DNA from: an uncultured Ruminococcus sp.
GTDB taxonomy: Bacteria; Bacillota; Clostridia; Oscillospirales; Ruminococcaceae
Assembly (NCBI GenBank): GCA_947176415.1
Contig: CAMWQJ010000008.1
Span: 1-45,792, forward strand
DNA: 45,792 nucleotides
Direction: 5' to 3'
Shown: in pieces, positions 1 through 45,792 of the stretch
How the letters are laid out: each line of letters starts with the position of its first letter
How positions within the stretch are numbered: position 1 is the stretch's first letter
Notes under the pieces: model-generated
Told to the model about the DNA's origin: nothing
Seen by the model: the letters and a program-made list of their open reading frames with translations, nothing else
Databases searched by the model: none
Translations under genes and position numbers: made by a program

Positions 1-43
1 CATGAAAACAATTGACTGTCTGGAGTTAGAAAGGACTATAATT

Positions 44-3000
44 ATGAAAAAACTTAATTTAAAGAAAAAAACAGCTTTTTTAATGGCACTGTCGTTGACA
101 TCAGGTTACACAGGAATTACAGGCTTTGCTGCAGAAGTTCTTACTGACAACAACAGTAATTCGACTGAAAGAAGTGCAGATATAAAGTATACCGGTGAAA
201 TTGATATTACAGTAGGCTCGGCACTTTATATGAACGCAGTTGAAATTACATTCGAGCTTACTGGTGCGGACGGATTCAGTGAAAAAAGAACAGCAAGAGC
301 CGGTGCGGATACAGGAAAAGCAAGATTCAGCAGTCTTCCCGACGGCGAGTATACGCTTACCGCAAAGGCAGACGGTTTCGCCGACTACGTTCAGAACATC
401 AGTGTGGCAGGAAATATGTATTCGCTGACTATAACTACAGGACTGGCAAGTAATACGTCATACAAGGAAGGCGACCTCCACAACGGTGCGATGCTGATAG
501 GCGACGTTGACAGGGACGGCGATATTGATGATGACGATAAAGATAAAATTTTATACGCTATCCGTACACAGACGGAAAGCGACGAACTTACAACAGACCT
601 CAACCGTGACGGTAAAACCGACCTGCTCGACCTTGATTTCTTTTCAAAAGGCTACAAATCGGACAAACACACACTTGCTACAATTGAAGAGTCTGTTTCT
701 CCTGCAACAGTTACCGCAACAGTTATGAATAATACAAAATTAGAGGGCAGTGTTGAAAAAATGCTCTGCGGTACGGAAGAAATTACGCTTTCGCCTGCAA
801 ATCCTGACGCTCCGATTTCGGCAGAAAATCCGATAGGTCTTGAGTTTGAAGTAAATGCCGATGTGGCAGTTGACGGCATTACGCTTGCAACAGGCGAGGA
901 AACAAAGATTGAAGAGGGCGAAATTGACGTTACATACATTGAGGACGGCGAAGAAAATACCATACAGATTCCCGTAAAAAAAGACATTCATTTTCTTCTG
1001 AAAGAAAGTGAAGCATACGCTTCAATCGACAGCCACGGAAATATTCAGGTACATCTCGGCGGAAAGGTGGCAGTAAAGAAAGTTGCCATTACCGTAACAT
1101 CTATGGCAGACAAGGCAAATATCGCAAAAATCAGTGAAGTTAAATTTGTAAACGATATGGCAAGCCGTATTCCTGAGCCTGAAATTGACAAACCGACACA
1201 GTTAAAGACAGTTGCAGGCAGTGAGAAGTTTTCTCTCAGCTGGAAACCGTGCATGAATGTTACGGGATATGAAGTAAAAATCGAAGATGGCAAAAACGTT
1301 GAAACGATACTTGTATCTACAAATACACTTGACGTGACTTCTTTCAACAATGGCGATGTGAAGAACTTCACAACCTACAAAGTAAGCGTGCAGTCTGTAA
1401 ACGGAACATGGAAAAGCGGTTACTGTGATTCTGTTGATGTAACACCGAAACCGACAAAACGTCCTGACAAACCGGACGGCGTAAAGGCTACAGGCATTTT
1501 CAAGGGTGTTAAGGTAAGCTGGCAGGACTTTGAAGGTGCTACGGAATATTATGAAGTTTACTATAAAGTAAGAAACAGTGAAGACGAATACAAGAAGATT
1601 TCCGATATAAAAGGCACAAGCTATACTATCAGCGACCTTGATTCTGTCACGGAGTATGAAGTTTATGTTATAGGAGTCAATGAACTCGGTTCAAGCCCTG
1701 CATCTGTTCACGCTGTAGCAAAGACAACAGATTTAAACCCAGCTGAAATGCCGAAGTACAACGTTATCAACCGTGACGAAAACGGAGTTATCGGAAGTTC
1801 GCATATTATCGACGTCAAGAGATACGGCGGTTATATGGTGGACAGCAAGGTTGACGATGAAGAAGATGAAAGTACTGCATGGGCTACTGTTGACGGCGAC
1901 CCTCTTTCGTATTACGAAAAATCAGGTTATAACGACGGTGGCTGGAGTGCCGTGGGCAATAACGGTCTTACCTACACTTTTGACAAGGAATATACATTCA
2001 ATACAATCGGCATACTTACGACAACATTCGGCATAGGATATACGCATTTCAGGTGGTGGGACGAGGACGGCACAGAACACCGTCTCGGTCAGAACTGGGA
2101 CTATATGAACTATTCTTCCAGAAGAACTGATTCAGCAGGCAGACCTTACTACGTTATCACGCTCCCCGAAACAATCACAACGTCTAAATTTCAATTCGGT
2201 CTCGGTGCATACGGAGCTCCGTGCGTGAACGTTGCAGAAGTTTACTTCTATGAAGACAACGGTCTTATGAGCGAAATTATGGGACTTTATATAGACGATT
2301 TGCATACGGTTCTGAGAGACGATGTAACACAGGAAATGATTGATGAATTGCGTGAAAAAGCAGTTGCTACAGATGAATTCGGCTATAGAAATGAACTACA
2401 GGAAGCTTCATTGTTGCGTGAACTTGATACAGCGGAAAAGATTTTAAAAGAAGAGTCACTCAGCAAGCCGGTAACTGTACACAATGGTATTACCACAAAG
2501 GACGCAAACCGTGGTTTTTCAGGAATCAACGCATGGCAACCGCTTGGCGTTACGGTAGGCGGTGACGAGGAAATAACCGTTTACATAGGAAGTGACAAGA
2601 AGAAAACGGGCGAAAGCACAAATCTGTCTGTTATTGCAACTCAGTATCATTCAGAATCAAACGGCGTTGTTTTAAAGGAATTTTCAAACCTCAAAATCGG
2701 TGCTAATACACTGAAAGTTCCTAAAGGCTCTCTCAGCCAGCAGGAAAACGGCGGTGCTTTATACGTTCAGTATTCAGGAAACAGCGGTGCATCGGAGAGA
2801 TATTCAGTGCGTGTTACAGGCGGTACAAAAGTTCCGTTCCTCGACCTCTATAAAGTTACCGACGAACAGGAACGCATGAACAGGGCAGTTGAATATATCA
2901 CGGCTCTTGATGAATACGTTCCCACAATTGAAGCACTCCACAATACAAAACACAGTGGTTCAGGCAATTCAAGCATTGACATGGATTTTGATGAAGCAAA

Positions 3001-5173
3001 CTGCATTTTAGGCGTATCTGACATTATGCTTGATACAATGATGTATTCACTTCCTGCAAAACAGCTTCTTTCGGGAATGGGAAGCGGTACGGTTGAAGAA
3101 CGTGCTGAAACTCTTCTCAGGTCTATGCAGTCAACAGAAGAGATGATGTATCTTTTCTATCAGCACAAGGGACTTAATGCAAACGCAAAGGACGAAATAA
3201 ACCAGATTCCGAAAGGACATCAGAATATCCGCTATCAGCGTATGTTTTCAGGTGCATTCATGTATGCTTCGGGAAATCACATCGGTATTGAATGGGGTTC
3301 TGTTCCTTCAATGGTGAAGAGTACGTCTGTTCAGGCAGACGAGGACGGAAAATATGTAAGCGGTAGCTACTTCGGCTGGGGTATCGCACACGAAATCGGT
3401 CACTGCATAAATCAGGGAACGTATTCAGTTGCTGAAATCACTAACAACTACTTTGCACAGCTCGCACAGGCACAGGACAAAAACGAGGGTATGCGTTTCC
3501 AGTATTCAAATATTTACAGCAAAGTTACATCAGGCACAAAGGGAAGCTGTCCGAATATTGCAACACAGCTTGGTATGTACTGGCAGTTGCACCTTGCATA
3601 CGACAGCGGAATGAATTTCAAGACATATTCCGACTACAACGAACAGCTGGCTAATATCTTCTATGCAAGAGTTGACACATATTCAAGGAACACCAATTTA
3701 GCTCCCTCACCTGACGGCATAAAACTTACACTCGGCAATGTAACCGACCAGAATTTAATGCGTCTTGCGTGTGCTGCATCAGAAAAGAACGTTCTTGAAT
3801 TTTTTGAACGCTGGGGAAAAACTCCGGACGATACGACAAGAGAGTATGCAAGCCAGTTTCCGAAGGAAACAAGAGCTATATATTTTGCTAACGACGATTC
3901 AAGAGTCTATGCACTCAAGGGCGGTGAGAGCGTTTTAGGCACTGACGGCGATGTAAAGGCTATAAAAGACGTTGAAGTAACAAAGGGCAAAGCATCAAAT
4001 CAGATTAAACTTGATTTCACGTCATGTGATATTCCCGAAAGCGACATACTCGGCTATGAAATAGAACGCTGTATAATCTCAGGCGGTGACGTTCAGTCAG
4101 TTCCGGTAGGATTCTCGACATCGGGCAGTTTTACGGACACGGTTTCAACCCTTAACAACCGTACTGTATTCTACAGAGTTACACTTATCGACCAGTATCT
4201 TAACCGCTCGGCAGTATTTGAAACAAAACAAGTTAAAATCTCACACGACGGCAGTATGGATAAAACCAACTGGTCTGTAAGTGTTAATGGATTTGAAGAA
4301 AACAAGGAAACAGTACACGCAACAGAAGAGACATCTTCCTGTCAGGCTGTTCTTACAACACCTGAAATGAATATTATTGACTTCGATTTGGATACTGTCT
4401 ACACACCACACATTGAAAACGAAAAAGCAGAACTTATCATTTCATTCAATCAGGTACTTACAACTACGGGTCTTAAATATACAGCCGGCGAGGGTCATGC
4501 AATTGAAGACTATGAGATTTATGTATATGAAGAAGACGACTGGACACTTGTATCACAGGGCAAATTCAATGGCAGTAAGACAGTTTACTTCGCAAATGAT
4601 GACGGAAAGTATATCAGCACTTATGATACTACAGCTGTTAAACTTGTTATAACAGGTCAGCAGAATCAGGATATTTCAATTGCTGAAATAGATGTTCTCG
4701 GCGTAACAGGCGACAACGTTGATTTCAGAAAAACCAATGAGGAAGATACAAACGTTATCGGTACACTCGAAGAGGAGTACAGATACGGCAAAGATGAAGA
4801 CGACGTTATTCCTGCCGGTTCACTGGTATTCACAGGCTCTTACAAAGGCAATCCCGCTTACAGCACAGTTATTCTCTATGACAACAACGGAAATGTTGTC
4901 GGCGGTGTTGACGAAAACGGTGCTGTCAAGGCACAGCAGATAATACTCGCAGACGTTCCCGACGGAAAGAATATAACAGAAGTTACCGAAGGTGCATGGA
5001 TTTACTGGATTGAACCACAGCATATGAAAGAAATCAAACTCCCTGAGTCTGTACGTGTTGAGCTTTACCGTGTAAACAATGCTCAGACAAATGAAGGTTA
5101 CAGACTTGTAAGCGATACGTTATTTGAAACATTACCTGAAAAACTTCCTACAATTATGTTAAATGCTGAATAA
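44..5173 (+). CDS. Secreted M60-like (enhancin-type) metallopeptidase with N-terminal dockerin, FN3 and discoidin-like modules
   Basis: Predicted extracellular zinc peptidase of 1709 residues. The start at 44 is chosen over the ATG at 2 because AAAGGA lies 8 bases upstream and translation then opens with a signal peptide (about residues 1-30). Seen in order: a CnaB-like beta domain (about 50-135), a dockerin with two DxDxDG-type calcium loops (about 153-212), two fibronectin III-like domains (about 384-562), a discoidin-like module (about 570-735), an M60-like catalytic region (about 820-1230), then an FN3-like stretch and a second discoidin-like region (about 1404-1560). HEIGH at 1116-1120 with Glu1131 fits the M60 pattern HExxHx(8-28)E. 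Known M60-like enzymes cut O-glycosylated or mucin-like proteins; that substrate is inferred here. The dockerin would attach the enzyme to a cellulosome scaffoldin. Its position near the N terminus is unusual, since dockerins are mostly C-terminal. The gene appears monocistronic and ends at a strong terminator. The promoter lies outside the window. Confidence 0.85.
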   Translation: MKKLNLKKKTAFLMALSLTSGYTGITGFAAEVLTDNNSNSTERSADIKYTGEIDITVGSALYMNAVEITFELTGADGFSEKRTARAGADTGKARFSSLPDGEYTLTAKADGFADYVQNISVAGNMYSLTITTGLASNTSYKEGDLHNGAMLIGDVDRDGDIDDDDKDKILYAIRTQTESDELTTDLNRDGKTDLLDLDFFSKGYKSDKHTLATIEESVSPATVTATVMNNTKLEGSVEKMLCGTEEITLSPANPDAPISAENPIGLEFEVNADVAVDGITLATGEETKIEEGEIDVTYIEDGEENTIQIPVKKDIHFLLKESEAYASIDSHGNIQVHLGGKVAVKKVAITVTSMADKANIAKISEVKFVNDMASRIPEPEIDKPTQLKTVAGSEKFSLSWKPCMNVTGYEVKIEDGKNVETILVSTNTLDVTSFNNGDVKNFTTYKVSVQSVNGTWKSGYCDSVDVTPKPTKRPDKPDGVKATGIFKGVKVSWQDFEGATEYYEVYYKVRNSEDEYKKISDIKGTSYTISDLDSVTEYEVYVIGVNELGSSPASVHAVAKTTDLNPAEMPKYNVINRDENGVIGSSHIIDVKRYGGYMVDSKVDDEEDESTAWATVDGDPLSYYEKSGYNDGGWSAVGNNGLTYTFDKEYTFNTIGILTTTFGIGYTHFRWWDEDGTEHRLGQNWDYMNYSSRRTDSAGRPYYVITLPETITTSKFQFGLGAYGAPCVNVAEVYFYEDNGLMSEIMGLYIDDLHTVLRDDVTQEMIDELREKAVATDEFGYRNELQEASLLRELDTAEKILKEESLSKPVTVHNGITTKDANRGFSGINAWQPLGVTVGGDEEITVYIGSDKKKTGESTNLSVIATQYHSESNGVVLKEFSNLKIGANTLKVPKGSLSQQENGGALYVQYSGNSGASERYSVRVTGGTKVPFLDLYKVTDEQERMNRAVEYITALDEYVPTIEALHNTKHSGSGNSSIDMDFDEANCILGVSDIMLDTMMYSLPAKQLLSGMGSGTVEERAETLLRSMQSTEEMMYLFYQHKGLNANAKDEINQIPKGHQNIRYQRMFSGAFMYASGNHIGIEWGSVPSMVKSTSVQADEDGKYVSGSYFGWGIAHEIGHCINQGTYSVAEITNNYFAQLAQAQDKNEGMRFQYSNIYSKVTSGTKGSCPNIATQLGMYWQLHLAYDSGMNFKTYSDYNEQLANIFYARVDTYSRNTNLAPSPDGIKLTLGNVTDQNLMRLACAASEKNVLEFFERWGKTPDDTTREYASQFPKETRAIYFANDDSRVYALKGGESVLGTDGDVKAIKDVEVTKGKASNQIKLDFTSCDIPESDILGYEIERCIISGGDVQSVPVGFSTSGSFTDTVSTLNNRTVFYRVTLIDQYLNRSAVFETKQVKISHDGSMDKTNWSVSVNGFEENKETVHATEETSSCQAVLTTPEMNIIDFDLDTVYTPHIENEKAELIISFNQVLTTTGLKYTAGEGHAIEDYEIYVYEEDDWTLVSQGKFNGSKTVYFANDDGKYISTYDTTAVKLVITGQQNQDISIAEIDVLGVTGDNVDFRKTNEEDTNVIGTLEEEYRYGKDEDDVIPAGSLVFTGSYKGNPAYSTVILYDNNGNVVGGVDENGAVKAQQIILADVPDGKNITEVTEGAWIYWIEPQHMKEIKLPESVRVELYRVNNAQTNEGYRLVSDTLFETLPEKLPTIMLNAE

Positions 5174-5240
5174 GCAGGTATCTGATATCTGAAAGAAAGG
5201 AGAACTGAAAAACAACAAAAACTCATCATGAAAATTATTT

Positions 5241-5275
5241 CCCCTTGTCTCTTAAGACAGGGGGATTTTTTTATT
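5241..5275 (+). terminator. Rho-independent terminator of the M60-like peptidase gene
   Basis: Ten-pair hairpin (5241-5250 with 5255-5264, loop CTTA, one G-U pair) followed by a run of seven T. It sits 67 bases after the stop codon. Confidence 0.9.
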
Positions 5276-5325
5276 TTCCGTCAGGAAATAAAATTAAATC
5301 AGGAAAAAGATTTTTGTGAAACAGG

Positions 5326-5354
5326 TTGAAAAATCCCCCGTTATATGATATAAT
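5326..5354 (+). promoter_or_regulatory. SigA-type promoter for the DUF434-type gene
   Basis: TTGAAA at 5326-5331 and TATAAT at 5349-5354 are separated by exactly 17 bases. The start codon follows 62 bases after the -10 box. Confidence 0.8.
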
Positions 5355-5416
5355 AGTGGAAAAGCTCTCAGGGAAAAGGCTGATAAAAGAGTTTACATAT
5401 ATGAAAGGTATAAATT

Positions 5417-6172
5417 ATGGAAAATGAAAATTCACCTAAACAGGTAAAAAGGGGATTCGTTCCCACTGATTCAAGGGACTTCGGAGAAAAAAGCCTTGAA
5501 AAACTCCGCAAGTCTGCGGAGGAGGTATATTTTCTTGTAAGCCGTGGATATGCGGTTAAGAATGCAACTGTATTTGCAGGCAATCATCATATGCTGTCCG
5601 AAAGGCAGAGACTCGCCGTCGCACGTGCCGTCTCACCCAAAAGTAGTATAATGTCACGGAAACAAAAAGAATTGTCAGACGGCGATATTAAAGGCGAAAC
5701 TGTTTTTATAGATGGTTTTAATCTGATTATCACGCTTGAAACAGCTTTTTCGGGGTCTCCGCTTTTTCACTGCATGGACGGCACAATCCGAGACCTTGCA
5801 GGACTAAGAGGCTCTTACCGCCTTATAGACAAGACTTACACGGCTATATCGGCAGTTGCCGAAACTCTTACGGCACTCGGCATAAAAAAAGCTGTTTTTT
5901 ATCTTGATTCGCCTGTTTCAAATTCCGGACGGCTCGGATATAAAATATCTGAATTAATGAACAACTGTCCGTTTGAAACAGAGATATTCATTGAAGGTGC
6001 GGTAGATTCGATTCTTGAAAAGAAAAGCCATGTTGTTACATCAGATGCAATTATTCTTGACAGGTGTATAAGCTGGTTTAATCTTACGGAGAGAGTTATA
6101 AAAAGGCACATCGGAGATTATGGATATATTGATATTATTAATTTAAAGAACGGGGCTTTACAAATGCCGTAA
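5417..6172 (+). CDS. DUF434-type protein of unknown function
   Basis: Soluble protein of 251 residues with no signal peptide or membrane segment. The N-terminal third (about 10-75) looks like the DUF434 region, with a basic patch and the segment around ERQRLAVARA. The remainder holds a FIDGFNLIIT segment (about residues 97-106), hydrophobic strands and conserved-looking acidic residues. A Rossmann or PIN-like nucleotide-binding fold is possible, but this is inference only. GAAAGG lies 8 bases before the ATG. It has its own promoter and is followed 47 bases later by metG, whose promoter overlaps the end of this gene. No biochemical function is known to me for the family. Confidence 0.7.
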   Translation: MENENSPKQVKRGFVPTDSRDFGEKSLEKLRKSAEEVYFLVSRGYAVKNATVFAGNHHMLSERQRLAVARAVSPKSSIMSRKQKELSDGDIKGETVFIDGFNLIITLETAFSGSPLFHCMDGTIRDLAGLRGSYRLIDKTYTAISAVAETLTALGIKKAVFYLDSPVSNSGRLGYKISELMNNCPFETEIFIEGAVDSILEKKSHVVTSDAIILDRCISWFNLTERVIKRHIGDYGYIDIINLKNGALQMP

Positions 6173-6185
6173 AAAAGTGTATAAT
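6157..6185 (+). promoter_or_regulatory. SigA-type promoter for metG
   Basis: TTTACA at 6157-6162, 17-base spacer, TATAAT at 6180-6185. The -35 box lies inside the last codons of the upstream gene. The leader is only about 28 bases, too short for a T-box. Confidence 0.75.
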
Positions 6186-6219
6186 AAAAATGATAATTTT
6201 ATGATTGGAGTGATTCTTA

Positions 6220-8184
6220 ATGGCAGAAAAAACTTTTTATATCACCACACCTATATATTACCCATCGGGAAATCCGCACATAGGACATTGCTATACAACG
6301 GTTGCGTGCGACTCGATAGCACGTTATAAAAGAATGCAGGGCTATGATGTGAAATTTCTTACGGGTACGGACGAGCATGGTCTTAAAATCGAGCAGAAAG
6401 CACACGAAAACGGAGTTACGCCGAAAGAGTACGTCGACGGAATTGTCAAGACTTTCAAGGATTTATGGCAGTATATGAATATAAGCTATGACCAGTTTAT
6501 AAGGACTACCGACGAATATCACGTTGAGAGTGTGCAGAAGATTTTTAAGGAACTCTATGACAAGGGACATATCTATAAAGGTGAGTATTCGGGAAAATAC
6601 TGCACCCCTTGCGAGAGTTTCTGGACAGACTCACAGCTTGACGAAAACGGCTGTTGTCCCGAGTGTCACCGCCCCGTTACTCTTGAAAAAGAAGAGGCTT
6701 ATTTCTTTAAAATCTCTCCTTTTGCCGACAGAATAGAAAAACTTTTAACAGAGACAGACTATCTCCGTCCGAAGACACGTGCCACGGAACTGGTAAATAA
6801 TTTTATAAAAGTCGGTCTTGAAGATGTCTGCGTTTCGAGGACAACTTTCAAGTGGGGAATCCCCGTGACTTTCGACGAGGGACACGTTGTCTATGTCTGG
6901 ATTGACGCACTTTCAAACTACATTTCCGCCCTCGGCTACAAAAACGGCAGTTTTGATGACTTTGAAAAATACTGGCCTGCTGACGTTCATATGGTTGCAA
7001 AGGACATTATGCGTTTTCACGCTATCATATGGCCTGCAATGCTTATGGCACTCGACCTTCCGCTTCCGAAACACCTTGCTGTACACGGCTGGATTACGTT
7101 CAACGGAGAAAAGATGTCCAAATCCCTCGGCAACGTTGTAGACCCGTTTGTACTTGGTGAGAGATACGGCTGTGATGCGATACGCTATCATATTCTCAGG
7201 GAAATGGCACTCGGCTCAGACAGTTCTTTTTCAAACGAAATTATGATTAACAGGATTAATTCCGACCTCGCCAACGGTTTCGGAAATCTTGTTTCACGTA
7301 CTGTTGCAATGGCAGAAAAATATTTTGGCGGAACACTTCCGACAGACCGTGAAACCGCTGAAACAGACGCTGAATTTATTGAAACGGTTCTCAGGACGGC
7401 AGCTGATGTAGACATGGAAATGGAAGAGACGAGAATTAAAAACGCACTTGAAATTATTTTCAGGACGGTAGACCGTGCCAACAAGTATATTGATGAGACA
7501 GAGCCTTGGAAACTCGGGAAAAATCCTGAAAAATCAGCAAGACTTGCTACTGTGCTTTATAATCTTCTTGAGGCGGTAAGAATCATTTCGGGACTTCTTT
7601 CACCTTTTATGCCCACTGTAATGCCTGAAGTATGGAAACAGATTGGTGCAACGGCAGACGATGTGAAATATGAAAATCTCAGCCGTTTTGATGTTCTGCC
7701 AAAAGACGTGACAGTCCAAAGGGGCGGAATACTTTTCCCACGTATAGACGTTGAAAAGGAAATCGAGGAACTTAATTCAATAATTAAGCTTAACATGGAA
7801 AAAGCACAGTCGGCACTCTCGGAGAGTGAAAAAACGACGGAAAAAATCGAGCTTGCACCTGAAATCACGATTGACGACTTCGCAAAGATTGAAATAAGAG
7901 TGGCAAAGGTGCTGGAATGCGAAAAGGTTAAAAAATCTGATAAACTTCTTTGCTTACAGCTTGATGACGGAATGGGCGGACGGCAGGTTGTTTCGGGCAT
8001 AGCAAAATACTATAAGCCCGAGGAATTAGTCGGCAGAAAGATACAACTTATCGCAAATCTCAAACCTGTAAAGTTACGTGGAGTTGAAAGCAACGGCATG
8101 ATTTGTGCGTGTGACACTGCGGACGGCGGTTGCCGTGTGATATTCGTTGACGACGATATACCGGTCGGCTCTAAAATAAGATAA
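6220..8184 (+). CDS. metG: Methionyl-tRNA synthetase (class I) with C-terminal tRNA-binding domain
   Basis: Charges tRNA-Met with methionine in the cytoplasm; an essential translation enzyme. Length is 654 residues, normal for the long bacterial form. The class I signatures are literal: HIGH at residues 20-23 and KMSKS at 298-302. A zinc knuckle is visible as C128-x2-C131 and C146-x2-C149. The anticodon-binding helical domain follows (about 370-520). The C-terminal 110 residues form an EMAP-II/Trbp111-like OB-fold domain (about 550-654) that promotes dimerisation and tRNA binding in homologues. GGAGTG precedes the ATG. The gene has its own promoter and no T-box leader. A G-U-containing hairpin follows the stop, and an RNA methyltransferase gene begins 61 bases downstream. 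Confidence 0.98.
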   Translation: MAEKTFYITTPIYYPSGNPHIGHCYTTVACDSIARYKRMQGYDVKFLTGTDEHGLKIEQKAHENGVTPKEYVDGIVKTFKDLWQYMNISYDQFIRTTDEYHVESVQKIFKELYDKGHIYKGEYSGKYCTPCESFWTDSQLDENGCCPECHRPVTLEKEEAYFFKISPFADRIEKLLTETDYLRPKTRATELVNNFIKVGLEDVCVSRTTFKWGIPVTFDEGHVVYVWIDALSNYISALGYKNGSFDDFEKYWPADVHMVAKDIMRFHAIIWPAMLMALDLPLPKHLAVHGWITFNGEKMSKSLGNVVDPFVLGERYGCDAIRYHILREMALGSDSSFSNEIMINRINSDLANGFGNLVSRTVAMAEKYFGGTLPTDRETAETDAEFIETVLRTAADVDMEMEETRIKNALEIIFRTVDRANKYIDETEPWKLGKNPEKSARLATVLYNLLEAVRIISGLLSPFMPTVMPEVWKQIGATADDVKYENLSRFDVLPKDVTVQRGGILFPRIDVEKEIEELNSIIKLNMEKAQSALSESEKTTEKIELAPEITIDDFAKIEIRVAKVLECEKVKKSDKLLCLQLDDGMGGRQVVSGIAKYYKPEELVGRKIQLIANLKPVKLRGVESNGMICACDTADGGCRVIFVDDDIPVGSKIR

Positions 8185-8192
8185 TTAACAAC

Positions 8193-8220
8193 GGGACGGT
8201 CTGCGGGCTGTCCCTTATTT
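8193..8220 (+). terminator. Probable weak terminator after metG
   Basis: Nine-pair hairpin (8193-8201 with 8206-8214, loop TGCG, two G-U pairs) followed by TTATTT. The interrupted T tract suggests incomplete termination, which would let the RNA methyltransferase gene be read through. Confidence 0.55.
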
Positions 8221-8245
8221 ATAAAATAATTAATAGGAGAATCAA

Positions 8246-9058
8246 ATGGCAAGAATAATTGAAGTAGAAAATCTTGATTGCGAGGGACTCCGCCCCTATA
8301 GGATAACGTCCGAAATTCAGCTTAAAAGGTGGTTTGAACCCGAAAAAACAGGCATATTTATAGCGGAGAGTCCGAAAGTTATAAGGCTTGCACTCAATGC
8401 GGATTATGAGCCGATTTCACTGCTTGCGGAAAGAAAGTATATCACGGGACAGGCTTCGGACATAACAGAACGTTGCGGAGATATTCCGCTATATACTGCC
8501 GAAAGTCACGTGCTTACGGCGATTACGGGCTTTAAACTCACTCAGGGCATATTGTGTGCCATGCGGAGAAAAAAACTTCCGTCCGTTTCGGAGATATGCG
8601 GAAAATCGCAAAGAATAGCGGTTCTTGAAAACGTCATGAATCAGACAAATATCGGTGCTGTGATACGCTCCGCCACGGCTCTCGGCTTTGAGGGCGTACT
8701 TCTGACACCTGAATGCAGTGACCCCCTCTACAGACGTGCAGTGCGTGTAAGCATGGGAAATGTCTTTAAAATGCCGTTTGCTTATTTTGAAAATAATAAT
8801 TATATTTCTGAACTGAAAAGCTACGGATTCACGACTGTGGCAATGGCTCTCCACGGAAATACTCTTGACATTGACAGTCCTGTATTTAAAAATCTTGAAA
8901 AAATCGCTCTTTTTTTCGGTACGGAGGGCGAGGGGCTGAAAGAAGAAACCATAGAAAAATGCGACTATACGGCGAAAATTCCCATGATGAACGGCGTTGA
9001 CTCGCTTAACGTTGCTTCGGCGAGTGCGGTTGCATTCTGGGAACTCAGAAAAAATTAA
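8246..9058 (+). CDS. SpoU/TrmH-family RNA 2'-O-methyltransferase
   Basis: Predicted SAM-dependent ribose 2'-O-methyltransferase of rRNA or tRNA, 270 residues. The three SpoU motifs are present: motif 1 NxxNIGAVIRSA (about residues 132-144), motif 2 FFGTEGEGL (about 228-236) and motif 3 DSLNVASASAVAF (about 253-265). Together they form the trefoil-knotted SAM site. The N-terminal region (1-100) resembles the substrate-binding domain of this family. The exact target nucleotide cannot be read from the sequence. AGGAGA precedes the ATG. No separate promoter is seen, so it is probably transcribed from metG. Confidence 0.9.
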   Translation: MARIIEVENLDCEGLRPYRITSEIQLKRWFEPEKTGIFIAESPKVIRLALNADYEPISLLAERKYITGQASDITERCGDIPLYTAESHVLTAITGFKLTQGILCAMRRKKLPSVSEICGKSQRIAVLENVMNQTNIGAVIRSATALGFEGVLLTPECSDPLYRRAVRVSMGNVFKMPFAYFENNNYISELKSYGFTTVAMALHGNTLDIDSPVFKNLEKIALFFGTEGEGLKEETIEKCDYTAKIPMMNGVDSLNVASASAVAFWELRKN

Positions 9059-9092
9059 AATAAAAATCTTTTGTAAATTTAACCATTATATA

Positions 9093-9121
9093 TTGACAAA
9101 TTATAAATAAAGATGTATAAT
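9093..9121 (+). promoter_or_regulatory. Consensus SigA promoter for the PL11 lyase gene
   Basis: TTGACA at 9093-9098, 17-base spacer, TATAAT at 9116-9121: a full match at both hexamers. The untranslated leader is about 55 bases. Confidence 0.88.
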
Positions 9122-9181
9122 AAAACCAATTAGAAATTTATCGTGGATTAAGTAAAACTTATTATCAATGAGGTGATTACT

Positions 9182-11719
9182 ATGAAAATCAAACGTCTCG
9201 GCACGCTGGCGTTGTCGGTTCTTATGGTCGGAACGGCTGTGGTTGGCGGAAATTTAAAAGCTCCTGAGGCAAAGGCAATTACAAACGGTCATGTAGAGTA
9301 TCTTGACAGGGGTCTGAACGCAATCAACACAGGCAACGGCATGATGATTAGCTGGCGTTTTCTTGCAAACGACGATGACAACGCCGTTTTTAAACTCTAC
9401 CGTGACAATCAGCTTGTCTACACGAGCGGGGCAGGAAATGCGACTTCCTATCTCGATTCTGACGGAAAAGCAACCTCGGCTTACAAGCTCGAAACTATTT
9501 CAGGCGGAAAGGTAACAGCTGTTGACAACTGTACAATGATAAGCGGTGAATCTTATTTTGACATACCGCTTGACGTTCCGAAAGCAGGCAGTGACTATAC
9601 ATACAGTCCGAATGACTGTTCTGTCGGCGATGTCGACGGCGACGGGCAGTATGAAATATTTGTGAAATGGGACCCATCGAACTCTCAGGACAATTCAAAA
9701 GACGGCGTTACGGGAAATGTATACATAGACTGCTACACCCTTGAGGGAAAAAAACTCTGGCGTATAGATTTAGGAAAAAATATCCGAGCAGGTGCGCATT
9801 ACACGCAGTTTCTCGTTGCGGACTTTGACCTTGACGGCAAGGCTGAAATGACGTGCAAGACCGCTGACGGAACGGTTGACGGAACTGGAAAAGTTATCGG
9901 CGACGCAAGCAAGGATTACAGAAATTCAAGCGGACGTATTCTTGACGGTCCTGAATATTATTCGCTGTTTGACGGTGCAACGGGTGCGGTTCTCGATACC
10001 GTGGACTATGAGTACCCGAGAGGCGTTGCAACGGGAAATGAAGCCAAAAGCACATGGGGTGATAATTACGGAAACCGCTGTGACAGATTTCTCGGTGCGG
10101 TCTGCACTCTGGACGGCGTACGCCCCTCGGCAGTTTCGGTGCGTGGATATTATACAAGAATGACGGCGGTCGCATACGACGTTGTGGACAAAAAACTTGT
10201 AAAACGCTGGGGATTTGATACGGGATTTGACAAAAATGCTCCCGGTTATGCCGACGGCAACCATAACTGTATGCCTGCGGACGTTGACAACGACGGAAAG
10301 GACGAACTTTTTATAGGTGCTGTTTGCCTTGACGACGACGGAAGTGTTTTGTGGTGTACCGACCTCGGACACGGCGATGCCATGCACCTCAGCGACCTGC
10401 TTCCCGAGCGTGAAGGTCTCGAAGCATGGGTTTGTCATGAAGAAGGAAATTACGGCGTTTCGCTTATCGATGCAAAGGACGGCTCTATAATTTTTCACTA
10501 CGACGCCGACAAGGATACTGGAAGATGCTGTGCAGGCAATGTCTATGCAGGAAACGACGGTGCAGAGTTCTGGGGTGCGAGACCTGCAAATACTGTAATG
10601 GACGGCAACGGAAACAACATCGGAATAGCCACTCCTGCAATGAATTTTCTTAGCTACTGGGACGGCGACCTTGAACGTGAATTGCTTGACAACATATCGA
10701 TTTCAAAAGTAAATGAGCAGAAAAAAATTTCCACTCTCTTTACGGCTGAGGGCTGTGCCTCGAACAACAGCACAAAGGCAACGCCTAATCTTTCTGCCGA
10801 TATTCTCGGCGACTGGCGTGAAGAACTTATCCTCCGCACAGAAGACAACAAATCGCTTAGAATTTTCTGCACACCTTATACCACAGAGTACAGAATAACT
10901 ACACTCATGCATGATTTGCAGTATCGTGAGCAGGTGGCAGGACAGCAGACAAGTTACAATCAGCCACCGCACCCGAGTTTTTATCTCGGCAGTGAGTGGA
11001 AACTACCCGAAAGACCAGCCGTAACGGTAGGCGAGGGAATCAAAACCGAAAAAACGCCTGTTATCGATACGAGCAAGGTTTACATGATTAAAAACAAGAA
11101 CAGCGGACTTTATCTTAATGCCGAGGGCAGTAAGGACGGCTCTAACGTCTCACAGCTGAACGGCATGACAAAAGGGTCTTTCTGGAAATTCGTTGACAAC
11201 GGCGACGGGTATTTTAATATTTTAAGTCAGCAGGGTGAGGAAAAATATCTTGACGTTACCGCAGGAAAATCCGACAACGGCACTAATATTGAGATTTACA
11301 GGAGTGCCACAAAACCACAGGCACAGCTTTTCAAACTCATTGACAACGGCGACGGAAGCATGGTTATTGCGACGAAAGTCAGCGACGGAAAGTCGTGCGT
11401 TGAGGTAATCAGTGCCGAAACGGAGACGGGTGCGAACATTCAGCAGTGGGAAATAAACGGTCACGACTGCCAGTCGTGGATTATCGAGGAAGTTGACTAC
11501 GACCCGTCCGTAACTTTCACTTACGGCGATATAAATAACGATACGCTGATTGACTCTTTCGATATGGTGCTTATGAGACAAGAGCTTTGTGGTCCTGTCC
11601 TCTCGGTTGTGCAGAAACTGAGTGCAGATGTGAACGCTGATGGTCTCGTGAATGTTGCGGACGCTGTCGAACTAAATCGCCATATTCTCGCAGGTGAGAT
11701 TTTTACGGCACTTAAATAA
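9182..11719 (+). CDS. Secreted rhamnogalacturonan lyase (PL11) with ricin-type domain and C-terminal dockerin
   Basis: Predicted extracellular polysaccharide lyase that cleaves the rhamnogalacturonan I backbone of pectin by beta-elimination. The ATG at 9182 is chosen over the GTG at 9173 because the latter lies inside the AGGTGA ribosome site. Residues 1-32 form a signal peptide ending in AKA. The PL11 beta-propeller spans about 35-620, with repeated calcium-binding acidic loops such as DVDGDGQYE, DFDLDGKAE and DVDNDGKDE. A ricin-type/CBM13-like trefoil follows (about 627-775). A classical dockerin ends the protein (about 778-841), with two loops of the type GDINND and ADVNADG. Total length is 845 residues. 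The gene is monocistronic between a consensus promoter and a strong terminator. The product probably works on a cellulosome. Whether it is endo- or exo-acting cannot be told from the sequence. Confidence 0.93.
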   Translation: MKIKRLGTLALSVLMVGTAVVGGNLKAPEAKAITNGHVEYLDRGLNAINTGNGMMISWRFLANDDDNAVFKLYRDNQLVYTSGAGNATSYLDSDGKATSAYKLETISGGKVTAVDNCTMISGESYFDIPLDVPKAGSDYTYSPNDCSVGDVDGDGQYEIFVKWDPSNSQDNSKDGVTGNVYIDCYTLEGKKLWRIDLGKNIRAGAHYTQFLVADFDLDGKAEMTCKTADGTVDGTGKVIGDASKDYRNSSGRILDGPEYYSLFDGATGAVLDTVDYEYPRGVATGNEAKSTWGDNYGNRCDRFLGAVCTLDGVRPSAVSVRGYYTRMTAVAYDVVDKKLVKRWGFDTGFDKNAPGYADGNHNCMPADVDNDGKDELFIGAVCLDDDGSVLWCTDLGHGDAMHLSDLLPEREGLEAWVCHEEGNYGVSLIDAKDGSIIFHYDADKDTGRCCAGNVYAGNDGAEFWGARPANTVMDGNGNNIGIATPAMNFLSYWDGDLERELLDNISISKVNEQKKISTLFTAEGCASNNSTKATPNLSADILGDWREELILRTEDNKSLRIFCTPYTTEYRITTLMHDLQYREQVAGQQTSYNQPPHPSFYLGSEWKLPERPAVTVGEGIKTEKTPVIDTSKVYMIKNKNSGLYLNAEGSKDGSNVSQLNGMTKGSFWKFVDNGDGYFNILSQQGEEKYLDVTAGKSDNGTNIEIYRSATKPQAQLFKLIDNGDGSMVIATKVSDGKSCVEVISAETETGANIQQWEINGHDCQSWIIEEVDYDPSVTFTYGDINNDTLIDSFDMVLMRQELCGPVLSVVQKLSADVNADGLVNVADAVELNRHILAGEIFTALK

Positions 11720-11733
11720 TTAAACCAAACTAC

Positions 11734-11765
11734 AGACCGCACTGCTGAAAAAAGTGCGGTCTTTT
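11734..11765 (+). terminator. Rho-independent terminator of the PL11 lyase gene
   Basis: Perfect ten-pair hairpin (11734-11743 with 11753-11762, nine-base loop) ending in TTTT. It abuts the -35 box of the next promoter. Confidence 0.88.
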
Positions 11766-11769
11766 GCTA

Positions 11770-11798
11770 TTGACATATTTTACAAAAAATGTTATAAT
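11770..11798 (+). promoter_or_regulatory. Consensus SigA promoter for the ASCH/DUF3737 pair
   Basis: TTGACA at 11770-11775, 17-base spacer, TATAAT at 11793-11798. Both hexamers match consensus. Confidence 0.87.
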
Positions 11799-11832
11799 AA
11801 ACAGTACACTATTTACATGGAGGGAGCATTTT

Positions 11833-12180
11833 ATGTTGCACAGTATGAGACTAAACCCTGAACCGTTTGAAAAAATCCGAAATGGCACAAAGACTATTGA
11901 ACTCCGTCTTAATGACGAAAAACGCCGTAAAGTCAAAAAGGGCGATTTTATAGAGTTTTCCTGTACTGAAAACACAAGTGAAAAAATTCTGACTGAAGTC
12001 ACAGATATGCACTTTTTCCGTGATTTTGAGGAGCTTTATAATAATCTTCTTCTTGCGGAATGCGGTTACGCAAAGGACGGACAGGAAAATGCAAGTCCTG
12101 CGGATATGGAAAAATTTTATACAAAAGAACAGCAAAAAAAATACGGCGTTGTCGGAATAAGGCTTAAAATTGCGGACTGA
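11833..12180 (+). CDS. Small ASCH-like (PUA-related) RNA-binding domain protein
   Basis: Cytoplasmic protein of 115 residues. The start at 11833 follows GGAGGG by 8 bases; an earlier in-frame ATG at 11764 overlaps the promoter and is rejected. The N-terminal segment has the ASCH look: a short strand, then F-x-x-I-x-x-G-x-K-T-I-E-x-R-L (about residues 12-26), followed by KKGDFIEF. ASCH domains share the PUA fold and are thought to bind RNA or modified nucleotides. The small size and this spacing resemble the stand-alone ASCH/DUF3850-type proteins. No catalytic role is claimed. It forms an operon with the DUF3737 gene, which begins 11 bases downstream. Confidence 0.72.
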   Translation: MLHSMRLNPEPFEKIRNGTKTIELRLNDEKRRKVKKGDFIEFSCTENTSEKILTEVTDMHFFRDFEELYNNLLLAECGYAKDGQENASPADMEKFYTKEQQKKYGVVGIRLKIAD

Positions 12181-12191
12181 GGAGTGCAGAT

Positions 12192-13025
12192 ATGAATATA
12201 ATAAAAAATAAGGTTCTTGATGAGGAACGTGCTTTATACGGACTTGAAAATACAATTGTAAGAAAATGTATCTTCGACGGCGAGGCAGACGGCGAGAGTG
12301 CATTAAAGGAATGTGCTGATATTCAGGTTGAAAACAGCTTTTTTAATCTGCGTTATCCGTTTTGGCATGATAACAACCTGAAAATTCACAATTGTGAAAT
12401 GACAAAAAACTGTCGTGCCGGTATATGGTATTCAAATAATATCGAGATAAAAGACACGAAAATCAGCGGAATAAAAGCCCTCCGTGAATGCAGTTACGTA
12501 AATATGGAGCGTTGCGACGTTTTTTCGCCTGAATTTGGCTGGTCGGTCGACAATATAAAAATGAACGAATGTTCGATACAGGGCGAGTATTTTATGATGC
12601 GTTCCGCAAATCTTGACTTTGATAGCGTTACGCTTGACGGAAAATATTCCTTTCAGTATATTAAAAACTCCGTTTTTGAAAACTGCTACTTTAATACTAA
12701 GGACGCTTTTTGGCACGCCGAGAATGTAATTGTACGCAACAGCACGGTGAGGGGTGAATATCTCGCATGGTACTGTAAAAATGTTACGTTTGAAAACTGT
12801 AAAATTATCGGTACACAGCCACTTTGTTACTGTAAAAACCTTAAACTTATTGACTGCGAGATGGCAGAAACTGACTTGTGTTTTGAAAAATCCGAGGTGA
12901 ACGCCGTTATAACGACGCCCGTTATCAGTATAAAAAACGTTGTTTCAGGACGGATTTTCGTTCCCTCCGTCAGCGAGATAATAGACGAGTATAACTCCAG
13001 ATGCGAGATAATAACAGAGGATTAA
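12192..13025 (+). CDS. DUF3737-type right-handed beta-helix protein
   Basis: Protein of 277 residues built from repeating short strands with regularly spaced N, C and D residues, for example NCEMTKNCRAGIWYSN, ENCYFNTKDAFWHAEN and ENCKIIGTQPLCYCKN. This is the ladder pattern of a parallel beta-helix and matches the DUF3737 family, whose function is not known to me. It has no signal peptide. GGAGTG precedes the ATG by 5 bases. It is co-transcribed with the ASCH-like gene and ends at a terminator shared with the converging lipoprotein gene. The aromatic-rich steps (FWHDN, WHAEN, WYCKN) recur along the helix and could line a ligand surface; that is inference. Confidence 0.8.
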   Translation: MNIIKNKVLDEERALYGLENTIVRKCIFDGEADGESALKECADIQVENSFFNLRYPFWHDNNLKIHNCEMTKNCRAGIWYSNNIEIKDTKISGIKALRECSYVNMERCDVFSPEFGWSVDNIKMNECSIQGEYFMMRSANLDFDSVTLDGKYSFQYIKNSVFENCYFNTKDAFWHAENVIVRNSTVRGEYLAWYCKNVTFENCKIIGTQPLCYCKNLKLIDCEMAETDLCFEKSEVNAVITTPVISIKNVVSGRIFVPSVSEIIDEYNSRCEIITED

Positions 13026-13033
13026 GAAAAATT

Positions 13034-13058
13034 TCCCCGAAAAATCGGGGGATTTTTT
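13034..13058. terminator. Bidirectional terminator between converging genes
   Basis: TCCCCGA (13034-13040), loop AAAA, TCGGGG(G)A (13045-13052), then six T on the plus strand. The minus strand also has a T-rich flank. It closes the DUF3737 operon and the solute-binding lipoprotein gene. Confidence 0.8.
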
Positions 13059-14337
13059 ATTTATGTTCGTTCAGGTAAATGTTTACACGGTTATTCAGCA
13101 TATCTGTACACTCCTGTGCGGTGGACTCTCCGCTAAAGGCTTTATGATACTCTTCACGTATGATATTGTCAACTTCCTTGCTTGTGTACGGCTCAAATTC
13201 TACTCCCCGTATATATTCAACAGTCTGATTAAGACATTTTTCGGAAATAGTAAATTCTTTATCAAAAAGCGTGACAGGGGCATTTATAGACATCCCTTCA
13301 TATTTACTTCTGTTGAGTTGCTGATTGAAAAGTTTTTCCGTGACGGGAATGCCAAACGGCTCAGAATCGTCATTAATCATCATCGCTATAAACTCGTAAG
13401 CCTCGCTTTTGTGCGTGCTTGTGCCGAGAATCCCCAGCATAGATTGGATTTCCGTGCGGTAGCCTTTTCCGCTTTCGGACGGATAGCCGACAAAAGTTAT
13501 ATCTTCTCCGCCGAAATAGGCGTAAAGATATTGGTTAAGACCGTTGACCAGCCCGTCTATGTGGACTTCCTCGACAATAGCACGGTCGTTTAAAAGGTCG
13601 TCCGTTTCAGGCGTGTTTTTGTCCGAAAATTCAGGGAAATTCATGACATTGCCGAGCGTTTCGAAAAATGCACCGCCGAAATTACACTTGCTGTTTTCAT
13701 AGTCCACCGAGTCAAGAGAAACTCTCTTCAAAAAATAATTCACACGGTCATACGCTCTGTGTTCAAACGCCAGAAAATTCACGTCTTCGGGCATACTGCG
13801 GAATTTGTCGAGAGCCTCTTTTACAGTCCAGTTTTCAGCATTTTCACCGACGTTTGCGGTTTTTGCGACGGCGGTGTGTATTGAAAACCTCGGACATAAT
13901 GCAGGAATTTCGCCGTTTTTTTCGAGACCTGAAATTACATTAGGTAAAAAATCTTCTTTTTTCAGACTTTCCGAATGCTCCATAAGCGGACACATATCCG
14001 CCATGTAATTATTGCTTATAAGATTTAACATATCTTCGTGTGCAACCCACACAACATCAGGCTGATTTCCGCTGAGAATGTCAAGTATGAGACTTTCAAA
14101 AGACTTTTCGCCTTTATACAGGTTTATGTCAACGCCAAAACCGAGTTTTTCGGCTATTTTTTCAGGTTTTTCCTTGATTTCAAAAAGCGTTGCCACATTT
14201 ATAGCTACCTCTTCGGCTTCCGTTTCTGAAACGCTTTCTGTCGGAAATTCGTTCGGTTTTTCGGTTGTCTGGCACGAAACAGTCGCACACATCAAGGTAC
14301 AGATAAGCAGTGCGGTAATTTTTTTAAAATTTTTCAT
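13057..14337 (-). CDS. Extracellular solute-binding lipoprotein (ABC importer type), orphan
   Basis: Predicted membrane-anchored binding protein of 426 residues. A signal sequence ends in the lipobox TVSC, with the acylated cysteine at residue 22, followed by a Thr/Glu-rich linker. The body has the layout of family 1 solute-binding proteins: an early GNQPDVVWV segment, a central helical domain, and a late YEFIAMMINDDSEPFGIPV segment like those near the hinge of sugar binders. No permease or ATPase gene lies in the window, so the ligand is unknown and the partner must be elsewhere, or the protein acts as a sensor. AGGAGTG precedes the ATG. It has its own promoter and a terminator shared with the converging operon. 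Confidence 0.75.
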   Translation of the reverse strand: MKNFKKITALLICTLMCATVSCQTTEKPNEFPTESVSETEAEEVAINVATLFEIKEKPEKIAEKLGFGVDINLYKGEKSFESLILDILSGNQPDVVWVAHEDMLNLISNNYMADMCPLMEHSESLKKEDFLPNVISGLEKNGEIPALCPRFSIHTAVAKTANVGENAENWTVKEALDKFRSMPEDVNFLAFEHRAYDRVNYFLKRVSLDSVDYENSKCNFGGAFFETLGNVMNFPEFSDKNTPETDDLLNDRAIVEEVHIDGLVNGLNQYLYAYFGGEDITFVGYPSESGKGYRTEIQSMLGILGTSTHKSEAYEFIAMMINDDSEPFGIPVTEKLFNQQLNRSKYEGMSINAPVTLFDKEFTISEKCLNQTVEYIRGVEFEPYTSKEVDNIIREEYHKAFSGESTAQECTDMLNNRVNIYLNEHK

Positions 14338-14358
14338 TTAATCACTCCTGTTTTTTAT

Positions 14359-14387
14359 TCTATATATAAGTGATTCTGGAGTGTCAA
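14359..14387 (-). promoter_or_regulatory. Promoter for the solute-binding lipoprotein gene
   Basis: On the minus strand TTGACA (14382-14387) and TATAGA (14359-14364) are 17 bases apart. The -35 is perfect and the -10 is weaker. Confidence 0.65.
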
Positions 14388-14436
14388 AAAGACGAAATTT
14401 CATAAAAAATCTGCACTTTATACAAAAAAATCGTTT

Positions 14437-15603
14437 TTATTTGGCTAATATTTCTCTTTCAACACCTATTTCGCCCTCAAGTTCATATGTTACTGTATAG
14501 ATAAGCGAATTTTCTGTTTTTTCGGTTTCTATATTACGTTTTGTAATATTTACGTCATCTGTTAAAAAATTTTTTTCATAAAGATAAATTTTTTCCATAA
14601 TTTTTTCAGCAAGTTCCTCGTCACTGAAATCCGTCTCGCTGAGTTCGGTTTCGGAAATTATATTCTTTGTAATTCCTATGGGAAGTTTTTTTCCGAAGAA
14701 GTCGGCATAGCGTGAAGAAGTCTCGGAAGTAAAGTATGAAAATGTATTTTTTCCGAAAAACAAGGGAATTTTAAAGCTGAATAGTTCAAGCCATTTTTCC
14801 TTGAAAGTTTTTCCCGTCGGATTGTAGTGCATAATTTTATAGTTTTCCTCAAAAATAACCGTCTCGGAATACGTCCCACGAATCGTCCCCATGGCGTGAT
14901 GAGTGCTGATATGCCCCGTTTCGTCCTTGGTAACGCCGTTTATCAGGAGCGTTCCTCTCGGAACGTAGTCGCCGACTTTGTGCATAAGCTGTCCGTCGTG
15001 AACCGACGTATATGTTATGTAGGCGTCTTTTCCAGAGACGACATTACATGGGACTCTTTTCCGCAACATTTCAGGCTTTTCGACGAGTTCGGTAACCTCC
15101 ACGACAACACGGTTTCCGGTTATGTGCATACCAGCCCACGCCACGCCGTCGACCATAAGCCGAAGTTCATTTTCGCAGTACGGAAAATTTATTTTTCTGA
15201 TTGGCGTGCCTTGCCTGATATTGAGTTGCTCAAGGGCAGAAAGAATCGCCGTATCGCTGACTGTCGTGTTGCCCTGAATTTCAATCGTCATGATAATATT
15301 AGAGAAGTAAAGTGTAGCAGTCAGAGCAAATATTATACCGATAGTAATACCAAAACGCTTTTTATTGCGGATAAGTGTGGAAGAAACTGTGCTATATTCA
15401 GAAGACGAAATTTTAATATCGAGTTTTTCGGCGATATTACGCACTTTTTTTAGGTCTCGGCGGTAAATTTCAGCGTAGAAGATGTTGTTACTGCAATACT
15501 GTGCAAAGCAGTCAATGTCGCTGTTATGTAAATTATTTATGAATTTATAAAGATTTTTTCCCTCGGCGTTAATCCTGACACAGCCCTTTATCTGATTTTT
15601 CAT
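14437..15603 (-). CDS. yqfD: Sporulation protein YqfD
   Basis: Membrane-anchored protein of 388 residues, the usual length for YqfD. The N-terminal 80 residues form a small alpha/beta domain (GCVRINAEGKNLYKFINN). One transmembrane helix follows (about 84-104). The large extracytoplasmic part carries the YqfD hallmarks: a POTRA-like stretch (IEIQGNTTVSDTAILSALEQ, about 107-126) and the later GDYVPRGTLLINGV segment. In Bacillus subtilis yqfC and yqfD lie together and are expressed in the mother cell during sporulation; the molecular role remains unclear. Here yqfD overlaps yqfC by 35 bases. No clear terminator is seen in the 99 bases before the next gene. Confidence 0.9.
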   Translation of the reverse strand: MKNQIKGCVRINAEGKNLYKFINNLHNSDIDCFAQYCSNNIFYAEIYRRDLKKVRNIAEKLDIKISSSEYSTVSSTLIRNKKRFGITIGIIFALTATLYFSNIIMTIEIQGNTTVSDTAILSALEQLNIRQGTPIRKINFPYCENELRLMVDGVAWAGMHITGNRVVVEVTELVEKPEMLRKRVPCNVVSGKDAYITYTSVHDGQLMHKVGDYVPRGTLLINGVTKDETGHISTHHAMGTIRGTYSETVIFEENYKIMHYNPTGKTFKEKWLELFSFKIPLFFGKNTFSYFTSETSSRYADFFGKKLPIGITKNIISETELSETDFSDEELAEKIMEKIYLYEKNFLTDDVNITKRNIETEKTENSLIYTVTYELEGEIGVEREILAK

Positions 15604-15865
15604 TGCGTTTGTCTGTCCTTTCTGAAAATTCTATCTGTGAAATCCGACCGCTGACGAGCAGACTGTTTTTCCTGAAATCATAGGCTCGGAGACTGCTTCC
15701 CCATATGCTTATGGCGAGATTTCCCGAAATTATCCGCATAAAAACCTCGGTACACTCCTCAATGCGTTTGCAGTTTTCAATCATGAGTTCCTTGTTGCCG
15801 TCCATGTGGATAAGGGGCGTAAGATAAAAGGTCTCAAGGGCTTTATCGGCTATTTTTCGGAACAT
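15569..15865 (-). CDS. yqfC: YabP/YqfC-family sporulation protein
   Basis: Small protein of 98 residues of the YabP/YqfC family. The core is IENCKRIEECTEVFMRI followed by LAISIWGSSLRAYDF and a GRISQIEF strand, typical of the family. The ATG at 15865 is preferred over a GTG at 15871: GGAGG lies 7 bases before the ATG but only 1 base before the GTG. It starts 2 bases after the ylbJ-like stop and runs 35 bases into yqfD, so the three genes are tightly coupled. In Bacillus, YqfC is a SigE-dependent sporulation gene. Confidence 0.85.
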   Translation of the reverse strand: MFRKIADKALETFYLTPLIHMDGNKELMIENCKRIEECTEVFMRIISGNLAISIWGSSLRAYDFRKNSLLVSGRISQIEFSERTDKRNEKSDKGLCQD

Positions 15866-15867
15866 TT

Positions 15868-16968
15868 TCACACCTCCCGACTGATTTTTCCGAACTCGCT
15901 GAACAGCATTAAAGTCATAATTATTAACATTAAGGACGGCACGGGCGAATTTGCCTGATGTGTGCGGACGTTGACGGAAGCTGTTGAAATCACCTCGTCG
16001 GAGAGCATAAGCGGAGTAATTATTTTACATATTAAAAAACTTAACAAAGCTGATGACAGCCGTATTATGACAAGTGGCTTTACAGATAGTTTTCCCGAAA
16101 TTACGGCGGAAATCTGAAATATAACACAGACTCCGCCGAAAGAAACAAGTGCGGACAGATAGGGGAGAAGTGCGAAATTTCCGTAGGAAAATCCGTTTAC
16201 TGCCGTAACGTCAAGAAATGCACATAAAATTTGTGCCGAATCGGACGGCGGAAGTTCTGTAATTGCTGAAATTGCCGTGGCAATATGTGGAATAATTCCC
16301 GAAAAACTGAGAATTTCGGTGAATACTGCAAAAGCCGTAACCATGAAACATATCTCGGCTATCGACCGTCCGCCACCCGTGACGCACTCGGTCAGCATAT
16401 CGGAAGTTATTTTTATACCCGATGTATATTTTTGCGAACTGCATTCTTTGCGTGTGAAAAAAGAAATAACGAATGCAAGTAAAATATTTGCCGTTATATT
16501 GGAAATAATAATTATTTTTCCGACTGACGTTATACTGAAAAGCCGTCCCGAAATACAGCCGAAAACAAATGCCGACCCCGCACCGTAGCAGAGACCGCAG
16601 AAAATTTCCGCACGCTTTTTGCTGACGAGACCGTTTTCGTGTGCCGTGAGAAGCATTTTCGCACCCGTCGGATAACCAGCAAGCATACTGAACAGAAATA
16701 TTGAAAAAACAGTGTTTTCCATACCGAATAGAATTTTTCCGATATTGCCGAAAAATCCCGAAATACAGCCGATAACTCCGCTTTTTATAAGCAGGGGTGC
16801 GACAATCATCATGGCGTAAAGCGACGGAATAATTACGGTAAGGCATCTTTCGACCGCCCCCGAAACTGCCGTGTTTATCATTTCCGTCCTGACAAGGCAG
16901 AGAACGGCGGTAAATATTAAAAATAAAATCTTAATACACGAAAAAATTTTTTCTTTTGCGTTTTTCAT
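15868..16968 (-). CDS. YlbJ-like sporulation integral membrane protein
   Basis: Polytopic membrane protein of 366 residues with about eight hydrophobic segments. A GYPTGAKM motif (about 99-106) and the following FCGLCYGAGSAFVFG segment match the gate-like repeat seen in YlbJ and related spore-maturation proteins. The C-terminal half repeats a similar layout (ILCAFLDVTAVNGFSYG). In Bacillus, YlbJ is needed for normal spores; its substrate is unknown. It heads an operon with yqfC and yqfD, which supports a mother-cell sporulation role. AAGGTGATG precedes the ATG. No convincing SigA promoter is seen upstream, in keeping with a sporulation sigma factor (inference). Confidence 0.75.
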   Translation of the reverse strand: MKNAKEKIFSCIKILFLIFTAVLCLVRTEMINTAVSGAVERCLTVIIPSLYAMMIVAPLLIKSGVIGCISGFFGNIGKILFGMENTVFSIFLFSMLAGYPTGAKMLLTAHENGLVSKKRAEIFCGLCYGAGSAFVFGCISGRLFSITSVGKIIIISNITANILLAFVISFFTRKECSSQKYTSGIKITSDMLTECVTGGGRSIAEICFMVTAFAVFTEILSFSGIIPHIATAISAITELPPSDSAQILCAFLDVTAVNGFSYGNFALLPYLSALVSFGGVCVIFQISAVISGKLSVKPLVIIRLSSALLSFLICKIITPLMLSDEVISTASVNVRTHQANSPVPSLMLIIMTLMLFSEFGKISREV

Positions 16969-17047
16969 AACATCACCTTATAAATAATATTATTGAACGC
17001 CTGAAATTATGTGAAAATAAAAATTTTGTAAAATTTTATAAAACCGC

Positions 17048-17076
17048 TTGACAAATCATGCGAAATATTATATAAT
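17048..17076 (+). promoter_or_regulatory. Consensus SigA promoter for the pspA operon
   Basis: TTGACA at 17048-17053, 17-base spacer, TATAAT at 17071-17076. A housekeeping promoter this strong contrasts with the Sigma-54 control of enterobacterial pspA. Confidence 0.87.
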
Positions 17077-17082
17077 TACTTT

Positions 17083-17098
17083 AACGACCTGAGTCGTT
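17083..17098 (+). promoter_or_regulatory. Hairpin or operator palindrome at the predicted pspA transcript start
   Basis: AACGAC and GTCGTT form a six-pair inverted repeat around CTGA. It begins 7 bases after the -10 box, so it would be the very 5' end of the RNA. It could protect the transcript or bind a repressor. Confidence 0.5.
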
Positions 17099-17124
17099 GA
17101 ATGTTTTTAACAGGAGGAATTGAA

Positions 17125-17805
17125 ATGGGTATATTCAGCAGATTAAGCGATGTGCTTAAATCAAATGTAAACGACCTGATTGATAAGGCGGAAGACCCTG
17201 AAAAGATGGTTAAGCAGATTATCCGTGATATGCAGATTGAACTTAACAAGGCTACGCAGAATTACGGTAAGGCTAAGGCAAGCGAACGTCTCGCAGAAAA
17301 GAAGTATCAGGACGCTGTAAAAGTTTCGCAGGGCTGGGAAGCTAAGGCTAAAACTGCTCTCGCACAGGGCAATGTTGACCTTGCAAAACAGGCTCTCGCC
17401 AAGAAGGTAAAGGCAGATGAGGACGTTTCCGCATATAAGGAAATGTACGATTCAATTTCAACACAGACCGAGGCAGTAGGAAATCAGGTAGAAGTACTTA
17501 AATCAAAGCTCGACGAGGCAAAGAGCCGTCAGGCTATGCTTATTGCACGCTCGCAGATGGCAGACACTCAGAAGAATATATCTAAGTCCACAGGCGGTTT
17601 TGACAGTTCTTCCGCACTTGAAAAGTTCAACAGAATGGAAGAAAAAGTTATGCACAAGGAGGCAGAGGCTGCCGCATTTACTGAAATTGCCGGCGGTGAC
17701 GATGCTGACCTGACAGATGCTTTCGCTCAGCTTGAAACGGACTCAAAGGTTGACAACGAGCTTGCAAGACTTATTGCAGAAATGAATAGCAAGGAAACTC
17801 TTTGA
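17125..17805 (+). CDS. pspA: PspA/IM30-family membrane-stress protein
   Basis: Peripheral membrane protein of 226 residues that in homologues forms ESCRT-III-like assemblies on stressed or damaged membranes. The start at 17125 follows AGGAGG by 7 bases; the in-frame ATG at 17101 lies upstream of that site. The N-terminal amphipathic helix (MGIFSRLSDVLKSNVNDLI) and the segment AEDPEKMVKQIIRDMQ are typical of the family. Long coiled-coil helices follow (about 25-150), then a short acidic helix near the C terminus (about 195-226). It is followed 5 bases later by a small membrane protein gene, which makes an operon with a likely membrane anchor or partner. Confidence 0.93.
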   Translation: MGIFSRLSDVLKSNVNDLIDKAEDPEKMVKQIIRDMQIELNKATQNYGKAKASERLAEKKYQDAVKVSQGWEAKAKTALAQGNVDLAKQALAKKVKADEDVSAYKEMYDSISTQTEAVGNQVEVLKSKLDEAKSRQAMLIARSQMADTQKNISKSTGGFDSSSALEKFNRMEEKVMHKEAEAAAFTEIAGGDDADLTDAFAQLETDSKVDNELARLIAEMNSKETL

Positions 17806-17810
17806 AAACC

Positions 17811-17981
17811 ATGAGCAGAAAAAAGGAAGATGATTATCCACGCCGAGTATTCGGCTCGAGTATGGCAATACTTTGTGCATTGTTTGTTGCCATATCTTCG
17901 ATTCTCTATATTTTCTACAAAGGCTGGAGTGCAAAACTCAACTATGAGAAGTGGAAAGATTACGACGAATGCGGTATATAA
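17811..17981 (+). CDS. Small single-pass membrane protein coupled to PspA
   Basis: A 56-residue open frame starting MSRKKEDDYP and ending with TAA at 17981. It has a charged N-terminal cytoplasmic part (1-15), one hydrophobic helix (about 17-37, MAILCALFVAISSILYIFY), and a tail rich in W, Y and charged residues. It begins 5 bases after the pspA stop with no strong ribosome site of its own, which suggests translational coupling. A terminator follows directly. It has no recognisable family. By position it may recruit or sense for PspA, as PspB/PspC do in enterobacteria, but there is no clear similarity to them. Confidence 0.7.
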   Translation: MSRKKEDDYPRRVFGSSMAILCALFVAISSILYIFYKGWSAKLNYEKWKDYDECGI

Positions 17982-17996
17982 TTAAAAAATAAAACT

Positions 17997-18023
17997 CAGG
18001 GCGGATTTTTTCCGTCCTGTTTT
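17997..18023 (+). terminator. Rho-independent terminator of the pspA operon
   Basis: Nine-pair hairpin (17997-18005 with 18011-18019, one G-U, five-T loop) followed by TTTT. Confidence 0.8.
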
Positions 18024-18033
18024 GCGTTTGTGC

Positions 18034-18062
18034 TTGATTATTTTCCCGAGATATGCTATTAT
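18034..18062 (+). promoter_or_regulatory. SigA-type promoter for the ABC-F gene
   Basis: TTGATT at 18034-18039, 17-base spacer, TATTAT at 18057-18062. Confidence 0.7.
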
Positions 18063-18092
18063 ATAAGTATAATTTTTGTAAAGGTGGATTTT

Positions 18093-20021
18093 ATGCTTGT
18101 TGCTTTGAATAATATAAATAAAATTTTTAACGGGAATCATATTCTTAAAAATATTTCACTTACGATTGACGAAAACGATAAAATAGGACTTGTCGGCAAT
18201 AACGGGTGTGGCAAGTCTACGCTGTTAAAAATTATAACAGGCTCTACAGACCCCGACCGCGTTACCGAAAAGGACGGCGTTATTTCTTTTGCTTCAAAGA
18301 CTACTATCGGCTATCTCGAGCAAATGGGCGGACTTGATTCGGCTAAGACCGTTATGGAGGAAATGCAGAGCGTTTTTGCACCCGTTCACCGTGCGATAGA
18401 CCGTCTCCGAGAGATTGAGAGGGAAATTACACGGGGCGATAATTCGTCAGCGGACGAGTATCAGCAGTTGACATCATGGATAGAGGCTAACGACGGCTAC
18501 AACACGGACGTGAAAATCCGCATGATTTTAAACGGAATGGGTTTTTCGGAAAACGAATTAAACCGTACGGTTTCGGGATTCAGCGGTGGAGAAAAAACAA
18601 GGCTCTGCATTTCAAAGCTGTTGCTCGAAGAGCCTAATCTGCTGATACTGGACGAGCCGACGAATCACCTTGATTTCCGCACTATAATGTGGCTTGAAGA
18701 TTACCTCAGGTCTTACAAGGGGGCAGTGCTGATTGTTTCGCACGACAGGTATTTTCTTGACCGCCTCTGCACGTCGATATGCGAGATAGAGCGTGGAACG
18801 CTTACACGCTACAGGGGGAATTATTCGGCGTTTGTGCGACAGCGTGAAGAAAATGATGCACGCAGGGCAAAAGAGTATGAACTTCAGCAAAAGGAGATTG
18901 CCAAGTTGGAAGACTATGTGGCGAAAAATCTTGTCCGTGCGTCAACAACGAAAATGGCACAGAGCAAGCGGAAACAGCTTGAAAAAATGGAGCGTGTGGA
19001 AAAGCCTTATCACGATATGAGGACGGCGAAAATTCGGTTTACTTATCCTGTCGAACCGCCGATAGATGTGCTGAAGGTAAAGAATATTGACATATCGGTC
19101 GGCGAAGGAAAGGCGAGAAAAACGCTTGTTGACGGCATTGATTTTGAGGTGAGACGTGGCGAAAAAGTCGGAATAATCGGCGATAACGGTATAGGAAAGT
19201 CAACGCTTCTGAAAGTTATTCAGGAAAAAAACGAACACAAGGGGCTTGTCCGCTGGAACAGCAATATTAAAATTTCCTACTTCGAGCAGGAAAGTACAAA
19301 TCTTAATAAAGAGCTTACTGTAATGGAAGAAATCCACAGCCGTTATCCGTCAATGTCGGACTTAGAAGTCCGCAGTCTGCTGGCACAGGTGCGACTTACG
19401 GGTGAAAATGTTTTCAAGCAGACAGGCGTTATAAGCGGTGGAGAGAGGGCGAAACTTTGTTTTGCGATTATGATGCAGGAACACGGAAACGTGCTTATTC
19501 TGGACGAGCCGACGAATCATCTTGACTTGGCTTCAAAGGAAGCTGTCGAGGAAGCACTCGCAGAGTACACGGGAACGGTTATTTTTGTTTCGCATGACAG
19601 ATATTTGCTGAGCCGAATTGCCGACCGCCTTATTGAACTCAGGGACGGAAACTACAGGTGTCATAATTACGGATTTGAAAAATATCTTGACGTACTCCGT
19701 GACGAACAGGCGGAGCAAAAAAGGATTGCCGATGCCGAAAAATCCGCCAGAACAGCTGAAATTGCAAGGGAAAAAGCTGTAAAGACGTATCGAAGCAAAC
19801 AACAGCGGAGTGCGGACGCTTCACGCAAGAACGAAATGCGTAGGCTTGAAAAGGAAATAGACGAGTTGCAGAATAAAATTGATTTTCTGACGGAAGAGAT
19901 TTCGCATGAAGATGTTTACAGCGATTACGAACTTATGGCGGACAAGTGCCTTGAAATTGAAAATCTCAAGCAGAAAATGGAAGAAAATTTTGAAAAACTC
20001 ATTGAACTTGAAGAACAGTGA
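18093..20021 (+). CDS. ABC-F family ribosome-associated ATPase (YdiF-like)
   Basis: Soluble protein of 642 residues with two ATP-binding cassettes and no membrane segments, the layout of ABC-F translation factors. The ATG at 18093 follows AAGGTGGA; the earlier ATG at 18030 lies before the promoter boxes. Walker A motifs are GNNGCGKST (35-43) and GDNGIGKST (363-371). Signature motifs FSGGEKTRL and ISGGERAKL, and two copies of LILDEPTNHLD, are visible. The linker between the cassettes (about 240-310) is basic and helical, as expected for the arm that reaches the tRNA/peptidyl-transferase region. A C-terminal coiled coil (about 540-642) matches the YdiF/Uup class. The role is probably housekeeping ribosome rescue or assembly; an antibiotic-protection role cannot be excluded. 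Confidence 0.93.
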   Translation: MLVALNNINKIFNGNHILKNISLTIDENDKIGLVGNNGCGKSTLLKIITGSTDPDRVTEKDGVISFASKTTIGYLEQMGGLDSAKTVMEEMQSVFAPVHRAIDRLREIEREITRGDNSSADEYQQLTSWIEANDGYNTDVKIRMILNGMGFSENELNRTVSGFSGGEKTRLCISKLLLEEPNLLILDEPTNHLDFRTIMWLEDYLRSYKGAVLIVSHDRYFLDRLCTSICEIERGTLTRYRGNYSAFVRQREENDARRAKEYELQQKEIAKLEDYVAKNLVRASTTKMAQSKRKQLEKMERVEKPYHDMRTAKIRFTYPVEPPIDVLKVKNIDISVGEGKARKTLVDGIDFEVRRGEKVGIIGDNGIGKSTLLKVIQEKNEHKGLVRWNSNIKISYFEQESTNLNKELTVMEEIHSRYPSMSDLEVRSLLAQVRLTGENVFKQTGVISGGERAKLCFAIMMQEHGNVLILDEPTNHLDLASKEAVEEALAEYTGTVIFVSHDRYLLSRIADRLIELRDGNYRCHNYGFEKYLDVLRDEQAEQKRIADAEKSARTAEIAREKAVKTYRSKQQRSADASRKNEMRRLEKEIDELQNKIDFLTEEISHEDVYSDYELMADKCLEIENLKQKMEENFEKLIELEEQ

Positions 20022-20042
20022 TAAATTATGTCATTTATAAGC

Positions 20043-20077
20043 TGTATAATTATGCAGATTATACAAAAAATTTTTTT
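20043..20077 (+). terminator. Possible weak terminator after the ABC-F gene
   Basis: AT-rich eight-pair hairpin (20043-20050 with 20058-20065). The T tract follows only after several A residues, so termination efficiency is doubtful. Confidence 0.35.
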
Positions 20078-20091
20078 AGCTGAAAAAGATA

Positions 20092-20120
20092 TTGAAAAAT
20101 TATTCACGGTGTGATATAAT
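20092..20120 (+). promoter_or_regulatory. SigA-type promoter for the SCIFF locus
   Basis: TTGAAA at 20092-20097, 17-base spacer, TATAAT at 20115-20120. The untranslated leader is about 52 bases. Confidence 0.83.
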
Positions 20121-20129
20121 AATTGTAAA

Positions 20130-20155
20130 TTATTATGCGGTGAAAGCCGTAATAA
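20130..20155 (+). promoter_or_regulatory. Leader hairpin of the SCIFF transcript
   Basis: TTATTA-CGG pairs with CCG-TAATAA across a six-base loop, with a two-base bulge. It lies just after the predicted transcript start and could stabilise the RNA. Confidence 0.4.
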
Positions 20156-20178
20156 AAAATAAACGGAGGTTTAATTTT

Positions 20179-20316
20179 ATGAAACACATTCAGACTCTCA
20201 ATAAGGCTAATCTCAAGAAGTCCGCACAGAAAGGCGGTTGCGGAAAGTGTCAGGCTTCCTGCCAGTCTGCGTGCAAGACTTCATGCACAGTTGCTAACCA
20301 GAAGTGTGAGAGATAA
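20179..20316 (+). CDS. SCIFF ranthipeptide precursor (six cysteines in forty-five residues)
   Basis: A 45-residue peptide with cysteines at 21, 24, 28, 32, 36 and 43, exactly the SCIFF signature. The leader part starts MKHIQTLNKANLKKSAQKGG; the core follows from Cys21. The family is the most widespread ribosomally made modified peptide of Clostridia. In the Clostridium thermocellum homologue a radical SAM enzyme joins Cys32 to Thr37 by a thioether, and both residues are present here. GGAGGT lies 8 bases before the ATG. The precursor has its own promoter and is followed by a terminator hairpin before the next gene. The maturase is one gene further on, past a TIR-domain gene. The biological role of the peptide is not settled; quorum or growth control has been proposed. 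Confidence 0.95.
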   Translation: MKHIQTLNKANLKKSAQKGGCGKCQASCQSACKTSCTVANQKCER

Positions 20317-20338
20317 TTAAAATTTTTCGCATTTCATG

Positions 20339-20375
20339 TTAAGGCAGTATTGTTAAAATACTGTCTTAATTTTTT
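20339..20375 (+). terminator. Terminator/attenuator between SCIFF precursor and TIR gene
   Basis: Twelve-pair hairpin (20339-20350 with 20358-20369, one G-U, seven-base loop) followed by six T. No promoter fits between it and the next start codon, so the downstream genes probably depend on read-through. Confidence 0.8.
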
Positions 20376-20393
20376 AACGGAGGTAGAGTGACT

Positions 20394-21968
20394 ATGGTTT
20401 TCAGCTGTAAAATGTGCGGAGCAAATCTTGACGTTCAGGCAGGAATGCGTATGTGCAGATGTGACTACTGCGATTCCGTGCAGACTATTCCCGACCTTAG
20501 CAGTGAACACAAGGCGGAACTTTTCCGCAAGGCTAATAATCTGCGTTTCGCCTGTGATTTCGACCGTGCGTATAATGTCTATAAAGATATTGTGGCGGAT
20601 TTTCCCGAAGAGGCGGAGGCATGGTGGGGACTTTGTCTGTGCAAATACGGCGTTGAATACGTCACAGACCCTGAAACAAACCGACGTATTCCGACTTGTC
20701 ACAGGACTTCTTTTGAAAAGATTCTTGATATTCCTGAATTTCGGAAAGTCCTTGAATATTCTGAAAATAATATAAGAAATGTCTATATTCAGCTTGCGGA
20801 GACGATAGACGGCATTCAGCAGGGGATTCTTTCAATTGCGGTGAATGAAAAGCCGTTTGACGTTTTCATATGTTACAAGGAAACTGACGAGGACGGCAGA
20901 CGTTCCGCCGACGCTATGCTTGCCGAAAAACTTTATTCGGAGCTTACGGCACAGAATATAAAGGTGTTTTTTGCACCTGTAACACTCAGGGATAAACTCG
21001 GCACAGAGTTTGAACCATACATATATTCCGCCATAAATTCGGCACAGATTATGTTGTGTGTGGGAACTTCTGCGGAACATTTTGACGCTGTATGGGTGCG
21101 GAACGAGTGGAGCAGGTTTATTGAACTCATGAAAAAAGACAGGTCGAAAATAATTATTCCGTGTTATTCAGAAATGTCAATAAGTGGTCTGCCGATTGAG
21201 TTCAGGGGATTTCAGGCACAGGATTTGACGGAAAACAACGCTTTTGAAAACGTCGTGAAAAACGTTCAGGACATAATGAAAGCAAGCGAGGGTGCAAAAT
21301 CACAGCTTAACGTCCTTATGGAACAGTTCGAGGGACAGCTGAGGAACGAGCGTGGCAAGCTCAGACAGCTTGAAAGTCTGCAACACAAGATTCTGACGAA
21401 GGAAAAGAAAAATGCTAAAAAAATTTACAAAAAAGAAAGAATTTCCCCGATAAGTCTTTTCCTGCTTGATATTCTTATTGTATTGTCCACTTTGGTATTA
21501 TTTATGTCATTCGGCGGGTGGGCGGCTTTGCCTGCAATTCTGATTTTGGAATTTATCATCATACTTGCTGTTGAAGTGCCGTATGCGGTTAAACGAAACC
21601 GAGAAGCGAAAGAAAATTTTGAAAGGCGTATAGCTTATGATGAGAATGCTCCCGATTTTGACTATGGCAGTCAGAACAGTGAAATAGTTCAGCTTCGGGA
21701 AATGGCTATGAAAGAGTATGATAAAAAACACTTTACATTAGGCAAAACAGCGTTACTCTATATTGCAGGGTGGAATCTTGCAAAACTTCCCATAATATAT
21801 ATCGTGGACATAATCGATTATCTGCCGATAGCCTCGGATTTGGTAGTGGCATTTTTTCATCTGCTACTGCCCGTCGTGGGACTTGTTTTCATAATCAGGC
21901 ACAATAAAAAGTTAAAAAGAGAACTCGACGAGAAGTTAGAGATAATAAACAAGAAAAATAAAATCTGA
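20394..21968 (+). CDS. Zinc-ribbon, TPR-like and TIR-domain membrane protein inside the SCIFF locus
   Basis: Protein of 524 residues. The ATG at 20394 is 9 bases after GGAGGT; an upstream GTG is too close to that site. Seen in order: a zinc ribbon (C5-x2-C8 and C23-x2-C26), a helical TPR-like region (about 35-145), a TIR domain beginning KPFDVFICYKETDEDG at 153 (to about 290), a coiled segment, two membrane helices (about 352-398), an amphipathic stretch, and further hydrophobic helices (about 450-505). Glu207 in GTEFEPYI aligns, by my reading, with the catalytic glutamate of NAD-cleaving TIR domains. Zinc-ribbon TIR proteins are common in Firmicutes; a place between a SCIFF precursor and its maturase is not something I know of. 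The maturase starts 14 bases downstream. Function may be NAD-linked signalling or defence, or membrane export and control of the peptide; neither is shown. Confidence 0.8.
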   Translation: MVFSCKMCGANLDVQAGMRMCRCDYCDSVQTIPDLSSEHKAELFRKANNLRFACDFDRAYNVYKDIVADFPEEAEAWWGLCLCKYGVEYVTDPETNRRIPTCHRTSFEKILDIPEFRKVLEYSENNIRNVYIQLAETIDGIQQGILSIAVNEKPFDVFICYKETDEDGRRSADAMLAEKLYSELTAQNIKVFFAPVTLRDKLGTEFEPYIYSAINSAQIMLCVGTSAEHFDAVWVRNEWSRFIELMKKDRSKIIIPCYSEMSISGLPIEFRGFQAQDLTENNAFENVVKNVQDIMKASEGAKSQLNVLMEQFEGQLRNERGKLRQLESLQHKILTKEKKNAKKIYKKERISPISLFLLDILIVLSTLVLFMSFGGWAALPAILILEFIIILAVEVPYAVKRNREAKENFERRIAYDENAPDFDYGSQNSEIVQLREMAMKEYDKKHFTLGKTALLYIAGWNLAKLPIIYIVDIIDYLPIASDLVVAFFHLLLPVVGLVFIIRHNKKLKRELDEKLEIINKKNKI

Positions 21969-21982
21969 AAGGAAAATTTAAA

Positions 21983-23356
21983 ATGATACATAAGTACAAA
22001 TTAAACGGATTCAATATTGTTCTGGACGTGAACAGCGGAGGAGTTCACATTGTGGACGAGCTGACATATGATTTGCTTGACAATGTACAACTGCCTTTTG
22101 AGGAGGAAGTCCCTGAAAAAGCGTTTGAAAAGCTCTCGAAAGTTTATGACGCTGAGGAGATAAAGACCTGTTATGCCGAGATTGTTGAACTTTACAACGA
22201 CGGTATACTTTTTTCAAAAGATGACTATGAAAAATATGCGGACTGCTCGGTTGCATCGCCCGTAAAGGCTATGTGCCTGAATATCGCACACGACTGTAAT
22301 CTCCGCTGTAAATACTGTTTCGCTTCAACAGGCGACTTCGGCAAGGGCAGAAAGCTTATGTCCTTTGAGACGGGTAAGCACGCTATTGATTTTCTTCTTG
22401 AAAATTCAGGCGACCGTCCGACCCTTGAACTTGACTTCTTCGGCGGTGAGCCTCTTATGAATTTCGATGTTGTTAAAAAGATTGTTAAATATGCGAGGAG
22501 CAGGGAAGCGGAGTTTAAAAAGAAATTCCGTTTTACGATTACCACAAACGGAATGTTGCTTGACGACGACAAGATAGATTTTATCAATGAAGAAATGTCA
22601 AATGTTGTTCTTTCGATTGACGGACGCAAGGAGATAAACGACTATATGAGACCCAGACCCGACGGCAGTGGCAGTTATGACAGGATTTTACCGCTTTTTA
22701 AAAAACTTGTCGAAAAGCGTGGCGACAAGGAATATTATGTCAGAGGAACTTTCACGAGCCGTAACCTTGACTTCTCGAATGACGTTTTCGCTCTGTATAA
22801 TGCAGGCTTCGACCAGATTTCAATTGAGCCTGTTGTAAGCGGTTCTGAGGAACTCGCACTCACGGAAAAAAATCTCCCTGACGTTTTCAATGAATACGAG
22901 CGACTCGCAGACAGAATAATTGAAAATGAAAAAAACGGTAAAAAATTCAACTTTTTCCATTTCATGATAGACCTTGACCAAGGACCTTGTGCAATAAAAC
23001 GTCTCCGTGGCTGTGGTTGCGGAAACGACTATGTGGCGATTACTCCCGACGGAGATATTTTCCCATGTCACCAGTTTGTCGGAATGGACGAGTATAAAAT
23101 GGGCAATATCGACGAGGGGACTTTTAATCAGGAAATGAAAGCGGATTTCGCAAAGGCACACATTTATACAAAACCTGAGTGTAAAAAATGCTGGGCAAAG
23201 TTCTATTGCAGTGGCGGTTGCAATGCGAATAACTATCAGTATATGGGCGATATAAGGACGGCACATAAGCTGTCATGTCAGCTTGAAAAAAAGCGTCTCG
23301 AGTGTGCAATTATGCTTAAAGCCATGAAGATGATGAACGAGCAGGAGAATGAGTAA
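21983..23356 (+). CDS. SCIFF maturase, radical SAM-SPASM thioether-forming enzyme
   Basis: Predicted maturase (homologue of CteB and Tte1186) that makes Cys-to-Thr thioether links in the SCIFF peptide. Length is 457 residues, normal for the family. An N-terminal RiPP-recognition-like region (about 1-90, HKYKLNGFNIVLDVNSGGVH) binds the leader in homologues. The radical SAM cluster is C105-x3-C109-x2-C112 (CNLRCKYC). The FFGGEP motif (about 152-157) holds SAM. The SPASM region at the C terminus carries the extra cysteines for two auxiliary iron-sulphur clusters (CGCGNDYVAITPDGDIFPC and CKKCWAKFYCSGGC). AAAGGA precedes the ATG. It lies in the same transcript as the TIR gene and overlaps the start of the next gene by one base. 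Confidence 0.95.
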   Translation: MIHKYKLNGFNIVLDVNSGGVHIVDELTYDLLDNVQLPFEEEVPEKAFEKLSKVYDAEEIKTCYAEIVELYNDGILFSKDDYEKYADCSVASPVKAMCLNIAHDCNLRCKYCFASTGDFGKGRKLMSFETGKHAIDFLLENSGDRPTLELDFFGGEPLMNFDVVKKIVKYARSREAEFKKKFRFTITTNGMLLDDDKIDFINEEMSNVVLSIDGRKEINDYMRPRPDGSGSYDRILPLFKKLVEKRGDKEYYVRGTFTSRNLDFSNDVFALYNAGFDQISIEPVVSGSEELALTEKNLPDVFNEYERLADRIIENEKNGKKFNFFHFMIDLDQGPCAIKRLRGCGCGNDYVAITPDGDIFPCHQFVGMDEYKMGNIDEGTFNQEMKADFAKAHIYTKPECKKCWAKFYCSGGCNANNYQYMGDIRTAHKLSCQLEKKRLECAIMLKAMKMMNEQENE

Positions 23357-23718
23357 TGAAACGCCGAACACGCACGATAACCGTAAACGGCAGAAAATAC
23401 GTCTGGTGGAATAGTTTTATTAATTACACGACATCTTTATTTCTGTCGCCTGAGGGTGATAAGACTTCAACTATCAGTGTTGATTTTACGGACGAGTTAG
23501 TCAGCGGTCAATTCAATATGGGTGTGATTGTCAGAAAAGGCGAAACGGAAAAATCTGTAAAAATAGTCGAGCCGGCAATGGCTGGACTTGTTCTGCCGTA
23601 TTTGCAGGAGCAGGAAATTTTCAGACCCCGTAAACATATTGTAATGGACGGCTGTGAACTGCTTGAAAAAATGGGCTATGAGGTCGTCGGAATAAAAAAG
23701 GGTTTATACTGGGATTAA
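23356..23718 (+). CDS. Unknown 120-residue protein coupled to the SCIFF maturase
   Basis: I do not recognise this protein. The start codon shares one base with the maturase stop (TAATG) and has AGGAGA 7 bases upstream, so the two are translationally coupled. It is soluble and basic at the N terminus (MKRRTRTITVNGRKYVWW), then beta-rich, with a short C-terminal region HIVMDGCELLEKMGYEVVG that looks alpha/beta. No signal peptide, membrane helix or metal motif is visible; it has one cysteine. Coupling suggests a partner of the maturase or of the peptide, such as a chaperone or recognition factor, or simply a neighbour. It ends at a strong terminator. Confidence 0.8.
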   Translation: MKRRTRTITVNGRKYVWWNSFINYTTSLFLSPEGDKTSTISVDFTDELVSGQFNMGVIVRKGETEKSVKIVEPAMAGLVLPYLQEQEIFRPRKHIVMDGCELLEKMGYEVVGIKKGLYWD

Positions 23719-23724
23719 AAAAAT

Positions 23725-23750
23725 TCCCCCGAAAAATCGGGGGAGTTTTT
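23725..23750. terminator. Bidirectional terminator between the SCIFF locus and rpoC
   Basis: Perfect eight-pair hairpin TCCCCCGA/TCGGGGGA with loop AAAA, flanked by T tracts on both strands. It serves the converging transcripts and nearly repeats the hairpin at 13034-13058. Confidence 0.88.
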
Positions 23751-23753
23751 GTT

Positions 23754-26700
23754 TTATACTATGTTGTTTGCAATTGCGGTGGCGTGTTCAAGGTAGGAGT
23801 CGTTTTTTACAATCTTGACGTTGTTGTAGCACTCCATGCCAGTACCAGCCGGAATAAGTTTACCGATAATAACATTTTCCTTGAGACCAAGCAGACGGTC
23901 GCTTTTTCCTCTGATAGCTGCGTCCGTGAGAGCCTTTGTTGTTTCCTGAAATGATGCGGCGGACATAAAGCTGTCTGAATTTGACGAGGCTTTTGTGATA
24001 CCCTGAAGTACGGCACTTGTCTGCACAAGCTGTAAATCGTATTCACCTGCATCAATTCTTGCCTGAATGTCGGCATTTATAGCATCTATTTCCTTGCTGT
24101 CCACGAGAGTTCCGGGGAGGAGATAACTGCTTCCCGTCTCTTCAACCTTGATTTTGCGGAGCATTTGCCTTACAATAACTTCAATGTGCTTGTCGTTGAT
24201 GTCAACACCTTGCAGACGGTAAACTTTCTGAACTTCATTTATAATATAGTTCTGTACCGCCTGTGTGCCGAGTATATTAAGAATGTCAGTAGGATAAATA
24301 TTTCCCTCGGTGAGACGAGTTCCCTTTTCAATCGGCTTGCCTTCCTGAACTTCCTGCGTTCTGATTTTGAGATTGTAGGGAATCATATAGCTTTCGGACT
24401 CGCCTGTCTCTTCGTTTGTTACTATGATATTCTGTGTTGTCTTGACTTCCTCGATGTGTACAGTACCCGAAATCCTCGAGAGTATGGCAGCACCTTTTGG
24501 TCGTCTGCTTTCAAAGAGTTCCTCAACACGTGGAAGACCCTGCGTAATATCTTCGGCATCGGCAGAGGCAACACCACCCGTGTGGAATGTTCGCATTGTA
24601 AGCTGTGTACCCGGTTCGCCGATAGACTGTGCGGCAATTACGCCGACCGCCTCGCCGACCGATACGATATTATTGTTTGCGAGGTTTGCACCGTAGCATT
24701 TTGCACAGACACCTGTTCTTGCTTTACACTGAAGAACGGAACGGATTTTTATTTTTTCAATTCCCGTGTCGATGATTTTTTTAGCGTCAGCGTCCGTGAT
24801 TAGCTTGTTGCGTGAAACGATAAGTTCGCCAGTCGAGTCCCTCAAATCGTCCGAGAGATACCTGCCAACAAGACGTTCAGCGAACGGCTCGACCACTTCA
24901 TTGCCGTTTCTGATTTCATAAACTTCGATACCCTCAGTTGTTCCGCAGTCTTCTTCACGGATAATAACGTCCTGCGAAACGTCAACAAGACGGCGTGTTA
25001 AATAACCTGAGTCAGCGGTACGGAGTGCGGTATCGGCAAGACCTTTTCTTGCACCACGGGAAGCTATGAAGTATTCGAGGATATTAAGTCCCTCACGGTA
25101 GTTAGCACGGATAGGTATTTCAATTACAGTACCCGAAGTATTGGCAATAAGTCCACGCATACCTGCAAGCTGACGAATCTGCGAAATAGAACCTCTCGCA
25201 CCTGAGTCAGCCATCATCCAGATAGGATTGTAGCGGTCGAAATTCTCCTTGAGTTTCTTTGTAACTTCGTCTGTCGTGTTCGTCCAGAGAGAAATAATTT
25301 TCTTTGTCTTTTCCTGAGACGAGATATAGCCGAACTCATATTCATTCGTAATCTGTTCAACTTCTGCGTCCGCATTTGCGAGAATTTCTTTCTTTTCTGG
25401 CGGAATCGAGGCATCGCATACAGCAACAGTAAGTGCCGCCCTTGTCGAGTATTTATAGCCGAGAGCCTTTATTCTGTCAAGAACTTCGGAAGTCGTCGTT
25501 GTGCCGTGGATTTTTATACAACGCTCGATAATGTCGGAAAGCTGTTTTTTGCCGACGAGGAAAGAGATTTCGAGGTCGAACTGCTTGTCAGAGTTAGTCC
25601 TGTCAACATATCCGAGATTCTGAGGGATATTTTCATTGAAAATCAGTCTGCCGACGGTTGCATTTATAATTTTTGAGACTTTCTTGTCTCCGATATCCTT
25701 AGTGATTTTAACACGAATATTTGCGTGAAGTGAAATATCATGCTCGTTGTAAGCCATTAGTGCTTCATTGACATCACGGAATACTTTTCCCTCGCCCTTT
25801 TCGTTAGGCTTATCCATTGTGAGATAGTAAGAGCCAAGCACCATATCCTGCGACGGAACGGCAACAGGTTTGCCGTCAGAGGGCTTAAGGAGGTTGTTTG
25901 CTGCGAGCATAAGGAAACGTGCCTCTGCCTGTGCTTCTGCGGACAGCGGAAGATGTACAGCCATCTGGTCGCCGTCGAAGTCGGCATTAAAAGCCGAGCA
26001 TACGAGAGGGTGGAGCTTTATTGCACGACCCTCAACGAGAATCGGTTCAAAAGCCTGAATGCCGAGACGGTGGAGCGTAGGAGCTCGGTTAAGCATAACG
26101 GGGTGGTCTTTGATAACGTCCTCGAGAGCGTCCCACACCTTATTGTCTGCACGGTCGATAAGTTTTCTTGCACTCTTTATATTTGCGATTGCCTTTTTGT
26201 CGACAAGTCTTTTCAGGACAAACGGCTTGAAAAGTTCGAGTGCCATTTCTTTCGGAAGTCCGCACTGATACATTTTAAGTTCAGGACCTACTACAATAAC
26301 GGAACGTCCCGAGTAGTCAACACGCTTGCCAAGGAGATTCTGACGGAAACGTCCCTGTTTGCCTTTAAGCATATCCGAGAGGGACTTTAATGCACGGTTG
26401 TTAGGACCTGTAACGGGTCTGCCGTGTCTGCCGTTGTCGATAAGAGCGTCGACAGCTTCCTGTAACATTCTCTTTTCGTTTCTCACGATAATATCGGGAG
26501 CGTCGAGTTCAAGCATTCTTTTTAGACGGTTATTCCTATTTATAACACGCCTGTAGAGGTCGTTAAGGTCGGAAGTCGCATAACGTCCGCCGTCAAGCAT
26601 AATCATCGGTCTGATGTCAGGCGGAATTACGGGGATAACGTCAAGTATCATCCATTCGGGCTTGTTGCCTGAGAGACGGAAAGCCTCTATAATCTGAAGT

Positions 26701-27482
26701 CTTTTAAGGAGCTTGATTTTCTTCTGACCCGACGGAAGTCCGACGAGTTCAGCCTTTAAATCGTCCGCCACGAGTTCGATATTGTTTTTCCACTCAATAT
26801 CCGTGAGAATTGCGAATTTCTGGCACTCCTCGCACATACATTCGTCAGGCTTGTTGAAACAGGTTATTTTCTTTCCGCCGAGATAGAGCCTGCCCATTTC
26901 AACCATACGTCTCTTGTGGCTGTCGTATCTTGACGGGTCGTATTCGTTGAGGAGCTTTTTTATAGCCTCCGCACCCATTTCCGCCTTGAAATCGTCGCCG
27001 TATTTTTCGAGATAGGAGAGATACTCTTTTTCTGAAAGCATCTGTTTTTTGACGAGTTCCGTGTTGCCTGAGTCGGTTACTATATATTTCGTAAAGTAAA
27101 GAACTTCTTCAAGGCGTTTTTGTGAGATTTCAAGTACCTGTCCGATTCTCGACGGAGTTCCCTTGAAATACCATATGTGAGACACGGGTGCAGCAAGCTC
27201 AATATGACCCATTCTCTCACGGCGGACTCTTGCCCTCGTAACCTCAACACCGCAACGGTCGCATATTTTGCCTTTAAAGCGGATTTTCTTGAACTTTCCG
27301 CAGTGACATTCCCAGTCCTTAGTAGGTCCGAATATTCTTTCACAGAAAAGCCCGTCACGTTCAGGCTTCTGTGTTCTGTAGTTTATGGTTTCGGGTCTTT
27401 CAACAACACCATAAGACCAGCTTCTTATCTGTGAGGGTGAAGCGAGACCTATTTTTATTGATTCAAAAGTATTAAATTCCAA
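23754..27482 (-). CDS. rpoC: RNA polymerase beta' subunit
   Basis: Catalytic subunit of RNA polymerase, 1242 residues, within the usual range for Firmicutes. The active-site Mg-binding motif NADFDGD is at 499-505 (D501, D503, D505). The first zinc site uses C59, C61, C74 and C77, and the second is in [15 protein letters not shown] (about 887-901). The trigger-loop region [11 protein letters not shown] is present. The start codon is TTG: AGGAGG lies about 7 bases before it and no ATG is available in frame between it and the ribosome site. It starts 32 bases after rpoB and forms an operon with it. Confidence 0.98.
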
Positions 27483-27514
27483 ACTGCTACCTCCTGCTAA
27501 ATAATGCGGATAAT

Positions 27515-31417
<3,903 letters not shown>

Positions 31418-31445
31418 AGGCGGACCTCCTTATTTTTGGATATTC

Positions 31446-31464
31446 AGACCTGACGGACAGGTCT
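31446..31464 (-). promoter_or_regulatory. Leader hairpin upstream of rpoB
   Basis: AGACCTG and CAGGTCT form a perfect seven-pair hairpin with a five-base loop, ending about 20 bases before the rpoB ribosome site. No T tract follows, so it is not a terminator. Confidence 0.5.
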
Positions 31465-31507
31465 TACTTTGTCATGTTTAACGGTGAAAAAAATTTCGGG
31501 GAAAGTA

Positions 31508-31536
31508 TTGACAATCCTGCGATATTATGTTATAAT
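31508..31536 (+). promoter_or_regulatory. Consensus plus-strand promoter, probably for the metallo-beta-lactamase lipoprotein
   Basis: TTGACA at 31508-31513, 17-base spacer, TATAAT at 31531-31536. It lies inside the rpoB leader on the opposite strand, about 178 bases before the next plus-strand start codon. Confidence 0.72.
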
Positions 31537-31579
31537 AATGTAATAATTATGACATTATTACATATCGATACATTATATT

Positions 31580-31608
31580 ATTATAATATATTCCGTCCCG
31601 AAAGTCAA
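31580..31608 (-). promoter_or_regulatory. SigA promoter of the rpoBC operon
   Basis: On the minus strand TTGACT (31603-31608), 17-base spacer and TATAAT (31580-31585). It faces the plus-strand promoter at 31508-31536, so the two transcripts would overlap at their 5' ends. Confidence 0.8.
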
Positions 31609-31713
31609 GAGGGGATTATTAATTTCGTCGATAATGACGGATTATCAACATAAATATATGTATATTTTGTACATCTGGCATAAATTGCCAAAAAATCTTC
31701 CGTGAGGTGATTT

Positions 31714-32538
31714 ATGAAAAAAATAAACGCTTTTTCCGTTGCTATGGTTATTTTATTTTCAGTGACTTCATGCAGTGAAAAACAGTCCGACGAATTTAAA
31801 GTTGAGTTTCTCGACGTTGGAAAAGCCGACAGCATGATTCTCACAACGGAAAAAAGCACAGTTATTATTGACTGCGGAGAGAAAAATGACGGAAAGGACA
31901 TTGTTTCGTATCTCGAGGAAAATAATATTAAAAGTGTTGACTATCTTATAATAACTCACTACGACAAGGACCACGTGGGCGGAGCGTCGAAAGTTATAAA
32001 AAATACCGAAGTGAAAAATATTCTCGCACCCGACTATCAGGAGGACAGCAAGGAATTTGAAAAATATATGAAGTCTGCCGACGACAAGGGAATAACTCCC
32101 GTTCTTGTTACCGATGATTTTTCATTTACTGTTGATGGCGTGGATTATACCGTATATGCTCCGAAAAAAGCATATAGTGCTGACAGCGACGATAACGACG
32201 ATAATTATTTTTCTCTTGTAACCAAGGCAGTCTATAAAGATAATTCTTTTGTTTTCACGGGTGATGCAATCTATCAGCGACTTGAGGAAGTTATGAATAT
32301 CGGCGACTGCGACCTGCTGAAAATTCCATATCATGCAAGGAAAATCGACAATCTCGGACAGTTTCTTGAAAACACAAAACCCGAATATGCTGTTGCGTGT
32401 ACGTCTGAAAGTGAGTTTGCCGATGAGACAAAAAGTCTTTTAAATGACTATAATATAACTTATTACGCCACCTGCTACAACGGCAACATAACCGTCACGA
32501 GCGACGGACACAGCATAAAAATCAAAACAGAAAAGTAA
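31714..32538 (+). CDS. ComEC-like metallo-beta-lactamase-fold lipoprotein
   Basis: Secreted, lipid-anchored hydrolase-like protein of 274 residues. The signal ends in VTSC with the acylated cysteine at residue 20. The fold is that of the ComEC/Rec2 C-terminal domain: FLDVGKADSMIL (about 31-42), then H82-Y-D84-K-D86-H87 followed by VGG, a later FTGDA metal-binding segment and KIPYHA near the end. Stand-alone relatives are often annotated as competence-like hydrolases, but here there is no ComEC membrane channel. The substrate is unknown; nucleic acid, a phosphodiester or another ester are all possible. GAGGTGAT precedes the ATG. It is monocistronic and ends at a terminator shared with the converging gene. 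Confidence 0.85.
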   Translation: MKKINAFSVAMVILFSVTSCSEKQSDEFKVEFLDVGKADSMILTTEKSTVIIDCGEKNDGKDIVSYLEENNIKSVDYLIITHYDKDHVGGASKVIKNTEVKNILAPDYQEDSKEFEKYMKSADDKGITPVLVTDDFSFTVDGVDYTVYAPKKAYSADSDDNDDNYFSLVTKAVYKDNSFVFTGDAIYQRLEEVMNIGDCDLLKIPYHARKIDNLGQFLENTKPEYAVACTSESEFADETKSLLNDYNITYYATCYNGNITVTSDGHSIKIKTEK

Positions 32539-32540
32539 AG

Positions 32541-32570
32541 AAAGGCATATGTAAAACGCATATGCCTTTT
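32541..32570. terminator. Bidirectional terminator between converging genes
   Basis: Perfect eleven-pair hairpin (32541-32551 with 32559-32569, seven-base loop) ending in TTTT on the plus strand; the minus-strand T tract is short. Confidence 0.78.
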
Positions 32571-32575
32571 GATTG

Positions 32576-33691
32576 TTATTTTTTCTTTTTGAAGAAAAGT
32601 CCTACCGCCTCGCTTGCGGAAAGCATTACAAACACGGCTATTGTACAGCCTATTGACAGAGCGTACAAAGCTCCGGCAAGTCCTGTGTTTCCGTTATGCT
32701 GAGGAATCATGGGCGCACCAGGGAAAACTTGTATTATTCCGAGAACGAGCGTTACAAAAGAAGCAAGTGACTTGAATCCGCCGATGCCCGTTATAAGCAG
32801 TACCGAAACGCCTGCCTCGGCTATTGCTATGTAGAGCGCGGATTCTTTTATTACATTTCCGAAACTGCTTAACGAATCCTTGTAATCGAGACCCATTTTG
32901 CCTGCGTAAAGCATATAGAACGCCACCGCTCCGACAATGCCAATCACGGCGAGTATTATAGTAACTACAAAACCTTTCTGTGCGAGCTGTTCGTTACGCT
33001 GTTCCTTGAGTTCAAGCATCATGCGGAGACTCTCTTTTGAATCTTTCTGATTTGAAACAAGCTGAGATGATACAGCTTTTTTTGCCCCCTCACGCTTTGC
33101 TTTTTCCAAATCCTCATCAACATATTTCGGAACATATTTAGGCGGTTCAGGTTCTTCGTCAAGCACAATTGCAGAGGCAGTCTCAACAGGTTTCGGCGGT
33201 TCTTCCTTTGGCTGTGGCGGAGGAGTATAGTTGTCCTCATCAAGCACAATAGTAGTTTTTTCCCTCTTCGGAGCAACTGCACCCATCTGTTCACGTCGCA
33301 TCGAAAGTATTTTTTCCTGCTGTTCGTCCGAAAGATTATCAAATATTGCCCTTAACTCAGGATTAAGAGAATCTATTATCTCTTCGTCGCTGACAACAAG
33401 CTGTTCAGGTTTTTCAGTTTTTATCGGCGTACCGTCCATATCGTCGAGGACGGGTGCGGAAACTCCGACAGGTGCGCCACGCCTTACGTCCTGTGACTTG
33501 TCGTAAGTATCCATGCTTTCGAGAATCGGAGCAGAAACACCTTTGGGTGCGCCTTTTTTCATTACCGTGTCAGAATATTCAATATCGTCAAGTACAGGGG
33601 CGGAAATTCCCGTCGGACCTTGCTTTTTATCCCTCGGTATATATTCTATATCGTCAAGGACAGGCACACCGCCATAATTTTCTTCAGACAT
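32576..33691 (-). CDS. Membrane protein with repeated PVLDD motifs, unknown function
   Basis: Protein of 371 residues that I do not recognise. The N-terminal cytoplasmic part holds four copies of P-[VI]-L-[DE]-[DS]-[IM] at residues 10, 32, 55 and 80, spaced 22-25 residues, most preceded by G-x-SA. Two related IVLDE motifs come later (about 147 and 178). Between them lie SDEEIIDSLNPELRAIFDNLSDEQQEKILSM-type helical segments and a Pro/Glu-rich linker. The C-terminal 140 residues form about four membrane helices and end in KKKK. The ATG at 33691 is preferred over a TTG one codon upstream, with AGGTGA before it. It lies 36 bases downstream of purA with no terminator between, so it is probably co-transcribed. 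The repeats look like short docking motifs. Confidence 0.8.
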   Translation of the reverse strand: MSEENYGGVPVLDDIEYIPRDKKQGPTGISAPVLDDIEYSDTVMKKGAPKGVSAPILESMDTYDKSQDVRRGAPVGVSAPVLDDMDGTPIKTEKPEQLVVSDEEIIDSLNPELRAIFDNLSDEQQEKILSMRREQMGAVAPKREKTTIVLDEDNYTPPPQPKEEPPKPVETASAIVLDEEPEPPKYVPKYVDEDLEKAKREGAKKAVSSQLVSNQKDSKESLRMMLELKEQRNEQLAQKGFVVTIILAVIGIVGAVAFYMLYAGKMGLDYKDSLSSFGNVIKESALYIAIAEAGVSVLLITGIGGFKSLASFVTLVLGIIQVFPGAPMIPQHNGNTGLAGALYALSIGCTIAVFVMLSASEAVGLFFKKKK

Positions 33692-33727
33692 CAAATCACC
33701 TCTCTTGCTGTAAATTCTTTTATAAAA

Positions 33728-35099
<1,372 letters not shown>

Positions 35100-35118
35100 G
35101 TGATATGCAAAAATTTTT

Positions 35119-35847
35119 TTATTTATATTTCAGTCCGATGTATTCCCCCGGGTTATAGCCGTCGCCTTTCGGACAGAGTAGCCAGCCGTCGCCTTTTATC
35201 TCAACAACGTAAACCCAGTGTTTGTCGATGTCATAGTCTTCATAGCCCTCTGCCAGAAACTCGACTTTCAGTTTATAAGAAGATTTTATATCGTCCGCAC
35301 CGAAGTCACCGCTGTATATTTCGGTAATTTCTTTCAGTTCGGAATTATTGAGTTCTTTTTTGTCGATTATCTCCGCCGAGAGCCTTATATTTTTCCCTAA
35401 ATCAAGTTCGAGACGGTCTTTTTCTTTTTCCAGACTGTCCTCAAGACTTGTTATAAAATCTTCCCACTCGTCGTCCGCTTTTTTCTTTTCACTGTCTATG
35501 TAGTCGCTCGGGAGCATTGTTTTAATCATTTTCCATGCGTTGTTTCTGTTATATGCACTGACAAAATCCGTCACAGGCTTTTCGTAGTCTCTTCTTGTAC
35601 TCCTTACAACAGGTTCGTCGGCATTTCCGCTGAATATGAAAACCGTTATTCTTATGAGTGCATATATTATTATGAGCATACACACAAGCCCGATAATAAT
35701 CTGCCGTCGGTTGTCTGATACAGCCGTCTTTATTTCTTCCGTCACAATTCCGCCTCCGTATATTCCCGAATCGAGACTTTCCTTGCAGTCGCACCTGCTT
35801 CCGTTTCTGAGTTCTTTTCCGCAATATCCGCAGAACCTAGTTGACAT
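35119..35847 (-). CDS. Zinc-ribbon single-pass membrane protein, unknown function
   Basis: Protein of 242 residues. It opens with a zinc-ribbon-like cluster (CGYCGKELRNGSRCDC, residues 6-21), has one transmembrane helix (about 49-72) and a C-terminal domain outside the membrane. That domain contains a charged helical segment (about 110-160) and a beta-rich end (VYVVEIKGDGWLLCPKG) like small secreted NTF2-like folds; this fold guess is weak. Zinc-ribbon membrane proteins of this kind are frequent in Firmicutes and mostly uncharacterised. GGTGG precedes the ATG. It has its own promoter. No terminator is evident before the purA promoter region. Confidence 0.72.
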   Translation of the reverse strand: MSTRFCGYCGKELRNGSRCDCKESLDSGIYGGGIVTEEIKTAVSDNRRQIIIGLVCMLIIIYALIRITVFIFSGNADEPVVRSTRRDYEKPVTDFVSAYNRNNAWKMIKTMLPSDYIDSEKKKADDEWEDFITSLEDSLEKEKDRLELDLGKNIRLSAEIIDKKELNNSELKEITEIYSGDFGADDIKSSYKLKVEFLAEGYEDYDIDKHWVYVVEIKGDGWLLCPKGDGYNPGEYIGLKYK

Positions 35848-35880
35848 TATCCACCACCCCGAAAAAATGAATTAATCTTA

Positions 35881-35909
35881 ATTTTACCATAAATCCCATA
35901 TAATGTCAA
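35881..35909 (-). promoter_or_regulatory. SigA-type promoter of the zinc-ribbon membrane protein gene
   Basis: On the minus strand TTGACA (35904-35909), 17-base spacer, TAAAAT (35881-35886). Confidence 0.75.
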
Positions 35910-35930
35910 GTATTTCAGTTTTATTTTTAA

Positions 35931-35969
35931 ATTAAAATAAGGGTGCAGACGATAAAATTTTCCGCACCC
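35931..35969 (-). terminator. Terminator of the M23 peptidase gene
   Basis: Nine-pair hairpin (35941-35949 with 35961-35969, one wobble pair) followed on the minus strand by TTATTTTAAT. Confidence 0.72.
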
Positions 35970-35976
35970 GATTTAT

Positions 35977-36786
35977 TTATTGCATTACACTCATAGGGTC
36001 TATGAAAGAGCCGTTATGTGTGATTTCTATGTGCAGATGCGGAGCTAAAGAACTTTCTATATCGGCGGTCTGTCCGACAAGTCCTATAATATCACCGCTT
36101 ACGAGAGTATCGCCCTCCTGCACGGACAAGTCTTCCGCAAGGTTGCAGTATTTAGTGACATAGCCGTTGTGGTGGTCGAGTACAACTGTAACTCCCCACA
36201 AGGCATCTTTTTTGACGGACATTACTTCGCCGTTGGAGATTGCATATACTTCCGAGCCTGTTTCCGCCCCTAAATCCGTTCCGTTGTGTGTCTGCCATGA
36301 GCCTGTTGTTTCATTTTTCACAAGGTCCGTACCGCTGAAAATATTGATAACGTCAGATATATCCGCAAGCGGTGGCTTGACGTTTTCGAGCCTGACCGCA
36401 CCCGTTTCTACTGCATCTTCTTCGGCTACTGCCTCTTCCGCACTCTCGTCCTCTTCTGCTATTACCTCCTGAAACTCTTCCTCAGGCGTTTCGATTATAA
36501 TTTCTTCTACGGGCATGGTCTCAACAGGTATTTGCGGAGCTGTGGTAACAGGGGTTACGTTTACGACATAAGCAGACATTGTTGTAACAGGTTTCGGCAC
36601 ATTGTCGTACTTCTTGTCAACCGCTGGCGTGCTGAGTTCTGCCGAAAGCTGTGTGTCGGCGAGCTGTTCTCCCTGATTATAGGCGAAAAGACAAGCCGAG
36701 CCAATCATAACGGCACTTATTCCGAGTGCCACGTAAAAGCCTTTTGTCCCCTTGATTCTGTTTTCTGTTAATACATTTTTTTTCAC
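35977..36786 (-). CDS. M23-family LytM endopeptidase, SpoIIQ-like architecture
   Basis: Membrane-anchored peptidoglycan endopeptidase of 269 residues. The start codon is GTG at 36786, 7 bases after GGAGGT; an upstream ATG lacks a ribosome site. One transmembrane helix lies near the N terminus (about 17-37), then a Pro/Thr and Glu-rich spacer (about 60-135), then the M23 domain. Zinc ligands are visible: H167 and D171 in HNGTDLG, and H252 in PHLHIE (H250 is the paired histidine). All are intact, so the enzyme should be active. A membrane helix plus LytM domain is the layout of SpoIIQ, and clostridial SpoIIQ often keeps the zinc site. Nearby sporulation-type genes fit that, but a general cell-wall role is also possible. 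Confidence 0.85.
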   Translation of the reverse strand: MKKNVLTENRIKGTKGFYVALGISAVMIGSACLFAYNQGEQLADTQLSAELSTPAVDKKYDNVPKPVTTMSAYVVNVTPVTTAPQIPVETMPVEEIIIETPEEEFQEVIAEEDESAEEAVAEEDAVETGAVRLENVKPPLADISDVINIFSGTDLVKNETTGSWQTHNGTDLGAETGSEVYAISNGEVMSVKKDALWGVTVVLDHHNGYVTKYCNLAEDLSVQEGDTLVSGDIIGLVGQTADIESSLAPHLHIEITHNGSFIDPMSVMQ

Positions 36787-36850
36787 GTATAACACCTCCG
36801 TTCTTATTTTGGACGGATTGGCGGAAATTATACGCAATGTTTCAGATTTA

Positions 36851-37609
36851 TTAAATCAGGTCGAGATGATAGCCGTTTTTCAGTCCCGTCCTTATGCCGT
36901 TCATGATGACTTCACGTGCATGGACAGCCCTTGACTTTTCGAGGGGCGGAGTGTCTCCGAGGGGGTATTCTATTCCGAGTTCCTTATATTTCGGCTTTGC
37001 CATGTCGTGATACGGCAGTACATCAAGTGCCTTTAAATTGGTGAGTTCGGAGAGAAATTCGCCCAGCCTGAAAAGTTCGTCATCGTCATCTGTTATATCC
37101 GGAACGACCACGTGGCGAATCCATACGGGAATTTTAAGGTCTCGGAGATGTTCGGCAAAAGCGAGTATATGGCGGTTGTCAACGCCCGTAAGTTTTTTGT
37201 GTGCCTCGGGGTCTATGTGCTTTATGTCAAGCATAACGAGGTCTGTATATTTAAGTGCCTCGTCAATTTTCGTATGCTCCGACGGATTATATACGCCAGC
37301 CGACGTATCAAGGCACGTATGCACGCCTTTTGACTTCGCAAGCGAAAACAGCTCGGCTAAAAATTCAGGCTGTGCCAACGGCTCGCCTCCCGTTGCGGTT
37401 ATTCCGCCAGACTTGAAAAACTCTTTATAGGAATCGTATTCCTGCATAAGTTCTTCGGCTGTTTTTTCCGTGCCCTTGCCAAATTCCCACGTATCAGGGT
37501 TGTGGCAGTACTGACATCTCAGCGGACACCCCTGAAAAAATACCACAAATCTTACACCCGGACCGTCTACCGTTCCGAAACTTTCCGTTGAGTGAATATG
37601 TCCAATCAT
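36851..37609 (-). CDS. pflA: Pyruvate formate-lyase activating enzyme
   Basis: Radical SAM glycyl-radical activase of 252 residues that switches on pyruvate formate-lyase during anaerobic growth. The cluster motif is C28-x3-C32-x2-C35 in GCPLRCQYCHNP, with TATGGEPLAQ as the SAM-binding segment and the family N-terminal stretch GTVDGPGVRF. The length is typical. No pflB gene lies in the window, so it is separated from its target. The ATG overlaps the cca stop by 4 bases (ATGA), and AGAGGTG lies upstream within cca. The pairing with cca looks like transcriptional convenience. Confidence 0.95.
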   Translation of the reverse strand: MIGHIHSTESFGTVDGPGVRFVVFFQGCPLRCQYCHNPDTWEFGKGTEKTAEELMQEYDSYKEFFKSGGITATGGEPLAQPEFLAELFSLAKSKGVHTCLDTSAGVYNPSEHTKIDEALKYTDLVMLDIKHIDPEAHKKLTGVDNRHILAFAEHLRDLKIPVWIRHVVVPDITDDDDELFRLGEFLSELTNLKALDVLPYHDMAKPKYKELGIEYPLGDTPPLEKSRAVHAREVIMNGIRTGLKNGYHLDLI

Positions 37610-38934
37610 TTTTTCAACACCTCTGTTTTTATATATTTTAATAGTATATCATGTTTATTGAGAAGTTTTTCCTCAATTACAAGCCCAAGTATTTTGTTTA
37701 AAGTTATTCCTATGTCAACGCCGTGCAGACCAAGTTCCGCAAGGTCGTTGCCGTTTATTTCAAGGTCTTTCAGCTTACGGCACTCGTTATTTTCAATTAT
37801 CTTCCGTCCTTCCTCCATGAGTTCGTCAAAAAGACGGTTCTCATCAAGTACAAAGTCATTTTTAGCGGAATTATCGCATTTTTTCATTTTCATAACTTCA
37901 AAGAAAATATTATCGCCTGTTTCTGCCATAAGCCTTTTTACGTCCGATTTAGTAAAAATTTTGTCGCTGTGATGTTTAACTGTAGTATAAGTATATGATA
38001 TGGAATTTCTGTCATACCGCAGTTTTTTCATTATGTCCCTTGCCATTTCCGCACCTTTTTCCGCATGATGCTTAAAATGCCCTCTGCCGTTTTCGTCAAA
38101 AGTCGCACACTTCGGTTTTGCAATGTCGTGAAAAAACAAAGCACGTCTTAAATTGAGATTGTCAGGCGGAGCAAGGCTTACCGCACGAACTATGTGTTCC
38201 CAAACGGTATACTTGTGGTAGGGGGAATGCTGTTCAAAGCCTATGCAGTCGTTAAATTCGGGGATTACGGCGGTTATTATATCGCTGTACTTCATTAAGA
38301 CATCAACGCAGTTTTTTCCGCACAGAATTTTGTCGAGTTCCTCCCGTATACGCTCCTTTGAGATATTTTCAAGACGGTTTTTCATACGGTGTAACGCCTC
38401 GGCTGTTTTTTCCTCTATCTCAAAACCCAGCTGTGCGGAGAATCTTATTGCCCTCATTATGCGAAGTGCGTCCTCTTCAAAACGCTTTTCAGGACTTCCC
38501 ACGCACCGTATTATTTTATTCTGAATATCTTCCGCACCGCCGAAAATGTCAACAATATTTCCCTCAGAGTCCATAGCCATTGCATTTACTGTAAAGTCCC
38601 GTCTCGACAAATCGTCCGCAAGATTACGTGTAAATTCCACGCTGTCGGGTCTCCTCGAATCAGAATATTTCCCGTCAATACGGTAAGTAGTTATCTCAAA
38701 CGGCACGCTCTTATAAATAACCGTTACAGTGCCGTGTTTTATGCCGGTGGGTATTGTAGTGAACTTATCAAATATTTTTATTATCTCTTCGGGGAGTGCA
38801 TCTGTCGTTATGTCTATATCGTGAAAATCTCTTCCGGCTATTGAGTCCCTCACACAACCGCCTGCAAAATAAGCCTCATGTCCTGATTTTTCTATCATGT
38901 CAAGCACTTCAAGTGCCTTTATGTCATTTATCAT
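37606..38934 (-). CDS. cca: CCA tRNA nucleotidyltransferase
   Basis: Adds or repairs the 3' CCA end of tRNA. Length is 442 residues. The class II nucleotidyltransferase motifs are present: GGCVRD (25-30) and the catalytic D39-x-D41. The RRDFTVNAM motif that contacts nucleotide and the RFEEDALRIMRAIRF neck motif follow. An HD domain (FFHDIAKP, about 267-274) is fused behind, as in many bacterial CCA enzymes, and may give phosphatase or phosphodiesterase activity. AAGGAGT lies 7 bases before the ATG. It leads a two-gene operon with pflA. Confidence 0.95.
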   Translation of the reverse strand: MINDIKALEVLDMIEKSGHEAYFAGGCVRDSIAGRDFHDIDITTDALPEEIIKIFDKFTTIPTGIKHGTVTVIYKSVPFEITTYRIDGKYSDSRRPDSVEFTRNLADDLSRRDFTVNAMAMDSEGNIVDIFGGAEDIQNKIIRCVGSPEKRFEEDALRIMRAIRFSAQLGFEIEEKTAEALHRMKNRLENISKERIREELDKILCGKNCVDVLMKYSDIITAVIPEFNDCIGFEQHSPYHKYTVWEHIVRAVSLAPPDNLNLRRALFFHDIAKPKCATFDENGRGHFKHHAEKGAEMARDIMKKLRYDRNSISYTYTTVKHHSDKIFTKSDVKRLMAETGDNIFFEVMKMKKCDNSAKNDFVLDENRLFDELMEEGRKIIENNECRKLKDLEINGNDLAELGLHGVDIGITLNKILGLVIEEKLLNKHDILLKYIKTEVLKK

Positions 38935-38965
38935 TTCGCCACTCCTTATTTACAGATATGTAACT

Positions 38966-38994
38966 ATTATACATCTTTTCGGCGGGAAAATCAA
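38966..38994 (-). promoter_or_regulatory. SigA-type promoter of the cca-pflA operon
   Basis: On the minus strand TTGATT (38989-38994), 17-base spacer, TATAAT (38966-38971). Its -35 box lies 7 bases from the -35 box of the divergent AEC promoter. Confidence 0.78.
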
Positions 38995-39001
38995 TAGTCA
39001 C

Positions 39002-39030
39002 TTGACGTCTGTGGAAAATTGTGCTAAAAT
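39002..39030 (+). promoter_or_regulatory. SigA-type promoter of the AEC transporter gene
   Basis: TTGACG at 39002-39007, 17-base spacer, TAAAAT at 39025-39030. It is back to back with the cca promoter. Confidence 0.73.
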
Positions 39031-39065
39031 TATTCTGTAAATATTTTTTTCGGGAGGGTTTTGTT

Positions 39066-39995
39066 TTGGCAGTTACTATTTTAAATCAGACAATAGTCAT
39101 GCTTATTCTTATAATGGTGGGCGTGATGTGTGCGAAAACCAAAATTATAAGTGCGGACACAAACAGGGAGCTTTCTAAATTCGTTCTTGATGTCGTCAAT
39201 CCTGTTGTGATATTCATGTCATATCAGAAAGAATATGAATCAAGGCTCGTCAGGAATCTTCTTGTAACCTTTGCCGTCTCGGCGGGGGCTTTTGCACTTA
39301 TCATTATTTTTGCCTATATATTCATACATAAAAAAGAGGGTCGCCATACGGAAGTTGAACGCTTTTCGGCTATCTATTCAAACTGTGCATTCATGGGCAT
39401 TCCCCTTATAAATGCACTTTTCGGCAGTGAGGGCGTTTTTTATCTCACGGCTTTTATCACTGTTTTTAATCTCGTTATCTGGACTCACGGCGTTATAATT
39501 ATCTCAGGTGAAAAGAATATGAAAGAAGTCGGAAAGGTTTTCCGTTCGCCCACCATGATAGCAATTGCTCTCGGTATCGTGACTTTTTTCCTCAGGGTAA
39601 AACTTCCCGATGTTCTGACGAGTCCGCTCGGATTTATCAGGGATATAAATACTCCTATGGCTATGATTGTTTCGGGAGTGACTATCTCGGCAACGAATAT
39701 TCCGAAACTGCTGAAAAACGGTCGGCTGTATTATATCTGTCTCGTGAAGCTCGTTATTATACCTGCCGTATTGTCCCTTGCACTTTCTCCGATAAGTATG
39801 GACGAAAAAGTTCGCATGACCGTAATAATCGCCTCTTCCGCTCCGCCTGCGGCTATGTGTACTCTTTTCTGCATCAGGTACAACAAAAACTCCGTCTACG
39901 CCTCGGAAATTTTTACCGCAGGCACTATACTTTCTGTAATTACATTGCCGTTGGCGGTGCAACTCACGGAAATTTTAACAAAATTCTTTGCCTGA
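39066..39995 (+). CDS. AEC-family (auxin efflux carrier-like) transporter
   Basis: Polytopic membrane transporter of 309 residues with about ten hydrophobic helices, the usual size for bacterial AEC proteins. The TTG at 39066 is chosen as start because GGGAGGG lies 7 bases upstream and the -10 box covers any earlier candidate. Family features are the first helix with NQTIVMLILIMVGVM, the NCAFMGIPLINALFG segment (two-fold related unwound helix region) and the late SSAPPAAMCTLFC segment. Bacterial members move organic acids such as malate or malonate, or amino acids; the substrate cannot be told. The gene stands alone. Confidence 0.88.
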   Translation: MAVTILNQTIVMLILIMVGVMCAKTKIISADTNRELSKFVLDVVNPVVIFMSYQKEYESRLVRNLLVTFAVSAGAFALIIIFAYIFIHKKEGRHTEVERFSAIYSNCAFMGIPLINALFGSEGVFYLTAFITVFNLVIWTHGVIIISGEKNMKEVGKVFRSPTMIAIALGIVTFFLRVKLPDVLTSPLGFIRDINTPMAMIVSGVTISATNIPKLLKNGRLYYICLVKLVIIPAVLSLALSPISMDEKVRMTVIIASSAPPAAMCTLFCIRYNKNSVYASEIFTAGTILSVITLPLAVQLTEILTKFFA

Positions 39996-40039
39996 CTTTG
40001 TGAAAAACGCTGATTTTGATATTTTTTTCTGAAAAATGT

Positions 40040-40067
40040 TTGAATTTTAGTGAAAATGTGTTATAAT
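40040..40067 (+). promoter_or_regulatory. SigA-type promoter of the ROK-like regulator gene
   Basis: TTGAAT at 40040-40045, 16-base spacer, TATAAT at 40062-40067. The leader is about 93 bases. Confidence 0.65.
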
Positions 40068-40166
40068 AAATATACTTTAATGAGAAAAATTATTATTATT
40101 TTTCTCTGCAATCATTATGATTAAGGTCATTATATTTAACTTAGGAAAGGAATGGAGTTTATCACT

Positions 40167-41387
40167 ATGGAAAAAAGAGGAATTAGCAAGCTTGATTTGA
40201 AAAGACGCAACAGAATGCAGATTCTGAGGGTTATCCGTGAATCAGGTCCTATCTCCAGAGTTGATGTGGCAAGCGCACTCGAAATCACAAGAGCGGCGGT
40301 AACCATTATCACTAATGAGATGATTGAAGAAGGAGTTCTTGTTGAAATCGGAGAAGCACCTGTTAATACTGAAAAACTTCAGAAAGGCAGAAGAAAGATT
40401 CTTATTGACATCAACGTCAACAGCCGTTTCGCACTCGGTGCAACGGTAGACGAAAAAGAAGTAAGCGTGGGTCTCACAAATCTTGATTCTGAAATCCTTG
40501 ATAAGTCAAGCATGATTATTGACGAAAGAACAACCAGCAAGGATATTATCAATTACATAATCAGGACAAGCAGGGAAATGATGGACAACAGCTGTCTCAC
40601 AAAAGACAATGTTCTCGGTCTCGGAGTGGGCGTTGTGCCGTCAATGTGGGGAAAACTCAAGATTTTTTATAAAGACGGCGTGCTTGATTTCGGCAACTTC
40701 ATTGAAAAACTCAAGAGTGGTATAGATATCGATATTCACTGCGGAAATGCTATCGGTCTTATGGCTCTCGCTAACAATGATTTCAGAATCCAGAACGGCT
40801 ACCAAACAAATCAGGTGTTTATCAGCCACGGCAATCAGGTTAATCTCGCTGTTGTCAACAAGAACGAACTTTCAAGCGACTATCTTTCCTATACGTCGAC
40901 TATCGAGAAATATATTGTCGCTCCTGACGGAAAGTCCTATGAGGGCTACCCTAACGGCTCGGTAAAGGCTGAACTTTCAAAGAATGCCATGCTGAACGCT
41001 TTCTGCGAAATCTACTCGAAGGAAAAAACCCCCGTTCTCTACGAAATCACGGAGGGCGATAAGGGAAAAATCAACACTGACAGCGTTTTTATGGCTCTCA
41101 TGCGTGGCGAGGAGGCTGTAAAGAATCTTGTTGACGATATTATCGCAAAGTATACTGTACTTGTAAACAATCTTTCAGTAAGCCACTTTGCTAAGAAAAT
41201 CGTGCTTCACAATTTCAGACTCAGCGAAAAGCAGTTTGACTATATAAAGCGTGAAATGATTCGCCTTGTAAGCGAGGAAATCGCAGACAGGGTTGTCCTC
41301 AGCAGGCTTGACGGAAAAAATAATTTCCTCGGCGGTTGTGCGTTGATAATTCAGGATAATTTCTACATAAGAGGCGGAATGCAATAA
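40167..41387 (+). CDS. ROK-like transcriptional regulator with degenerate kinase-like domain
   Basis: Predicted DNA-binding regulator of 406 residues. The ATG at 40167 follows GGAG by 9 bases; the ATG at 40152 sits directly after the AAAGG and is less likely. An N-terminal winged helix-turn-helix is clear (RMQILRVIRESGPISRVDVASAL-EITRAAVTIITNEMI, about 17-56), as in NagC/XylR-type ROK repressors. The C-terminal part follows the sugar-kinase fold pattern (FALGATVDEKEVSVGLTNLD, LGLGVGVV), but I see neither the CxCGxxGC zinc cluster nor a clear DxGxT phosphate loop. It may therefore bind a different ligand than a sugar. No metabolic operon lies beside it, so its targets are unknown. It ends at a strong terminator. 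Confidence 0.82.
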   Translation: MEKRGISKLDLKRRNRMQILRVIRESGPISRVDVASALEITRAAVTIITNEMIEEGVLVEIGEAPVNTEKLQKGRRKILIDINVNSRFALGATVDEKEVSVGLTNLDSEILDKSSMIIDERTTSKDIINYIIRTSREMMDNSCLTKDNVLGLGVGVVPSMWGKLKIFYKDGVLDFGNFIEKLKSGIDIDIHCGNAIGLMALANNDFRIQNGYQTNQVFISHGNQVNLAVVNKNELSSDYLSYTSTIEKYIVAPDGKSYEGYPNGSVKAELSKNAMLNAFCEIYSKEKTPVLYEITEGDKGKINTDSVFMALMRGEEAVKNLVDDIIAKYTVLVNNLSVSHFAKKIVLHNFRLSEKQFDYIKREMIRLVSEEIADRVVLSRLDGKNNFLGGCALIIQDNFYIRGGMQ

Positions 41388-41400
41388 AATATATAAATCA

Positions 41401-41433
41401 ACTGCCGTACAGCTACGTACGGCGGTTTTTTTG
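41401..41433 (+). terminator. Terminator of the ROK-like regulator gene
   Basis: Ten-pair hairpin (41401-41410 with 41417-41426, one wobble, loop AGCTAC) followed by seven T. Confidence 0.88.
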
Positions 41434-41481
41434 TTCTTTTAACGATATTTTACGCATATATTTTGAAAAAGGAGTGATAAT

Positions 41482-41757
41482 ATGGAAAATGAAATACAGA
41501 ATGATGTGACTGCACAGGAAAACGAGGACAGCACGGAAATACTGCTTGAAAAATACGACAGTCCCACGCACCGAAAAGCCGACGACGTGCCTGCAATGCA
41601 GACCGTTTTGTGCGTGATTATTTCTGCCGTGATTTTTGCACTTAACGCTTTTTATCCCGAAAAGGGCGGAGAGATTTTTACTAAATTAAAAGAATTGTCG
41701 TTTTCACAGCACGAAGTAATCCCGAATCCTATAGACCTGATAGCCGAACTGATTTGA
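41482..41757 (+). CDS. Small single-pass membrane protein preceding the M50 protease
   Basis: Protein of 91 residues with an acidic N-terminal part (1-37), one membrane helix (about 40-57) and a short outer tail ending LIAELI. AAGGAGTG precedes the ATG. Its stop overlaps the TTG start of the M50 protease by 4 bases. By gene order it resembles SpoIVFA before SpoIVFB in Bacillus, where SpoIVFA holds the protease in check, but it is far shorter than SpoIVFA and lacks the LytM part. A regulator or anchor for the protease is the likeliest guess. Confidence 0.7.
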   Translation: MENEIQNDVTAQENEDSTEILLEKYDSPTHRKADDVPAMQTVLCVIISAVIFALNAFYPEKGGEIFTKLKELSFSQHEVIPNPIDLIAELI

Positions 41758-42311
41758 TTAAAATAAAAGACACAGAATACAGCGTTGATTTTTCGTTCCT
41801 TGTATTCAATGCACTGATTTTTCTTGTGCGTGACAGTGCGGTTATTATGACTTTTTACGCCGTCTGTCTTATTCACGAACTCGGACACGTCATGGCGGTT
41901 TATGCGACGGGCGGAAAGATAAAGTCCGTGATTTTCAGTTGTACAGGGGTTATAATTACGCCTGAGAAGAATTTTAAAGGCGAGCTTTTGGTAATACTTT
42001 CGGGAGTAACTGCAAATATTTTAACGTATATTTTTTGCCTGATTACAGGCAAAAACGAACTTTTTGCAATGCTTAATCTCGGCACGGCAATATATAATCT
42101 TCTACCGTACAGACAGCTTGACGGCGGTACAGCCATTGCCATTCTGACAGACGGTACAGCCTGCGAGCGTTCTGTAAATATTTTACTCACGATTGTTAAA
42201 ATCATTTTTTCGGTGTTTCTGCTTTTTGTTTCTGTTGTCTGCGGAAAGGAGTTTTTCCCGATTTTTCTTGCATCGGTAATGCTTTTTGTATCGGAAAGAG
42301 GTATAAAATGA
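41754..42311 (+). CDS. M50 intramembrane metalloprotease (site-2 protease, SpoIVFB-like)
   Basis: Integral membrane zinc protease of 185 residues. The active site is HELGH at 41-45, with the second zinc motif NLLPYRQLDGG ending around Asp123. About five hydrophobic segments are visible and there is no PDZ or CBS domain, which is the minimal SpoIVFB-type core. Relatives cut within membrane-bound pro-proteins such as pro-SigK. The start codon is TTG at 41754, overlapping the stop of the upstream gene (TTGA), which suggests reinitiation. It overlaps the next gene by 4 bases. Whether the substrate is pro-SigK cannot be seen from the window. Confidence 0.88.
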   Translation: MIKIKDTEYSVDFSFLVFNALIFLVRDSAVIMTFYAVCLIHELGHVMAVYATGGKIKSVIFSCTGVIITPEKNFKGELLVILSGVTANILTYIFCLITGKNELFAMLNLGTAIYNLLPYRQLDGGTAIAILTDGTACERSVNILLTIVKIIFSVFLLFVSVVCGKEFFPIFLASVMLFVSERGIK

Positions 42312-43453
42312 AAAAGTTGTTTGTTTTTACTATGTGTGTTCTGTTTACTTCATGTGCGGTCGCCGAAAGTCAGAAGACAGCGGAAAAATTTCCGCCCCCG
42401 AGTATTCAGACGGAAGAACAGTTGCATATTGACGGCGAAAAATATACTCCCGTAAATTATGAAAATCAGGTGGGAATGTGGTTTCCGTATATGCACTTTG
42501 AAGAATATATGTTCGGAAAAACGGAGGAGGAATTTACTTCGGCGGTGCGTGAGAAATTTTCGTCGGCACTGGAAGAGTCTGTAAATACCGTCTATCTGCA
42601 TATCCGTCCATGCGGAGATTCCTACTATAAATCAGAAATTTTTCCGGTCGGCGTGTATCTTGACGGCGACTACGACCCTTTGAAAATTATGATTGACGAG
42701 GCACACGCTGTCGGAATTTCCGTTCATGCTTGGATTAATCCACTACGCTGTCAGACGGTCGAGCAGATGAGTGATGCACCTGAAAATTTCATAGTGAAGA
42801 AGTGGACGGAAGATTCGGACTGTCATTTTGCGGAGATTGTCGGCAACCGCTGGTATCTCAATCCTGCCTATGATGAGACGGTAAATCTGATATGCGAGGG
42901 TGTGGACGAAATTATAAAAAATTATAACGTTGACGGCGTGCATATTGATGACTATTTCTACCCGACTACTGACGCTGATTTTGATGCTGTGGCTTTTGAA
43001 AACAGCGGTTACAGCGACCTGACTTTGTGGCGGACGGAAAACTGTACGCACTTTGTTAAAGCAATTTACGATACTGTGAAAAATTATGATGAGAGAATAC
43101 TTTTCGGAATAAGTCCGCAGGGTAATATTGAAGCTGATTATAATTCTCAGTATGCTGACGTGAGGCTGTGGGGGAGCGAAAAAGGCTATTGCGACTATAT
43201 CGTTCCGCAGATTTATTTCGGATTCAATAACGAAACGTGTCCTTTTGTGCCGACTCTTGCGGAATGGGAAAGTCTTGTTACGTGCGAGGACGTAAGCCTT
43301 GTTGTCGGGCTGGGGGCGTACAAGCAGGGGCAGAAAGACGTGTGGGCAGGGATTTCGGGCGAAAACGAGTGGGCGGAGAATGACGATGTAATCGCACGGC
43401 AGATAGAAATTGTAAGAAATTCAACGGCTGACGGCTATGCGTTATATTATTAA
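42308..43453 (+). CDS. GHL10-family glycosidase-like lipoprotein
   Basis: Lipid-anchored protein of 381 residues of the glycoside-hydrolase-like GHL10 family (formerly DUF187, with YngK and DigH/YddW as known members). The signal ends in FTSC with the acylated cysteine at residue 16. The barrel motifs are seen: GMWFPYMHFEEY, then VYLHIRPCGDSYYKSEIFP, VHAWINPLR, NVDGVHIDDYFYP with acidic residues at a strand end, GISPQGN and DYIVPQIYFGF. DigH acts on denuded peptidoglycan strands, so a role in cell-wall remodelling is plausible. It is the last of a coupled three-gene operon with an M50 protease and its small partner, and it ends at a terminator shared with the converging gene. Confidence 0.88.
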   Translation: MKKLFVFTMCVLFTSCAVAESQKTAEKFPPPSIQTEEQLHIDGEKYTPVNYENQVGMWFPYMHFEEYMFGKTEEEFTSAVREKFSSALEESVNTVYLHIRPCGDSYYKSEIFPVGVYLDGDYDPLKIMIDEAHAVGISVHAWINPLRCQTVEQMSDAPENFIVKKWTEDSDCHFAEIVGNRWYLNPAYDETVNLICEGVDEIIKNYNVDGVHIDDYFYPTTDADFDAVAFENSGYSDLTLWRTENCTHFVKAIYDTVKNYDERILFGISPQGNIEADYNSQYADVRLWGSEKGYCDYIVPQIYFGFNNETCPFVPTLAEWESLVTCEDVSLVVGLGAYKQGQKDVWAGISGENEWAENDDVIARQIEIVRNSTADGYALYY

Positions 43454-43460
43454 AATAAAA

Positions 43461-43491
43461 AGACGTTCAGTAAAAATCCTGAACGCCTTTT
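43461..43491. terminator. Bidirectional terminator between converging genes
   Basis: Seven-pair hairpin (43464-43470 with 43479-43485) with TTTT on the plus strand and a longer T-rich tract on the minus strand. Confidence 0.72.
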
Positions 43492-43495
43492 ATCG

Positions 43496-44704
43496 TCATG
43501 TGAGGAGGTCGAGAGAAAGTTTTCTCGAATCCACGTCGTAATAATCGCCGATTTCCGCAATATAAAACCTGAAACAAACCTTGCCGTTAAACGTCATAAT
43601 ATCGCCCTCGTCCGATACGCCAAGCTGTGCAAGCTGACTGTCGTTAAGGTCGTTCAACAGGATTGTGTTGTCCTTTTCGACGGAATAAAGTCTCATTTCC
43701 TTTTCAGTCAGGTCGCTGAAATAGAGGTGTGAGCCGACAGAATCAGGGTGATTTGAGACAAGCTCAGGAGTTGGATTTAATACGTAATAGCGACTGCCGT
43801 CTTTTCCGATTCCGAAATATGCGAGCTGTTCGGTGCTGAGTTCGTCGAGGGGGAGGGGGTCAACGTCGTGTGCGGTTTTTCCTATCGTGAACTTATCTTC
43901 TGTATCGATGTCAGTCATGGAAAGATTAAGTTTCTCGTCAAATGTATAACCAAAGTTTTCGAGTTCGCTTTCAGAAACGGTAAAAGATATTTTGTCCGAA
44001 ATGTCGTTGAGTTCCTCCGTTATTTCCTCACGTGTCTGAGTTTTCCACTCAATTTCTGTCGTACTGCACATCGGACGCTGTATCGATACGGCTCTTTCAA
44101 CGTTCTTGAGAGTGAAGACGGCAAGAGGATTTTCGGCATTGAATATATACTTGTCGGCATAGTTAGGCTCAACATATACCGTTGTACTTCCGTTTGAGGT
44201 GTCCTCCGTGTTTACGACTGTGTATCTGTATTTTCCCGACGGCGACACGCCTGCGTCAACAATAGTTTCCTCGGCGGACGAAACAAAGAACGAAGTGAAG
44301 AGAAAATACCCGAGTGCACCGAAAATATAGAGGAGCATTGTTATAGTGCCGAGGGCGGTTTTTGTACCCTCGCCTGCACCTGAAAACAGAAGCATAAAAG
44401 CACCTGTAATCATAATCGGAAGAATAAGCCCCCATTCGCCGAAGTACATAATCACGACAGGCAACATCACGGGGAGGATAATAAAGCTGACTATCCTTGT
44501 GATAATCTGATGACGGGTATACAGCATAACTACGAGTGCGATAAGGGAAATGCCCGTGCTGAGCAGGCAGAGCGATACACCTGAATATATATGTATATCG
44601 TAAAAAACAGAGAAATAGCAGAGACAGCACACGATAAAGGCATATAATGCACTCAACAGGGCTGTGACTCTTTTTGTCCATACATTTGATAAAAAATTTT
44701 TCAT
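43496..44704 (-). CDS. Polytopic membrane protein with C-terminal extracytoplasmic domain, unknown
   Basis: Protein of 402 residues that I do not recognise. The ATG at 44704 follows GGAGG; an extension to 44758 has no ribosome site. The first 165 residues contain about five hydrophobic helices. The rest is a soluble beta-rich domain starting GVSPSGKYRYTVVNTEDTSNGSTTVYVEP, a pattern seen in small DUF5412-like domains that respond to or mimic secreted lipoproteins; the match is weak. Later there are two related segments, PLDELSTEQLAYFGIGKDG and LLNDLNDSQLAQLGVSDEG, about 70 residues apart, suggesting an internal duplication. It has its own promoter and no partner gene on its strand. Confidence 0.7.
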   Translation of the reverse strand: MKNFLSNVWTKRVTALLSALYAFIVCCLCYFSVFYDIHIYSGVSLCLLSTGISLIALVVMLYTRHQIITRIVSFIILPVMLPVVIMYFGEWGLILPIMITGAFMLLFSGAGEGTKTALGTITMLLYIFGALGYFLFTSFFVSSAEETIVDAGVSPSGKYRYTVVNTEDTSNGSTTVYVEPNYADKYIFNAENPLAVFTLKNVERAVSIQRPMCSTTEIEWKTQTREEITEELNDISDKISFTVSESELENFGYTFDEKLNLSMTDIDTEDKFTIGKTAHDVDPLPLDELSTEQLAYFGIGKDGSRYYVLNPTPELVSNHPDSVGSHLYFSDLTEKEMRLYSVEKDNTILLNDLNDSQLAQLGVSDEGDIMTFNGKVCFRFYIAEIGDYYDVDSRKLSLDLLT

Positions 44705-44765
44705 TGTAGCCTCCAGAGTAAAGAGTAATTGTAAAATCCGTGTGCCGTTAAAGCCCACACTCTAT

Positions 44766-44794
44766 ATTATAGCATTTTATACGGCAGGATACAA
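44766..44794 (-). promoter_or_regulatory. SigA-type promoter of the membrane protein gene
   Basis: On the minus strand TTGTAT (44789-44794), 17-base spacer, TATAAT (44766-44771). Confidence 0.68.
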
Positions 44795-44840
44795 GCTGTT
44801 TTTTGATTTTTTCACGAAAAAATCATATTTATTTTTTCTC

Positions 44841-44869
44841 TTTACAAATCCGCCCCGAAAATGTATAAT
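44841..44869 (+). promoter_or_regulatory. SigA-type promoter of the VanZ-family gene
   Basis: TTTACA at 44841-44846, 17-base spacer, TATAAT at 44864-44869. Confidence 0.76.
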
Positions 44870-44901
44870 ATATAATATATTAATATAGAAAGAGTGAGGG
44901 T

Positions 44902-45381
44902 ATGAAAAGAAATATTTTTATTTTGCTGACGATAACGGCAATGGTTATGATTTTCTGTTTTTCTATGGAAAACTCCTCGGAGTCGTCAATGAGGAGCAGT
45001 AGGATAACCGAATATGTGGTGGAATTTTTCACAAAGGGCTATAAAGATTTGTCCGACACGGAAAAAAGAGAGATTTTCGGACATACGGAGCATATAATAA
45101 GAAAACTCGCACACTACACGATATACACAATACTCGGTTTTTTCATGTCGTGTGCTTTCGGCAGACGTAAAATGTTCTGCAAAAAAACACTTGCCGTGAC
45201 GGTGTGCGGATTTCTTTATGCGTGTTCGGACGAACTCCATCAGCTTCTTGTTTCAGGGCGTTCATGCCAGTTCGGCGACGTGATTATTGACACCTGCGGA
45301 GTAGTTACGGGGATAATTATATCAATGCTATTATTCCGCATTTACAGCCATTTTAAACATGAATTATCTTCCACGTCCTGA
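44902..45381 (+). CDS. VanZ-family membrane protein
   Basis: Membrane protein of 159 residues with about four helices. The family features are present: an early FCFSMENSS segment, RKLAHYTIYTILGFF (about 71-85), and the conserved CSDELHQLLVSGRSCQFGDVIIDTCG stretch in two parts (from about 113). VanZ in the vanA cluster gives low-level teicoplanin resistance, but most chromosomal VanZ-like proteins have no shown role in resistance. There are no other van genes here. GTGAGGG lies before the ATG. Its last 18 bases overlap the 3' end of the converging penicillin-binding protein gene. Confidence 0.88.
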   Translation: MKRNIFILLTITAMVMIFCFSMENSSESSMRSSRITEYVVEFFTKGYKDLSDTEKREIFGHTEHIIRKLAHYTIYTILGFFMSCAFGRRKMFCKKTLAVTVCGFLYACSDELHQLLVSGRSCQFGDVIIDTCGVVTGIIISMLLFRIYSHFKHELSSTS

Positions 45382-45792
45382 ATCTGCTGATGTGGTTGTG
45401 GCGGTTGTTGTGGTGCGTGCCGTGGTTGTGCCTGAAGTCGTTGTGCCTGTTGTTGTGGACGTGTGTGCGGTCGTCGAAGTAACGGGAATTTCGCCGTTTT
45501 CGTTAGGCAGTATGGCAGTCGGTTCTACACCGTTGAGACCGTAGCACTTCTGATACTCAAGTATAATATCCCTTATCATGTATTTTGAATATTCACCGCC
45601 CTCGATTACGCCAGCAAAGGCAATTTCAGGGTCGTCGGCAGGAGCGAATCCGATAAAGAAAGAGTTCTGCTTGCTGAGGTCGTTCTGGTCGGTCTGCGGA
45701 GTACCTGTCTTTATGGCAACGCTGAAACCGAGATTTGTAAGCGAATGCGAGTATACAGGGATATTTCTTGAAGCGTCAATCATGCCGTTGAT
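45364..45792 (-). CDS. Penicillin-binding protein transpeptidase, C-terminal part (cut by window edge)
   Basis: The frame is open to the end of the window, so only the last 142 or so residues are seen. The transpeptidase KTG triad motif is present in AIKTGTPQT, followed by SFFIGFAPADDPEIAFAGVIEGG, the usual end of a class A or class B D,D-transpeptidase domain. A tail of about 40 residues follows, made almost only of Thr with Ser, Gly and Ala. Such tails on the outer face may span the wall or be glycosylated. It overlaps the converging VanZ-family gene by 18 bases. The promoter and N terminus lie outside the window. Confidence 0.88.
   Translation of the reverse strand: MNGMIDASRNIPVYSHSLTNLGFSVAIKTGTPQTDQNDLSKQNSFFIGFAPADDPEIAFAGVIEGGEYSKYMIRDIILEYQKCYGLNGVEPTAILPNENGEIPVTSTTAHTSTTTGTTTSGTTTARTTTTATTTSADSGRGR
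45385..45480. repeat. Low-complexity tract encoding the Thr-rich tail
   Basis: Irregular GTTGTG/GTGGTT-type runs on the plus strand, read on the minus strand as Thr codons. The units are not of constant length, so this is coding low complexity and not a tandem array. Confidence 0.6.

Follow-up and report, generated by a model that had tools for sequence, protein, structure and literature searches.

A TIR-domain gene recurs between the SCIFF precursor and its maturase in part of a Ruminococcus-like genus

In the window analysed here, a stretch of 45,792 nucleotides from an uncultured Ruminococcus sp. (contig CAMWQJ010000008.1), the gene of a TIR-domain protein lies between the genes of the ranthipeptide precursor SCIFF and its radical SAM-SPASM maturase ScfB. 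The arrangement is confirmed here, and it recurs in part of a single Ruminococcus-like genus. It is a variation on the already known SCIFF/ScfB system (TIGR03973/TIGR03974), with which it shares the six-cysteine precursor, the dedicated maturase and the adjoining genes. What sets it apart is a TIR gene that follows SCIFF and precedes ScfB, an order present in at least 21 of the 125 genus genomes.

Organisation of the locus

The order of the unit, as the original prediction had it, was promoter, 45-residue precursor, hairpin, TIR protein, maturase, coupled protein and terminator, and this is also the order that we see (Table 1). The maturase matches PF04055 (radical SAM) and PF13186 (SPASM) in addition to its own family, and from family membership the mature SCIFF is predicted to carry thioether cross-links.

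Table 1. Features of the SCIFF-TIR-ScfB locus, with positions in the window
Feature	Position	Strand	Basis
ABC-F ATPase gene, frequent SCIFF neighbour in the genus	18093..20021	+	NF000355, 444.8 bits (cut-off 380)
Promoter-like site, TTGAAA-17-TATAAT with TG	20092..20120	+	11/12 matches
SCIFF, six-cysteine ranthipeptide precursor, 45 aa	20179..20316	+	TIGR03973, 81.4 bits (cut-off 50); PF13165, 84.3 bits (cut-off 27)
Hairpin and T tract behind SCIFF (attenuator or terminator)	20338..20370	+	sequence scan
TIR protein, 524 aa, CxxC pairs at the N-terminus and hydrophobic segments at the C-terminus	20394..21968	+	TIR_2 and conserved start
Zinc-ribbon-like N-terminus, Cys5, Cys8, Cys23 and Cys26 (ATG numbering)	20406..20471	+	by eye
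TIR domain	20862..21248	+	TIR_2 PF13676, 47.9 bits (cut-off 28), residues 159-287 in GTG numbering
Codon of the candidate catalytic Glu238 (240 in GTG numbering)	21105..21107	+	weak alignment to flax L6 TIR
Membrane-like C-terminal region, most hydrophobic at residues 353-371 and 483-501	21450..21896	+	Kyte-Doolittle scan
ScfB, radical SAM-SPASM SCIFF maturase, 457 aa	21983..23356	+	TIGR03974, 712.6 bits (cut-off 425)
orfD, variable neighbour, 120 aa	23356..23718	+	no known family
Terminator-like hairpin, end of the unit	23719..23750	+	sequence scan

Single promoter-like or terminator-like sites prove little, since shuffled sequences also contain them: the scan gave 27 promoter-like sites against a shuffle mean of 8.9 (sd 3.6), which is above the shuffles, and 7 terminator-like sites against 4.0 (sd 2.1), which is a slight excess. 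A looser promoter pattern within 150 nt upstream of SCIFF is present in all 17 loci with a TIR gene in the gap and in 38 of 39 loci without one, and a hairpin with a T tract behind SCIFF is found in the same numbers, both counts being made without a chance control. In the loci with the TIR gene the distance from this hairpin to the TIR start is about 15-39 nt (two of the starts are off by a few nucleotides). A promoter of its own for the TIR gene would hardly fit into this distance, and the TIR gene and ScfB therefore probably share read-through transcription. Judged from the spacing, co-transcription of the two genes is likely. The loose promoter pattern also matches inside one of the 17 gaps that hold the TIR gene (L128), and a promoter located within the SCIFF gene is possible. 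An Rfam scan of positions 19000-24500 gave no matches at the gathering threshold, and a known RNA between the genes is thus ruled out at that threshold.

The coupled protein orfD, which the original prediction counted into the unit, is indeed present at the locus but is not a constant member of it. Searches of Pfam, NCBIfam and PADLOC at E 0.1 gave nothing for it, and homologues are found in 15 of 100 genus genomes, in 10 of these on the ScfB contig, and in 1 of 148 family genomes, which rules it out as a core part. The surroundings also include a PspA gene, at 17125-17805 within the window, and beyond 23750 a gene on the opposite strand that by eye is rpoC.

Recurrence of the TIR gene

In an even draw of 100 genomes from the genus, 92 held SCIFF-ScfB pairs, 93 in all, with the gaps measured between profile matches and not from stop to start. 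The gap is 70-221 bp long (median 93) and without a TIR gene in 76 of the pairs, while it spans 1662-1706 bp in the remaining 17, every one of which has the TIR gene inside. The genus set searched for the TIR protein comprised 125 genomes, and 22 of these hold a match that reaches E 1e-110. Of the 22, the 17 from the paired set and four more, 21 in all, are linked to SCIFF, and one (G175) is a relative linked to an SPFH gene. The number of linked copies is a minimum because the threshold may miss weaker members, and it includes G252, where the TIR gene is cut by the contig end and ScfB is not seen.

The TIR gene is thus no single-genome accident, and as a plain count its recurrence in 17 of 93 pairs disfavours an arrangement by chance. 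The original prediction held that the grouping would be accidental if the gene stood at this place in one or two genomes only and elsewhere in relatives. It stands here in more genomes than that, and in relatives only separate branches of the family lie elsewhere. A scan of named genomes, which are partly the same as those of the genus set so that the counts are not independent, gave 35 loci encoding TIR relatives. Thirteen of these are orthologues (L022-L033 and L040) and all lie directly after SCIFF, L029 being cut by a contig end and L033 and L040 being in pieces; in the stretches of the remaining 22 there is a match to neither SCIFF nor ScfB.

The family sample gives the wider picture. SCIFF scores over the cut-off in 115 of 148 genomes, and of 119 SCIFF loci 115 have a ScfB partner on the same strand of the same contig, 110 of them at a gap of at most 400 bp, again measured between profile matches. 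Of the five larger gaps, those of G000 and G135 hold the TIR gene. The gap of G110 holds a gene that by eye is DNA polymerase IV-like, in that of G021 no sense gene was recognised and there is an assembly gap, and that of G094 is 498 bp; these three have no TIR match. Any match at all to the TIR protein is found in 12 of the 148 genomes, and outside the genus a TIR gene between SCIFF and ScfB was found in none of 112 sampled pairs.

One explanation of this pattern is that the TIR gene entered the gap and is co-transcribed with ScfB by position only, with no tie to the peptide, being kept by a conserved neighbourhood and freely lost. The many pairs without it, within the genus as well as in all those sampled outside, are in favour of this, and so is the other gene in the same gap of G110. 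Upstream of SCIFF and in the same orientation, the ABC-F gene is found in 14 of the 16 other stretches with the TIR gene, and also in 26 of the 39 stretches without it, and inheritance in such a conserved neighbourhood could alone hold the TIR gene in place. On the other hand, SCIFF and ScfB are absent from the stretches around all the other homologues that were retrieved, and we consider this explanation possible but somewhat doubtful, also for reasons of sequence evolution that are given below.

The TIR protein

An ATG is kept at the position of 20394 in 15 of 17 loci (in L130 it is one codon earlier, and in L125 the start is placed a few codons early), and the protein therefore probably starts there. 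The four N-terminal cysteines are present in all 17 SCIFF-linked rows of the alignment and in 54 of 56 other rows, the remaining two being gaps, and in the Pfam search the window protein matched no zinc-ribbon family. A TPR signal in the window protein is below the cut-off, but a profile of 27 relatives searched against PDB finds TPR structures: most of the 20 sequences listed at E 0.1 are TPR, and none of them is a TIR entry. Anchoring of the protein in the membrane is predicted from hydropathy.

The TIR domain is a fold often used for NAD cleavage. The original prediction named Glu207 as the catalytic glutamate, which is probably wrong. In an alignment to the flax L6 TIR, which is non-significant (E 0.65, and E 0.39 in a repeat), the glutamate of the W-x3-E motif, which we take to be the catalytic place in flax L6, corresponds to E240 in GTG numbering and E238 counted from the ATG, a residue that all 73 homologues in the alignment share. 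Residue 207 lies within a GTEFEP stretch, and is invariant when counted from the ATG but not when counted from the GTG. Because of the weak L6 alignment and the complete conservation we set Glu207 aside and favour Glu238 as the better candidate. An NADase activity of the protein may be suggested by this one residue, placed as it is by a non-significant alignment. The need of TIR enzymes for a catalytic glutamate is described in the relevant passages of PMC7282519 for SARM1 (E642) and RUN1 (E100), and those of PMC10022894 give AbTir E208 and ThsB E85 as catalytic glutamates.

Evolutionary history and selection

The 17 linked TIR proteins form one clade with a support of 100/95, apart from 56 others, in a tree built after 3 of 76 rows had been dropped (the L033 piece, the third copy in L034, and L043). 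The linked copies of G149, G150, G252 and G264 are outside this tree and are placed in the clade by identity and position. The hosts tell a different story. The ScfB tree (64 rows, 17 with the TIR gene) has 4 changes of TIR status, of which at least 3 are forced, and a quick tree of concatenated ABC-F and ScfB (40 rows, 15 with the TIR gene) has 3; the latter comprises 40 of 55 loci, in which both genes are long enough, and G205 (L129) is left out. Forcing the hosts with the TIR gene into one clade was rejected on the 40-row quick tree (AU test, p 2.31e-5). As the TIR proteins form one clade and their hosts do not, the history was either an early gain in the genus followed by frequent loss, or transfer between hosts into the same site.

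That a single TIR lineage sits at a single site in hosts that are not one clade also argues against a gene that is there by position only, and so does the selection on it. Among intact copies, the dN/dS of the 12 closest of 66 TIR pairs is 0.12-0.19, well below 1, although looser than the 0.02-0.05 for the 12 closest of 55 ScfB pairs; the values were calculated on 12 loci, and the ScfB of L126 was dropped because of a stop in the matched stretch. Three of the 21 linked TIR copies (G150, G174 and G149) look broken, with internal stops or split frames, for which assembly errors are a possible cause, and this is again what a gene without a tie to the peptide would lead us to expect. SCIFF and ScfB are over the cut-off beside all three, and making the peptide therefore probably does not require the TIR protein.

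When 17 loci with and 39 loci without the TIR gene are compared, no SCIFF residue separates the two groups. The sole group-limited trend is Lys45, present in 4 of the 17 and in none of the 39, and candidate residues that track TIR status were hence rejected. The absence of such a residue is one more point for a TIR gene held by position only. Together with the pairs that do without the TIR gene and the three broken copies, it speaks against a necessary link between the TIR protein and peptide maturation, as might be read out of the original prediction.

A tie of another kind, along the lines of the original prediction, would be that mature SCIFF is a ligand or inhibitor of the TIR protein, so that peptide level or cell density is turned into NAD-based membrane signalling. 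The TIR lineage is tied to the SCIFF site and the spacing suggests a shared transcript, both of which would suit such a role, and in its part on SCIFF the review PMC8326336 lists quorum sensing, citing Chen 2020. A TIR gene beside a peptide system of a related kind, described in the next section, could also be taken as support. However, most of the sampled SCIFF-ScfB pairs have no TIR gene, co-variation that separates the groups is lacking apart from the Lys45 trend, and the broken-looking copies stand beside an intact precursor and maturase. We therefore find it unlikely that the peptide acts on the TIR protein in this way.

Comparison with known systems

In actinobacteria, FxSxx radical SAM-SPASM peptide systems have a TIR-AP-ATPase gene downstream, according to section 24 of PMC7159879. 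As at the window locus, a TIR-domain gene there lies beside a radical SAM-SPASM peptide system, so that the pairing has a precedent of its kind. As that section describes them, the FxSxx systems differ in having another peptide, metallopeptidase and vWA partners and a TIR domain fused to an AP-ATPase, and no SCIFF. The window TIR protein, in contrast, matched no ATPase family in the Pfam and NCBIfam searches, and its peptide is SCIFF and not FxSxx. In the open PMC literature we found no paper that joins SCIFF and a TIR domain, nor one that joins a radical SAM maturase and a TIR domain; the passages on ranthipeptides in a survey of rumen cultures (PMC13289728) describe these peptides as widespread and do not mention TIR.

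With Thoeris ThsB and other bacterial defence TIRs the window protein shares the TIR domain and, going by the weak L6 alignment, a glutamate at the W-x3-E position, but it is far below the NCBIfam defence cut-offs, scoring 16.5 of 600 bits for Retron TIR and 15.1 of 220 bits for ThcB4. In PADLOC at E 0.1 there is no match for SCIFF, the TIR protein or orfD of the window, and the maturase only resembles radical SAM viperins. The TIR relatives give weak defence matches only, PDC-S66 (1.6e-5) at best and ThsB (1.6e-4). On these searches a known defence system was rejected.

The relatives of the TIR protein that are not linked to SCIFF mostly align with it over residues 1 to about 300, and their C-terminal parts differ, with RCC1 repeats in L036. 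They also occur in tandem, with five copies in L041, and we found no NCBIfam model for this zinc-ribbon-like/TPR/TIR family. Of 20 regions around relatives in the genus, 14 have an SPFH match no more than about 2.2 kb away from the TIR match and 6 have none; the 20 regions are 18 of a closer class (from 15 of its 16 genomes, G230 being left out) and two of a distant class (of 14 genomes), and neither of these two has an SPFH match. The three SPFH proteins that were scanned carry PF13421, and two of them also zinc-ribbon families over the cut-off. In the open PMC literature, no paper was found that joins a TIR domain, SPFH and anti-phage.

This context resembles the PspA-YdjGHI envelope-stress module of Bacillus subtilis, in which, as described in PMC8581546, the SPFH protein YdjI together with YdjG/H links PspA to the membrane: the non-SCIFF TIR relatives are often near zinc-ribbon SPFH (PF13421) genes, and the window has a PspA gene. 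There are also differences. The term TIR does not appear in PMC8581546, and the SCIFF-linked TIR gene has no SPFH neighbour; at the window locus none is found, and the genome (91.6% complete, in 130 contigs) shows a weak C-terminal match on another contig. Because of the SPFH genes near the relatives and the link of SPFH, PspA and membrane in B. subtilis, we infer that the SCIFF-linked TIR protein is a branch of a membrane-associated TIR family, now tied to the SCIFF transcript.

A possible role for the TIR protein

The reading that we prefer, and to which we would give an even chance of being right, is that the locus is an ordinary SCIFF/ScfB operon in which an accessory, membrane-type TIR gene has been recruited to the SCIFF transcript and has a role as a switch. 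A single transcript would begin before SCIFF, and much of the transcription would stop at the hairpin, giving more precursor, while read-through past it would yield ScfB and the TIR protein jointly, in smaller amounts. As the other members of its family are often found near SPFH/band-7 zinc-ribbon genes, the TIR protein would most likely be held in the membrane by helices at its C-terminus and bind a partner through its N-terminal zinc-ribbon and TPR-like part, and clustering would then lead to NAD+ cleavage through the candidate Glu238. The protein would thus be a membrane-state or stress switch that is expressed together with SCIFF, probably dispensable for making the peptide, and direct contact between the two would be possible. 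We think it quite improbable that mature SCIFF, or its maturation, gates the clustering and NAD+ cleavage and makes the TIR protein a dedicated membrane receptor-effector, but if this were true, a peptide that is widespread in clostridia would have a defined output.

The locus also draws attention to the zinc-ribbon-like/TPR/TIR proteins as a family with variable C-terminal parts, often near SPFH genes. For the function of SCIFF itself, a TIR gene that keeps its place between the precursor and maturase genes in some scattered genomes of one genus offers a handle.

Genes next to and between SCIFF and ScfB

In three of the four relatives compared (loci L117, L119 and L122), the gene for the SCIFF maturase, ScfB, is followed or overlapped by a cytidine deaminase-type gene, whose family assignment was made for the L122 copy only, and which in L119 is split. 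In the window its place is held by orfD, of which remoter copies (38-42%) are present in five genomes of the genus. A Pfam search with orfD and with the 126-aa neighbour of its L122 orthologue matched no family. In genome G110 another gene, identified by eye as DNA polymerase IV-like, lies between SCIFF and ScfB.

Positions of the features discussed
Feature	Location	Remark
Hairpin after SCIFF	window:20338-20370	
orfD	window:23356-23718	no Pfam family match
Cytidine deaminase-type gene	L122:6030-6470	
126-aa neighbour of orfD orthologue	L122:6478-6858	no Pfam family match
DNA polymerase IV-like gene	L171:2876-4126	stretch from G110

The zinc-ribbon-like/TPR/TIR protein family was also seen at other loci (L034, L036-L039, L041 and L176-L193). 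Its members have the N-terminal 300 residues in common and vary in their C-terminal parts, with RCC1 repeats in the L036 member. Tandem copies are frequent, and an SPFH/band-7 gene is found nearby in 14 of 20 fetched regions.

A SCIFF-TIR-ScfB locus is present in JAMPEF010000002.1 (L028), a contig titled Alistipes senegalensis, and its TIR protein is placed among the Ruminococcus rows of the TIR tree, and the record may therefore be mislabelled or contaminated. Genome G187 has two SCIFF-ScfB pairs, on contigs C14 and C18, perhaps from a mixed assembly or as a real duplicate.

The hairpin after SCIFF has a GAGGCAGT...ACTGCCTC-type core that is alike in many of the loci (the window and the corresponding site in L116-L169), although the flanking sequence differs between them. 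The hairpin may be something beyond a plain terminator.
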